Both the position numbers and the translations under genes were made by a program. 49,173 bases of DNA from Deltaproteobacteria bacterium (GTDB lineage: Bacteria; Myxococcota; Myxococcia; Myxococcales; Anaeromyxobacteraceae). How positions within the stretch are numbered: the stretch's first letter is position 1; each line of letters opens with the position of its first letter. The notes beneath the pieces are model-generated. The model ran no database searches. It saw nothing but the letters and a program-made list of their open reading frames with translations, and was not told the origin of the DNA. Positions 1 through 49,173 of the stretch are shown here, one piece after another. The stretch is from positions 1-49,173 of the forward strand of contig JACRMN010000014.1 in the NCBI GenBank assembly GCA_016214955.1, given 5' to 3'.

Positions 1-385
1 CGGCCTGCGAGCGCTCCAGCGCCGCGCCGGCCTGGGTCTCGGCGGCGCGGGCGGCGTCGAGGCGGGCGGCCGCCTCGGCGCGGGTGCGCGGGTCGAGCGG
101 CGCGGCCTCGGCGCCGGCGATGCGGGCCACCACCTGGCCGGCCTCCACGCGGTCGCCGGCGCGCAGCGCCACGCGGCGAAGGTCGCCCGACACCGGCGCG
201 GCCACCTGGTACCGGTCGCGCACCCGCGTCTTGCCCGTCCAGTCCACCGTCACCCGCACCGGCCCGGCGTCGGCTGCGGCCACCTCGGCGGGCACGGCCG
301 CCGGGCGCAGGAGCGCCGCCGCGGCCGCGGCGGCCGCAGCCACGACCAGGGCGGGCAGGAGCAGCTTGCGGGCGCGGAGGGCCAT
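1..385 (-). CDS. HlyD-family membrane fusion protein of an ABC exporter, partial
   Basis: The gene starts with ATG at 385 and runs off the left edge of the window, so only the first 128 residues are present. Residues 6-27 form an alanine/leucine-rich membrane anchor. Residues about 55-90 form the first half of a biotinyl-lipoyl-like domain (AAPVSGDLRRVALRAGDRV), and the following alanine/glutamate-rich stretch is the start of the helical hairpin. These parts in this order are typical of periplasmic adaptors that link an inner-membrane transporter to an outer-membrane channel. It begins 2 nt after the permease stop codon, in the same operon as the ABC permease and ATPase, so it should be the adaptor of that exporter. 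The substrate is not visible from the sequence. Confidence 0.85.
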   Translation of the reverse strand, partial: MALRARKLLLPALVVAAAAAAAAALLRPAAVPAEVAAADAGPVRVTVDWTGKTRVRDRYQVAAPVSGDLRRVALRAGDRVEAGQVVARIAGAEAAPLDPRTRAEAAARLDAARAAETQAGAALERSQA

Positions 386-387
386 GG

Positions 388-2736
388 TCAGTCTCCCGAG
401 CGGAGGGCGTCGGCGAGCGCCAGCCTGCGGATCCAGCGGAGCGCCGCCAGCGAGGCGAGGAGGGTGGCGAGGACGGTGACGCCCACCGCGAAGAGCCAGG
501 TGGAGCGGTCCACCACCACCGGGATGCGGAAGAGGTCCGACTCGAAGGAGCGGACCGCGAGAAGCGCCAGGCCCAGGCCCAGGAGCGCGCCCAGCGGCAG
601 CGCCGCCGCGAGCTGCAGCGCCACCTCGCCCACCAGCACCCGCCAGGCCTCGACCCGGGTGAAGCCGATGACCCGCAGCGTGGCCAGCTCGCGGCTGCGC
701 TCGGAGAAGGAGGCCCGCACCGCGCTGTAGACCACGCCGCCGGCGATGGCCACCGCGAAGCCCACCAGCATGGTGGCCATGGCGAGCATGGTCCGGGCCA
801 GCGTCTCGCGGAAGCTCTGGATGGTGTCCTTCCGCCAGGAGACCGCGGCCACCGCGGGGCGATTCCGCAGCGCCCCGTCGAGCGAGGGCCGGGCCGCCGG
901 GTCCACCGCCAGCTGGGCGCCGGTGACCAGATCACCCTGCCGGGCCAGGCGCCGCAGGGTGTCGAGGGACGCCGTGGCGGTGAGGCCGAGGACGTCGTCC
1001 ACCGTGGCGGCGATGGGCAGCTCGCCGCTGGCCCGCCGGCCGGAGAGCAGCTCCACCTGCACCCGGTCGCCGGGGCGGGCGCCGAGGAGCGCCGCCAGCC
1101 GCGCCGAGACCACCAGCCCCTCGTCCGGCACCGGCACCACCCGGCGGGCCTCCCCGACGATGGCGGTGAGCCGGGCTCCGGGCTCGGCGCCGCCGATGGC
1201 GACCCGCTGGCTCCGCGCGCCGCGGCGCAGCACGGCCGGCTCGTCCCGCGAGCCCTCGGCGGCGACGACGCCGGGCAGCCGCCGGAGCTCGTGGAGCGCC
1301 GCGCGGGACACCGGGCGGGAGAAGGCCACGCTGGCGTCGGCCCGCAGCGACTCCTGAAAGGCGAGCCGCATCATGAAGTCCACGGCGTCGTCGAAGAAGG
1401 CGCCGGTCACCAGCACCGCCACCGCCGAGGCGATCCCCAGCGTGCCCAGGGCGGCGCGCAGCGGGCGGCGGGCCAGGCCGCGGAGCGACATGCGGGCCGG
1501 CAGGGAGAGGAGGGCGCGCGCGCCGGCGAGCCGCTCCAGCAGCGTGGGCCGGTAGGTGGCCGGCGCCGGTGGCCGCATGGCCTCGGCCGGCTGGAGCCGC
1601 ACCGCGCCCCGCACCGCGCCGGCGGCGCCGAGGAGCGAGGCGCCCAGCGCCAGCGCCGCGGCCTGGGCCATGGCGCCCGGGTCGGCGCGGTAGTCGAGCA
1701 GCGGGAAGCGGTAGAAGTCCCGGTAGAGATCGCTCATCCAGGCGCCCAGGGCGTGGCCCAGCCCCACGCCCAGCGCGGCTCCGGCCAGCGCGATGGCGGC
1801 GGCATAGGCCGCGTAGTGGAGGCCGATGGCCGCGCTCCCGTACCCCAGCGCCCGCAGCGTGCCCAGCTGCATGCGCTGCGAGGCCACCAGGCGGGACAGC
1901 GCCACCGACACCAGGAAGGCGGCCACCCCCAGGAAGATGCCCGGCAGGACCACCGCCATGGCGTCGAGCTGGCGCATCTCGTCGGCGAGGAAGCGGTGGG
2001 AGACCAGCCGGTCGCGCCCGTGGGCGCCGAGCCCGCCGAAGGGGCGCAGCACCGCGTCCACCGCATCGGCAACCGCGGCCGGGTGGACGCCGGGTGCGAG
2101 CCGGAACACCGCCTGGTCGAAGGCACCCTCCATGTCGAGGGCCGCCTCCACCTCCGGGCGATCCATCCACAGCAGCCCGAAGCGCCTGTCGTCGGGAAAC
2201 AGCCCCCCCGGCGGCATGGCGTAGATGTACTCGGGCGAGAGGGCCACCGCCGAGATGGTCACCGGCTGCTGGCGGCCGTTGGCGATGAGCGAGATCCGGT
2301 CGCCGGGGCCGAGCCCGGTCGCCGCCGCGAAGCTCTCGGACACCGCCGCCTCGCCCGCGCCCGGCAGCCGGCCGGCGCGGAGCCGCAGCCGGCCCAGCGC
2401 GCCGCCCTCGGGCCCGACGGAGATCATCCGCACCCGAGCCATGCCGCCGGCCCACGTCACGCGGCCGTCGCCCACCGCCCGGGTCTCCAGCGCCGCCACG
2501 CCGGGGATGGCCGCCAGCCGCCCGGCCACCGCCGCCGGCACCCGCGTGGCCTCGGCGAAGAGGTCGGGCATGGCGCTGCGCGCGTAGTAGAGGTCGCGGC
2601 TGCGGGCCAGGGCACGGGCGGTGGCCACCGAGCCGGCGGAGGTGGCCACGGCACAGGCCACCACCACGGCGATGGCGGTGGCCTGCCCCCGTGCCTGCCA
2701 CAGGTCGCGCCGCAGCTTCGTCCAGAGGGCCGTCAC
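388..2736 (-). CDS. ABC transporter permease, FtsX/MacB-like, two FtsX modules
   Basis: This is a 782-residue inner-membrane permease. The GTG start at 2736 overlaps the ATPase stop codon (GTGA), which fixes the start and implies translational coupling. One membrane helix lies near residues 15-36, followed by a large extracytoplasmic domain. A first FtsX bundle has helices near residues 255-280 and continues towards residue 350. Another helix sits near 432, followed by a second soluble domain and a final three-helix FtsX bundle (about 650-675, 710-730 and 748-770). This doubled architecture is found in exporters of lipoproteins, lipids or antimicrobials (LolCE, YbbP and MacB relatives). Together with the ATPase before it and the HlyD adaptor after it, it forms a tripartite efflux system. 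The cargo cannot be told. Confidence 0.9.
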
Positions 2737-3449
2737 CAGGCCAGCTCCTCCGGCGCGGCGCGCCGCTGGTTGACCACCACCCGGGCGATGCCGCCGTCGT
2801 GCACGTGGAGCACGCGGTCGGCCATGGCGGCGATGGCGGCGTTGTGGGTGATGAGGAGCGCGGTGGTGCCCAGGTCGCGGTTCACGCCGGCCAGCGCCGA
2901 GAGCACCAGCCGGCCGGTGGCCACGTCGAGGGCGCCGGTGGGCTCGTCGCAGAGCAGCACGTCGGGCCGCTTCACCACGGCGCGGGCGATGGCCACGCGC
3001 TGCTGCTCGCCGCCGGAGAGCTGGGAGGGGAAGTGGTCCAGCCTGCCGGAGAGGTCCACCAGCGCCAGCGCCTCGGCCGGGTCCATGGGGTCGCGGGCGA
3101 TCTCGGCCGCCAGGGCCACGTTCTCGCGCGCGGTGAGGCTGGGCACCAGGTTGTAGAACTGGAAGACGAAGCCCACGTGGTCGCGCCGGTACCGGGTGAG
3201 CAGCCGGTCGTCGGCGCGGGAGAGGTCGTGGTCGCGCCAGCGCACCCGCCCGGCGGTGGGGGCGTCGAGGCCACCGAGCACGTTGAGGAGGGTGGACTTG
3301 CCGGAGCCCGACGGGCCCAGCACCACCACCAGCTCCCCCTCGAGGATGTCGAGGTCCACGCCGCGCAGGGCCACCACGTCCACCTCGCCCATGCGGTAGA
3401 CCTTCTCGAGGCCGCGGGCCTCGAACACCGGTCGGCGCGTGGCGCTCAC
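2733..3449 (-). CDS. ABC transporter ATP-binding protein (LolD/MacB class)
   Basis: This 238-residue cytoplasmic ATPase powers the exporter encoded by the next two genes. Its Walker A is GPSGSGKST (about residues 44-52), its Q-loop lies in [14 protein letters not shown], its signature is LSGGEQQR, and its Walker B with catalytic Glu is [12 protein letters not shown], followed by a switch histidine in LITHN. The F-Q-F-Y-N-L-V-P pattern is typical of the LolD/MacB/FtsE branch. The GTG start at 3449 is chosen because the family begins just before the strand leading to Walker A. An open frame continues upstream but is not protein-like. The gene lies 98 nt downstream of otsB on the same strand, so it may have its own promoter or be read from otsB. 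Confidence 0.93.
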
Positions 3450-3547
3450 GGCCAGTCGATCGTGCGGCCGCAGTACCCGCGCGGCAAGCGAAAGGCGCCC
3501 GCGACACGGCGCAGCAGGCGCTTCCGGCGCGGCAGCGAGGCCGACGC

Positions 3548-4378
3548 CTAGCCGGCGGCCAGCTCCTCGAGCAGGCGCCGCGCCGCCGCCACGTCCGCGA
3601 CCCGCAGCGGCGCCAGGCTGTCGGAGGGGCCGACGTGCACCGCCAGCCCGCCGTCGGGCAGGCCGGCGAAGAGGTCCTCGTCGGTGCGGTCGTCGCCGAG
3701 CGCCAGGAGGAGGACGCCGGGCGGTGCCCCGGCCGCCAGCGCCCGGGGGACCGTTCCCTTGTGAACCTCGCTGGGCCGCACCTCGACCACCCGGTCGCCC
3801 TGCATCACCTGGGCGGGGGCACCCCGCAGCAGCGTGGCCAGCCCCAGCGAGAGCTCGCGGGCGTGGAGGCGCCCCAGCTCCGGGTCGGCGGCGCGGTAGT
3901 GCCAGGAGTAGCCGGCGGTCTTCTCCTCGAGCAGCGCGCCCGGGGTGCGCGCCAGGAAGCCCACCAGCAGCGCCCGCGCCGGCACCATCCAGGAGAGGTC
4001 GTCGAGCGGCACGCTCCGCCAGGAGCCCCCGGCCGGCCGGCTCCACACCCCGTGCTCGGCATGGAGGCCGACGGGCAGCGCACCGAGGTGCTGCTCCAGG
4101 AAGTCGTGCTTCCGGCCGCTGACCACGTGCACCGCCGTGGCCGGGCGGGCGGCGAGGCGGCGCAGGAGGGCCAGCAGCGCGGCGTCGGGCACCGCCTGAT
4201 CGGGCGTCGGGGCGATCGGCACCAGGGTGCCGTCGTAGTCGAGGAGGAGCAACAGCGACGGCGCGGCGCGGGCGGTCTCCAGCAGGGCCCGCACCGCGGC
4301 GGGGGAGGAGAAGGCCGGCCCGGCCCGCCCCGGCGCGGGGTCCTGGTGGTGGGCCGGGAGGTGTGGGAGGCGGAGCAT
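3548..4378 (-). CDS. otsB: Trehalose-6-phosphate phosphatase
   Basis: This is a 276-residue HAD-superfamily phosphatase that removes phosphate from trehalose 6-phosphate, the last step of trehalose synthesis by the OtsA-OtsB route. Motif I, with the nucleophilic aspartate, is LDYDGTLVP near residue 46. The conserved lysine and late motif are in VHKG and GDDRTDED (near 227), and the cap domain contains HAEHG and YSWHYR as in other OtsB proteins. The ATG at 4378 gives a normal length for the family. No otsA synthase lies in the window. The gene is divergent from osmC across 256 bp, and in other bacteria both proteins belong to osmotic or general stress responses. Confidence 0.92.
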
Positions 4379-4634
4379 GCGAGCGAGAGAGGAGCGGGGC
4401 GTGGTGTGCGGGCGGGAGCCCGCCGGGCTCCACCGGCCAGCGTAGCAGATGGCCCTCCAGCTGCACCCCTCGGGGCCCGGGCAGGATGGCCCCGCCCTTG
4501 CGCCGGCCCACCTCGCCCGGGGCCGAATCGGCAGCGCCCGGCTCCCCCCGCGGGGCGCACCGTCGCACTGCCCGGATTTCCAGTTGTCGGCCCGGCGGCG
4601 CGGTGCCAGATCCCGGCCCCAGGAGGAATCAACC

Positions 4635-5066
4635 ATGCAGAGTCGAGCCACCGCGCAGTGGGCAGGCGATCTGATGTCGGGCAACGGCAGCACCAGCGCC
4701 GCCAGCGGGATCTTCCGCGAGGCCGGCCTCACCTGGAAGGCGCGCACCGAGGGGCTTTCGGGCAAGACCACGCCCGAGGAGCTGCTGGCGGCCTCGCACG
4801 CCTCCTGCTTCTCGATGGCCCTCTCCCACGCGCTCGCCACCGGCGGCCACCCCGCCAAGAAGCTCGAGACCAGCTGCGTGATCGAGTTCGGCCCCAAGAG
4901 CGGCGGCGGCTTCGAGGTGAAGTCGAGCACCCTGGAGGTGAAGGGCTGGGTGCCGGGCATCGACCAGGCGGCCTTCGCCCAGGCGGCCGAGGGGGCCAAG
5001 AACGGCTGCCCCATCTCCTCGGCCCTCAAGATCGCCATGTCGGTGAAGGCCGCGCTCCAGCCGTAG
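4635..5066 (+). CDS. osmC: Osmotically inducible peroxidase OsmC
   Basis: This 143-residue protein of the OsmC/Ohr fold is a cytoplasmic thiol peroxidase that reduces organic hydroperoxides. The two redox cysteines are Cys58 (HASCFSMAL) and Cys125 (NGCPIS), at the spacing usual for OsmC. The overall pattern (TTPEELLAASHASCFSMALS, VPGID, CPIS) follows OsmC rather than Ohr. A strong AGGAGG sits 8 nt before the ATG at 4635 and fixes the start. It is monocistronic, with a GC-rich hairpin 39 nt downstream, and divergent from otsB. Confidence 0.93.
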   Translation: MQSRATAQWAGDLMSGNGSTSAASGIFREAGLTWKARTEGLSGKTTPEELLAASHASCFSMALSHALATGGHPAKKLETSCVIEFGPKSGGGFEVKSSTLEVKGWVPGIDQAAFAQAAEGAKNGCPISSALKIAMSVKAALQP

Positions 5067-5104
5067 CGCCGCGTCCCCGCGCCGCGTCGCGCACCTGGTC
5101 CCCG

Positions 5105-5126
5105 GCCCCGGGCGGCGGCCCGGGGC
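5105..5126 (+). terminator. Hairpin after osmC
   Basis: A perfect 9-bp stem (GCCCCGGGC with GCCCGGGGC) and a GGCG loop lie 39 nt after the osmC stop codon. There is no T-run, which is common in very GC-rich genomes, so the call as terminator rests on the stem and its position between two genes. Confidence 0.5.
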
Positions 5127-5172
5127 GCGGAATGCGCCTGCCCCTCGCCCTGTTTCCCGTCGGAGGCTCCCC

Positions 5173-5769
5173 ATGGCGATCCGCCCCCTCGCACTCGCGC
5201 TCCTGGCCCTCGGGGCCGGTGCCTGCGCCACCACCTCGGCCACCAGCACCACCTGGGGCCCGGGGCAGGGCCGGCCGCCGCCGATGCCCGACAGGCCGGG
5301 CCGGGTGGAGTGGGTCCGCGAGACCATCCACCGGCAGGAGGGCAACCCCGCCGGTGGCGCCGCGCTCGGCGCGGTGGTGGGCGGCCTGCTGGGCCACGCC
5401 ATCACCGGCCACTCCGGCGGCACGCTGGTGGGCGCCATCGGCGGCGCGGCCACCGGAGCCTCGGCGAGCCAGGGCACCAGCGAGCAGCGCACCTACGAGA
5501 TGGCGGTGCGGTTCGACGACGGCGCCTTCGGCGTCTACCACTTCGTGAACTGGTGCCCGTTCCGCCCCGGCGAGCGCATCGTGTGGACGCCCCGCGGCTT
5601 CGCGCGCGAGGGGCCGCCCCCGGCCCAGCCGGGCGCGCCGCCGCCGTCTCCTCCGGCCCCGGCGGGCCCGCAGCCCGCGCCGCAGCCCCTGCCACCCGGC
5701 CCGCCCGCGCCGCCTTCCGGCCCCCCGCCCGAGCCGCCGGCCACCATCCCGCCGCCGCCCGGCTCCTAG
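5173..5769 (+). CDS. Glycine-zipper outer-membrane lipoprotein with proline-rich tail
   Basis: This 198-residue protein starts with a lipoprotein signal whose lipobox is LGAGAC, so Cys18 is the expected lipid anchor. Residues about 60-100 contain a glycine-zipper membrane segment (GGAALGAVVGGLLGHAITGH, then a second G-rich helix) as in SlyB/Rickettsia 17-kDa-type lipoproteins. A short globular part follows (YEMAVRFDDGAFGVYHF), then about 55 residues that are mostly proline, alanine and glycine. Proteins of this class sit in the outer membrane and affect envelope integrity, but the exact role is unknown. The ATG at 5173 is preceded by GGAGG. The proline tail is longer than is usual and may span the periplasm or cell-wall layer. 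Confidence 0.8.
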   Translation: MAIRPLALALLALGAGACATTSATSTTWGPGQGRPPPMPDRPGRVEWVRETIHRQEGNPAGGAALGAVVGGLLGHAITGHSGGTLVGAIGGAATGASASQGTSEQRTYEMAVRFDDGAFGVYHFVNWCPFRPGERIVWTPRGFAREGPPPAQPGAPPPSPPAPAGPQPAPQPLPPGPPAPPSGPPPEPPATIPPPPGS

Positions 5770-5810
5770 CCGGCGGCCGGCTCCCGCACCGCTGCGCCCT
5801 TCGCGACCCG

Positions 5811-5832
5811 GAGCCGCTTCCCGGAGCGGCTC
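5811..5832 (+). terminator. Hairpin after the glycine-zipper lipoprotein gene
   Basis: The arms GAGCCGCT and AGCGGCTC form an 8-bp perfect stem with a 6-nt loop, 42 nt after the stop codon at 5769. There is no clear T-run. It lies between two plus-strand genes with separate ribosome-binding sites. Confidence 0.45.
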
Positions 5833-5882
5833 GCCGTGGACGCGGCCTGGCGGAGCGGCGAGGATGGCCGGGAGGAGGCGGG

Positions 5883-7208
5883 ATGGCTCACCACGGGACG
5901 CGCTCCGTCTACGATCGGCTCACCGAGCGGCTCAACCGCTTCCCCCAGGGCGCGCCCCCGGCCGAGAGCCTCTTCCAGATCCTGAAGATCCTCTTCAGCG
6001 AGCGCGAGGCGGCGCTGGTCTCGGTGCTCCCCATCCGCCCCTTCACCGCCGCCCGGGCCGCCGCCATCTGGAAGCTGCCCGAGCCGCGGGCCCGCGAGGC
6101 GCTCGACGCCCTGGCCTCCCGCGCGCTGCTGGTGGACTGGGAGGGGCCGGAGGGCACCGAGTACGTGCTCCCGCCGCCCATGGCCGGCTTCTTCGAGTTC
6201 TCGCTGATGCGGGTCCGCAGCGACATCGACCAGAAGGCGCTCTCGGAGCTCTTCTACCAGTACCTCAACGTCGAGGAGGACTTCGTCCGGGCGCTGTTCG
6301 CGGGCGGGGAGACGCAGCTCGGCCGGGCCTTCGTTCACGAGCCGGCCCTCACCGAGGAGAACGCCCTCCACGTCCTCGACTTCGAGCGGGCCAGCGAGGT
6401 CGTCCGCACCGCCACCGCCCGCGGCGTCGGCCTCTGCTACTGTCGCCACAAGATGGAGCACGTGGGGCGCGCCTGCGGGGCGCCCCAGAACATCTGCATG
6501 ACCTTCAACGCCTCGGCCCAGGCGCTGGTGCGCCACGGCCACGCCCGGGCGATGGACGCCGCCGAGGCCATGGACCTGCTCCACCAGGCCCAGGAGGCCG
6601 GCCTGGTGCAGTTCGGCGAGAACGTCCGCGAGGGCGTGAACTTCATCTGCAACTGCTGCGGCTGCTGCTGCGAGGCCCTGATCGCCGCCCGACGCTTCGC
6701 CGCCGCCCACCCGGTGCACACCACCGCCTTCCTCCCGGCGGTGGAGGCCGCCACCTGCAACGGCTGCGAGCGCTGCGTGCGGGCCTGCCCGGTGGAGGCG
6801 CTGGCGGCGGTCTCGGCCAACGACCCGCGGCAGCCGAGGCGCACCCTGGCCCGCGTGGACGAGGAGCGCTGCCTGGGCTGCGGGGTGTGCGTGCCCACCT
6901 GCCGCACCGGGGCGCTCCGGCTGCGGGAGCGGGGCAAGCGCCGGCTGACGCCGCTCAACGGCGCCCACCGCGCGGTGCTCATGGCGCTCGAGCGGGGCAA
7001 GCTGCAGGACCTGGTCTTCGACAACCGGCTGCTCTGGAGCCACCGGGCCCTGGCCGCCTTCTTCGGGGCCATCCTGCGACTGCCGCCGGTGAAGCGGCTG
7101 GCCGCCACCGAGCAGGTGCGGTCGCGCTTCCTGGAGGCGCTGGTGCGGCGGGCCGCGGCCCCGCGGGGCGAAGTGCTCAGCGAGGGGCCGGCCGGCAGCT
7201 CCCGGTGA
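5883..7208 (+). CDS. 4Fe-4S iron-sulfur protein with winged-helix-like N-terminus
   Basis: This is a 441-residue cytoplasmic protein with no signal peptide. The N-terminal 180 residues look helical and may hold a winged-helix-like fold. Cysteine groups follow: CYCRHKMEHVGRAC near residue 185, CNCCGCCC near 256, then two classical 4Fe-4S motifs, CNGCERCVRACP (about 292) and CLGCGVCVPTCRTG (about 330). Related anaerobe proteins are annotated as ferredoxin-like electron carriers. The extra CxCCxCCC group is unlike a plain ferredoxin and could hold another cluster. A GGAGG lies just before the ATG at 5883. No redox partner gene is adjacent, so the partner is unknown. The 3' end overlaps the convergent gene by 32 nt. 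Confidence 0.78.
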   Translation: MAHHGTRSVYDRLTERLNRFPQGAPPAESLFQILKILFSEREAALVSVLPIRPFTAARAAAIWKLPEPRAREALDALASRALLVDWEGPEGTEYVLPPPMAGFFEFSLMRVRSDIDQKALSELFYQYLNVEEDFVRALFAGGETQLGRAFVHEPALTEENALHVLDFERASEVVRTATARGVGLCYCRHKMEHVGRACGAPQNICMTFNASAQALVRHGHARAMDAAEAMDLLHQAQEAGLVQFGENVREGVNFICNCCGCCCEALIAARRFAAAHPVHTTAFLPAVEAATCNGCERCVRACPVEALAAVSANDPRQPRRTLARVDEERCLGCGVCVPTCRTGALRLRERGKRRLTPLNGAHRAVLMALERGKLQDLVFDNRLLWSHRALAAFFGAILRLPPVKRLAATEQVRSRFLEALVRRAAAPRGEVLSEGPAGSSR

Positions 7209-7644
7209 GCTGCTCCACCGAGAGCCCGCCCGGCCCGCCGACCTGGCGGGAGTAGGTGGCGGCGCGACGTCCGCCGGCGTCGGGCGCGGTGGCGACCGAG
7301 AGCACGCGCACCGCGTCGGAGCCCAGCTCGATCAGCACCACCAGGCTCGGGCGCCGGTGGACGGCGGCGGCCCACCAGTCGCCGGCCGGCGGCACCTCGC
7401 TGCCCGCCACCGCCCCCTCGGCCGCGCCCTCGGGGATCCGGGCGCTCATGAAGAAGAAGGGGGCGCCCGCCGGCAGGCCGGCCGCGGAGGCGAGCGGGCC
7501 CGGGGCCGACCAGCGCCAGCCGCGGGCCTCGCCGTCGCGGCGGGCCACCTGCACCGAGCCGCCGTCGAAGGTGCAGCTCAGCTCCTCGCCGCGGGCGGCG
7601 GGAGCCAGGGAGAGGGCGAACGCCCAGAGCCAGCGTCGGGACAT
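7177..7644 (-). CDS. Exported protein of unknown function
   Basis: This 155-residue protein has a short signal peptide (MSRRWLWAFALSLAPAARG, cleavage probably near residue 19). I do not recognise a family. The mature part contains a Trp-rich region (GDWWAAAVHRRP) followed by beta-strand-like segments. The ATG at 7644 has a GGAGGAGG a few bases upstream, and a possible -10 (TAGATA, 7691-7696 on the minus strand) lies about 47 nt upstream. It is convergent with, and overlaps by 32 nt, the iron-sulfur protein gene, and lies divergent from the amidohydrolase-TRAP operon. Confidence 0.6.
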   Translation of the reverse strand: MSRRWLWAFALSLAPAARGEELSCTFDGGSVQVARRDGEARGWRWSAPGPLASAAGLPAGAPFFFMSARIPEGAAEGAVAGSEVPPAGDWWAAAVHRRPSLVVLIELGSDAVRVLSVATAPDAGGRRAATYSRQVGGPGGLSVEQLTGSCRPAPR

Positions 7645-7944
7645 GGCCAGCCTCCTCCGCCGCCACGGCGCGGCGGGTGCCGTCCCGATCTATCTACCTG
7701 CCGGCCCGGGCCGGGGCCACCGGCGGGGCGGTCCCGTGCGGGCTCAGCCGCCGGCCCCCTCGGCCCCACCCAGGTCACGTTGAGTGAATGGCGGGCCGCC
7801 GCGCCCCCGGAGGGCGTCACTTCCCTCCCACGCCTCCGCCCGTTCCCTGGTAGCCTTCCCGGGCCTGCCGGGATGACGTGCCCGCGGGCCAGGCGGATCG
7901 GCCTGCGTCGCACCCGGCTCGCGGAGCAGGCTTCGGGAGGGGTG
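7645..7944. other. 300-bp divergent intergenic region
   Basis: This stretch separates the minus-strand exported protein from the amidohydrolase. I see the GGAGGAGG of the minus gene, a possible minus-strand -10 at 7691-7696, a possible plus-strand -10 TAGCCT at 7851-7856, and no convincing -35 boxes, operator palindrome or small gene. Confidence 0.4.
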
Positions 7945-8823
7945 ATGAGCGAACAGCGTTGCGATCCGCCGGCGCGCCCGGTCCAGCCGCCGCGCCTCGC
8001 CCTGCCGCCCGGGGCCTGCGACTGCCACAACCACGTCTTCGGGCCGGCGGCGCTGTTCCCCTACGGGCAGCCGCGCAGCTACACGCCGCCCGACGCCCCG
8101 GTGGCGGAGTACGTTGCCCTGCACCGCACGCTGGGCGTGAGCCGCTCGGTCATCGTCCAGCCCAGCGTCTACGGCAGGGACCACCGGGCCACGCTCGACG
8201 CCCTGCGCACCTACCCGGCCGGCCGCATCCGCGGCGTGGCGGTGGTCGGCGCCGACACGCCGCTCGACGAGCTCCGGGCGCTGCAGGCCGCCGGCATCCG
8301 CGGCACGCGCATCAACGTGCTCTTCCGCGGTGGCGCCTCCATCGACGACGCCCGGCGCATCGCCGAGCACGTGGCGCCCCTGGGCTGGCACCTCCAGCTC
8401 CTCGTCGACGTCAGCCAGTCGCAGGACGCGCTCCGGGAGATGGCCAGCTTCCCGGTGGACGTGGTCATCGACCACATGGGCCACATGCCGGCGGCGCTGG
8501 GCACCGGCCACGCCGCCTTCCAGGCGCTGCTGCGGCTCCTCCAGGGCGGGCGCTGCTGGGTGAAGCTCTCCGGCCCCTACCGCATCAGCGCCCAGGGCCT
8601 GCCGTACCGCGACGTCGATCCGTTCGTGGAGGCGCTGGTCCGCTGCAACCCCGAGCGGCTGGTCTGGGGCACCGACTGGCCGCACCCGGCCATCCCCGGG
8701 ACGGTCCCGGACGACGGCGCCCTGGTGGACCTCCTCGCCACCTGGCTCCCGGACGAGCGCCTGCGGCGGCAGGTGCTCGTGGACAACCCCGCCCGGCTGT
8801 ACGGCTTCCCGAGGGCTCCCTGA
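7945..8823 (+). CDS. Amidohydrolase-family hydrolase (2-pyrone-4,6-dicarboxylate lactonase-like)
   Basis: This is a 292-residue metal-dependent TIM-barrel hydrolase of the amidohydrolase 2 (COG3618) group. The HxH metal motif is in CDCHNHVFGP (near residues 25-35), and the C-terminal barrel aspartate is in VWGTDWPHP (near 243). The start ATG at 7945 follows GGGAGGGG; GTG at 7942 is an alternative. Relatives open lactones such as 2-pyrone-4,6-dicarboxylate or act on other carboxylated rings. It lies 36 nt upstream of a complete TRAP transporter for organic acids, so transporter and enzyme probably serve the same substrate, for example an aromatic or lactone dicarboxylate. That substrate link is an inference from position. 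Confidence 0.82.
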   Translation: MSEQRCDPPARPVQPPRLALPPGACDCHNHVFGPAALFPYGQPRSYTPPDAPVAEYVALHRTLGVSRSVIVQPSVYGRDHRATLDALRTYPAGRIRGVAVVGADTPLDELRALQAAGIRGTRINVLFRGGASIDDARRIAEHVAPLGWHLQLLVDVSQSQDALREMASFPVDVVIDHMGHMPAALGTGHAAFQALLRLLQGGRCWVKLSGPYRISAQGLPYRDVDPFVEALVRCNPERLVWGTDWPHPAIPGTVPDDGALVDLLATWLPDERLRRQVLVDNPARLYGFPRAP

Positions 8824-8859
8824 CCCGCTTCACCACGACGCATCGACAGGAGGACTCCC

Positions 8860-9855
8860 ATGAACCGCCGCACCCTGGTCGGACTCGTCGCCCTCGCGCT
8901 CGCCCTGGCCCTCGGGCCGGCCCCCGCGCTGGCGCAGCAGAAGACGGTGATCAAGCTGGGCTGGATCACCTCCGACGGCCCGCAGGACCCGTACGCCATC
9001 GGCGCCCGGGCCTTCAAGCAGGCGCTGGAGAAGACCGCCGGCGGCCAGATCGAGGTCCAGCTCTACCCCAACCGCCAGCTCGGCGACGAGAAGGCGCTGG
9101 TGGAGGGAATGCGCTTCGGCACCCTCGACGCCGGCATCATCACCAACGCGCTGGTGGCGCCGGTGGAGCAGGCCTACCAGCTCAACGACCTGCCCTTCCT
9201 CTTCGCCAGCGAGCAGCAGGCGCAGAAGGTCCTCGACGGCCCCGTGGGACAGAAGCTGGCCAGGAAGCTGGAGGCCAAGGGCATCGTCTCCCTGGCCTGC
9301 ATGGAGGGCGGCTTCCGGCACATGATCAACAACGTCCGCCCGGTGACCAGGCCCGAGGACATCAAGGGCGTGAAGTACCGGGTGATGCAGAACCCCGTGT
9401 ACATCGACATGTTCACGGCGCTGGGCGGCAGCGCCATCCCCATGGCCTGGGGCGAGACCTTCACGGCGGTGCAGCAGGGCACCATCGACGGCCTCGAGAT
9501 CCCGGTGGCGGTCATCGACGCCAACAAGTACTTCGAGGTGACCAAGTACCTGTCCATCACCAACCACACCTACTCGGTCATCCACCTGCTCATGTCGAAG
9601 CGCACCTTCGACAAGCTCTCGCCCGACCTGCAGAAGGCGGTGCGCGAGGCGGCGGCCACCGCCACCGCCGAGCAGCGCAAGGCCTCGGGCACCAACGCCC
9701 GGGAGCTGCTGGCGAACCTTCAGGCCAAGGGCATGAAGGTGAACCCCATCGCCGACCCGGCCGCCTTCCGGGCCACGGTGAAGGGCATCTACGAGAAGTA
9801 CCGCGCCACCATCGGCCCCGAGCTCATGGACGAGGCGCTGGCGGCGGTGAAGTAG
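8860..9855 (+). CDS. dctP: TRAP transporter solute-binding protein DctP
   Basis: This 331-residue periplasmic binding protein of a tripartite ATP-independent transporter has a signal peptide covering residues 1-26 (cleavage at ALAQQ). The DctP fold is clear: GWITSDGPQDPYAIGARAF, then FKQALEKTAGGQIEV, and the conserved carboxylate-binding arginine in KGVKYRVMQNP, followed by GSAIPMAWGETFTAVQQGTI. The Arg usually forms a salt bridge with the carboxylate of the ligand, so an organic acid is expected. GGAGG lies 8 nt before the ATG. The dctQ start codon follows its stop codon without a gap. Confidence 0.94.
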   Translation: MNRRTLVGLVALALALALGPAPALAQQKTVIKLGWITSDGPQDPYAIGARAFKQALEKTAGGQIEVQLYPNRQLGDEKALVEGMRFGTLDAGIITNALVAPVEQAYQLNDLPFLFASEQQAQKVLDGPVGQKLARKLEAKGIVSLACMEGGFRHMINNVRPVTRPEDIKGVKYRVMQNPVYIDMFTALGGSAIPMAWGETFTAVQQGTIDGLEIPVAVIDANKYFEVTKYLSITNHTYSVIHLLMSKRTFDKLSPDLQKAVREAAATATAEQRKASGTNARELLANLQAKGMKVNPIADPAAFRATVKGIYEKYRATIGPELMDEALAAVK

Positions 9856-10356
9856 ATGCGGCTCGGCGCCGCGCGGCTGCTGCGCTCGGTCAACGACGTG
9901 CTGGCGACCACGACCCGCGGGGCCGTGGTCGCCGCCGCCGGCGTCATGCTGGTGTCCCTGGCCGCGCAGGTGGTGATGCGCTACGTGTTCGGCGCGGCGC
10001 TGACCTGGAGCGAGGAGCTGGCGCTGCTGCTCTTCAGCTGGATCGTCCTCCTCATGTCGGCCCTGGGGGTGCGGGAGGGGTTCCACGTGAGGATGGACCT
10101 GGTGGCCGGCCACCTGCCGCCCCGCGCCGCCGGCGCCCTGGCCCACCTCATCCAGCTCGGGGTGCTGGCGGCCGGGCTCTTCCTCCTGCGGCACGGGTGG
10201 CGGTACTTCGTCGAGACGCGCGGCTCGGTCTCGGCCGCCATCGCCTACCCCATCGAGCTGCTCCACCTGGCCGCGCCCGTGGGGGGAGCGCTCATCGTCC
10301 TCTTCGCGCTGGAGCGGCTGCTCGACCCGCTCCCGCCGCCGGCCGGGGAGCGCTGA
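9856..10356 (+). CDS. dctQ: TRAP transporter small membrane subunit DctQ
   Basis: This 166-residue protein has four predicted membrane helices (about residues 20-42, 52-72, 92-115 and 133-153), the usual DctQ layout. The conserved WSEELALLLFSWIVL segment is present, followed by GVREGFHVRMDL. It partners with DctM in the sodium- or proton-driven import complex. The ATG directly abuts the dctP stop codon, and its own TGA overlaps the dctM start (ATGA-type, 1 nt), so the three are one translationally coupled operon. Confidence 0.93.
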   Translation: MRLGAARLLRSVNDVLATTTRGAVVAAAGVMLVSLAAQVVMRYVFGAALTWSEELALLLFSWIVLLMSALGVREGFHVRMDLVAGHLPPRAAGALAHLIQLGVLAAGLFLLRHGWRYFVETRGSVSAAIAYPIELLHLAAPVGGALIVLFALERLLDPLPPPAGER

Positions 10357-11642
10357 TGGTCCAGCCGGCCTGGATCCTGAGCGTCGGCTTCGGCGTGCTG
10401 ATGGTGCTGGGCGTGCCGTTCGGCTTCGCCCTGGTGCTCACCACCATCCTGGTGGTGGTCACCGCCGACATCGACGGCATGCTGCTGGCCCAGACGCTCA
10501 TCGCCGGCACCCAGTCCTTCAGCCTGCTGGCCATCCCCTTCTTCATGCTGGCCGGGGAGATCATGTCGGCGGGAGGGCTCTCGGCGCGGCTGGTGAACGT
10601 GGCCAGCGTCTTCGTGCGCCACCTGCGCGGAGGGCTGGGCCAGGTGACCATCCTGGCGGCGGTGGTCTTCGCCGCCATCTCCGGCTCGGCCCCGGCCACC
10701 ACCGCGGCCATCGGCTCGATCATGATCCCGGCGATGGCGGCCAGGGGCTACGACCGGGCCTTCGCCGCCGCGCTGGCGGTGAGCGCCGGGGTGCTCGGCC
10801 CCATGATCCCGCCCTCCATCGCCGGCGTCATCTGGGGCGTGGTCGCCGAGCAGTCCATCGCCCGGCTCTTCCTCTCCACCGTCGTCCCGGGCCTGGCCAT
10901 CGCCGCCGGGCTGCTGGTCATCTGCTGGTGGCAGGCGCGCAAGCAGGGCATCCCGCTCGAGCCGCGGGCCTCGCGGGCCGAGATCCTCCAGGCGCTCCGC
11001 GACGGGAAGTGGGCGCTGCTCACCCCGGTGATCGTCCTGGGCGGGATCTACGGCGGCGCCTTCACGCCCACCGAGGCGGCGGTGGTGAGCTGCGTCTACG
11101 GCCTGTTCGTCGGTTTCGTGGTGGAGCGGCGGCTCTCGCTGCGCGAGCTCCCCGGCATCGTCGTCAGCGCCATGCGGGTGACCACCATCGTCATGTTCAT
11201 CATCGCCGCCTCGGGGGGCTTCGGCTTCCTGGTGGCGCAGGAGCAGGTGGCGGCCAAGGGGGCCGCCTGGCTGGCCACGCACCTCGAGGAGAAGTGGCTC
11301 ATGCTCCTGGTGCTGAACCTGGCCTTCTTCGTGGTGGCGGCGGTGATGGACGAGATCGCCATCATGGTGATCTTCGGCCCCATGCTGATGGCCATCGCCA
11401 GCCGCTTCGGCCTCGACCCCATCCACTTCGGCGCCATGATCGTGACCAACGTCTCCATCGGCATGGCGGCCCCGCCCATCGGCTACTGCCTCTTCGTGGG
11501 CATGGCCATCAGCAACCTGCCGCTGGGGCGCATCGCGCGGGCCATCTGGCCGCAGGTCGCCTGGATGCTGGTGGTCCTCTTCCTGACCACCTACGTCCCG
11601 GCCTTCTCGCTCGGCATCCAGGCGCTGCTGGGCCGGCACTGA
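10356..11642 (+). CDS. dctM: TRAP transporter large membrane subunit DctM
   Basis: This 428-residue polytopic membrane protein forms the ion-coupled transport channel of the TRAP system. Motifs of the family are visible: SFSLLAIPFFMLAGEIMSAG, AAISGSAPATTAAIGSIMIP, GPMIPPSIAGVIWGVVA, and the C-terminal MAAPPIGYCLFVG. About twelve membrane helices are expected. The start ATG at 10356 shares one base with the dctQ stop. It is the last gene of the amidohydrolase-dctP-dctQ-dctM unit, and the next gene seems to have its own promoter just before its start codon. Confidence 0.95.
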   Translation: MVQPAWILSVGFGVLMVLGVPFGFALVLTTILVVVTADIDGMLLAQTLIAGTQSFSLLAIPFFMLAGEIMSAGGLSARLVNVASVFVRHLRGGLGQVTILAAVVFAAISGSAPATTAAIGSIMIPAMAARGYDRAFAAALAVSAGVLGPMIPPSIAGVIWGVVAEQSIARLFLSTVVPGLAIAAGLLVICWWQARKQGIPLEPRASRAEILQALRDGKWALLTPVIVLGGIYGGAFTPTEAAVVSCVYGLFVGFVVERRLSLRELPGIVVSAMRVTTIVMFIIAASGGFGFLVAQEQVAAKGAAWLATHLEEKWLMLLVLNLAFFVVAAVMDEIAIMVIFGPMLMAIASRFGLDPIHFGAMIVTNVSIGMAAPPIGYCLFVGMAISNLPLGRIARAIWPQVAWMLVVLFLTTYVPAFSLGIQALLGRH

Positions 11643-11677
11643 TCCGGGGGGATGAGGTGGCGCCGACGGGCCGCTGG

Positions 11678-11683
11678 TAGTCT
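11678..11683 (+). promoter_or_regulatory. -10 box of a putative leaderless thioesterase mRNA
   Basis: TAGTCT is followed by six bases and then the ATG at 11690, so transcription would begin at or next to the start codon. No Shine-Dalgarno sequence is present. The -35 region is not clear. Confidence 0.45.
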
Positions 11684-11689
11684 CGCGCC

Positions 11690-12145
11690 ATGACATCCTT
11701 CCAGCCCGCCGACCCCCGGTTCGAGGCCCGCGTCCGGGCCAGCTACGCGCGCCAGGCGATGATGAGGACGCTCGGGGCGACGCTGGAGCGGGTGGCGCCG
11801 GGCGAGGTGGACATCCGCCTCCCGTTCCGCGACCACCTCACGCAGCAGCACGGGTTCCTCCACGCCGGCGCCATGACCACCGTCGTGGACAGCGCCTGCG
11901 GCTACGCGGCGCTCACGCTGATGCCGGCCGGGGCAGCGGTGCTCACGGTCGAGTTCAAGGTGAACCTGATGGCGCCCGCGAAGGGCGAGGCCATCGTGGC
12001 GCGGGGCCGCGTGCTCAAGGCCGGGCGGACGCTCATGACCTGCGCCGGCGACGCGTTCGCGGTCGAGGGCGGCGAGGAGCGGCTCGTCGCCACCATGCTG
12101 GCCACGGTGATGGTGGTGCAGGGGCGGGCGGGGATGGCGGACTGA
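11690..12145 (+). CDS. PaaI-family acyl-CoA thioesterase (hot-dog fold)
   Basis: This 151-residue hot-dog-fold protein of the PaaI/YdiI branch hydrolyses acyl- or aryl-CoA thioesters. The diagnostic motif QQHGFLHAGAMTTVVDSACGYAA carries the HGGxxxxxxD-like active site (HAGAMTTVVD), followed by VEFKVNLMAPAKGE, as in other members. The ATG at 11690 has no Shine-Dalgarno but does have a -10-like TAGTCT ending 6 nt upstream, suggesting a leaderless mRNA. It may work downstream of the TRAP/amidohydrolase pathway if that pathway makes an aromatic CoA ester, but this is only positional. Confidence 0.85.
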   Translation: MTSFQPADPRFEARVRASYARQAMMRTLGATLERVAPGEVDIRLPFRDHLTQQHGFLHAGAMTTVVDSACGYAALTLMPAGAAVLTVEFKVNLMAPAKGEAIVARGRVLKAGRTLMTCAGDAFAVEGGEERLVATMLATVMVVQGRAGMAD

Positions 12146-12181
12146 GGCCTCCGGCGGGCCTGCCGGCCGCGCCCCGGCCTC

Positions 12182-12706
12182 TCAGTACTGGACCGAGTAC
12201 GACATCTTGTAGGCCGGGCCCGGGCGAGCGCTGGCGACGGGAACCTCCCGCCCCGCCATCTCGGACCGAGCGCATCTGGCAAGGACCTCGCCGCCGCTGG
12301 TCCGCTGCAGCGGCGCGGCATCGACGATCCTCACCGCGCCCGCGAGAGGCTGGAGGTCCAGCACCAGGACCGCGAGCTGCGGGCTGCCCCCGCCCGTCCC
12401 GGTGCGTGCGGCGCACTGCCTCACGCTCGCGCCCAGAGGTCCCAGGGCGGTGAACAGGTCCCCCGGCGACCTTCCCTGCCGCCCCACCGGCCGGTCCTCC
12501 CGCGACCGTTCCGGCCGGGCAGGAGCAGGCGGGAGCGGAGGTGGGGGGGAGGGAGGGGCCGGGGCGGGCCCGGCGGCCGGAGGCGCGGAGGTGAGGGGTG
12601 CCGCACCAGGGGAAGCCCCGGGCATGGTGGTGCGCCAGACGACGACCCCCAGGACACCGGCGAGGAGGAGGATGGCGCCCGCGCCCAGGAGGAAGGTCCG
12701 ACCCAC
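12182..12706 (-). CDS. Membrane-anchored protein of unknown function
   Basis: This 174-residue protein has one N-terminal membrane helix (residues 4-25, FLLGAGAILLLAGVLGVVVW), then about 45 proline/alanine-rich residues forming a likely periplasmic linker, then a small domain of about 95 residues (from LFTALGPLGASVRQC to the C-terminus YKMSYSVQY). The domain holds three cysteines and has a pattern seen in myxobacterial proteins with a C-terminal TonB- or AgmX-like domain, but I cannot assign it. The GTG at 12706 is preceded at 7 nt by TACTCT and has no Shine-Dalgarno. It is divergent from the cus genes. Confidence 0.55.
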   Translation of the reverse strand: MGRTFLLGAGAILLLAGVLGVVVWRTTMPGASPGAAPLTSAPPAAGPAPAPPSPPPPLPPAPARPERSREDRPVGRQGRSPGDLFTALGPLGASVRQCAARTGTGGGSPQLAVLVLDLQPLAGAVRIVDAAPLQRTSGGEVLARCARSEMAGREVPVASARPGPAYKMSYSVQY

Positions 12707-12837
12707 GGGCGCGAGAGTACCGGACTGCTCCAGGGAGGACGAGCACGACGAGGATTTCCCGGCGAACCGCCGCCACGGTGTGCTTGTTCGCCCTGGTGCG
12801 AGGCGAGTCGGTCTATCATCCTCCGGAGGGGGTCGCG

Positions 12838-14217
12838 ATGAGGCTCGTCGGCTACGTCGCGCTGGGGCTCCTGGCGACCGTCGCGTCGTTCGTGGCCGGT
12901 TCCCGGTGGGGCCACCGGCGCGCCGCGATCACCGCCCGGCAGGAGGGCGCCCGCGCCTTCGCCTGTCCGATGCACCCGCAGTACCGGTCCGATCACGCCG
13001 GCGACTGCCCCGCCTGCGGCATGCGCCTGGAGCCGGTGCCGAATGAGGGCCAGGCGCGATCGAGCTCCGGCCAGCACCTCCCCGCCGGGGCGGTGCGCGT
13101 CAGCCCCGAGCGCCAGCAGACCATCGGCGTGCGCCTCGGCGCCGTGGAGCGCGTCTCCGGGACGCGGACCCTCCGGACCACCGGGCGCGTGGCGCCCGAC
13201 GAGAACGCGGTGTACCCGCTGGTCGCGGGCGCGGACGGCCTGGTGCGCGGTGTCCGGGGCGCGACGACCGGCTCGCTGGTGAAGAAGAACGAGGTCCTGC
13301 TCTCGTTTTACGCGCCGGAGTTCGTCAACGCCCAGATCTCCTACTTCTCGGGCGTGGAGAGCCTGACCCGGGGTGCCAGCGCCGACGGCGTCGAGCGCTT
13401 CGCCAACACGCTCCGCAACCTGGGGATCTCCGAGCAGCAGCTCGCCGAGATGCGCACCAGCCGCAAGATCAACCAGTTCATCGACATCGTCTCCCCGGTC
13501 GACGGCTTCGTCCTCGATCGCAAGGCGTCGGTGGGCCTGCGCTGCGCCCGGGGCTTCGAGTTCTACCGCATCGCCGACCTGCGCCGGGTGTGGATCCTGG
13601 CCGACGTCTACGAGAACCAGGCACCCTTCATCCGCCCCGGGTCGAAGGCCCGCATCACCTCCCAGCTCCAGGATCGCCGGTTCGAGGCCACCGTCAGCCG
13701 CGCCGAGCCGACCTTCGACGAGGCGACCCGAACCCTCAAGGTGAGGCTGGAGACCGACAACCCGCGGTTCGCGCTCAAGCCCGGGATGTTCGTCGACGTC
13801 AGCTTTGACATCGACCTCCCGGCGTCGCTGGCCGTTCCCGCCGAGGCCATCGTGGACTCGGGCCTGCGCAAGGTCGTCTTCGTCGATCGTGGCCAGGGCA
13901 CCTTCGAGCCGCGCGCGGTGGAGACGGGCTGGCGGCTCGCCGACCAGGTGGAGGTCACCCGGGGGCTGATGGACGGCGAGCGCATCGTCATCTCGGGCAC
14001 GTTCCTGATGGACTCCGAGAGCCGCATGAGGGCCTCCAGCCAGGGCATCTTCGGTGCCGCTGCCAGGGATCCGGTGTGCGGAATGGAGGTCGACGAGAAG
14101 CGGGCGGCTGCGGCGGGCAGGAGGTCGGACTACCAGGGCGCGACCTACTACTTCTGCGCCGACGAGTGCAAGCAGAGGTTCGACGCGGAGCCTGCCAGGT
14201 ACGGCCAGGCCAGGTGA
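12838..14217 (+). CDS. cusB: CusB-like heavy-metal RND efflux adaptor with HMBD and YHS domains
   Basis: This 459-residue periplasmic adaptor of a copper/silver efflux pump has an N-terminal signal/anchor (residues 4-21). It is followed by a heavy-metal-binding domain with the signature ACPMHPQYRSDHAGDCPACG (residues about 41-60), and then the CusB core: barrel-sandwich and helical parts (LLSFYAPEFVNAQ, DIVSPVDGFVLD) and a beta-barrel with ALKPGMFVDV. The C-terminal 45 residues form a YHS domain (DPVCGMEVDE ... YYFCADECKQRF), a metal-binding module. One protein thus has metal-binding modules at both ends. The ATG at 12838 follows GGAGGGGG. The open frame extends upstream, but the signal peptide fixes this start. 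A -10-like TATCAT lies at 12814-12819. Confidence 0.9.
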   Translation: MRLVGYVALGLLATVASFVAGSRWGHRRAAITARQEGARAFACPMHPQYRSDHAGDCPACGMRLEPVPNEGQARSSSGQHLPAGAVRVSPERQQTIGVRLGAVERVSGTRTLRTTGRVAPDENAVYPLVAGADGLVRGVRGATTGSLVKKNEVLLSFYAPEFVNAQISYFSGVESLTRGASADGVERFANTLRNLGISEQQLAEMRTSRKINQFIDIVSPVDGFVLDRKASVGLRCARGFEFYRIADLRRVWILADVYENQAPFIRPGSKARITSQLQDRRFEATVSRAEPTFDEATRTLKVRLETDNPRFALKPGMFVDVSFDIDLPASLAVPAEAIVDSGLRKVVFVDRGQGTFEPRAVETGWRLADQVEVTRGLMDGERIVISGTFLMDSESRMRASSQGIFGAAARDPVCGMEVDEKRAAAAGRRSDYQGATYYFCADECKQRFDAEPARYGQAR

Positions 14218-14264
14218 CTTCCCAGCACGAATGACGACCGGCGGAAGCGGCGCCCTCGGGTGGC

Positions 14265-17200
14265 GTGGTGATCAAGCGAGTCATCGACTTCTCGGTCCAG
14301 AACCGGTTCCTCGTCCTCCTCCTCATCGGCGCCGCGGCCGCGGGTGGAGCCTGGTCGCTGCGGCGGGTCCCGCTCGACGCCATCCCCGACCTCAGCGACA
14401 CCCAGGTCATCATCTACACCCGCTGGGACCGCAGCCCCGACGTCGTCGAGGCGCAGATCACCTACCCCATCGTCACCGCCATGCTGGGGGCGCCGCAGGT
14501 CCGGGCCGTCCGCGGCTTCTCCGACTTCGGCTACTCGTTCGTCTACGTCATCTTCGAGGACGGCACCGACATCTACTGGGCCCGGACCCGGACGCTCGAG
14601 TACCTCTCCGGCGTCCTGGGCCGCCTGCCGCCGGACGCCAAGACGGAGCTCGGCCCCGACGCCACCGGCCTGGGCTGGGTCTTCCAGTACGCGCTGGTGG
14701 ACGAGTCGGGCCAGCGCAGCCTGGCCGACCTGCGCTCCTACCAGGACTGGACGCTGCGCTACTACCTCAAGGCGGTCCCGGGCGTCGCCGAGGTGGCGTC
14801 GGTCGGCGGCTTCGGCCGGCAGTACCAGGTCAACGTCGACCCCAACAAGCTCCGCAACCACCGCCTCTCGATCCAGCGGGTGGTCGAGGCGGTGCGCGGC
14901 GGGAACATCGAGGCGGGTGGCAGGCTCATCGAGTTCGGCGGGACGGAGTACATGGTCCGGGGGCGCGGATACGCGCAGTCCATTGCCGACCTCGAGAGCA
15001 TCGTGGTCTCGGCCAGCCAGAGCGGGACGCCGATCCGGGTGCGGGACATCGGCCAGGTGGTCCTGGGCCCGGACCTGCGGCGCGGGGTCTCCGACCTCGA
15101 CGGCAAGGGCGAGGCGGTCTCGGGCATCATCGTCATGCGCCAGGGCCAGAACGCCCTCGACGTCATCGAGCGGGTCAAGAAGCGCATCCACGAGATCGAG
15201 CCCGGGCTTCCCCCCGGGCTGTCCATCGTCCCCATCTACGACCGCTCCGAGCTCATCCACCGCGCCATCGACAACGTCACCGGGACGCTCCTCGAGGTGG
15301 TCCTGACGGTGGTCTTCGTCGTCCTCCTGTTCCTGTGGCACATCCCCAGCGCGCTCATCCCCGTCATCACCATCCCGGTGGCGGTGCTGGTCTCCTTCAT
15401 CCCCTTCCGGATGCTGGGCATCACCGCCAACATCATGTCCCTCGGCGGCATCGCCATCGCCATGGGCGAGCTCGTCGACGCGGCCATCGTGGTCGTGGAG
15501 CAGACCCACAAGAAGCTGGAGGAACGAGGTCGCACCGGGGAGGCGGTCGACCATCGCGCGGTGATCATCGAGGCGGTGAAGGAGGTGGCGCCGGCCAGCT
15601 TCTTCGCCCTCCTGGTCATCGCCGTCTCCTTCCTGCCGGTCCTCACCCTGGAGGCGCAGGAGGGACGGCTGTTCAAGCCGCTCGCCTACACCAAGACCCT
15701 GGCCATGATCGTGGCGGCCGGCCTGGCCATCACCCTCGACCCGGCGCTGCGGCTCCTCTTCATCCGCATCCGCCGCTTCGAGTTCCGGCCGGCGTGGCTG
15801 TGCCGCACCACCAACGCCGTGCTCGTCGGCCACATCCACTCCGAGGAGAAGCACCCCATCAGCCGCCTCCTGGGCCGCCTCTACGAGCCGGTGGTGCGCT
15901 GGTCGCTGCGCTGGAAGTGGACCGTGATCGGCCTCTCCCTGGCGCTGATCGCGGCGACGGTGCCGGTCTTCTTCAAGCTCGGATCGGAGTTCATGCCGCC
16001 GCTCGACGAGGGGGCGCTCTTCTACATGCCCACCACCACGCCCGGGATCTCCATCTCCGAGGCGCAGACGCTGCTCCAGGTGAGCGACCGGATCATCCGC
16101 CAGTTCCCCGAGGTCGACCGCGTGCTGGGCAAGGCGGGCCGGGCCGACACCAGCACCGATCCCGCGCCGCTGTCGATGCTGGAGACCGTCATCACCCTGA
16201 AGCCGCGCGAGCAGTGGCGGCGGGTGCCGACCTGGTACTCGGGCTGGGCGCCGGAGTGGCTGAAGCCGATCTTCCGACCCTTCACCCGCGACCACATCTC
16301 CACCGAGGAGCTCGTCAACCAGCTCAACCGGGCCCTGGAGCTGCCGGGGGTGTCCAACGCCTGGACCATGCCGATCAAGGCGCGCATCGACATGCTGACC
16401 ACCGGCATCCGCACGCCCCTCGGCCTCAAGATCTCCGGCGACGACCTCCAGGCCATCGAGGACATCGGCACCCGCATCGAGGCCCTGCTGCCGTCGGTGC
16501 CCGGGACCCGGAACGTCTTCGCGGAGCGGACCGGCGCGGGCTTCTTCCTCGACATCGAGTGGAACCGCGACGAGCTGGCCCGCTACGGCCTCTCCATGGA
16601 CGAGGCGCAGGCGGTGGTCCAGAACGCCATCGGCGGCGAGAACGTCACCACCACGGTCGAGGGGCGGGCGCGCTACCCGGTGAACGTCCGCTACATGCGC
16701 GACTTCCGCTCCGACTTCGAGGCCCTCGGCCGCGTGCTGGTCCCGGCCTCCGGCGGGGAGCGCCAGATCCCCCTGGGACAGCTGGCCGCCATCAAGGTCG
16801 CCACCGGGCCGGCCATGATCCGCAACGAGGACGGCCTGCTGACCGGCTACGTGTTCGTGGACGTCGACGGCCGGGATCTGGCTGGCTACGTGGAGGAGGC
16901 GGACAAGCTCATCCGCGAGAAGGTGCAGCTGCCGGCGGGCTACGCGGCGCTGTGGAGCGGGCAGTACGAGGCCATGGCGCGGGTGCGCGAGCGGCTGACC
17001 TACGTGATCCCGCTGACCCTCTTCCTCGTGTTCCTGCTCCTCTACCTCAACACCCGGTCCCTGACGAAGACGGCCATCGTCGCCCTGGCGGTGCCCTTCT
17101 CCGCCATCGGCGCGGTCTGGTACCTCTACCTGCTGGGCTACAACATGAGCATCGCCGTGTGGGTGGGGCTCATCGCCCTCATGGGCGTGGACGCCGAGAC

Positions 17201-17558
17201 CGGCGTCTTCATGCTGCTCTACCTCGACCTCGCCTACGACCAGGCGAGGAAGGAAGGGCGGCTGGGGTCGCGGGCCGCCCTGGAGGAGACCATCGTGCAC
17301 GGCGCGGCCCGGCGGCTGCGTCCCAAGTTCATGACCGTGGCCACGACCTTCCTCGGCTTCCTCCCGATCATGTGGGCCACGGGCACCGGCTCGGACGTGT
17401 GGAAGCGAATCGCCGCGCCGATGGTGGGCGGGATCTTCACCTCCTTCCTCCTCGAGCTGGTCGTCTATCCGGCCATCTACGAGATCTGGAAGTGGCACTT
17501 CGAGGTGAAGCCGAGGCTGGCGGCCGCGCCGGCGGCGGCTGCGCTCGGCCCGCCCTGA
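14265..17558 (+). CDS. cusA: CusA/CzcA-family heavy-metal RND efflux pump
   Basis: This 1097-residue inner-membrane proton-driven pump has the normal length for the HME-RND family. It starts VIKRVIDFSVQNRFLVLLL, with twelve membrane helices and two large periplasmic loops. Helix 4 carries GELVDAAIVVVEQTHKKLEE; the D-A-A-(x)n-E pattern resembles the copper/silver type rather than the DFG(x)3DGAV type of zinc/cobalt pumps. Other markers are PLDEGALFYMPTTTPGIS and the last helical bundle VGLIALMGVDAETGVFML. Two GTG codons (14265 and 14268) are possible starts. It lies 47 nt after cusB in one operon. No outer-membrane cusC partner is present here, so the channel must come from elsewhere. Confidence 0.93.
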   Translation: MVIKRVIDFSVQNRFLVLLLIGAAAAGGAWSLRRVPLDAIPDLSDTQVIIYTRWDRSPDVVEAQITYPIVTAMLGAPQVRAVRGFSDFGYSFVYVIFEDGTDIYWARTRTLEYLSGVLGRLPPDAKTELGPDATGLGWVFQYALVDESGQRSLADLRSYQDWTLRYYLKAVPGVAEVASVGGFGRQYQVNVDPNKLRNHRLSIQRVVEAVRGGNIEAGGRLIEFGGTEYMVRGRGYAQSIADLESIVVSASQSGTPIRVRDIGQVVLGPDLRRGVSDLDGKGEAVSGIIVMRQGQNALDVIERVKKRIHEIEPGLPPGLSIVPIYDRSELIHRAIDNVTGTLLEVVLTVVFVVLLFLWHIPSALIPVITIPVAVLVSFIPFRMLGITANIMSLGGIAIAMGELVDAAIVVVEQTHKKLEERGRTGEAVDHRAVIIEAVKEVAPASFFALLVIAVSFLPVLTLEAQEGRLFKPLAYTKTLAMIVAAGLAITLDPALRLLFIRIRRFEFRPAWLCRTTNAVLVGHIHSEEKHPISRLLGRLYEPVVRWSLRWKWTVIGLSLALIAATVPVFFKLGSEFMPPLDEGALFYMPTTTPGISISEAQTLLQVSDRIIRQFPEVDRVLGKAGRADTSTDPAPLSMLETVITLKPREQWRRVPTWYSGWAPEWLKPIFRPFTRDHISTEELVNQLNRALELPGVSNAWTMPIKARIDMLTTGIRTPLGLKISGDDLQAIEDIGTRIEALLPSVPGTRNVFAERTGAGFFLDIEWNRDELARYGLSMDEAQAVVQNAIGGENVTTTVEGRARYPVNVRYMRDFRSDFEALGRVLVPASGGERQIPLGQLAAIKVATGPAMIRNEDGLLTGYVFVDVDGRDLAGYVEEADKLIREKVQLPAGYAALWSGQYEAMARVRERLTYVIPLTLFLVFLLLYLNTRSLTKTAIVALAVPFSAIGAVWYLYLLGYNMSIAVWVGLIALMGVDAETGVFMLLYLDLAYDQARKEGRLGSRAALEETIVHGAARRLRPKFMTVATTFLGFLPIMWATGTGSDVWKRIAAPMVGGIFTSFLLELVVYPAIYEIWKWHFEVKPRLAAAPAAAALGPP

Positions 17559-17595
17559 TGGCGCCTCCCCGAGGGCCGGCCGCAGGCAGAAGAAG

Positions 17596-17623
17596 ACCGG
17601 GGAGGGACGGATCCCTCCCCGGT
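17596..17623. terminator. Bidirectional hairpin between cusA and the multicopper oxidase gene
   Basis: A perfect 12-bp stem, ACCGGGGAGGGA paired with TCCCTCCCCGGT around a CGGA loop, sits between the convergent stop codons at 17558 and 17650. No T-run follows on either side. Its perfect symmetry and position suit a shared terminator. Confidence 0.7.
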
Positions 17624-17649
17624 CGGTCAGCGAGCGTCAGGCCTGGCTC

Positions 17650-20600
17650 CTAGGGACCCGTGCGGATCGGGAACGGCAGGACGTTCGTCCAGGCGGACGT
17701 GCCGCCGATGCCGTTGTTGGCCCGGATCCGGTAGTAGTAGGTGGTGTTGCGGGCGATGGTCTGGGTGAACGTCCGGGCGGTGCCCGCGGCCGTGGAGGTC
17801 GTCAGGCCCGTCGTGAAGGTGCTGTTCCTGGCGCGCTGGATGGTGAAGCTGTCCGGGTTCACGGAGGAGCCCCAGTTCAGCGTCGCCCGGTAGTTGGTGG
17901 CGCTCACCTTGACGGCCGACACGGTGGCGTTGAAGGGCGCGGGCGGGAGCGCGTCCACCACCACCGGGTTCAGCATGGTGACCCAGGCCGACTGGCCACC
18001 CGCGTTGTACGACGCCACCCGGTAGAGGTAGCTGGTCCCGAACGCCACCGCGGTGTCGACGTAGGCCACGTTGCCGGTGTTGTTGCGCGGGCCGGGCGCG
18101 GCGATCTGGGCGAAGCTGGTGCAGGTGATCGCCGGGGGCACCACCGTGCAGCGCTCGAGCAGGAAGCCGGTCTCGGTGGTGGCGTTGTCGCGCCAGGTCA
18201 CCCGGACCCGCGGCCCGGTCTGCGGGACCGCGGCCAGGTTGGTCGGAGCCGGAGGCGCTGCCGGCGCGGCAGCGCCGGTCAGGATCGAGACGGTGTTGGA
18301 GAGCGAGTCGTTGGCCATCGTCGGGAAGCCGGCCGTGAAGATGTCTCCCACCACGCCGCCGTTCGCGAGCACCCGGTACCAGTACAGGGTGTCCGGCACC
18401 ACGGTGGTGTCGGTGAAGGTGGCCGGGCCGATGGTGGTGGGCGTGGGGTTGGCGAAGTTGAAGGCCGTCAGCCCCGCGGTGAAGGTGGCGTTGTTCGCCC
18501 TCTGGATGGTGAACTGGATCTCCTTCCTGGAGTTGTCCATCCAGGCGAGGACGACGCTGGGGCTGTTGGCCGTGCCGGTCAAGGTGGCGGCGAGGCCCGT
18601 CGGTGCCAGGGGCGGCACCGCGAACACCAGCGAGTGCATCATGTCCATCTCCTCATGGGCGAGGATGTGGCAGTGCCACACGTACTCCCAGCCGAAGTTG
18701 ACGTAGTGGTTCAGGATCTCCGTGATCTGGTTGCCGGCCGGGTCGAACCAGCCGGCGGGAGCCGGCGGGACGAGGGTGGCTCCCTCGGGCAGCGTCGGGT
18801 CGATGAGGCGGACGCTGTCGGGCACCTCGAACGGGAGCATCGAGGGCGTCGGGACGGTGGGGCGGAGGGCCAGGTAGGTGATCTCCAGCGGATTCACCCG
18901 GAAGGTGTCCTTCCAGCCCAGCTCGATGGGATCCACCTGCAGCTGGAGCCCGTCCTGGCCTAGGCGGTTGATGAGCTGGGCATGGAAGAGGTGGGTGTGG
19001 ATGGTGTGGGTGTCGACGCCGTTGTGGAAGATCCTCCAGAGCTGCGTCCCGTCGGGCATGACGCCGATGGGCTTCCCCTCCAGCGAGCCCAGGACCAGGT
19101 CCGTCGGCGGGCTGGCGTAGCCGTAGGGGATGAGCACGTGGACCGGCGAGGTCGGGTTCGAGAGCCCGAGCATGCCGGCCATGCGGCCGAACAGGGTGTC
19201 GTAGACGCCGCCCATCTCGTCGTGCATCGCCTTCATCTCGAGCGGCAGGGTGACGGCAGGCTGGAGCACCCCGTTCTCGTCGATGGGCTGGAAGGTCTTC
19301 TGGGTGTCGGCGATCTGGATGTACTGGGCCGCGGCCGTCGCCGGGAAGGTGTTGTTGTAGGCGGAGTTGTAGGCCGCCTGCGGGATGATGATCGGGTCCT
19401 GGGTCAGCTCGAAGACGCCCCGCTTCGTGGCGGTCTTGGCCCACGCGGCCTGCAGGTTGGGGAGCGTGACCTGCGTGGTCTCGGTCCCCGGGGTGACCGT
19501 GGTGCCGACCCGGATCTGCATCACCGTCCGGGTGTTGGGGCCGTAGCCGGGCTGCGTGGAGGGCGCGCCGCCGGCGTCCATCTGGTTGGCGACCCCGGTG
19601 AAGTAGTCGTACGTCGGGACGCCGGCCGGGAAGGCCGCGGGCGCATCGTTGTAGAGGATGAGCGTCTTGCCGGCGTACTGGCTGAAGTCGACCACCACGT
19701 CGGCCCGCTCCGCCGAGCCGACCAGCAGCGAGTGCTGGTTGACGGTGCCGAAGTTGAAGGTGGTGGGGTTGAGGTTCCAGCCGATGGGCTGCTGGGGGAC
19801 CAGCAGCGGCTTCGGCGCGAAGCCGCCCTCGGTCCCGAGCAGGATCCAGGGCGGGCCCTTGGTCGTCGGATCGGGGATGCCGCTCGGCCAGTCGGCGTAC
19901 TGGTTGGCCGGGGCCACGCCCACCGGGACCATCTTCACCTCGGTGCAGTCGCCCGCGGGCGGGAGCGTGCCGTCCGCCCGGACGGACGTCCCGTCGCACA
20001 GCACGGTGCCGGTGGTGTTGGGCGTCGTCGGCGAGGTCTTGTCGGCGGCGACGTAGAGCTGCAGGTTGAACATGCGGTCGTTGGCGGCGCTGAGGACGCG
20101 GAACCGGTAGGCCTTCGGCTCCAGCTCCAGGTACGGGTAGGCGGTGCCGTTGACGACCGGGGTGTCCATGAAGCCCTCGCCAGGGATGGAGGGGTTGGGC
20201 ACGCCCGGCCGCATCGGCGGCTCCCAGGGCGCGGTGCAGACCGAGTTGACGGGATCAGGCAGGCCGTCGCAGACGGGCTGGTAGTACTCGTTGGGGACCG
20301 GCCCGACCTCGATGCAGCCCACCGGGCCGCCGTTGACGCACTCCGGGACCGGCGGGTTGAACCAGGGGCCGTAGTGCCAGCGGCCGAAGGCGTTGACACC
20401 GGCGAGGTCCCAGGGGTTCTGGGCCGACATGTAGACGTGGGGATACCAGAGGTCGCCGGTGACGGCGGCGGTGATGTTGCCGGTCAGCAGGTCCCGGGGG
20501 CCGGTGCCCGCGTTCCAGGTCGGGTCCTGGGCGAAGACGGTGTTCGCGTCCACCCAGGTCCTGTCCTGGATGACGAGCGGGATGCCGATGCCGGGGAGGA

Positions 20601-22185
20601 CCTTGGGATAGGTCGTGCCGGGGATGGGCGCGCCGGTGGCGTCGATGCCGTTGACGCCGGAGACGTTGGTCCCGCTGATCAGGTCCTGCTCCACCGCATC
20701 GGTGAGCACGTACCCCGCCGCCTCGCCGGCGTAGACGTTGAGCCGGGTGATGCCGAGCGCATGGTCGTGGTAGAACTGCAGCCGCGCGCTCTGGGCGTTG
20801 GTGTAGAAGAAGGTCTGGCACCCGGCGCTGTTCCTGCCGGTGGGGGTGACGTCGCACTCGACGTTGTTGCCGGCGTCGAGCATGTCCGGCACGTTCCGCG
20901 CGCTCACGCCCTTGGGGTAGGGGGTGACCTCGTCCGCCGGGGTGATCCACTGGTGGGTGTTGCCGTCGCTGATCCACACGGTGTTGTTGCCGTGCAGGTG
21001 GATGGTGGCCCGGTTCTGCGTGAACTTGTCACCGGCCACGCCCGGCAGCGAGGGCCCCAGGCCCGAGCCCGGGACGGTCTCGTCCACGGGGAGGAAGAGC
21101 GCTCCGCCGGCGCCGGCGGGAAGCAGGTTGTAGAACTTGATGCGCACCGGCACCGGCTGGCCGTCGACACCGGGCACGCCGTGCGCCCGGCCCTTGGCCA
21201 CGATCGTCGGCCCCAGGTTGTGGGGGCGATCCAGGCCGATGGCCTGGGTGCCATCGGGCTTCAGGATGGGCGTGCCGGCGAGGTTGGTCAGCGCCACCGG
21301 GTTGGTGCCAGGGTTGCCGGGGGTGGCGAGCTGGACGTAGCCGCGGAGGCGGGTGGGGGGAAGGTCCGAGTGCATCTTCTCGGCGTACTCGACGAGGCCG
21401 ACCTCGTAGTAGTCGGCCGCCTGGCCGCTGTAGATCCGGGTCTCGGGGACGGCGAGCGGGATGTACTGCCCGAGGGCGTTGGCACCGGCGGGCGTCAGGC
21501 CCGGCATCCGGTCGACGAACTTGCGCATGCCGCCCACGAGGGAGGTGACGTCGAGGACCGCCGTCGCGGCGGCGTCGACGCCGGCGGCGTCGCTGATGAT
21601 GACGACGGGGGCGCTGTAGCCCGAGCCAAGGCCCTGGAGCGTGATGCCGGTGATGGCACCCGTGGTCGGATCGATCTGGGTCAGCGGGTCGATGATGGCC
21701 GTGGCCGGCACGTCCGCGGTGCCGTAGGCATCGGCGATGGTGACCGTGGGGTTGGTGTACCCGGTGCCGCCCGCGTCCAGGGTGACGGCACCGATGGAGC
21801 CCGTCGGCAGCGGGCTGTAGGCCCAGTTGCCGTAGGGGCCGAAGTAGTGCGGGGTGCCGCCGGGGCCCTCGAGGCCCGGGAGCGGCGCGAACGCGGCGAG
21901 CGGGGAGACGCCCGCCGCCATGGTCTCGGGAGCGAGCGCGGTGGTCCCCGGCTTCACGATCTGGGGAGCGAGCGTGGCGCCCTTCTTGACCGCCCGGACC
22001 TGCTTCCCGGAGACGCCGGGCTTCAGGCCCTTCTTGGCGGCGCGCTGGGCCGCGGCCTTCCGGTCGGCGGCGGTGATGGTCTGCAGCTTCTTCGGCTTCT
22101 TCGCATCGGCAGCGAGGGTCCGCTCAGCTGCCCAGGAGGTGGCGATCGCCACCAGTGCCAGGGCCAGCAACCTCTTCGTTTTCAT
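17650..22185 (-). CDS. Secreted multicopper oxidase with three fibronectin type III domains
   Basis: This 1511-residue exported protein has a signal peptide at residues 1-26. A Lys/Ala-rich segment follows, then two copies of a glycine-rich motif (GGTGYTNPTVTI and GSGYSAPVVII, about residues 135-210). Cupredoxin copper ligands are intact: HLHGNN near 394, YHDHALG near 470, THTIHTHLFHAQL near 1058, and WHCHILAHEEMDMM near 1168, which holds the type 1 Cys and axial Met. Three fibronectin III domains fill about 1190-1511. It is far longer than CueO-type oxidases (about 500 residues). Large multicopper oxidases with such domains include OmpB of Geobacter, an outer-surface protein needed for reducing insoluble iron oxides. 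Convergence with cusBA suggests copper defence instead. Function is undecided between Cu(I), Mn(II) or Fe(II) oxidation. Confidence 0.88.
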   Translation of the reverse strand: MKTKRLLALALVAIATSWAAERTLAADAKKPKKLQTITAADRKAAAQRAAKKGLKPGVSGKQVRAVKKGATLAPQIVKPGTTALAPETMAAGVSPLAAFAPLPGLEGPGGTPHYFGPYGNWAYSPLPTGSIGAVTLDAGGTGYTNPTVTIADAYGTADVPATAIIDPLTQIDPTTGAITGITLQGLGSGYSAPVVIISDAAGVDAAATAVLDVTSLVGGMRKFVDRMPGLTPAGANALGQYIPLAVPETRIYSGQAADYYEVGLVEYAEKMHSDLPPTRLRGYVQLATPGNPGTNPVALTNLAGTPILKPDGTQAIGLDRPHNLGPTIVAKGRAHGVPGVDGQPVPVRIKFYNLLPAGAGGALFLPVDETVPGSGLGPSLPGVAGDKFTQNRATIHLHGNNTVWISDGNTHQWITPADEVTPYPKGVSARNVPDMLDAGNNVECDVTPTGRNSAGCQTFFYTNAQSARLQFYHDHALGITRLNVYAGEAAGYVLTDAVEQDLISGTNVSGVNGIDATGAPIPGTTYPKVLPGIGIPLVIQDRTWVDANTVFAQDPTWNAGTGPRDLLTGNITAAVTGDLWYPHVYMSAQNPWDLAGVNAFGRWHYGPWFNPPVPECVNGGPVGCIEVGPVPNEYYQPVCDGLPDPVNSVCTAPWEPPMRPGVPNPSIPGEGFMDTPVVNGTAYPYLELEPKAYRFRVLSAANDRMFNLQLYVAADKTSPTTPNTTGTVLCDGTSVRADGTLPPAGDCTEVKMVPVGVAPANQYADWPSGIPDPTTKGPPWILLGTEGGFAPKPLLVPQQPIGWNLNPTTFNFGTVNQHSLLVGSAERADVVVDFSQYAGKTLILYNDAPAAFPAGVPTYDYFTGVANQMDAGGAPSTQPGYGPNTRTVMQIRVGTTVTPGTETTQVTLPNLQAAWAKTATKRGVFELTQDPIIIPQAAYNSAYNNTFPATAAAQYIQIADTQKTFQPIDENGVLQPAVTLPLEMKAMHDEMGGVYDTLFGRMAGMLGLSNPTSPVHVLIPYGYASPPTDLVLGSLEGKPIGVMPDGTQLWRIFHNGVDTHTIHTHLFHAQLINRLGQDGLQLQVDPIELGWKDTFRVNPLEITYLALRPTVPTPSMLPFEVPDSVRLIDPTLPEGATLVPPAPAGWFDPAGNQITEILNHYVNFGWEYVWHCHILAHEEMDMMHSLVFAVPPLAPTGLAATLTGTANSPSVVLAWMDNSRKEIQFTIQRANNATFTAGLTAFNFANPTPTTIGPATFTDTTVVPDTLYWYRVLANGGVVGDIFTAGFPTMANDSLSNTVSILTGAAAPAAPPAPTNLAAVPQTGPRVRVTWRDNATTETGFLLERCTVVPPAITCTSFAQIAAPGPRNNTGNVAYVDTAVAFGTSYLYRVASYNAGGQSAWVTMLNPVVVDALPPAPFNATVSAVKVSATNYRATLNWGSSVNPDSFTIQRARNSTFTTGLTTSTAAGTARTFTQTIARNTTYYYRIRANNGIGGTSAWTNVLPFPIRTGP

Positions 22186-22685
22186 CGTGGTCCCCTTCGT
22201 CCGCTACGGCGTGGTGACAGGGGTGACGCCCGGAAAGGCAACGTGCCTGGCCGGGCCCGGCGAAGGACGTTGCAGGCCCTCCGGCGGTTGCCGCCTCCGT
22301 GGGCTTCACGCGCAGGCCCTCCAGTGATCCCGCCGCGGCGAGCGCTCGCGCGCGGGCGCCGCCCTGCAGGCGGCAAGCGGCCCGCAGGGGCAGTCTCGGT
22401 TGTCGGTTTGGCCGCTCTGGTGGTGCTCGCCCCACCACCCTCTGCACGCAGTGTTAGTCCCGAGATCCACGGCGACAAGCGGTCGCGTTGCGCGCGATTC
22501 GACGCACGAGGACGGAGCGTGAATTGATCGCGCGGCGCCGAATTCGCACCATCGGTGAAACGCGTGCGCCCCGGGCCTGTTGAGTCGCCTCCAGGGCGCC
22601 GTGGTCGGGAAATGTGGGCGAGTACCGCGGGCGGGGGAAACCCTTCAGGGCAACTGACCGAAATCAGGAATCGACCGACCACGAA

Positions 22686-22699
22686 TTGACGTGCATCAA
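22686..22699. promoter_or_regulatory. FNR/CRP-family-like operator palindrome
   Basis: TTGACGTGCATCAA has TTGA and TCAA half sites separated by six bases and differs at one position from the FNR consensus TTGAT-N4-ATCAA. It lies about 500 bp upstream of the multicopper oxidase start in a region without genes, so an oxygen- or redox-responsive FNR/CRP-family regulator may act here. The distance to the gene is unusually long. Confidence 0.45.
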
Positions 22700-22725
22700 A
22701 TGTCCGCTGCGGGCACCTGGCTGTC

Positions 22726-22753
22726 CCATGAGGGCACCGCGAAGCCCTCATGG
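22726..22753 (-). terminator. Hairpin downstream of the outer-membrane barrel gene
   Basis: CCATGAGGGC and GCCCTCATGG form a perfect 10-bp stem with an 8-nt loop. It lies 157 nt past the barrel gene stop (minus strand) and about 27 nt before the FNR-like site, so it could end the barrel transcript and insulate the oxidase promoter region. Confidence 0.45.
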
Positions 22754-22909
22754 CGCCCCGTCGCCCTCACCGCGCTGCTCCTGGGCTCGCGCCCGCCGTC
22801 ACCCTCACCCGGCAACCCGAGCCGGCCGCACCGGGGCCGAGCGGCGTCGCCGGTGCCGTCCAGGCCGGCTCGGTGCCGGCAACTGGACCCGCCGGCGGCG
22901 GCCGCGGCG

Positions 22910-23701
22910 TCAGAACGTGGCCGACACCTGCGCCTGATAGGTGGTCAGCGCGGACACCTGGGCCTCGACCCCCAGCGCCACGTGCCAGGTGCGCAGCTCG
23001 AGGCCGACGAGGAGGTTGGGGACGACCAGGGCCTCGCGCCGGAGGTCGACGGCCGCGCTGGTCTCGCGCGAGAGGACCGCATCGGCGCCGATGCCCAGGT
23101 ACGGGGTGAGCACATTCCAGAAGGTGTGGCCTGCCGAGACGCCCACGCCGAGGGCGTGCATGTCCATGGCGGTGACATAGAGCGTCTTGGTGTAGGCGCC
23201 CCGGACCGCCAGCGTGATGGGCTGGTCCTCGTCCTGCCGGAGGAGGGCGTACTTCGCCTCCACCCCGAGCCACCCGTAGTTGGCCTCCGGGGCCAGCGTG
23301 TAGTACGCGCCGACGTCGAGGTTGTCGGTCACGCCCAGGCGCAGGCGGAGCTTGGGGAAGGACTTGCTGGCGCCCAGCGGATGGCGGTCGGTGGGGTGGT
23401 AGAAGGTGTCGTTCCAGGCGGGGTCGTGCTCCTCGACCCTGAAGTAGATCTGCTCGACGTCGACGGCGAAGCCCCAGCGCCCCAGCGTCATGGGCGCGCC
23501 GCCCTGCTTGAAGGCCGACACCGATCCGAACTCGCGGACGAAGCGGCGGAAGGCGCCCTGGGTGAGGTTGGGCGCGAAGGCCACCGAGCAGTCCTCGAGC
23601 GTGGGGTCCACGTGGAGGTTGGGGTCGGGGGGCGGCTCGCCCAGGGCGGCGGCGGGCAGGAGCAGGGCCAGCGCGAGGGGGGCGGTGGAGCGGCGTGCCA
23701 T
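22910..23701 (-). CDS. Outer-membrane beta-barrel protein
   Basis: This is a 263-residue exported protein. Residues 1-21 are a signal peptide (MARRSTAPLALALLLPAAALG). The mature part alternates short amphipathic strands with turns (for example LRLRLGVTDNLDVGAYYTL, ITLAVRGAYTKTLYVTAMD, LLVGLELRTWHVALGV) and ends in VSATF. A C-terminal phenylalanine is the sorting signal for barrel insertion. I do not recognise a specific family; size suits a 10- to 12-strand barrel. The ATG at 23701 has AAGGAG upstream. Its promoter region is a near copy of that of the oxidoreductase gene beyond the AraC gene, so these two genes are probably co-regulated by that AraC protein. It may be a pore for the same small molecule. 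Confidence 0.72.
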   Translation of the reverse strand: MARRSTAPLALALLLPAAALGEPPPDPNLHVDPTLEDCSVAFAPNLTQGAFRRFVREFGSVSAFKQGGAPMTLGRWGFAVDVEQIYFRVEEHDPAWNDTFYHPTDRHPLGASKSFPKLRLRLGVTDNLDVGAYYTLAPEANYGWLGVEAKYALLRQDEDQPITLAVRGAYTKTLYVTAMDMHALGVGVSAGHTFWNVLTPYLGIGADAVLSRETSAAVDLRREALVVPNLLVGLELRTWHVALGVEAQVSALTTYQAQVSATF

Positions 23702-23755
23702 GTGAGCTCTCCTTGGGCTCGGGTGATGCCCGGTATCCTGCGCGGCGCGCCCCCT

Positions 23756-23821
23756 GGCGCTCTCGACCGACCACGCCAACCTCTTGGCCGCGGGCGCCAG
23801 GGCCCTTCGAACGGGGTAGAG
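23756..23821 (-). promoter_or_regulatory. Duplicated promoter block, copy upstream of the barrel gene
   Basis: Read on the minus strand, these 66 bases match 24966-25031 (plus strand) at 61 of 66 positions without gaps. The block ends 54 nt before the barrel start codon, and similarity weakly continues to the ribosome-binding site. It is a candidate AraC-regulator binding and promoter region. Confidence 0.75.
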
Positions 23822-23908
23822 CCAGGGGTGCCGGGGCCCCGCCAGGGCGCAGCCGCCGAGGCGGGACCGGAGAGCCTTCACCGCCTGAAGGGCGCTTCCT
23901 TCCGGGAG

Positions 23909-24955
23909 TCAGATCCTGCCCCCGTCCGCGCCCGGCCTGCTCCGGGGGGCCTGGGTGCGCGCCTGCCGGGGAGTCAGGCCGGTCCAGCGCTTGTACGCGC
24001 GGGTGAAGGCGCTCTGCTCGGAGAACCCGAGCAGGTAGCCGACCTCGGTGAGCGCCATGTCCGGCTGCTCCAGGTACAGGCGCGCGGTGGCCGCCCGGAC
24101 CTCGTCGGCGAGGGCGTTGAAGGAGGAGCCGAGCTCGCGCAGGTGCCGCTGCAGGCTGCGCTCGCTCATGGCCAGCTCTCGCGCCACCTCGGCGAGCGAC
24201 GGGTCCCCGCCCCGCAGGCGACCGGCGATGGCCCGCCGGGTGCGCTCGATGAGGTCGGCGCCGCGGGGGAGCCGGTCCAGGAGGAGCTCGGCGTGCTCGG
24301 TCAGCACTCCGAGCACGCCGGAGTTCGCGCCCTGGATGGGCGTGTCCCAGACGGCGCGCGCGATCCCGAGGCGGTTGTGCTCCGCCTCGAAATGCACCGG
24401 GCAGCCGAACACCCGCTCGTGCTCGCGGATGTCGGGTGGACGCCTGTGCACGAAGCTGACGGCCTGTGGGCGGAAGGGCACGCCCGTTCCGGCGCGCATG
24501 TGCAGCACGAACACGGCCAGGCAGTACTCGGCGTAGGGACGCGAGACGCCGGCCGGGCCGTTCTCCGCGGTCACGTCGAACGTCACCGGGTCCCCCGACT
24601 CGTCGATGATCAGGCGCACCGCCGTGTTGATGAGCGGGAAGTAGCGGGTGACGCACCGGAAGGCCTCGCCCACGGTGCGCGCGCTCACGGCCATGTAGTC
24701 GATGACCTTGTAGGCGCCGAGCGGGCAGGCCTCCGCGGCGTGGAGCGAGAGCACCGGGTCGCCCGAGAGCTCGTAGGCCTTGGCCCACAGCGCACCCGCC
24801 TCGCGGCCCCGCAGCCGCCCATCCGGATCGTCGATGGTGCTGCGCTGGATGCCCGCCAGCCGGAGCAGCACCTCGGTGTCGAGCCCGAGGCGGTCGCAGG
24901 CGCCGAGCAAAGCCCGGCTCGAGACCGTGAGCACTGTCCCCTCGGGGGGCCACAT
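23909..24955 (-). CDS. AraC-family transcriptional regulator
   Basis: This 348-residue regulator has an N-terminal AraC-type ligand-binding domain of the Arabinose_bd (PF12625-like) group over residues about 20-205 and a C-terminal double helix-turn-helix over about 250-335 (LAEVARELAMSERSLQRHLR, then ALTEVGYLLGFSEQSAFTRA and FKRW-like YKRWTG). Relatives (OruR, ArgR/ VirF-like and fatty-acid or terpene regulators) respond to small organic inducers. The ATG at 24955 gives normal length. The gene is divergent from the oxidoreductase gene, with 131 bp between them, and the barrel gene follows 207 bp downstream on the same strand. Both of those neighbours carry the shared 66-bp block, so they are its probable targets. 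Confidence 0.92.
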   Translation of the reverse strand: MWPPEGTVLTVSSRALLGACDRLGLDTEVLLRLAGIQRSTIDDPDGRLRGREAGALWAKAYELSGDPVLSLHAAEACPLGAYKVIDYMAVSARTVGEAFRCVTRYFPLINTAVRLIIDESGDPVTFDVTAENGPAGVSRPYAEYCLAVFVLHMRAGTGVPFRPQAVSFVHRRPPDIREHERVFGCPVHFEAEHNRLGIARAVWDTPIQGANSGVLGVLTEHAELLLDRLPRGADLIERTRRAIAGRLRGGDPSLAEVARELAMSERSLQRHLRELGSSFNALADEVRAATARLYLEQPDMALTEVGYLLGFSEQSAFTRAYKRWTGLTPRQARTQAPRSRPGADGGRI

Positions 24956-24965
24956 GCGCCTCCGA

Positions 24966-25031
24966 CTCTACCCCATTCGAAGGGCACTGGCGCCCGGGGC
25001 CCAGAGGTTGGCGTGGCCGGTCGAGAGCGCC
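24966..25031 (+). promoter_or_regulatory. Duplicated promoter block, copy upstream of the oxidoreductase gene
   Basis: This is the second copy of the 66-bp block, 61/66 identical to 23756-23821 on the other strand. It ends 55 nt before the oxidoreductase ATG, one base different from the spacing at the barrel gene. It also fills the region upstream of the AraC gene, so it could serve autoregulation. Confidence 0.75.
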
Positions 25032-25086
25032 CGGGGCCTCTGCGCGCAGGATGCAGGGCACCACCCGATTCAAGGAAGGAGAAGCC

Positions 25087-26154
25087 ATGAAGCACAAGCG
25101 CATCGTCGTCACCCGCTACGGCGGGCCGGACGCGCTCCAGGTCGTCGAGGAGCAGTGCCCCACCCCCAGCCGCGGGGAGGTGCGGGTCAAGGTCCTGGCC
25201 GCAGGCGTCTCGCTGCCGGACATCATGGCCCGCGAGGGCATCCACCCCGAGACCCCTCCGGTGCCCTTCACGCCGGGCTGGGACCTGGTCGGCGTGGTGG
25301 ATCAGGTCGGCCCGGGGGTCTCGGGCGTCGAGCCGGGCCAGGCGGTGGCCGCCATGCCGATCCACGGCGCGTGGGCGGAGTACGTCACCCTGCCAGAGGA
25401 GGCGCTCGTCCCGGTGCCGCCGGGCCTGGATCCGGCCGAGGCCGTCAGCCTGGTGCTCAACTACATCACCGCCTACCAGATGATGCACCGCTCCGCCGCG
25501 GTGAAGCCGGGCCAGCGCGCGCTGGTGCACGGCGCCGCCGGCGGCGTGGGCACGGCGCTGCTGCAGCTCGGACGGCTCGCCGGCCTGGAGATGTACGGGA
25601 CCTGCTCGCCCCGCGGCGCGGAGACCGTCTCTCGCCTGGGCGCCACCCCCATCGACTACGGCCGGGAGGACTGGGTCGCGGAGGTTCATCGCCTGACCGG
25701 CGACGGGGTGGACGTGGTCTTCGACCCCATCGGCGGCAACCACCTCTGGGAGTCGCGTCAGACCCTTCGCCCCGGCGGCGTGGTCGTGGGCTACGGCCTG
25801 CGCTCCTCGGTGCGGGGGGATGGCCTGGTCTCGCAGCGATCCGGCCGGCGCCACCGCTTCGGCGGGGCTGCCCGCTTCGCGCTTCTCATCGCCGCCGCCC
25901 GGCTCCTGCCGGGCCGGAAGCGAATCGTCCCCTACAGCATCCAGACGCTGCTCCGCATGCGCCCGCAGTGGTTCCGGCAGGATCTCGTCACCCTCCTCGA
26001 GCTGCTCCAGCAGCGAAAGGTCGCGCCGCTCGTCGCCGAGCGGCTGCCGCTCGCCGAGGCGAGGCAGGCGCTGGAGGTGCTCGGCAGGGGCGGCGTGACC
26101 GGCAAGATCGTGCTGGTCGACGGGGCCGCGTCGCCACGGGCCGCGGCGGCGTGA
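25087..26154 (+). CDS. Zinc-free medium-chain oxidoreductase (quinone reductase-like)
   Basis: This 355-residue cytoplasmic enzyme belongs to the MDR superfamily. The N-terminal GroES-like domain starts RIVVTRYGGPDALQVVE; the Rossmann domain carries the nucleotide motif HGAAGGVGTALLQLG near residue 150, typical of NADPH:quinone oxidoreductase-like enzymes and enoyl reductases. The catalytic and structural zinc cysteines of alcohol dehydrogenases are missing. The ATG at 25087 follows GGAAGGAG; a GTG/ATG further up is out of place. It is driven by the conserved promoter block shared with the barrel gene and is divergent from the AraC gene. The inducer and substrate are probably one small carbonyl or quinone compound, but this is inferred. 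Confidence 0.85.
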   Translation: MKHKRIVVTRYGGPDALQVVEEQCPTPSRGEVRVKVLAAGVSLPDIMAREGIHPETPPVPFTPGWDLVGVVDQVGPGVSGVEPGQAVAAMPIHGAWAEYVTLPEEALVPVPPGLDPAEAVSLVLNYITAYQMMHRSAAVKPGQRALVHGAAGGVGTALLQLGRLAGLEMYGTCSPRGAETVSRLGATPIDYGREDWVAEVHRLTGDGVDVVFDPIGGNHLWESRQTLRPGGVVVGYGLRSSVRGDGLVSQRSGRRHRFGGAARFALLIAAARLLPGRKRIVPYSIQTLLRMRPQWFRQDLVTLLELLQQRKVAPLVAERLPLAEARQALEVLGRGGVTGKIVLVDGAASPRAAAA

Positions 26155-26374
26155 CCGGCGGCGCGCGCAGGCTCGCCGGCCGCGGCGGCCGGTGAGCGCC
26201 GCACCAGGTCCGGACGTGCGGTCGAGCCGGCAGCCAGCTCGGGCTGGGTTTGACCGCCGATCGCCCTGGAAGCGATGCTCCTCATCGGCCGCGGCGGAGG
26301 AGCGACGCCCCTCCACCTGCCGCGGGCATTCGGCGGCCGGCGTTCCCGCCGCGCGCATCGACAGGAGGCCCAGC

Positions 26375-26767
26375 ATGGAGCGCTTCACCGGCGGCTGCCT
26401 GTGCGGCAGCGTCCGCTTCGTGGCGTCGGGACAGCCGTACCGGGTGGGCATCTGCCACTGCCTCGACTGCCGCAAGCACCACGGTGCGCTCTTCCATGCC
26501 TCCGCGGTGTTTCCCCAGGAGGCGGTGACCGTCGAGGGCGAGGCTCGCGACTACGCCGGTCGCTTCTTCTGTCCCCGGTGCGGCTCGCCCGTCTTCTCGC
26601 GCAGCGACGACGAGATCGAGGTGAACCTGGGCTCCCTGGATGCCCCCGACCAGCTGAGGCCCACCTACGAGCTCTGGACCGTGCGCCGCGAGTCCTGGTT
26701 GCCGCCGTTCCCGCTCACGAGGCGATACGAACGGAATCGCGACGACACGGGACGCACCGAGGGGTAG
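26375..26767 (+). CDS. GFA-fold zinc protein (glutathione-dependent formaldehyde-activating family)
   Basis: This 130-residue Mis4-like beta-fold protein has the family's two zinc sites: Cys8 and Cys10 (GGCLCGSVRF), Cys27, Cys29 and Cys32 (CHCLDCRKHHG), and Cys66 and Cys69 (CPRCGSP). The C-terminus follows the usual pattern (DQLRPTYELWTVRRESWLPP). Family members bind zinc; a few bind glutathione adducts, and most have no proven reaction. ACAGGAGG lies 7 nt before the ATG at 26375. It stands alone, 220 bp after the oxidoreductase gene. Confidence 0.88.
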   Translation: MERFTGGCLCGSVRFVASGQPYRVGICHCLDCRKHHGALFHASAVFPQEAVTVEGEARDYAGRFFCPRCGSPVFSRSDDEIEVNLGSLDAPDQLRPTYELWTVRRESWLPPFPLTRRYERNRDDTGRTEG

Positions 26768-26782
26768 CCGCGGCGCCCCTTC

Positions 26783-26800
26783 CCGCGCGGCGCCGCGCGG
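26783..26800. terminator. Perfect 18-nt palindrome after the GFA gene
   Basis: CCGCGCGGC joined to GCCGCGCGG gives a stem of up to 7 bp with a small loop, 16 nt past the stop codon at 26767. It may act as a terminator, but such GC palindromes also arise by chance in this composition. Confidence 0.3.
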
Positions 26801-26943
26801 CACGCGTCCAGGAACCGCTGGCCCTCTCGCGTGCGGAACCCCGGCGTGCGCCGCCGGGCACGCTAGGCTGCGTCGTTCGAGCGCAAACGGGGTATCGTGA
26901 CCCAGGTGGCAGTACCCTCCGGGGCCGACGGCGGGGAAACGAC

Positions 26944-29085
26944 ATGCGGCGATTGGGTGCCTGGCTGGAGCGAGTGCCGATCGACGATCCCACCGATCGG
27001 CGGCAGGCGGTACTGGTGCAGCTCCTGTGCTTCGCCGGCATCGCCTGGGTGCTGGTCGCCATCGCCCTCGCCGCCGTTCGCGGCTCCCTACTCACCCACC
27101 CGCTCGCGAACGGAGTCCTCCCGGCCAGCGTCGCGCTCGCGCTCCTCGGGGAGGTGGCCCTCGTCCGCCACGGCCGTTACCGCCTGGCCCTGTACCTCGG
27201 TCTCGCGTGCGTCATCATCCCGGCGGTGGTCCTGGTCGGGCAAGGCTTCGCGAACGCGCCGCACCGGATGCTCTACCTCGTGCTCGTCCTCGTCGGGGCG
27301 GCCATGCTTCGCGGCCACACCGCGCTGCGGCTCGCTGCCTTCGTCGCGCTCGCCGCGCTGGCCACCGGCGCGGCGCGCGACGCCGGGTACCTCGGGGGCC
27401 CCGCCTCGCTCCCCGCGCCGCCCCTGGGGCAGTTCGGAAACGCCGCCGTTCCCCTGATCGTGATCGTGGTGCTGCTCGATCGCTTCGCCGGGCCGCTTCG
27501 CGAGGCGCTGGCGGAGGCAGTGCGGAGGGCACACGAGCTCAAGGCGAGCGAGGAGCGCTTCCGCCTGGCGTTCGCGACCAGCCCTGACGCCATGCTCCTC
27601 GTCCGGATGCCGGACCAGAGCTACGTCGAGGTGAACGACGCGTTCACCCGTTTCACGGGCTACGCGGCGGGCGAGGTGCTGGGCCGCACCCTGACCGAGC
27701 GGGCGCTCTGGGCGGACCCGGCGCTCTTCGCGTCGGTGCTGGAGCGCCTGGTGCAAGGGGATCCGGTCTCCAACGTGGAGGCCGGATTCCTCCGCAAGGA
27801 CGGCAGCGCCGTCACCGCCCTGGTCTCCGCCCGGGTGGTGACCATCGGCAGCGCGCCGTATCTCCTCGCCATCGCGAAGGACATCACCGAGCGCAAGCGG
27901 CTGGAGGGAGAGCGGGAGGTGCTCCGCGAGCAGCTCCTTCACGCCCAGAAGCTGGAGGCCATCGGGCGGCTGGCCGGCGGGGTCGCCCACGACTTCAACA
28001 ACGTCCTCACCTCGGTGCTGGCGTCGGCCGAGATGCTGATGCAGGCGCTGCCGCCCGATCACCCCGGGCGCGGCGACGTGCAGCAGATCGACGCCGACGC
28101 CCGCCGCGCGGCGGAGCTGACCCGCCAGCTCCTCTCCTTCGCGCGCCGGAATGACGTCGCGCCTCAGGTCATCCGCGTCGAGGAGCGGGCGCGCAGCCTC
28201 GAGAAGATGCTCCGTCGGGTGATGGGCGCGAAGATCGCCGTCGAGACCTCCTTTGCCTCGCAGGGATGGCCTGTGTTCGTCGACCCCGGGCAGGTCGAGC
28301 AGGTCATCATGAACCTCGCCGTCAACGCGCGCGACGCCATGCCTTCCGGAGGTCGGCTCACCATCAGGTCGGAGAACGCCACCGTCCTGACCGCCCCCGC
28401 GCGGGCCGGCGACCCCCCTCCCGGCGAGTACCTGCTGCTCTCCGTGGCGGACGACGGCACAGGCATGACGCCGGAGGTGATGGAGCACGCCTTCGAGCCC
28501 TTCTTCACCACGAAGGGGAGCCAGGGCACGGGGCTCGGACTCGCGACCTGCTACGGCATCGTCTCCCAGGCCGGGGGGACGATCACCGTGGACAGCGCCC
28601 CGGGGGCGGGCACCCGCTTCCGCATCTACTTTCCCCGCGCCGCGGTGGTCTGCGGCCCACCCTCCGAGGCGCGAGCGCTCGACCTGCACGGCTCCGAGAC
28701 GATCTTGGTCGTCGAGGACGATCCCTCGGTCCGACGCCTGGCGGTCCGGTCGCTCCAGCAGCTCGGCTACGCGGTGATCGACGCGGGGAGCGCGAGCGAG
28801 GCGCGCGCCAAGCTGTCCAGGCACGCCGGTGGCGTCGAGTGTCTGCTCATGGACGTGCAGCTCCCGGACGGCGAGGGAGCCGACGCAGCCGGGCGCATCC
28901 TCGCCGGGCGGGAGGGCGTCCGGGTGCTGTACGTGTCGGGCTCGCCCGAGGCCCTGGCGGCGGCGCGCGAGGGAGGCGGTCCGTCGCCCGAGGTCCTCGC
29001 CAAGCCGTACTCGCCCATCGATCTGGCCCGGCGGGTCCGGCTCCTGCTCGACCGAGGCGGGGCCCGCGCGGCGACCGCGACCTGA
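26944..29085 (+). CDS. Membrane hybrid histidine kinase with PAS and receiver domains
   Basis: This is a 713-residue sensor kinase. Residues about 25-170 hold five or six membrane helices with little periplasmic sequence. A PAS domain follows (about 195-315), then a HisKA domain with phospho-acceptor His349 in VAHDFNN. The ATPase domain carries NLAVNARDAMPSGG, DDGTGM and GTGLGLATCYGIVSQAGG. The C-terminal receiver (about 580-705) has the acidic pair VVEDDPS and phosphorylatable Asp637 (LLMDVQLPD). The VAHDFNN sequence is typical of myxobacterial hybrid kinases without a partner. The ATG at 26944 is chosen because the first helix starts soon after; GGGGAAACGAC upstream is a weak ribosome-binding site. 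No response regulator gene is adjacent, so the output is unknown. Confidence 0.9.
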   Translation: MRRLGAWLERVPIDDPTDRRQAVLVQLLCFAGIAWVLVAIALAAVRGSLLTHPLANGVLPASVALALLGEVALVRHGRYRLALYLGLACVIIPAVVLVGQGFANAPHRMLYLVLVLVGAAMLRGHTALRLAAFVALAALATGAARDAGYLGGPASLPAPPLGQFGNAAVPLIVIVVLLDRFAGPLREALAEAVRRAHELKASEERFRLAFATSPDAMLLVRMPDQSYVEVNDAFTRFTGYAAGEVLGRTLTERALWADPALFASVLERLVQGDPVSNVEAGFLRKDGSAVTALVSARVVTIGSAPYLLAIAKDITERKRLEGEREVLREQLLHAQKLEAIGRLAGGVAHDFNNVLTSVLASAEMLMQALPPDHPGRGDVQQIDADARRAAELTRQLLSFARRNDVAPQVIRVEERARSLEKMLRRVMGAKIAVETSFASQGWPVFVDPGQVEQVIMNLAVNARDAMPSGGRLTIRSENATVLTAPARAGDPPPGEYLLLSVADDGTGMTPEVMEHAFEPFFTTKGSQGTGLGLATCYGIVSQAGGTITVDSAPGAGTRFRIYFPRAAVVCGPPSEARALDLHGSETILVVEDDPSVRRLAVRSLQQLGYAVIDAGSASEARAKLSRHAGGVECLLMDVQLPDGEGADAAGRILAGREGVRVLYVSGSPEALAAAREGGGPSPEVLAKPYSPIDLARRVRLLLDRGGARAATAT

Positions 29086-29143
29086 CCCAGGACGCCCCGG
29101 TGTGAAGATCCACATGGCCGGGCCCTCCGCGGGCGGTCCGGCC

Positions 29144-29644
29144 TCAGGCCGGGTGAGCGCCACGCACCGGCGGAAGCATGGCGTCGGCGGCGACGTGAAG
29201 TACCTGCCGCACTTCATGCACGGAGCGGATGAGCGGCGAAGCCTCCGGATCTCCCCGGGGGCTTCGGGTGCGGGGTGGAGGCGCCGGGAAACGAAACTCA
29301 CTGAAGGTGAATACGCAACCGCGCGATGGGGCACGACTTTCGACGGAACTGGAGAAGTACCCCGGCCGCCGCCTCAGGTGCGCCACCGCGAGCACCACGA
29401 CGTCCTCCCCCTCGACCAGGCACCCGACCGCGAACGGAAACCGCGCCAGCAGGAACCTGCGAACACCGACACGTTCACCGATCCCGGGCCAGAGCGGCCA
29501 GGTCGCGGGGCGCTCGGCGATGGCGTCGAGCGCGCGGTCGACCTCGTCGGCCATGTCGGCTCCGAGTCCGGGAACCTGAAGCTCGTACCAAACGCCGGCC
29601 GAGGTCAGGTCGGCGGCAGCACCTGGATGGAAGCGGACTCGCAC
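29144..29644 (-). CDS. RelE/ParE-family toxin with an unusual C-terminal extension
   Basis: Residues 1 to about 100 match ParE/RelE toxins of the plasmid-stabilisation family: VRFHPGAAADLTSAGVWYEL, then DMADEVDRALDAIAERP, and the closing VVVLAVAHLRRRPGYF. The family normally ends there, at 95-105 residues. This frame continues to 166 residues through low-complexity, Arg/Pro-rich sequence. Residues about 117-124 are encoded by the copy of the tmRNA 3' end at 29274-29295, so the tail appears to be sequence beyond an integration junction. The GTG start at 29644 lies 3 nt after the antitoxin stop codon. Partner and order (antitoxin first) are as usual. The tail may impair activity. Confidence 0.82.
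   Translation of the reverse strand: MRVRFHPGAAADLTSAGVWYELQVPGLGADMADEVDRALDAIAERPATWPLWPGIGERVGVRRFLLARFPFAVGCLVEGEDVVVLAVAHLRRRPGYFSSSVESRAPSRGCVFTFSEFRFPAPPPRTRSPRGDPEASPLIRSVHEVRQVLHVAADAMLPPVRGAHPA
29274..29295 (-). repeat. Copy of the ssrA 3' end, candidate attachment site
   Basis: Read on the plus strand, GGTGGAGGCGCCGGGAA at 29274-29290 is identical to 30074-30090 at the 3' end of ssrA, and four more bases match after one mismatch (21 of 22). The copies are exactly 800 bp apart and in the same orientation. A further weak match (TGAAGG-N4-TACGC) follows at about 29302-29316. This is the pattern left when an element integrates into the 3' end of a tmRNA gene. Confidence 0.7.
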
Positions 29645-29647
29645 GCC

Positions 29648-29884
29648 CTACCGGCGACGCCAGCGCCCGGCGAGCCGCGACTTGATGGAGGCCCGGTCCT
29701 CTGTTGCCACCGAGCCGGAGCGGACATCCCGGGCGCGCTGCTCCAGTTCGGCGACCCAGGCCTCGGCGGCATCCGCGTCCGCCCCGTCGTCCAGGCTCAG
29801 GAGCAACTCGTGGGCAATCTTGGCGCGCTCCTTGGCGGGGAGGGCGAGGGCGGTGGAGAGGAGGTCGGCAGGCTGAGATGCCAT
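29648..29884 (-). CDS. Antitoxin of a ParE-type module (addiction module component family)
   Basis: This 78-residue protein precedes the toxin by 3 nt. It fits the small helical antitoxins of the addiction-module component family (PF09720/TIGR02574-like): LLSTALALPAKERAKIAHELL, then the acidic LLSLDDGADADAAEAWVAELEQR and a basic tail (SIKSRLAGRWRRR). Such antitoxins bind and inactivate the following ParE/RelE toxin and repress the shared promoter. The ATG at 29884 is the best start because the family begins there; the open frame upstream has no protein-like composition. Confidence 0.82.
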   Translation of the reverse strand: MASQPADLLSTALALPAKERAKIAHELLLSLDDGADADAAEAWVAELEQRARDVRSGSVATEDRASIKSRLAGRWRRR

Positions 29885-30072
29885 GGGCTTGAGTATGGCC
29901 GCGAGCCGCTGACATCGCAGAGGCCGGCCTGGTGCCTCAACGAATCCGCGGGCGAGCACGCGGGTCCACCAAGGTCTCCACGGCGGCCCCGGTCGGCACA
30001 TCGGGAGCCGGGAGACGGCCTGGAGACGACCCCATCCGGCGGCAGCGAGCCGAATGAGGTCGGGTAAGTCAG

Positions 30073-30420
<348 letters not shown>

Positions 30421-30437
30421 ATAGACGAACTGCATAG

Positions 30438-30465
30438 AACCTAACCGTTCCCGGCCCGGGGTCAA
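30438..30465 (-). promoter_or_regulatory. Promoter of ssrA
   Basis: On the minus strand TTGACC (30465-30460), a 16-bp spacer and TAGGTT (30443-30438) precede the tmRNA 5' end by 17 nt. The extra bases fit a precursor trimmed by RNase P. The -35 overlaps the end of the upstream kinase gene. Confidence 0.55.
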
Positions 30466-32306
30466 GCGGCGCCCGGCCGCGGACTCCTGGCGACCTTCCC
30501 GCGCACCCGGTCGAGCGCCTGGCGCAGCGCGGAGAGCAGGAGCCCGGCCACGATGGGCTTGGCCACGAAGCCGTCGCCCAGCGGCGCCTCCGATCCCAGC
30601 GCCAGGTCCTCGGCGTAGCCCGACATGTAGAGCACTGGGCTGTCGGGCCAGCGCGCCAGGAAGGCGCGCGCCAGATCGGCGCCGCGCATGCCCGGCATCA
30701 CCACGTCGGTGATGAGCGCCTCCACCTTGCCATCGGCCTCCGCCATCTCCAGCGCCTCGGCGCCGGAGCCCGCGCTCAGCACCCGGTACCCTTCCCGCGA
30801 GAGCACGCGGGTCACCAGCGCCCGCACCGCTGGATCGTCGTCCACCACCAGCACGGTCTCCGTTCCGCCGAGGAGCCGCGGCACCGGCGCCGGCGTCTCC
30901 CCGGCAGGCCGGGCTTCGCCCCGCGCCAGCGGCAGCCACACGTCGAAGCGCGAGCCGGCGCCGGGTGCGGACTCCACCGCCACCTGGCCCTCGTGCTGCT
31001 GGACGATGCCGTACACGGTGGAGAGGCCGAGGCCCGTGCCCCGCTCCTTGGTGGTGTAGAAGGGGTCGAAGACCTGGGCCGCCACCTCGGGCCGCATGCC
31101 CACGCCGGTGTCGGTCACGGTCAGGCGCACGTGCTCGCCCCCGGCGAGGCCGTGGGGGACGCCGGGCGCGCCCGCGGTCACCTGCTCGACGCGGGTGGCG
31201 AGGGTGAGGGTCCCGCCGCGGGGCATGGCCTCCCGCGCGTTCACCGCCAGGTTCATCAGCACCTGCTCGAGCTGTCCCCTGTCGGCCAGCACCCGCGCCT
31301 CCGGCCCGGCGGCGAGATCGAGCCTCAGCTCCACGTCCTCGCCCACCACCCGCCGCAGCATGCCGGCGAAGGCCTGTCCCAGCTCGTCGAGGCACAGCGG
31401 CGCCATCTCCAGCCGCTGCTTGCGGCTGAAGGCCAGGAGCTGCCGGGTGAGGGAGGCGGCGTGGCGCCCGGCGTCGCGGATGCTCAGCAGGTCGGCGGCC
31501 AGCGGCGATCCCGCCGGCGCGTCGGCCAGCAGGAGGTCGGTGACGCCGACGATGGTGGTGAGGGCGTTGTTGAAGTCGTGAGCCACGCCGCCGGCGAGCC
31601 GCCCCACCGACTCCAGCTTCTGCGCCTGGCGCAGCGCCTCCTCGGTCTTCTGCCGCTCCTTGATCTGGGCCAGCAGCTCGCGGGTCCGCTCGCGCACCTT
31701 CTCGTCGAGCGAGGCGTTGAGCGCCTGGAGGTCGCGCACCAGGGCCACGTGGTCGACGCGCCCGGCCAGCATCTCCACCACCCGCTGCAGCAGCGGCGCC
31801 ATGGCCGAGAGCTCGTCGGGCCCGCGGTCGTGGGCGAAGAGGAACAGCCCCTCGCCCCAGTCGCGGGAGCGGAAGGGCAGGAGCAAGAGCGCCGAGGGGC
31901 GAAGCGGCAGCGGGCGGTGGCCGTCGAAGCCGGCCTCGGCCACCTCGGCCGTGCCCAGCAGGCAGCTCCCCCGGGCCAGCTCGGCCGCCACCCGCGGCGA
32001 GAGGGGCAACGAGGGCTCCGGCAGCGGCCCCTCGCGCTCGACGGCGTAGTGCTCCAGGAGCGAGGCGACGCCGCCGCGCACGGTGCCGCAGGCGCAGAAG
32101 GGGAGGGCCCGGAGGATGGCCACCCGCTCCAGCCCGGCGCGGAGCACCTCCCGTGGGTCGCTGCTCTCGCGGACCTGCTCGGCCACCAGCCCCAGCGCCC
32201 CCAGCTCCTCCTGGGCGTCGGCCAGTAGCGCGCAGTCGGCCTCCAGCAGCCGGATGCGAGCCAGCAGCTCCTCGCGCTCGCGCTCCCACTCAGGCGGCGC
32301 GGCCAC
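30462..32306 (-). CDS. Soluble hybrid histidine kinase with receiver domain
   Basis: This 614-residue cytoplasmic kinase has no membrane helices. Residues about 1-40 are a coiled coil, 45-200 resemble a GAF-type sensor domain, and 205-235 form a second coiled coil. The HisKA domain has His243 in GGVAHDFNNAL. The ATPase domain carries NLAVNAREAMPRGG, DTGVGM and GTGLGLSTVYGIVQQH. A receiver follows (about 490-605) with VVDDDPA and phospho-acceptor Asp534 (LITDVVMPGM). The GTG start at 32306 overlaps the end of the hydrolase gene by 17 nt, so the two are probably co-transcribed. Its sensor input and output are not evident. Confidence 0.9.
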   Translation of the reverse strand: MAAPPEWEREREELLARIRLLEADCALLADAQEELGALGLVAEQVRESSDPREVLRAGLERVAILRALPFCACGTVRGGVASLLEHYAVEREGPLPEPSLPLSPRVAAELARGSCLLGTAEVAEAGFDGHRPLPLRPSALLLLPFRSRDWGEGLFLFAHDRGPDELSAMAPLLQRVVEMLAGRVDHVALVRDLQALNASLDEKVRERTRELLAQIKERQKTEEALRQAQKLESVGRLAGGVAHDFNNALTTIVGVTDLLLADAPAGSPLAADLLSIRDAGRHAASLTRQLLAFSRKQRLEMAPLCLDELGQAFAGMLRRVVGEDVELRLDLAAGPEARVLADRGQLEQVLMNLAVNAREAMPRGGTLTLATRVEQVTAGAPGVPHGLAGGEHVRLTVTDTGVGMRPEVAAQVFDPFYTTKERGTGLGLSTVYGIVQQHEGQVAVESAPGAGSRFDVWLPLARGEARPAGETPAPVPRLLGGTETVLVVDDDPAVRALVTRVLSREGYRVLSAGSGAEALEMAEADGKVEALITDVVMPGMRGADLARAFLARWPDSPVLYMSGYAEDLALGSEAPLGDGFVAKPIVAGLLLSALRQALDRVRGKVARSPRPGAA

Positions 32307-33105
32307 CGGAGAGCACCTCCTCGATCCCGGCCGCCAGCAGCTCGGGCTCGTCGAGCGGCACGAAGTGGCCGGCGGTGTCGATGCGGCGGACCTGGCAGCC
32401 CGGGATCTCGGCGGCCAGCCGGGTGGGGATGGCGGCCGAGAGGTAGGCGTCGGCCGTGCCCCAGAACACGGTCACCGGCAGGCGCAGCGTTCGCAGCTCG
32501 TCGGCCAGCTCCATGAGGTTGGTGCTGTCCAGGCTGCGGGCGAACTGCACCAGCGCCCGCCGCCCCTCGGGCGTGCGCAGCGGCCGCGAGAACTCCTCCA
32601 TCAGCGCTGCGGTCCTCTCCTTGTGGAACAGGCCGCGCCGCACCACCAGCCGCAGCGCCCCGGCGTCGAGCGCGCCCATGAGGAGCTGGCGGATGACGGG
32701 GGTGCGCAGCGAGAGGATGGGCTGCACCGGCCAGTAGTCGTAGGCCACGCAGTTCACGAGCGTGAGCGTGCGCAGCAGGCCGGGCCAGCGCACCGCCGCG
32801 ATCTGCCCGATGCCGCCGCCCAGGTCGTGACCCACGAAGTGGACCGGCCCCAGCCCCAGCGCCTGCACCAGCGCTGCCAGCCGCCGGGCGTGGTCCTTGA
32901 GGGAGAGCGACACCGCAGCCGGCTTGTCCGACTCGCCGCAGCCGAGCAGGTCCACCACCACCACGTCGAAGCGGCGCGCCAGGCGCGGCGCCACCTCGCG
33001 CCAGAGGAAGCCGTTGGTGGTGATGCCGTGGACCAGCAGCGCCGGAGGTCCCCGGCCGGAGCGCTGGTAGGCGATGCGATGACCTTCGATCAGGCAGGTT
33101 GCCAC
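32290..33105 (-). CDS. Alpha/beta-fold hydrolase with aspartate nucleophile
   Basis: This 271-residue protein has the alpha/beta-hydrolase fold. The oxyanion-region motif is LLVHGITTNGFLW near residue 25. The nucleophile elbow is VGHDLGGG (near 91-98), with aspartate where esterases have serine. The catalytic histidine is in DTAGHFVPLDEPE. An Asp nucleophile is the mark of haloalkane dehalogenases, haloacetate dehalogenases and epoxide hydrolases, which form an alkyl-enzyme ester. Which of these is not decided by sequence alone. The GTG at 33105 follows GGAGGG. It overlaps the kinase gene and lies 162 bp after carG. Confidence 0.85.
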   Translation of the reverse strand: MATCLIEGHRIAYQRSGRGPPALLVHGITTNGFLWREVAPRLARRFDVVVVDLLGCGESDKPAAVSLSLKDHARRLAALVQALGLGPVHFVGHDLGGGIGQIAAVRWPGLLRTLTLVNCVAYDYWPVQPILSLRTPVIRQLLMGALDAGALRLVVRRGLFHKERTAALMEEFSRPLRTPEGRRALVQFARSLDSTNLMELADELRTLRLPVTVFWGTADAYLSAAIPTRLAAEIPGCQVRRIDTAGHFVPLDEPELLAAGIEEVLSGGRAA

Positions 33106-33243
33106 CGGTGTCCCTCCACCCGCGCCTGCCGCTCCAGCCTAGCGGAACGCGCGCAGGCGGGCACGCTTCTGGAAGGCCCGGGCGCCGCCGGGCGAATCCG
33201 GCGCGACGTGGGGATCGGCGAGTGACGCGGCGGGGGAGCGCGA

Positions 33244-33260
33244 GCGCCGGGCGCCGGCGC
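33244..33260 (-). terminator. Hairpin after carG
   Basis: A 7-bp perfect stem (GCGCCGG with CCGGCGC, 3-nt loop) lies 7 nt past the carG stop codon on the minus strand. No T-run. It may end the carD-carG transcript. Confidence 0.4.
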
Positions 33261-33267
33261 GGACCGC

Positions 33268-33813
33268 CTACGTCTTGGCGAGCCGCACCTTCCGCTCGCT
33301 CTTCTCGCGGCAGAAGTTGCAGAGGTCGGCGTCGGGGTTGGCCGCCAGGTTGGGCGACCAGGAGGGGTGCATGGCGCAGCGGCCGTCGTAGCAGTGGTGC
33401 AGCTCCCACAGGTGCCCGACGAAGTGGATGGCCTCGCGCGCCAGCCGCCGCCGCCAGGCCTCGATGGAGGCCTCGGAGACGCCGCGCGCCGGCAACCTCT
33501 TCACCGACACCACCGCCCGGGCGCCGCCCTGCTGCGCGTAGCCCCAGGCCGGCGGCTCGCCCAGCGGGCCCGGCGGCAGCGCCAGCGCCTCGCCGGTGAG
33601 GAAGAGCACCTTGTCGTCGGCGATGAGCCGCGGCGACTGGGCCTCGCGCACCAGCTTCTCGGCGTCGTAGCGGCCGTCGTCGGTCTCGGCGGACGCGGGC
33701 AGCGGCTTCTCACCCGCGAACTCGGTGCCCAGCCCGAAGGCCTGGTAGAGCGTGCGCGACAGCGAGGCGATGTCGGTGTCGTCGAAGGGGCCGAGGGTGA
33801 CGATGCGGATCAC
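33268..33813 (-). CDS. carG: CarG-like zinc-bound transcriptional cofactor (archaemetzincin-like, non-catalytic)
   Basis: This 181-residue protein has the archaemetzincin zinc region but not its catalysis. Around His130 the sequence is HFVGHLWELHHC: the HExxH glutamate is replaced by Phe131 and the usual glycine by Glu137, while His130, His134 and His140 remain. The second zinc motif is intact: Cys141, Cys146, Cys165 and Cys168 (HHCYDGRCAMH ... LCNFC). CarG of Myxococcus xanthus has such a metalloprotease-like motif without protease activity and works with CarD in light-induced carotenogenesis and development. The GTG start overlaps the carD stop codon (GTGA), so the two are made together. 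A zinc-dependent scaffold, not a protease, is expected. Confidence 0.85.
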   Translation of the reverse strand: MIRIVTLGPFDDTDIASLSRTLYQAFGLGTEFAGEKPLPASAETDDGRYDAEKLVREAQSPRLIADDKVLFLTGEALALPPGPLGEPPAWGYAQQGGARAVVSVKRLPARGVSEASIEAWRRRLAREAIHFVGHLWELHHCYDGRCAMHPSWSPNLAANPDADLCNFCREKSERKVRLAKT

Positions 33814-34811
33814 TTCTTCCCTCCACGCCCGGCGGGCTTCTTGGCGGCAGGCTTCCTGGCCGCCGGCTTCTCGGCCTTGGCCTTCCGGGCCGGCTCCTTC
33901 TTGGCCTTCGGGGCCGGCTCGGCCTTGGCCTTCTTGCCCGGCGGCTCCTTCTTCGCCCTGGGCGCGGCCTCGGCCTTGCCCTTCCTGGCGGCCCGGGGCG
34001 GCGCCACCTCGGCGGCGGCCTCGCCCTCGCCCTCCGGCGCAGCGGCCTCGGCGCCCTCGGCCTTCTCCTCCGCGCCCTCTTCGCCCTCTCCGGCGGCCTC
34101 GCCGATCTCGGGGATGGCGTCGAGCTCCAGGCCCAGCTCGTCGAGCGAGATGTCGTCCTCGCTCTTGGCCACCGGGCGACGCCGCGCGAGCCGCACCGGC
34201 AGCTCCACCGGCGTGGGAGGCGGCTTGAGCTTGAAGGTGGTGCCGGCCGGCGGCATGAGCGCGAAGTCCACGTAGTCCTCGGCGATCGAGGGGGTCACGT
34301 TGAGCGCCGCCGAGATCTCGGCCACCAGCAGGTGGCGCGAGCTGTCGTACTGCTCCCGCTCCTTGGTGGGCAGCGGCCGGATGCGGGAGAGGGCGTGCAG
34401 CCCCTTCACCACCTCGGCGATGCCCAGCACGCCGCCGGTGATGAGCCGGTCGGCGTTGTCGCGGTGGCGGATCTTCCAGTCCAGCTCCGGGTCGTCGGCC
34501 TGGGCGGCCAGGAAGTGGAAGACGCCCTCGACGTAGTCGCGGGTGGCCACGCGCCGCAGCCCGATGGAGGAGAGCTTGGGCTTGGGCACCATGACCGCGG
34601 CGCCGTCCTCCTCGCGCTCCATCCGCAGCAGCTCGAGCTTCTGCCCGGCGATCTCCTTCACCTCGACGCCGGTGACGCGGCAGACGCCCTGGTTCGGGTA
34701 GACGACGCGGTCGCCGGGGCGCAGCGCGCTGGCGTCGGTGATGAGCCCCTCGGGGCTCCCGGCATCCTCGGGGCGCGGGTTCTGTCCCTTCACAGCGGGA
34801 TTGCTTACCAC
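33810..34811 (-). CDS. carD: CarD-type global regulator with histone H1-like tail
   Basis: This is a 333-residue transcription factor. Residues about 30-190 are a CarD_CdnL_TRCF domain (GDRVVYPNQGVCRVTGVE; it binds the RNA polymerase beta subunit and, in Myxococcus, CarG). An acidic stretch follows (about 215-265), then a tail of about 70 residues made of Lys, Ala, Pro and few others (repeats such as PAARKPAAKKPAG). Myxococcus CarD has four AT-hooks in this place; the H1-like tail is the form reported for Anaeromyxobacter. Its targets usually depend on ECF sigma factors. The GTG at 34811 is the first start; a GTG six codons later is also possible. It is co-translated with carG. Confidence 0.92.
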   Translation of the reverse strand: MVSNPAVKGQNPRPEDAGSPEGLITDASALRPGDRVVYPNQGVCRVTGVEVKEIAGQKLELLRMEREEDGAAVMVPKPKLSSIGLRRVATRDYVEGVFHFLAAQADDPELDWKIRHRDNADRLITGGVLGIAEVVKGLHALSRIRPLPTKEREQYDSSRHLLVAEISAALNVTPSIAEDYVDFALMPPAGTTFKLKPPPTPVELPVRLARRRPVAKSEDDISLDELGLELDAIPEIGEAAGEGEEGAEEKAEGAEAAAPEGEGEAAAEVAPPRAARKGKAEAAPRAKKEPPGKKAKAEPAPKAKKEPARKAKAEKPAARKPAAKKPAGRGGKK

Positions 34812-34896
34812 GCGCGCAGCGGGGCGAGAAGCGCGGCGGGGGATCGTACCGGGAGGGGTCCGCGCCGGGCGGCGCGGGGCGCGCGGCTGGAGGCGG

Positions 34897-35742
34897 CTAC
34901 GGGGCCGAGCGCAGGCGCCGGGCGCCGAGCCTCAGGTACTCGGGGTCGCGCTCGATGCCCAGGTAGCGGCACCCGGCGGCCAGGGCGGCCACGCCGGTGG
35001 TGGAGGAGCCGGCGAAGGGGTCGAGCACCAGATCGCCGGGGGCGGCGCTGGCGGCCAGCACCCGCGAGAGCAGGCCCAGCGGCTTCTGGGTGGGGTGCCG
35101 GCCGTGCTCCTTCTCGCGCGGGCCGGGGGTGGGCAGCGTCCAGACCACCTGCTGGCCGCCGGGCTCGGGCCGCTCGGCGATCTCCCAGAGGTCGCGCATC
35201 TGCTTGCCGCCGTTCTGGGCCTTCATCTCGCGGTAGTTGAAGCGGTGGGCCAGCGGGCGGCTCTTCACCGGGCTGGCCCAGAGGAGCAGCTCGGTGGAGT
35301 GGGTGAACATCCGGCAGGCCAGGTTGGGCGCGGCGTTGGGCTTGTACCAGGTGACGGTGTTGAGCAGGTGGAAGCCCAGCTCCTGCATGGCATAACCGAC
35401 CGAGAAGATGACGTGCTGCGTGCCGGAGACCCAGATGCTGCCGGAGGGCTTGAGCACGCGGCGGCAGGCGGTGAGCCACTCGCGCTGGAAGGCGTGGTCG
35501 GCCTCGACGCCGCGGGAGGCGTCCCAGGCCCCCTTGTCCACCCGGACGCGGCGGCCGCTCTGGCAGGTGGTGCCGCCGTTGGAGAGGTGGTACGGCGGGT
35601 CGGCGAAGACCAGGTCCACCGAGCGCGGCGGCAGCTTCTCGAGGGCCTCGAGGCAGTCCCCGTCCACCAGCGCCCAGCCCGGCCCCCGCTCGGCGGTGCC
35701 GGGGAGCGCGTCCCAGTCGTGCAAGTCGAGCCGTCGTGCCAT
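34897..35742 (-). CDS. Site-specific DNA methyltransferase (DPPY type), orphan
   Basis: This 281-residue methyltransferase acts on adenine N6 or cytosine N4. The catalytic motif IV is FADPPYHLS (near residue 48) and comes before the SAM-binding motif I, LDPFAGSSTTGVAA (near 242), which is the order of the beta class (HinfI, CcrM, DpnA). DPPY favours adenine. There is no restriction endonuclease gene nearby, so it may be an orphan involved in regulation or protection. The ATG at 35742 is preceded at 6 nt by TACCAT, with no Shine-Dalgarno, which suggests a leaderless mRNA. The target sequence is unknown. Confidence 0.9.
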   Translation of the reverse strand: MARRLDLHDWDALPGTAERGPGWALVDGDCLEALEKLPPRSVDLVFADPPYHLSNGGTTCQSGRRVRVDKGAWDASRGVEADHAFQREWLTACRRVLKPSGSIWVSGTQHVIFSVGYAMQELGFHLLNTVTWYKPNAAPNLACRMFTHSTELLLWASPVKSRPLAHRFNYREMKAQNGGKQMRDLWEIAERPEPGGQQVVWTLPTPGPREKEHGRHPTQKPLGLLSRVLAASAAPGDLVLDPFAGSSTTGVAALAAGCRYLGIERDPEYLRLGARRLRSAP

Positions 35743-35849
35743 GCGGCCATGGTATGGGCGATATCGATCGCGTCCAGAAAACGGCCGCCCCGCGCCTCTG
35801 CCGGGGCGCGTTGTCCGCCGCCGGGCGCTCGCCTATCCTCCGCGCCGCC

Positions 35850-36755
35850 ATGGCCGACCGACCCAGCACCGCCGCCCTTCAGCTCGACGAGCTCCTCTCC
35901 GGAGGGAAGCTCCTCGTCGCCGCCCTCGCCATCCTCGTCGCCGCCGGCGCGCTCTACTTATTCGGCCTGCTCGGCGAGGAGGCCACCGCCGGGGCCGGCG
36001 TGGTGGCGGTGACCCTGGCCGCCGCCACCCTCATGCTCCGCGGCGCGCCGGTGGCCGCTCCGGGGCCGCGCACCTTCGCGGTGGTGGCGGCCCTGGCCAC
36101 GGTGGCGGCGGTGCTCCTCGCGGCCCTGCCCACGGTCGTCCCGGGCCGGCCCCTCGCCGAGGGGGAGCTGGGCCAGGCCGGCGAGAAGCTGGCGCTGCCT
36201 GCCGGGGCCCACGGCCGGGTGCGGCTCCTGGTCTCGGGCAGGCTGCCCGAGGGGGGCGAGACCTCGGTGACCTACGCCATCTCCGGCCCGCAGCCGGAGG
36301 TGGACGGCAAGGTGGAGCGGGTCTTCCGCCAGGTCCGGGTGGGCCGGGGCGGCCGGGGCCGCGCCGCCACCGACCACAACGCCGACTGGTACGACGCAGA
36401 GGTGCCCGCGGCCACGGCCGAGCTCACGCTGCGCAAGGTGAACGGCCAGCTCGGCAGCCGGCTCCACGTGGGCGTGTACCGGCCGCTCCTGCCCTCGCCC
36501 TATCCCTGGGTGGCGGCGGTGCTGGCGCTGGGGCTGGCGGCGGCGGCCGAGGCGCGGCTGGGCCGCAGGAACGGCGTGGCGGTGCCGGCCGGCATGGCGC
36601 TGGCCTTCGGGCTGCTGGTCACCTACAACGCCACGCCGGTGGCCGCGGTGGGGCAGGTGGGCGGGGGCGTCATCCTCGGCGCCATCGCCGGCTCGGTGGT
36701 CGGCTGGCTGGCCGGGCTCGCCGCGCGGAAGCTGCTGGCGCGGGGCGCCCCGTAG
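35850..36755 (+). CDS. Membrane protein of unknown function
   Basis: This 301-residue protein has a predicted layout of three helices near residues 20-40, 48-66 and 74-92, a periplasmic or cytoplasmic domain of about 115 residues (from LPAGAHGRVRLLVSGRLP to LHVGVYRP) with beta-strand pattern, and three more helices at about 214-232, 240-258 and 270-292. The last helix is a glycine zipper (VGGGVILGAIAGSVVGW). I do not recognise a family. A TATCCT box ends 10 nt before the ATG at 35850 and no strong ribosome-binding site is seen. Confidence 0.6.
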   Translation: MADRPSTAALQLDELLSGGKLLVAALAILVAAGALYLFGLLGEEATAGAGVVAVTLAAATLMLRGAPVAAPGPRTFAVVAALATVAAVLLAALPTVVPGRPLAEGELGQAGEKLALPAGAHGRVRLLVSGRLPEGGETSVTYAISGPQPEVDGKVERVFRQVRVGRGGRGRAATDHNADWYDAEVPAATAELTLRKVNGQLGSRLHVGVYRPLLPSPYPWVAAVLALGLAAAAEARLGRRNGVAVPAGMALAFGLLVTYNATPVAAVGQVGGGVILGAIAGSVVGWLAGLAARKLLARGAP

Positions 36756-36810
36756 GCGGCCCGCGGGTCGCGGGTCGCGGCCGGTCCGGCCGGCGGGGTA
36801 GGGTGGCGCC

Positions 36811-37827
36811 GTGGCGCTCCTCGACAGCGGCTTCGTGAAGGGCGCGGCCCGCGCCGCCGGGTTCCACGAGGTGGGCATCGCCCGCGCCCGGCCCCTCGAC
36901 CCGGGGCCGCTGCGCCGCGTCCTCGCCGCCGGCTGGGAGGCCGACATGGCCTGGCTCGGCACGCAGGCGGCCGAGAGGCTCGATCCGGCGCGGCTCCTGC
37001 CCGGCGCCCGCAGCGTGGTGGCGCTCGGTCTCTCCTACGCCGCGCCCGAGGCGCCGGAGCCGGCGGTGGCCCGCGTGGCCCGCTACGCGCGCGGGCGCGA
37101 CTACCACGCGGTGATGAAGAAGAGGCTGGCGGCGCTGCTGCGGGCGCTGCGAGAGCGCGATCCGGCGCTGGGCGCCCTGGCCACCGCCGACGTGGCGCCG
37201 GTGATGGAGAAGGCATGGGCCCAGGAGGCCGGGCTCGGCTGGGTGGGCAAGAACGGCTGCCTCATCACCCCGCGCCACGGCAGCTGGGTGCTCCTGGCCA
37301 CGGTGCTGCTCGACCGGGAGCTCGCGCCCGACGCGCCGCACCCGGAGCGCTGCGGTGACTGCCAGGCCTGCCTGCCGGCCTGTCCCACCGGTGCCATCCC
37401 CGAGCCGGGCTTCGTGGACGCGCGCCGCTGCATCTCCTTCCAGACCATCGAGCGGCGCGGCCCGGTGCCCGGCGAGGTGGCGGCTCGGCTCGGCCCCTGG
37501 CTGTTCGGCTGCGACGACTGCCAGACCGTCTGCCCCTGGAACCGCGGCGTGCCGGCCGATTCCGACCCCGAGCTCCTGCCGCGCGGCGGGCCCCTCGACC
37601 TCGGCGAGCTCCTGGCGCTCACCCGGCCCGAGTACCAGCGCCGCTTCTGGGGCACGTCGCTGGCGCGGGCCAACTACGAGGGGCTGCTGCGCGACGCGGT
37701 GCTGGCCGCCGGCGCCAGCGGCGACCGGCGCTGGCTCGAGGCGGTGCGCGCCCACCGCGAGAGCCCGTTCGAGGGCGTGCGCGATGCGGCCCGACAGGCG
37801 CTCGCGCGCCTGGGCGAGCGCGGGTAG
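36811..37827 (+). CDS. queG: Epoxyqueuosine reductase
   Basis: This 338-residue cytoplasmic cobalamin- and iron-sulfur-dependent enzyme converts epoxyqueuosine to queuosine in tRNA, the last step of the pathway. The N-terminal cobalamin-binding part includes GADMAWLG-like EADMAWLGTQAAERLDP and VMEKAWAQEAGLGWVGKNGCLI. Two 4Fe-4S clusters are bound by CGDCQACLPACPTGAI and CDDCQTVCPWN. The tail forms a HEAT-like repeat that contacts tRNA. The GTG start at 36811 has TAGGGT ending 6 nt upstream and no Shine-Dalgarno (leaderless type). No other queuosine genes are nearby. Confidence 0.95.
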   Translation: MALLDSGFVKGAARAAGFHEVGIARARPLDPGPLRRVLAAGWEADMAWLGTQAAERLDPARLLPGARSVVALGLSYAAPEAPEPAVARVARYARGRDYHAVMKKRLAALLRALRERDPALGALATADVAPVMEKAWAQEAGLGWVGKNGCLITPRHGSWVLLATVLLDRELAPDAPHPERCGDCQACLPACPTGAIPEPGFVDARRCISFQTIERRGPVPGEVAARLGPWLFGCDDCQTVCPWNRGVPADSDPELLPRGGPLDLGELLALTRPEYQRRFWGTSLARANYEGLLRDAVLAAGASGDRRWLEAVRAHRESPFEGVRDAARQALARLGERG

Positions 37828-37869
37828 CCGCTCGCCTGCCGGGGCGGGGCAGGGTAGAAGGGGCGCGCG

Positions 37870-38727
37870 TTGCTCCCCCTGCTCATGCTGGTGCACTCGG
37901 TCATCTCGGCCGGGACCTACCTCGCGGCCAAGCGCGGCCTCGCCGAGCTGGGTCCCATCGAGCTGGCGCTGGCCCGCTTCGCCTTCGCGGCCGGCATCTA
38001 CGTGCTCCTGGTGGTGCGCTCCCGGGTGCGGGTCGAGCGCGCCGACTGGCGCCGGGTGCTCCTGCTCGGCTTCCTCGGCGTCTGCGCCAACCAGCTCCTC
38101 TTCCTCACCGGCATGCGGCTCACCACCCCGGGCCACGGGGCGCTGCTCTACGCCCTCACCCCGGTGTTCGTGTTCCTCATCGCCTGGGTGCGCGGCAGCG
38201 AGCGGGCCAGCGGCGGCCGGGTGGGCGGCATCCTGCTGGCCTTCGCCGGAACCGCGGTGGTGCTCCTCTCCCGCGGCATGCTGGCGCCGGGGGGCTCCAG
38301 CGCCCTGAAGGGCGACCTGGTGGTGCTGGGCGGCGTGCTGGCCTGGTCGGCCTTCGCCGTGGGCGGCAAGCGCATGGCCGAGAAGTACGGCCCCACCGCC
38401 GGCTCGGGCTGGGCGCTCCTGGTGGGCACCGCCCTCTACCTGCCCTTCGGCCTGGCGTTCGCCGATTTCGGGAGCTTCGCCACCCTCTCGCCGGGCGGCT
38501 GGGCGGCGGTGGCCTACCTGGTGCTCGTCACCAACGTGCTGGGCTGGCTGGTCTACGCCAGCGCGCTGGCCCGCGCCGACGCCAGCCGGGTGGCGGTCTG
38601 GTCCAACCTGCAGCCGGTGCTCACTGCCCTCGCCTCCTGGTGGCTGTACGCCGAGGCGCTCACCCCCTCCTTCGTGGCCGGGGGCGCCATGGTGCTGCTC
38701 GGCGTCTGGCTCACCGAGCGGGCTTGA
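37870..38727 (+). CDS. EamA-family DMT transporter
   Basis: This 285-residue inner-membrane protein has ten predicted helices in two EamA repeats (for example AKRGLAELGPIELALARF and TPVFVFLIAW in the first, YASALARADASRVAVWSNLQ and LGVWLTERA in the second). Relatives export amino acids, nucleotides or other metabolites; the substrate cannot be read from sequence. TTG at 37870 gives the full first helix; ATG at 37885 is an alternative. It follows queG by 42 bp and is probably independent of it in function. Confidence 0.88.
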   Translation: MLPLLMLVHSVISAGTYLAAKRGLAELGPIELALARFAFAAGIYVLLVVRSRVRVERADWRRVLLLGFLGVCANQLLFLTGMRLTTPGHGALLYALTPVFVFLIAWVRGSERASGGRVGGILLAFAGTAVVLLSRGMLAPGGSSALKGDLVVLGGVLAWSAFAVGGKRMAEKYGPTAGSGWALLVGTALYLPFGLAFADFGSFATLSPGGWAAVAYLVLVTNVLGWLVYASALARADASRVAVWSNLQPVLTALASWWLYAEALTPSFVAGGAMVLLGVWLTERA

Positions 38728-38758
38728 AGCCGGCGCCCGGCGGCGCTAGGTCTCGGGC

Positions 38759-39661
38759 ATGACGCTCGAGGCACAGCTCCAGGCGGCGCGCAGCGGCGCC
38801 GCCGCCGGTCCGGTGGAGGCGCGCGGCCTGCTCCGCGTCTCCGGGCGCGACGCCCAGGGCTTCCTGCACCGCATGTCCACCCAGGACCTGCAGCGGCTCC
38901 GGCCGGGCGAGGTGGCCTACGCCGCCTTCCTCGAGGCCAAGGGCCACCTGGTCTCCGATGCGCTGGTGCTGCGCCGCGAGGAGGACCTGCTGCTCCTCGC
39001 CGCCGCCGAGGCGGCCGAGCCGCTGCGCGCCCACCTGGCCCGCTACGTCCTCGCCTCCAAGGTGGCCATCGAGGATCTCTCCCGCGCCCTGGCCTGCCTG
39101 CCGGTGCTCGGGCCCGAGGGGATCGCCCGGGGCGCGTCGGTCGCCGGGGCCACCATGCTCCCCGACGCCCGGCGCGGCGTCCCGGCCGTGGACCTGCTGC
39201 TGCCCCCCGACGAGGCGACGCGCGCCCGGGCCGCGCTGCTGGCCGGCGGCGCCGCCGACCTCTCCGCGGAGGCGCTGGAGGTGCTGCGCATCGAGGGGGG
39301 CGTGCCGCGCTTCGGCCTCGACATGGATCCGGGCCGGCTCGCCATCGAGTGCGGCATCACCGGCGCTGCCGTCCACTTCGAGAAGGGGTGCTACATCGGC
39401 CAGGAGGTGGTGCTGCGCGGGACCTTCCGCGGCCAGGTGCAGCGCGGCCTGGTGCTGCTGGGGCTCCCGGCCGGCGCCGGCCCGGGCACCCCGCTCCTGG
39501 CGGCGGACCAGGAGGTGGGCAAGGTCACCAGCGCGGCCGACGCGCCCGGCGGGCGCATCGGGCTCGGGCTGCTGAAGAGGGCCCACTGGCCGGCGGGCAC
39601 GCGGCTCCTGGCCGCCGGCGGCGAGGCCGAGGTGCGGCGCTCGCTGGTGGAGGAGCGGTAG
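38759..39661 (+). CDS. ygfZ: Folate-binding iron-sulfur repair protein YgfZ
   Basis: This 300-residue protein of the GcvT-like family helps maintain iron-sulfur enzymes using tetrahydrofolate. The diagnostic motif KGCYIGQE, with the essential cysteine, is at about residues 209-216. The start LLRVSGRDAQGFLHRMSTQD is the folate-binding fold. ATG at 38759 has TAGGTC ending 6 nt upstream and no ribosome-binding site, so a leaderless mRNA is possible. Several iron-sulfur enzymes in the window (QueG, the 5.9-kb protein) are the sort of clients this protein serves. Confidence 0.92.
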   Translation: MTLEAQLQAARSGAAAGPVEARGLLRVSGRDAQGFLHRMSTQDLQRLRPGEVAYAAFLEAKGHLVSDALVLRREEDLLLLAAAEAAEPLRAHLARYVLASKVAIEDLSRALACLPVLGPEGIARGASVAGATMLPDARRGVPAVDLLLPPDEATRARAALLAGGAADLSAEALEVLRIEGGVPRFGLDMDPGRLAIECGITGAAVHFEKGCYIGQEVVLRGTFRGQVQRGLVLLGLPAGAGPGTPLLAADQEVGKVTSAADAPGGRIGLGLLKRAHWPAGTRLLAAGGEAEVRRSLVEER

Positions 39662-39682
39662 CGGCGTAGCATTCCTGCCTGC

Positions 39683-39760
39683 GAGCGGCGGCCTCGTCGC
39701 TGCGCTCCTCGACGTACAAGAGGCCGTACGCCTCCGGTGCTCGCTCCTCGGGCGCCGCTC
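39683..39760. repeat. Imperfect palindromic element between convergent genes
   Basis: Outer arms GAGCGGCG (39683-39690) and CGCCGCTC (39753-39760) and inner arms CGTAC (39713-39717) and GTACG (39726-39730) define an imperfect hairpin of 78 bases. It also contains two similar GCTCCTCG segments. Located between the ends of ygfZ and the peroxiredoxin gene, it looks like a dispersed REP-type repeat or a shared terminator. Genome copies cannot be checked here. Confidence 0.4.
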
Positions 39761-39782
39761 CCGGCGACGGACTGCTTCGCCG

Positions 39783-40271
39783 CTACTTCCTGATCGGGCA
39801 GGCGTCCACGCTGGCGCCCGGGTCGATGGCGTCGCTGCCCTTGACGATGGTGACGATCTTCCGGTCCTGGCCGATGACGAAGTTGGCCCGGCTGGCCAGC
39901 CCCACCACCGGCATGGTCCCGGCGTACTGCGCGGCCACCTTGCCGCCCGCATCCGACAGGAAGGGATAAGGCGCCTTCCGGTCCTCCTTGAACCGCTTCA
40001 GGGTCTCCACGTCGTCCGTGGAGATGGCCAGCACCTGCCCGCCCTTCTTCTCGATCTCGGCGCTCCGGTCCCGGAACGCTGCGGTGTGCTTGCTTCAACC
40101 GGGGGTGAAGGCCTTGGGGAAGAAGATCAGGATGGCGGGCCCCTTCTCCAGGACCTTGGAGAGGGTCACCGGCGTGCCGGTGGTGTCGGTCAGGGTGAAG
40201 TCGGGGGCGAGGTCTCCGACCTGGAGGCTGCCGGAGGCGCCGAGGAGCGCGGTGAGGATCGCAGGTGACAT
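39783..40271 (-). CDS. Peroxiredoxin (AhpC/TSA, Bcp-like), probable selenoprotein with in-frame UGA
   Basis: This 162-residue thioredoxin-fold peroxidase starts at ATG 40271. The frame reads VGDLAPDFTLTDTTG, then FFPKAFTPG, then a TGA at 40097-40095 (residue 59), then SKHTAAFRD and a normal peroxiredoxin C-terminal half (VLAISTDDVETLKRF, YPFLSDAGG) to a TAG at 39783. In Bcp/PrxQ proteins the residue after FTPG is the peroxidatic cysteine, so the TGA is exactly at the catalytic position. A stable hairpin with a GG-containing loop follows at 16 nt. Together these point to selenocysteine. No resolving Cys sits five residues later; the only Cys is in DACPIRK at the C-terminus. A nonsense mutation or read error is the alternative. 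Confidence 0.82.
40060..40079 (-). promoter_or_regulatory. Candidate bacterial SECIS hairpin
   Basis: On the minus strand GCGTTCCG and CGGAGCGC form an 8-bp stem (one G-U pair) around a GGAC loop. The stem begins 16 nt and the loop 24 nt after the in-frame UGA, within the spacing of known bacterial SECIS elements, whose loops carry guanines recognised by SelB. Confidence 0.65.
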
Positions 40272-40389
40272 GGTTTGGGGATAGTCGCGGCGGGGGTGCG
40301 ACGCAACGCTTCGGTGGGCCGCCGCCTTGGGGGTGGATCGCGCCGCCTGCTCGCGGTTAGATCCCGGGAGTCCCCAGGAGGAACACGCC

Positions 40390-40803
40390 ATGAAGAAGCT
40401 CGCCGCCATCCTGACCACCGCGCTGCTGGCGGCCGCCGGCTGCAGCGACACCTGCTCCACCAAGAGCGCGCCGCTCGACGCCGCCGGAAGCCCCACCTGC
40501 ACCAGCATCAGCAGCGCCGGCGCGACCGCCACGGCGCCCCTCTGCCAGCGCTGCACCGACACCAACCCGACGTGCCAGGTGGAGGTGGTGGCCAACACCA
40601 TCCAGATCAACTCCACGCTGAAGGAGTGCGACTCCAACAGGGGGTGCGGCGACCCGAGCTGCGCCAACCCGCGGCCGGCGGTGAGCTGCGCCGTGCCGGT
40701 CCTCACGCCCGGCACCTACACGGTGCAGTTCATCGGCGGGTCGGGGATGGTGCAGTACACCGCCACCGTCGGCGCCGGCGGAAACTCCACCTGCTCGCTG
40801 TAG
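40390..40803 (+). CDS. Cysteine-rich lipoprotein of unknown function
   Basis: This 137-residue exported protein has the lipoprotein signal MKKLAAILTTALLAAAGC, so Cys18 is the likely lipid anchor. The mature part holds about ten more cysteines (SDTCSTKS, SPTCTSIS, CQRCTDTNPTCQ, LKECDSNRGCGDPSC, SCAV, and TCSL at the C-terminus), a density that suggests disulfide bonds or metal binding. I do not recognise a family. GGAGG lies 9 nt before the ATG at 40390. It is divergent from the peroxiredoxin gene with 118 bp between them. Confidence 0.68.
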   Translation: MKKLAAILTTALLAAAGCSDTCSTKSAPLDAAGSPTCTSISSAGATATAPLCQRCTDTNPTCQVEVVANTIQINSTLKECDSNRGCGDPSCANPRPAVSCAVPVLTPGTYTVQFIGGSGMVQYTATVGAGGNSTCSL

Positions 40804-40812
40804 CCGGAGCGG

Positions 40813-41748
40813 CTAGACGAAGCGCACGCCGCGCTTCATCTCCCGCAGCCGCTTCACCCGCTCCTCGATGGGAGGGTGGGTGGAGAGCAGGTTGAGGAGC
40901 GCCCCGCCCACGCCCGAGAACGGGTTGACGATGAAGAAGTGGGCGGTGGCCGGCCCGCCGTACTCGTAGGGCCGGGCGTGGTTCATCTCCTCGAGCTTGA
41001 GCAGGGCCGAGGCCAGCGGCTCGGGGTCGCCGACCAGCTCGGCGCCGCCGGCGTCGGCGGCGTACTCGCGCGAGCGGGACACGGCCATCTGGATGATCAT
41101 CGCCAGGATGGGGGCCAGGATGGCCCAGGCCAGCGCGCCGAAGATGCCGCCGGAGCGGTCCTCGTCCGAGGAGCGGGCGCCGCCGAACATGGCGCCCCAC
41201 TGGATGACGTGGCCCAGCGACGCGACCAGGCCGGCGACGGCGGCGGCGATGGTGGCGATGAGGATGTCGCGGTTGCGGACGTGGCTGAGCTCGTGGGCCA
41301 GGACACCCTCCAGCTCGCGCCTGTCGAGGATCTGCATGATTCCCTCGGTGACCGCCACCGCCGCGTGGGACGGGTTCCTGCCCGTCGCGAAGGCGTTGGG
41401 GGTCTGCGAGGGGATGACGTAGAGCCGGGGCATGGGCAACCCCGCCTTGCGGGTGAGCCGCTCGACCATCTCGAACAGCTCCGGCGCCTGCTCCCGGGTG
41501 ACCTCCTGGGCCCGGTGCATCATCAGGGCGATGCGGTCCGAGAACCAGTAGGAGACGAAGTTGAAGACCAGGCCGATGCCGCCGAAGAGCAGCATGCCGC
41601 CGGTGCCGCCCCACACCTGCCCGCCGATTGCCAGGAGGGCGATGAGGAAGGACATGAGCATCGCGGTCTTGAAGTAGTTCCGTCCCACGCCAGGGGTCCG
41701 CGTGGACTGCGGCATTCCGCGGACGGGAGTCGCGTCGTTCCAGGCCAT
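40813..41748 (-). CDS. htpX: M48-family membrane zinc protease HtpX
   Basis: This 311-residue inner-membrane metalloprotease degrades misfolded membrane proteins. The zinc motif is LAHELSHVRNRD (near residue 150) with the third ligand Glu in SREYAADAGGAEL. Helices near residues 30-65 and 160-215 are as in HtpX. The 23 residues before FKTAMLMSFLIALL are an N-terminal extension compared with many homologues. The ATG at 41748 fits a promoter whose -10 ends 6 nt upstream, so the mRNA may be leaderless; Met12 is an alternative start but has no ribosome-binding site. Confidence 0.93.
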   Translation of the reverse strand: MAWNDATPVRGMPQSTRTPGVGRNYFKTAMLMSFLIALLAIGGQVWGGTGGMLLFGGIGLVFNFVSYWFSDRIALMMHRAQEVTREQAPELFEMVERLTRKAGLPMPRLYVIPSQTPNAFATGRNPSHAAVAVTEGIMQILDRRELEGVLAHELSHVRNRDILIATIAAAVAGLVASLGHVIQWGAMFGGARSSDEDRSGGIFGALAWAILAPILAMIIQMAVSRSREYAADAGGAELVGDPEPLASALLKLEEMNHARPYEYGGPATAHFFIVNPFSGVGGALLNLLSTHPPIEERVKRLREMKRGVRFV

Positions 41749-41754
41749 GGCGCG

Positions 41755-41782
41755 AACATAACCACACCCCGGGCGCGGTCAA
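41755..41782 (-). promoter_or_regulatory. Promoter of htpX, leaderless type
   Basis: On the minus strand TTGACC (41782-41777), a 16-bp spacer and TATGTT (41760-41755) are followed after 6 nt by the htpX ATG. Both boxes fit a housekeeping sigma factor well. Confidence 0.6.
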
Positions 41783-41796
41783 ATGAAAAGTGTCGC

Positions 41797-41802
41797 TACA
41801 AT
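41797..41802 (+). promoter_or_regulatory. Candidate -10 box upstream of the topoisomerase VI operon
   Basis: TACAAT lies in a locally AT-richer stretch 150 bp before the subunit B start. No good -35 is seen at 16-18 bp, so the call is weak. Confidence 0.3.
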
Positions 41803-41951
41803 CGTGAAGTTTTGTGAATGGATCAGGGGTCGCCGCCGGGGGGAGGAGACGGGCGCAAGGGCCCGCCGATGCTGCCGGAATCTCGCCGCCAGGATCCTTC
41901 CGTGCTACGAGATGGCTGGCGATATCGCAGGGACGGCGGGGACGGCACGGA

Positions 41952-44099
41952 ATGGCGAAGAAGGGGAAGGTCACGGTGGCGGCGGCGAAGGGGAAGGGCA
42001 AGGCCATGGCACGTCCAGCGAAGCAGCTCGAGCTGGTGCCGGCGGAGCCTCAGGCTCGTCCGGCCAGGGGGAACGCGGCGGCGAAGAAGGTGGAGGCCAG
42101 GGGAAGGGCGGTGCCGGCGCAGCTCGCCGCGGTTGGCCCCTCGGCCGCGGGCCCGGCGCAGAGGAGCGCGGGCGCAAAGGCCGGGCCCACCGCCCTGGGC
42201 GAACGCACCCTGGAGGCGCCGGACGCAGGCGCGCCGGCCGCCGCCGGGCCGGAGGCGCGCGCGCCCAGGCGCCGGGCCACCGCCGAGCAGATGGCCCAGA
42301 AGCAGCGCGAGATCTCCATCTCCGAGTTCTTCACCAAGAACCGGCACCTGCTGGGCTTCGACAACCCGTCGAAGGCGCTCCTCACCACCATCAAGGAGGC
42401 GGTGGACAACTCGCTCGACGCCTGCGAGGAGGCCGGCATCCTCCCCGAGATCACCATCGAGGTGAGGGACCTGGCCTTCGAGGCCTCGAAGACCCAGGAG
42501 CTCACCAAGGGAGAAGGGCGCTTCGTGGTGATCGTCGAGGACAACGGCCCGGGCATCGTCAAGGCGCAGGTGCCCAAGATCTTCGGCAAGCTGCTCTACG
42601 GCTCCAAGTTCCACCGGCTGAAGCAGTCGCGCGGCCAGCAGGGCATCGGAATCAGCGCCGCCGCCATGTACGGCCAGCTCACCACCGGCCAGCCCATCCG
42701 CGTGGTCAGCCGCACCGGCAAGGGCAAGCCGGCCCACCTCTTCGAGATCCAGATCGACACCCGGAAGAACAACCCGGTGGTCACCCGCGACGACGCCCTC
42801 GACGACTGGCACCAGGAGCACGGCACCCGGGTCGAGCTGGAGATCGTGGCCAACTGGCAGCAGGGGCAGCGGTTCGTGAACCGCTACGTGGAGCACACCG
42901 CCCTCTCCAACCCACACTGCACGGTCCACTACCTGCGCCCCAAGCAGGAGAGGCTCAGCTTCCCGCGGGCCACCGAGGAGCTGCCCAAGGAGGCGCTGGA
43001 GATCCGGCCCCACCCCCACGGCGTCGAGCTGGGCGCGCTCATGCTCATGGCCGCCGAGTCGAAGAGCCACGACGTGAAGGGGTTCCTCTCCACCGCCTTC
43101 TCGCGCGTCTCCCCGGCGGTGGCCGACGAGATCCTGAAGGCCGCCGCCTGGAAGGGGAGGGTCCGGCCCCGGGACCTCGCCGAGGACCGGCACCTGGCCG
43201 AGACGCTGCACAAGGCCATCCAGGCGACCCGGATCATGGCGCCGCCCACCAACTGCCTCTCGCCCATCGGCGACGAGCTCATGAAGAAGGGGCTGGTCTC
43301 CTTCCTCCACGTCATCGAGAGCGAGGGGCCGGAGTCCGACGGCGACCAGCAGCTGGATCTCGACAGCGCCGGGACCAAGAAGAAGTCGAGGAAGGAGAAG
43401 GAGGCCGAGGCGAAGGTGGCCGAGGTGCCCGACGCGCCGCCCGAGGAGGGCGTCGAGAAGATCAAGGGGCACAACTACTTCATCGCCACCGTCACCCGGC
43501 CGCCCAGGGTCTACCGCGGCAACCCCTTCCAGGTGGAGGTGGGGCTGGCCTACGGCGGCTCCTGGCCGGCCGACAAGCCCATCGAGCTCTTCCGCTTCGC
43601 CAACCGGGTGCCGCTCCTCTTCCAGAAGAGCGCCTGCGGCATGACCGAGGCCATCGTCAAGACCGACTGGCGGAACTACCTGCTCAGCCAGCCCAAGGGC
43701 TCCCTGCCGGTGGGGCCGATGGCGCTCCTGGTCCACATCGCCAGCGTCTGGGTGCCCTTCACCAGCGAGGCCAAGGAGGCGCTGGCCCACTACCCGGAGA
43801 TCATCCGGGAGATCCAGCTCGCCGCCCAGGAGTGCGGGCGCAAGCTCGCCACCCACATCCGCAAGAAGCAGCACGCCGACTACCAGGCGCAGCGCCGCTC
43901 CATCTTCGAGCTCTACATCGAGGAGGTGGCGCAGTCGCTCGGCAAGATCACCGGCAAGAGCCCCGCGCCCATCAAGCGGGAGTTCCTCCGGGTGGCCGAG
44001 CAGGTGACCGAGACCGAGCTCGAGGAGCAGGACAAGGCCCTGAAGGAGGCCTCGGACAAGGTCGCCAGGAACCCCCGCCGCCGCGACGAGGACGAATAG
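41952..44099 (+). CDS. top6B: DNA topoisomerase VI subunit B
   Basis: This is a 715-residue GHKL-ATPase subunit. The first 110 residues are a Lys/Ala-rich, low-complexity extension not needed by the family. The ATPase starts near residue 115 (SISEFFTKNRHLLGFDNPSK) with KEAVDNSLDACEEAG (N box, near 148), VEDNGPGI (near 196), and GQQGIGISAAAMYGQ (near 230). A transducer domain and a C-terminal part follow. With subunit A it forms a type IIB topoisomerase that passes one DNA duplex through another, best known from archaea and plants. ATG at 41952 follows weak GGAACGG-like sequence; ATG at 42006 is an alternative. The subunit A gene starts 3 nt after its stop codon. Confidence 0.93.
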   Translation: MAKKGKVTVAAAKGKGKAMARPAKQLELVPAEPQARPARGNAAAKKVEARGRAVPAQLAAVGPSAAGPAQRSAGAKAGPTALGERTLEAPDAGAPAAAGPEARAPRRRATAEQMAQKQREISISEFFTKNRHLLGFDNPSKALLTTIKEAVDNSLDACEEAGILPEITIEVRDLAFEASKTQELTKGEGRFVVIVEDNGPGIVKAQVPKIFGKLLYGSKFHRLKQSRGQQGIGISAAAMYGQLTTGQPIRVVSRTGKGKPAHLFEIQIDTRKNNPVVTRDDALDDWHQEHGTRVELEIVANWQQGQRFVNRYVEHTALSNPHCTVHYLRPKQERLSFPRATEELPKEALEIRPHPHGVELGALMLMAAESKSHDVKGFLSTAFSRVSPAVADEILKAAAWKGRVRPRDLAEDRHLAETLHKAIQATRIMAPPTNCLSPIGDELMKKGLVSFLHVIESEGPESDGDQQLDLDSAGTKKKSRKEKEAEAKVAEVPDAPPEEGVEKIKGHNYFIATVTRPPRVYRGNPFQVEVGLAYGGSWPADKPIELFRFANRVPLLFQKSACGMTEAIVKTDWRNYLLSQPKGSLPVGPMALLVHIASVWVPFTSEAKEALAHYPEIIREIQLAAQECGRKLATHIRKKQHADYQAQRRSIFELYIEEVAQSLGKITGKSPAPIKREFLRVAEQVTETELEEQDKALKEASDKVARNPRRRDEDE

Positions 44100-44102
44100 G
44101 CC

Positions 44103-45206
44103 ATGGCCCGCATGGACGCCGTCTCCAAGCAGACCGCCGCCAAGATCGAGAAGCTGGCCGAGTCGGTGATGCGCTCGGTGAAGGGGGGCAAGAACCCCTT
44201 CGTCGAGATCCCCATCCGCTCGCTGGCCAACGTCCACTTCGACGCCAGGAAGGGGATCGTGCAGCTCGGGAAGCAGAGGCAGAAGCGCTACTTCTTCAAC
44301 GTGGCCATGGCCAAGAAGTTCATGCAGACCTTCCTGGTCTCCGACGCCTGCAAGGAGCTGGTGGAGAGCGGCAAGACCACCAGCATCCGCGACCTCTACT
44401 ACATCACCAAGCACACCATCGGCGACACGCGCCAGAACACCTTCGAGGAGCAGGACGAGTCCGATCCCATCATCGAGGACCTGGAGGTGGCCCTCGACGC
44501 GCTCCGCGAGGAGCTGCACCTCTTCGCGTCGCGCAAGGGCTCGATGGTCGGGCCCATCACCATCCGTGACACCGGCGACACCATCGACCTGCGGCGCATG
44601 GGCTCGGGCGGCTGGGCGGTGCCCTCCATCGTGGAGGAGAACGTCATCCAGTTCGTCCGCCACGAGGCCCGGTACATCCTGCTCATCGAGAAGGACGCGG
44701 TCTGGACCCGCTTCAACGAGGACAAGTTCTGGAAGCGGGAGCGCTGCATCATCCTCCAGGGTGGAGGCCAGCCGCCGCGCGGCGTGCGCCGGCTCGTGCA
44801 GCGGCTCCACCACGAGCTCGAGCTCCCGGTCTACGTGCTGGTCGACAACGATCCCTGGGGCTTCTACATCTACTCGGTGATGAAGCAGGGCTCGATCAAC
44901 CTGGCCTACGAGTCGATGCGCATGGCCGTGCCCCAGGCCCGCTTCGTGGGGCTCTCCAGCTTCGACAAGGACAAGTACAAGCTGCCGGCCAACGTGGCCA
45001 TCAAGATGGACGACGGCGACGTCTCCCGGGCCAAGCAGATGCTGGCCTACCCCTGGTTCAAGGACGCCCGCTGGCAGCGGGAGATCCAGGAGATGGTGAG
45101 GTCGGGCATGAAGTTCGAGCTCGAGGCCCTCTCCCGGCGCGGCATCAGCTTCATCACCGAGGAGTATCTGCCGCGGAAGCTGAAGGAGAAGGACTGGCTG
45201 GCGTGA
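44103..45206 (+). CDS. top6A: DNA topoisomerase VI subunit A (Spo11-like)
   Basis: This 367-residue DNA-cleaving subunit carries the catalytic tyrosine in SIRDLYYITKHT (near residue 98-99). The Toprim domain carries the glutamate in LLIEKDAVWTRF (near 195) and the DxD pair in LVDNDPWGFYIY (near 249-251). Length and layout agree with archaeal Top6A and eukaryotic Spo11. It forms a heterotetramer with subunit B. The ATG at 44103 lies 3 nt after the top6B stop codon, showing one operon. Topoisomerase VI is uncommon in bacteria, which normally rely on gyrase and topoisomerase IV. Confidence 0.94.
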   Translation: MARMDAVSKQTAAKIEKLAESVMRSVKGGKNPFVEIPIRSLANVHFDARKGIVQLGKQRQKRYFFNVAMAKKFMQTFLVSDACKELVESGKTTSIRDLYYITKHTIGDTRQNTFEEQDESDPIIEDLEVALDALREELHLFASRKGSMVGPITIRDTGDTIDLRRMGSGGWAVPSIVEENVIQFVRHEARYILLIEKDAVWTRFNEDKFWKRERCIILQGGGQPPRGVRRLVQRLHHELELPVYVLVDNDPWGFYIYSVMKQGSINLAYESMRMAVPQARFVGLSSFDKDKYKLPANVAIKMDDGDVSRAKQMLAYPWFKDARWQREIQEMVRSGMKFELEALSRRGISFITEEYLPRKLKEKDWLA

Positions 45207-45225
45207 GGTCCGCCGGCCGGCGACG

Positions 45226-45253
45226 TTGACCCCGAGGCGCGGATGAGTAGACT
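45226..45253 (+). promoter_or_regulatory. Promoter of the 39-residue basic protein gene
   Basis: TTGACC (45226-45231), a 16-bp spacer and TAGACT (45248-45253) precede the ATG at 45284 by 30 nt. The same -35 and spacer occur before ssrA and htpX. Confidence 0.55.
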
Positions 45254-45283
45254 CACGCGCCCCCACAAGCCGAGGAGAGACGG

Positions 45284-45403
45284 ATGGCCCGCTCCAAGAA
45301 GAAGAACGCCAATCGCAGCAAGGTGAAGCGCGTCGCCGCCAAGCGTGCCCGCGTGCGCAGCCTGAAGCGGAAGCGCCGCGCCAAGAAGGCCGCCCGGAAG
45401 TAG
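45284..45403 (+). CDS. Very small, highly basic protein
   Basis: This 39-residue protein begins MARSKKKNANRSKVKRVAAK and ends in AKKAARK. By count 21 residues are Lys or Arg and none are acidic. Such composition is found in nucleic-acid-binding microproteins and in the tails of histone H1-like proteins; it resembles the tail of CarD in this window. I do not know a family for it. Evidence that it is real: an own promoter, GAGGAGA 8 nt before the ATG, and a hairpin after the gene. It lies 77 bp after topoisomerase VI subunit A. Binding of DNA or ribosomal RNA is the likely role, but this is inferred. Confidence 0.68.
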   Translation: MARSKKKNANRSKVKRVAAKRARVRSLKRKRRAKKAARK

Positions 45404-45443
45404 CCGGCGCCGGAGGCCCTTCACCGCCCGGCCCGCGGCCTCG

Positions 45444-45464
45444 CTCCGCTCCAGGTGAGCGGGG
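45444..45464. terminator. Hairpin between convergent genes
   Basis: CTCCGCTC and GAGCGGGG pair over 8 bp (one G-U) with a 5-nt loop, between the stop of the basic protein gene (45403) and the stop of the PAS protein gene (45473). Confidence 0.4.
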
Positions 45465-45472
45465 AGACGGCC

Positions 45473-46087
45473 TCACTCCTCGCTGGGCTGCCCGTAGTGG
45501 AGCTCGCGGCACATGCCGCAGAGCCCCTGCGCGGCGCCCGCCGGGGGGGCCTCGACAAGCCTCGCCACCAGGTCCCAGCGATCCTCCTCCGACGGGTCCT
45601 TCACCCGCCGGCAGCAGGCGCACTGGGTGACGGTGCCATCGGCCGCCCGGTAGTCGCCGAGCTCCCGCTCCACCAGCGGGTAGACCTCGTCGATGGGCCG
45701 CTCCCGCACCGGCGTGTGGGTGATGGCCACGGCCACCGGCCCACCGTCGAGGAGCACCGGCTCCATCTTCATGGCCACCAGCACCGCCGAGGTGGAGGTG
45801 TTGCGCTCCACGATGTGCACCTCGGGGCGAGGCCGGGCGCCGTGCGCGGGCTTGAGCGCGTGGAACAGGAACTCGGCGTGGAGGCGGCGCACCTCGGCGC
45901 AGTCGAAGTGGTCGAGCCAGCTCGTCCCCACCAGCGCCTGGCCGTCGCGGGGCGCGGCGCCGTCCCGGTTCCAGGCCTCGTTGACGAAGAGGTAGTTGCC
46001 TCCGGCGTCGAGCAGGCAGGCGGGATCCCGCGCCGCCGAGAGGCGCCGGATGACCTCGGAGAAGGCGCTCGCGTGCAGTTGCATCAT
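45473..46087 (-). CDS. PAS-domain protein with C-terminal cysteine pairs
   Basis: This 204-residue cytoplasmic protein has a PAS-like sensor fold over residues about 8-130 (FSEVIRRLSAARDPACLLDA, GNYLFVNEAWNRD, GTSWLDHFD). The C-terminal 60 residues contain TVTQCACCRRVKDP and GLCGMCRELHYG, two CxxC pairs suited to binding zinc or another metal. There is no kinase or effector domain, so it may act by binding a partner or nucleic acid. The start is ATG 46087 or the next ATG at 46084. It is convergent with the basic protein gene. Confidence 0.65.
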   Translation of the reverse strand: MMQLHASAFSEVIRRLSAARDPACLLDAGGNYLFVNEAWNRDGAAPRDGQALVGTSWLDHFDCAEVRRLHAEFLFHALKPAHGARPRPEVHIVERNTSTSAVLVAMKMEPVLLDGGPVAVAITHTPVRERPIDEVYPLVERELGDYRAADGTVTQCACCRRVKDPSEEDRWDLVARLVEAPPAGAAQGLCGMCRELHYGQPSEE

Positions 46088-46256
46088 GCCGCGGGGGTGG
46101 AGTGCGAGACGGGTGCCAGCGAGAAGCCCCGGGAATCCGGGGGAGTGTCACGGGTGTCGCTCGACCCGGGGACGGCGCGACCGGCGCAACTGCGGGGCCC
46201 TGCCGCAGGCGGCGGGGGCCGGACGGCCGCGGCGCGGCGCGATGACGAGGTGCGGG

Positions 46257-47075
46257 TTACAGCGCCTGGCGCAGCGGCGGCTCGGCGCCGCCCGAGAAGA
46301 AGGGCTCGCACCGCTCCAGGAAGGGCAGGAGCAGCTCCCGCTCGCCCGGCCGCAGCTCGGCGAAGAGCGCGTGGAGCCGCTCGCGCGCCGAGGCCACGCT
46401 GCGCGCGTACCCCTGGGCGCCGAGGGTGCCCTCGAGGAGCCGCCAGCGCAGGTAGAGCAGCCAGGTCTGCACCACGTCGGTCATGCAGTAGGCGGCGATG
46501 CGATCGGCCGCGCCCTGGGCGTAGAGCCGCTGCACGTCCTTGCCGGCGGTGTCCTCCTTGCCCGGGAGCCCCACCAGCTTGGCGTAGAGGTCGAGGGGGG
46601 CGGGGTTGCTGCCGCCGCGCGAGAGGATGTCGAAGAGGTCGACGTGGCGATCGGGGACGCCGCCGGCGGCGTGGTGGGCCGGGGAGGGCAGGCCGAGCTT
46701 GAGGGAGCGGAGCCCCAGCACCGGGAGGTCGAAGCCCTCGCCGTGGAAGGTCACCAGCGTCCGGCTCCGCAGGCGCTCCCAGGTCGCGGCCAGGAAGGCG
46801 GCCTCGTCGCGCCCGCCGTCGGTCCAGCGCCCCACTCCGGTGAGCCGCAGCACCCCCCCGATCTCGTCGGCCTCGATCCAGCAGGCTGCCACCGGGCGGT
46901 GGTACGGAAGTGGGAGGAAATCGCTGCGCCCCCCACTCTGGGCGCGGCGGGCGGCCAGGAGCCGGGAGAGCTGCTCCTCGTAGCTGCGGCCCGTCGCCTG
47001 GTCCGCGGACGAGACCGCCGAGACCAGATCCTCGTCGGCGATGGTCTCGATATCGAGTGCCAGGTGGCGCTTCAC
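46257..47075 (-). CDS. PolB-type 3'-5' exonuclease (RNase H fold)
   Basis: This 272-residue protein is a stand-alone exonuclease related to the proofreading domain of family B polymerases (DNA_pol_B_exo2, PF10108). The acidic metal-binding residues are in ExoI LALDIET (Asp8, Glu10), ExoII TFHGEGFDLPVL (near residue 110-120), and ExoIII YCMTDVVQTWLL. Polymerase parts are absent. The GTG start at 47075 has TACGCT ending 6 nt upstream and no ribosome-binding site. It is divergent from the hemerythrin gene. Confidence 0.9.
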   Translation of the reverse strand: MKRHLALDIETIADEDLVSAVSSADQATGRSYEEQLSRLLAARRAQSGGRSDFLPLPYHRPVAACWIEADEIGGVLRLTGVGRWTDGGRDEAAFLAATWERLRSRTLVTFHGEGFDLPVLGLRSLKLGLPSPAHHAAGGVPDRHVDLFDILSRGGSNPAPLDLYAKLVGLPGKEDTAGKDVQRLYAQGAADRIAAYCMTDVVQTWLLYLRWRLLEGTLGAQGYARSVASARERLHALFAELRPGERELLLPFLERCEPFFSGGAEPPLRQAL

Positions 47076-47167
47076 AGGGCCAGCGTAGGCGCGCGGTCTG
47101 ACAGTACGGGGATCGCGGGAGTGGCGTTCGCCCCCGGGAAGCGGGACGATGCAGCGGGAGGCGCGCC

Positions 47168-47851
47168 ATGGAGATCCGCTGGTCGGACTCGCTCATCCTC
47201 GGGGTGCCGACCATCGACGCCCAGCACCGCGAGCTGGTGGCGCGGGTGGGGACGGTGGTCTCGGCCGTCGACGCCCGACCCGGCGACGTGGGCGCCCTCC
47301 TCGACTTCCTCGGCGAGTACGCCCTCAGCCACTTCGCCACCGAGGAGCGGCTCATGGGGCTGCACGCCTACCCCGAGTCGGCGGCCAGCGCCCACCGCGA
47401 GGCCCACCAGCAGTTCGTCCGCGCCTTCAGCGGGCTGCGCTACGACGTGGACGTCGAGGGCATGACCAGGGGCATCGTCGACCGCATCCAGAAGTGGATG
47501 GTCGGCTGGCTCATGGAGCACATCCTCGGCATGGATCACGCGCTGGCGATGTGGATCCGCTCCGCGCAGGTCAAGGGTCCGCCGCACGCCGGCACCTGGC
47601 TCCTGCCGCGCGCCGACGCCATCGAGGTCCTGGCGGTGGCGCCCAGGGGCAGCCTGGCGCGCGCCGGCCTCAAGCCGGGCGACTTCATCGTCCGGGTGGG
47701 CGGCGTGACCGTGGCCCAGCTCGGCGTGAAGGTGGCGCTGGGGCTGCTTCGCGACCCGGTGGACGGCCAGGTGGAGGTGGAGTTCCACCCCGGCGCCGAC
47801 AGCGCCCACCTGGAGCGCCGCACCGTCACCCGCCGCCGCGCGGCGCGCTGA
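47168..47851 (+). CDS. Bacteriohemerythrin fused to a PDZ domain
   Basis: This 227-residue protein has two domains. Residues 1-134 are a hemerythrin fold binding a di-iron site: His20 (DAQHRE), His and Glu in SHFATEERLM (about 54-60), the pair in AHREAHQQF, and MEHILGMDHALA near the domain end supplying the last His and Asp. Hemerythrins bind oxygen. Residues about 145-215 form a PDZ domain (APRGSLARAGLKPGDFIVRV). Linking an oxygen-binding domain to a peptide-binding one is unusual; PDZ might target a protease or partner. GGGAGG precedes the ATG at 47168. No signal peptide is seen. Confidence 0.86.
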   Translation: MEIRWSDSLILGVPTIDAQHRELVARVGTVVSAVDARPGDVGALLDFLGEYALSHFATEERLMGLHAYPESAASAHREAHQQFVRAFSGLRYDVDVEGMTRGIVDRIQKWMVGWLMEHILGMDHALAMWIRSAQVKGPPHAGTWLLPRADAIEVLAVAPRGSLARAGLKPGDFIVRVGGVTVAQLGVKVALGLLRDPVDGQVEVEFHPGADSAHLERRTVTRRRAAR

Positions 47852-47853
47852 GG

Positions 47854-48939
47854 CTACCGGGGGAACAGCGCCGGCGCCCGGTCCTCGTGGCCGGTGCCCT
47901 CCAGCGACTCCAGGAAGGCGACCAGCGCGCTCACCTCGCAGGGCATGAAGTCGGCGTCGCGCGCATCCTGCGCCAGCCACGGGTTCTCCTCGCCGCCGCG
48001 CATGTAGAAGACCACCACCTCGCGCAGCGTCTTCATCGACCCGTCGTGCATGTAGGGGGCGCGCCGCGCCAGGTTGCGCAGCGTGGGCGTCTTGAAGGCC
48101 CCGAGGTCCTTCTCCGCGCGCGTCACCTCCCAGCGGCCGCGGTCGGCGAAGCCCTCCGCGGCCGGCCGCCCCGGCGGCGGCGCCTTCCAGCCCACGCCCA
48201 GGTTGTGGAAGCGGGCGTCGGTGAAGGAGGGGCCGAGGTGGCAAGCCGAGCACTTCGCCCGTCCGAAGAAGAGGTCGCGCCCCTGGATGGCCTCCTCGGA
48301 GAGCGCCTTCTCGTCGCCGGCGTCGAAGCGGTCGTAGGCCGAGTCGCCCGAGAGGCGCGTGGCCTCGTAGGCGGCGATGGCCTCGGCGATGCGGTCGATG
48401 TCCACGCCGTCGTCGCCGAAGGCCTGGCGGAAGTAGGGCCGGTAGCCGGCGATGGCGGCGACGGTCCGGACCGCGCCCTCGTGGGTGTTGCCCATCTCGA
48501 TGGGATTCTCGATGGGCCCCTTGGCCTGCTCGGCGAGCGAGCGGGCTCGCCCGTCCCAGAAGAAGACGGGCTGCAGCGGCCAGGCGGCGTTGAGGATGGG
48601 CGGCGCCTTGCGCCTGCCCACCTGGCCGCGGATGCCGGTGCTCACCGGCCGCTCCTCGGAGAAGGCCGCCTGCGGCTCGTGGCAGGTGGCGCAGGAGATG
48701 GTGCCGTCGGCCGAGAGGCGTGGATCGTGGAAGAGCCAGCGGCCGAGGCGGGCCTTCTCCGGCGTCACCCACGGCACGCGGGCGAAGTCGGCGCCGGAGC
48801 CGAGGGGCGGGCGCGGCAGCGGGCGCACCGGGTTCTCGGCCTCCCAGGCGGGCGGGGCGGGAGGTGGCTCCGGGGCGCGCAGCGCGGCGGGACGGCAGGC
48901 CGCGGCGAGGAGCAGGGCGGCCAGGGTGAGGCGGCGCAT
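47854..48939 (-). CDS. Di-heme cytochrome c peroxidase (MauG/CcpA family)
   Basis: This 361-residue exported protein starts MRRLTLAALLLAAAC, a lipoprotein signal with a lipobox cysteine at residue 15, so it is probably tethered to a membrane. Two heme-binding motifs are present: CATCH (near residue 82) and CSACH (near 229). The family pattern continues with AFKTPTLRNLARRAPYMHDGS and LVAFLESL. Members reduce hydrogen peroxide with electrons from cytochromes or modify proteins. A TTGACG-N17-CATCTT promoter ends 7 nt before the ATG at 48939, which supports this start over the upstream one at 48975. Confidence 0.92.
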   Translation of the reverse strand: MRRLTLAALLLAAACRPAALRAPEPPPAPPAWEAENPVRPLPRPPLGSGADFARVPWVTPEKARLGRWLFHDPRLSADGTISCATCHEPQAAFSEERPVSTGIRGQVGRRKAPPILNAAWPLQPVFFWDGRARSLAEQAKGPIENPIEMGNTHEGAVRTVAAIAGYRPYFRQAFGDDGVDIDRIAEAIAAYEATRLSGDSAYDRFDAGDEKALSEEAIQGRDLFFGRAKCSACHLGPSFTDARFHNLGVGWKAPPPGRPAAEGFADRGRWEVTRAEKDLGAFKTPTLRNLARRAPYMHDGSMKTLREVVVFYMRGGEENPWLAQDARDADFMPCEVSALVAFLESLEGTGHEDRAPALFPR

Positions 48940-48975
48940 GGGGTCGAAGATGGTGGCAGAGGCCGGGGGCGTCAA
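48940..48975 (-). promoter_or_regulatory. Promoter of the di-heme peroxidase gene
   Basis: On the minus strand TTGACG (48975-48970), 17 bp, and CATCTT (48952-48947) lie just before the ATG at 48939, leaving room for almost no leader. The -35 is good; the -10 has three of six consensus bases. Confidence 0.4.
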
Positions 48976-49034
48976 GCGGACCGATTGCCGCCGGGCGGCC
49001 GGCGTCCAGCTCCAGCTCCAGCAACCCGGAAAGC

Positions 49035-49062
49035 CGAGGGGCCCGGCGGAGCGGGCCCCTCG
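49035..49062 (-). terminator. Terminator hairpin after the right-edge gene
   Basis: A perfect 11-bp stem (CGAGGGGCCCG with CGGGCCCCTCG) with a 6-nt loop lies 26 nt past the stop codon of the partial gene on the minus strand, followed by GGCTTTCC. Confidence 0.65.
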
Positions 49063-49088
49063 AGTGAGTCAGCGGGAAGGAGGCCGGG

Positions 49089-49173
49089 TCACCAGGCGTC
49101 GCCGCCGGAGGCGGCAAAGCCGTGCTCGGCCTGGCAGGTGCCGCTGGAGTTGATGAGGCTCGAGAAGGTGTAG
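49089..49173 (-). CDS. C-terminal end of an unidentified gene
   Basis: Only the last 27 residues are inside the window: YTFSSLINSSGTCQAEHGFA then ASGGDAW and a TGA at 49091-49089. A terminator hairpin follows. The single cysteine and the ending GGDAW do not identify a family. The frame is supported by the stop codon and terminator only. Confidence 0.5.
   Translation of the reverse strand, partial: YTFSSLINSSGTCQAEHGFAASGGDAW

Follow-up and report, generated by a model that had tools for sequence, protein, structure and literature searches.

Peroxiredoxins with selenocysteine (Sec) in a TxxU motif have been predicted in Anaeromyxobacter dehalogenans and in other Deltaproteobacteria (PMC1794560; review PMC13188914), and the 2006 survey by Zhang and colleagues lists 3 peroxiredoxin selenoproteins for A. 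dehalogenans (PMC1794560). Current tables routinely include the TxxU peroxiredoxin (PMC13188914). In Eubacterium acidaminophilum, the peroxiredoxin PrxU is likewise described as having a peroxidatic Sec (Sohling et al. 2001, as cited in PMC8533274). Literature searches on Sec peroxiredoxins and selenoproteins in myxobacteria returned nothing relevant apart from the surveys of 2006 and 2007, in which Anaeromyxobacter is named.

The gene described here lies in a contig stretch of 49,173 nucleotides (nt), referred to below as the window, from a different genus of the same family, Anaeromyxobacteraceae. The window gene resembles the predicted TxxU proteins of A. dehalogenans and other Deltaproteobacteria in its PF00578 domain, PxxxTxxU motif, peroxidatic Sec, downstream bacterial SECIS element and number of such genes per genome (3); a one-to-one correspondence with the A. 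dehalogenans genes is suggested by this count. It shares a peroxidatic Sec with PrxU, yet scores below the NCBIfam PrxU cut-off (NF040737, 48.7 of 270 bits). With Bcp/PrxQ and AhpE proteins (5epf BcpB, 4x0x AhpE and 3hjp Bcp4; 38%, 32% and 25% identity, respectively) it shares a fold, but it differs from them in having Sec for Cys, a single C-terminal Cys and no Cys at CP+5. Because the A. dehalogenans proteins were listed in 2006 and TxxU stands in current tables, the window gene adds to a known type: Sec peroxiredoxins are already known in Anaeromyxobacteraceae, and this is a further case, from a different genus. What we add is a conserved C-terminal Cys and a recurrent switching between Sec and Cys that is accompanied by relic hairpins.

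Results

Reading frame, fold and a candidate resolving Cys

On re-reading, the minus-strand frame proved to be exactly as the initial annotation had described it, with the TGA at 40097-40095 as the single in-frame stop between the ATG at 40271 and the TAG at 39785-39783. Reading this TGA as Sec gives a product of 162 aa, MSPAILTALLGASG...PKAFTPGUSKHTAAFRD...SVDACPIRK, in which Cys158 is the sole further Cys or Sec residue besides Sec59. The read-through product matched PF00578 (AhpC-TSA) at 8.1e-33 and 113.4 bits (cut-off 26) over residues 18-140; the match spans the TGA, the residues on either side forming one AhpC-TSA domain, as had been claimed from protein similarity beyond the stop. Also as claimed, the TGA that follows FTPG stands at the catalytic residue: in alignments with Bcp proteins of solved structure it falls opposite their catalytic Cys. 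We saw no clear Shine-Dalgarno sequence upstream of the ATG at 40271. Coordinates are collected in Table 1.

Table 1. Features of the Sec peroxiredoxin gene and of further TGA-containing genes in the host genome (G000)
Feature	Position	Strand	Remarks
Sec peroxiredoxin CDS, ATG to TAG, TGA read as Sec	39783..40271	(-)	162 residues
Sec codon TGA, residue 59, peroxidatic position, PxxxTxxU (PKAFTPGU)	40095..40097	(-)	aligned with catalytic Cys of solved Bcp
Cys158 codon, candidate resolving Cys	39798..39800	(-)	conserved near CP+99, 79/79 orthologues
Bacterial SECIS-like hairpin, 8-bp stem, GGAC loop 40068-40071	40060..40079	(-)	loop 23 nt 3' of TGA
SelD, HGAGUACK with TGA	contig 22, L027:1531-1533		likely selenoprotein
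Formate dehydrogenase FdhA, VUHGP with TGA	contig 3, L217		likely selenoprotein
Peroxiredoxin, TSGU at peroxidatic position	contig 26, L001		own 8-bp hairpin
Peroxiredoxin, TPTU at peroxidatic position	contig 11, L003		short hairpin only

An AlphaFold model of the product (mean pLDDT 91) has the Prx fold, and its nearest structure is Mycobacterium tuberculosis BcpB (5epf; Z 24.6). Compared over residues 15-162, the structures 5epf, 4x0x and 3hjp all fall at Z 23-25, with AhpE within about 1-2 Z units of BcpB. As a qualification to the earlier comparison with Bcp/PrxQ, the protein is better termed Bcp/PrxQ-AhpE-like; it lies under the PrxU cut-off and also under that of the NCBIfam PrxQ/Bcp equivalog (NF006960, 81.6 of 140 bits).

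In all 79 orthologues that we collected from the order, Sec and Cys forms included, a Cys is found between CP+96 and CP+105, mostly at CP+99, and all but 2 of the 79 are without any further Cys; none has a Cys at CP+5, the usual PrxQ resolving position. This conservation points to Cys158 as the likely resolving Cys. A 1-residue mechanism might operate instead, in which an external thiol reduces the selenoprotein directly and no Sec59-Cys158 bond forms, as would be in keeping with the presence of the 1-Cys enzyme AhpE among the nearest folds (Z about 23). We consider this possible but rather unlikely, in view of the invariance of the C-terminal Cys in both forms of the protein and the lack of a Cys at CP+5.

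Two side observations concern the protein and its surroundings. The peroxiredoxin and its orthologues have a conserved short hydrophobic N-terminus, e.g. MTIPLLAMLLGA, and the locus L202 has a signal-like start; such N-termini raise the question of whether the enzyme may be exported. The divergent neighbour of the gene, at 40327-40803 (+), encodes a Cys-rich protein of 158 aa with a lipoprotein-like start (LLAAAGCSD), for which no Pfam match was found; a protein similar to it adjoins the peroxiredoxin orthologue of another genome (G018, L032).

Sec-decoding machinery, orthologues and the SECIS-like hairpin

The host genome (5.3 Mb) was searched for the 4 components of Sec decoding that the initial annotation had proposed as a check, and all were present: tRNA-Sec (74.9 bits, anticodon TCA, UCA in RNA), selA (513.7 bits), selD (390.8 bits) and selB, all over their cut-offs. 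Another 4 likely selenoprotein genes were noted in it, each with a single in-frame TGA at the expected Sec site, namely 2 peroxiredoxins, SelD and a formate dehydrogenase (Table 1), so that AhpC/TSA genes with one TGA each number 3, the window gene included. Across the family, tRNA-Sec was detected at 74 bits or more in 20 of 24 genomes, among them all 7 with a TGC peroxiredoxin. No tRNA-Sec was recovered from G008, G011, G013 and G014; 3 of these genomes are 66-80% complete and one 92%.

An orthologue of the peroxiredoxin was present in 23 of the 24 Anaeromyxobacteraceae genomes, with TGA at the Sec codon in 16 and TGC in 7. No other codon occurs at this site and the frames are otherwise uninterrupted; the comparison with relatives that had been proposed therefore yielded neither other stops nor decayed frames.

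The hairpin was found as originally described, its stem starting 16 nt downstream of the TGA. Published bacterial SECIS constraints call for a loop of 3-9 nt with G in its first 2 positions, a stem of 4-16 bp, a spacing of 16-37 nt and an MFE of at most -7.5 (PMC13188914); the hairpin, with a loop of 4 nt, a stem of 8 bp, a spacing of 23 nt and -13.9 kcal/mol, falls within all of them. Such hairpins are common in the window, where 6.8% of 782 TGA triplets are followed by one (stem of at least 8 bp, loop G, right spacing), and by itself the hairpin is weak evidence, near chance in this G+C-rich DNA. The argument that a chance hit was improbable is accordingly not sustained for the hairpin alone, but it is for the conservation of the hairpin with TGA.

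We observed the hairpin in 16 of 16 TGA orthologues of the family (weakened in one) and in none of the 7 TGC orthologues. In the TGA genes 99% of stem cells pair, as against 12-39% when the helix is slid by 1-3 columns, and the loop is GGAC or near-identical to it; in the TGC genes 39% of stem cells pair, little more than the 20-36% of the slid versions. Stem variation among the TGA genes is of the G-C/G-U and U-A/U-G kinds, that is, G-U wobbles, and a compensatory change from A-U to U-A is seen within the window's own genus. Among the TGA genes, 15 of 16 encode the first Arg of the stem by CGG; the 7 TGC genes all use the synonymous CGC, which is the commoner of the 2 codons in neighbouring genes. 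As judged from these alignments, the conservation of the hairpin with TGA and its absence with TGC is far beyond chance and decides for the Sec reading. In a few more distant TGA orthologues (G123, G126 and the f3 family) the hairpins are weaker or shifted, and f3, which comprises the most distant TGA genes, has its hairpin in another register.

These observations bear on 3 other accounts of the TGA. Translation might run on past the UGA because a selenium-free standard residue (Cys or Trp) is inserted there, and it is generally known that misincorporation can occur at Sec codons when selenium is scarce; the protein does continue beyond the codon. We hold this to be very improbable, given that the genome has the full Sec pathway and that, within the family, the SECIS-like hairpin persists where the codon is UGA and is gone where it is TGC. 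A reassigned UGA is rejected because UGA also ends neighbouring genes.

Still less credible is a nonsense mutation that truncates a former Cys peroxiredoxin, despite the use of TGA as an ordinary stop by neighbours (2 of 6 genes). Of the 23 family orthologues 16 share this TGA, as do 50 of 79 from the order (a sample favouring TGA genes); in each case it falls on the catalytic codon and nowhere else. Purifying selection is evident 3' of the TGA: in close pairs, to which we confined the estimates, dN is well below dS both before and after the codon, e.g. 0.019 vs 0.17 in the pair G018/G019 (between the host genome, which is G+C-rich, and its relatives, dS is close to dN, and those values were not relied on). 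The conserved TGA and the intact downstream frame in many genomes refute a pseudogene. Least probable of all is a TGC misread as TGA, to which the TGC of 7 relatives might have lent some colour, since TGA recurs in many independent assemblies, including the complete single-contig genomes G001, G002, G003 and G012, and is tied to the hairpin.

Sec/Cys switching across the order

The 79 orthologues comprise 50 Sec and 29 Cys forms, numbers that do not represent a frequency, as the choice of extra loci leaned towards TGA genes (4 of 60 such loci, unparsed by the motif search, were left out). On their tree we counted about 10 changes between the Sec and Cys states, at least 7 of them on well-supported branches, and the Sec form is present in every major branch. 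Two genomes contain both Sec and Cys copies: G102 (L182/L183) and G114 (L181/L186). Four Cys genes, G053, G059, G102b and G114b (L156, L163, L183 and L186, respectively), retain the full 8-bp stem, and hence the stem is no proof of Sec. From their sequences, these genes read best as recent replacements of Sec by Cys with a relic hairpin, the direction of change being a probable one. When independent pairs were used to relate Sec state to the hairpin by a sign test, the median p was 0.25; informative pairs were too few (7), with none in the opposite direction.

Discussion

We conclude, with very little doubt, that the gene encodes a peroxiredoxin-family selenoprotein in which UGA 59 would be decoded as Sec through SelB and the hairpin, with resolution likely by Cys158. 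The initial annotation had proposed a Sec peroxiredoxin, and the decoding machinery, the conserved TGA, the hairpin and the intact frames of the relatives all support that proposal. The following course of events is envisaged. SelB would recognize the mRNA hairpin just downstream of UGA 59 and deliver tRNA-Sec to the codon. The selenol of Sec59 would then reduce H2O2 or organic hydroperoxides and be converted to a selenenic acid, which most likely would react with Cys158 to form a Sec59-Cys158 selenenylsulfide. A thioredoxin-like partner would presumably reduce this bond.

On balance we also favour, with less assurance, the view that these proteins make up a distinct myxobacterial subfamily, having Sec or Cys at the peroxidatic position, a C-terminal resolving Cys at about CP+99, and a history of many swaps that left relic SECIS hairpins. 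Standard annotation would split or truncate a gene of this kind, and a selenium-dependent peroxide defence would thereby be missed. If the subfamily is real, it would offer a natural set for measuring the benefit of Sec to a peroxidase: among close relatives that keep tRNA-Sec, Sec and Cys replace one another repeatedly, the SECIS hairpin being there in some, fading in others and gone from the rest, and matched Sec/Cys pairs could serve as test material for the retention or loss of selenium at one catalytic position.
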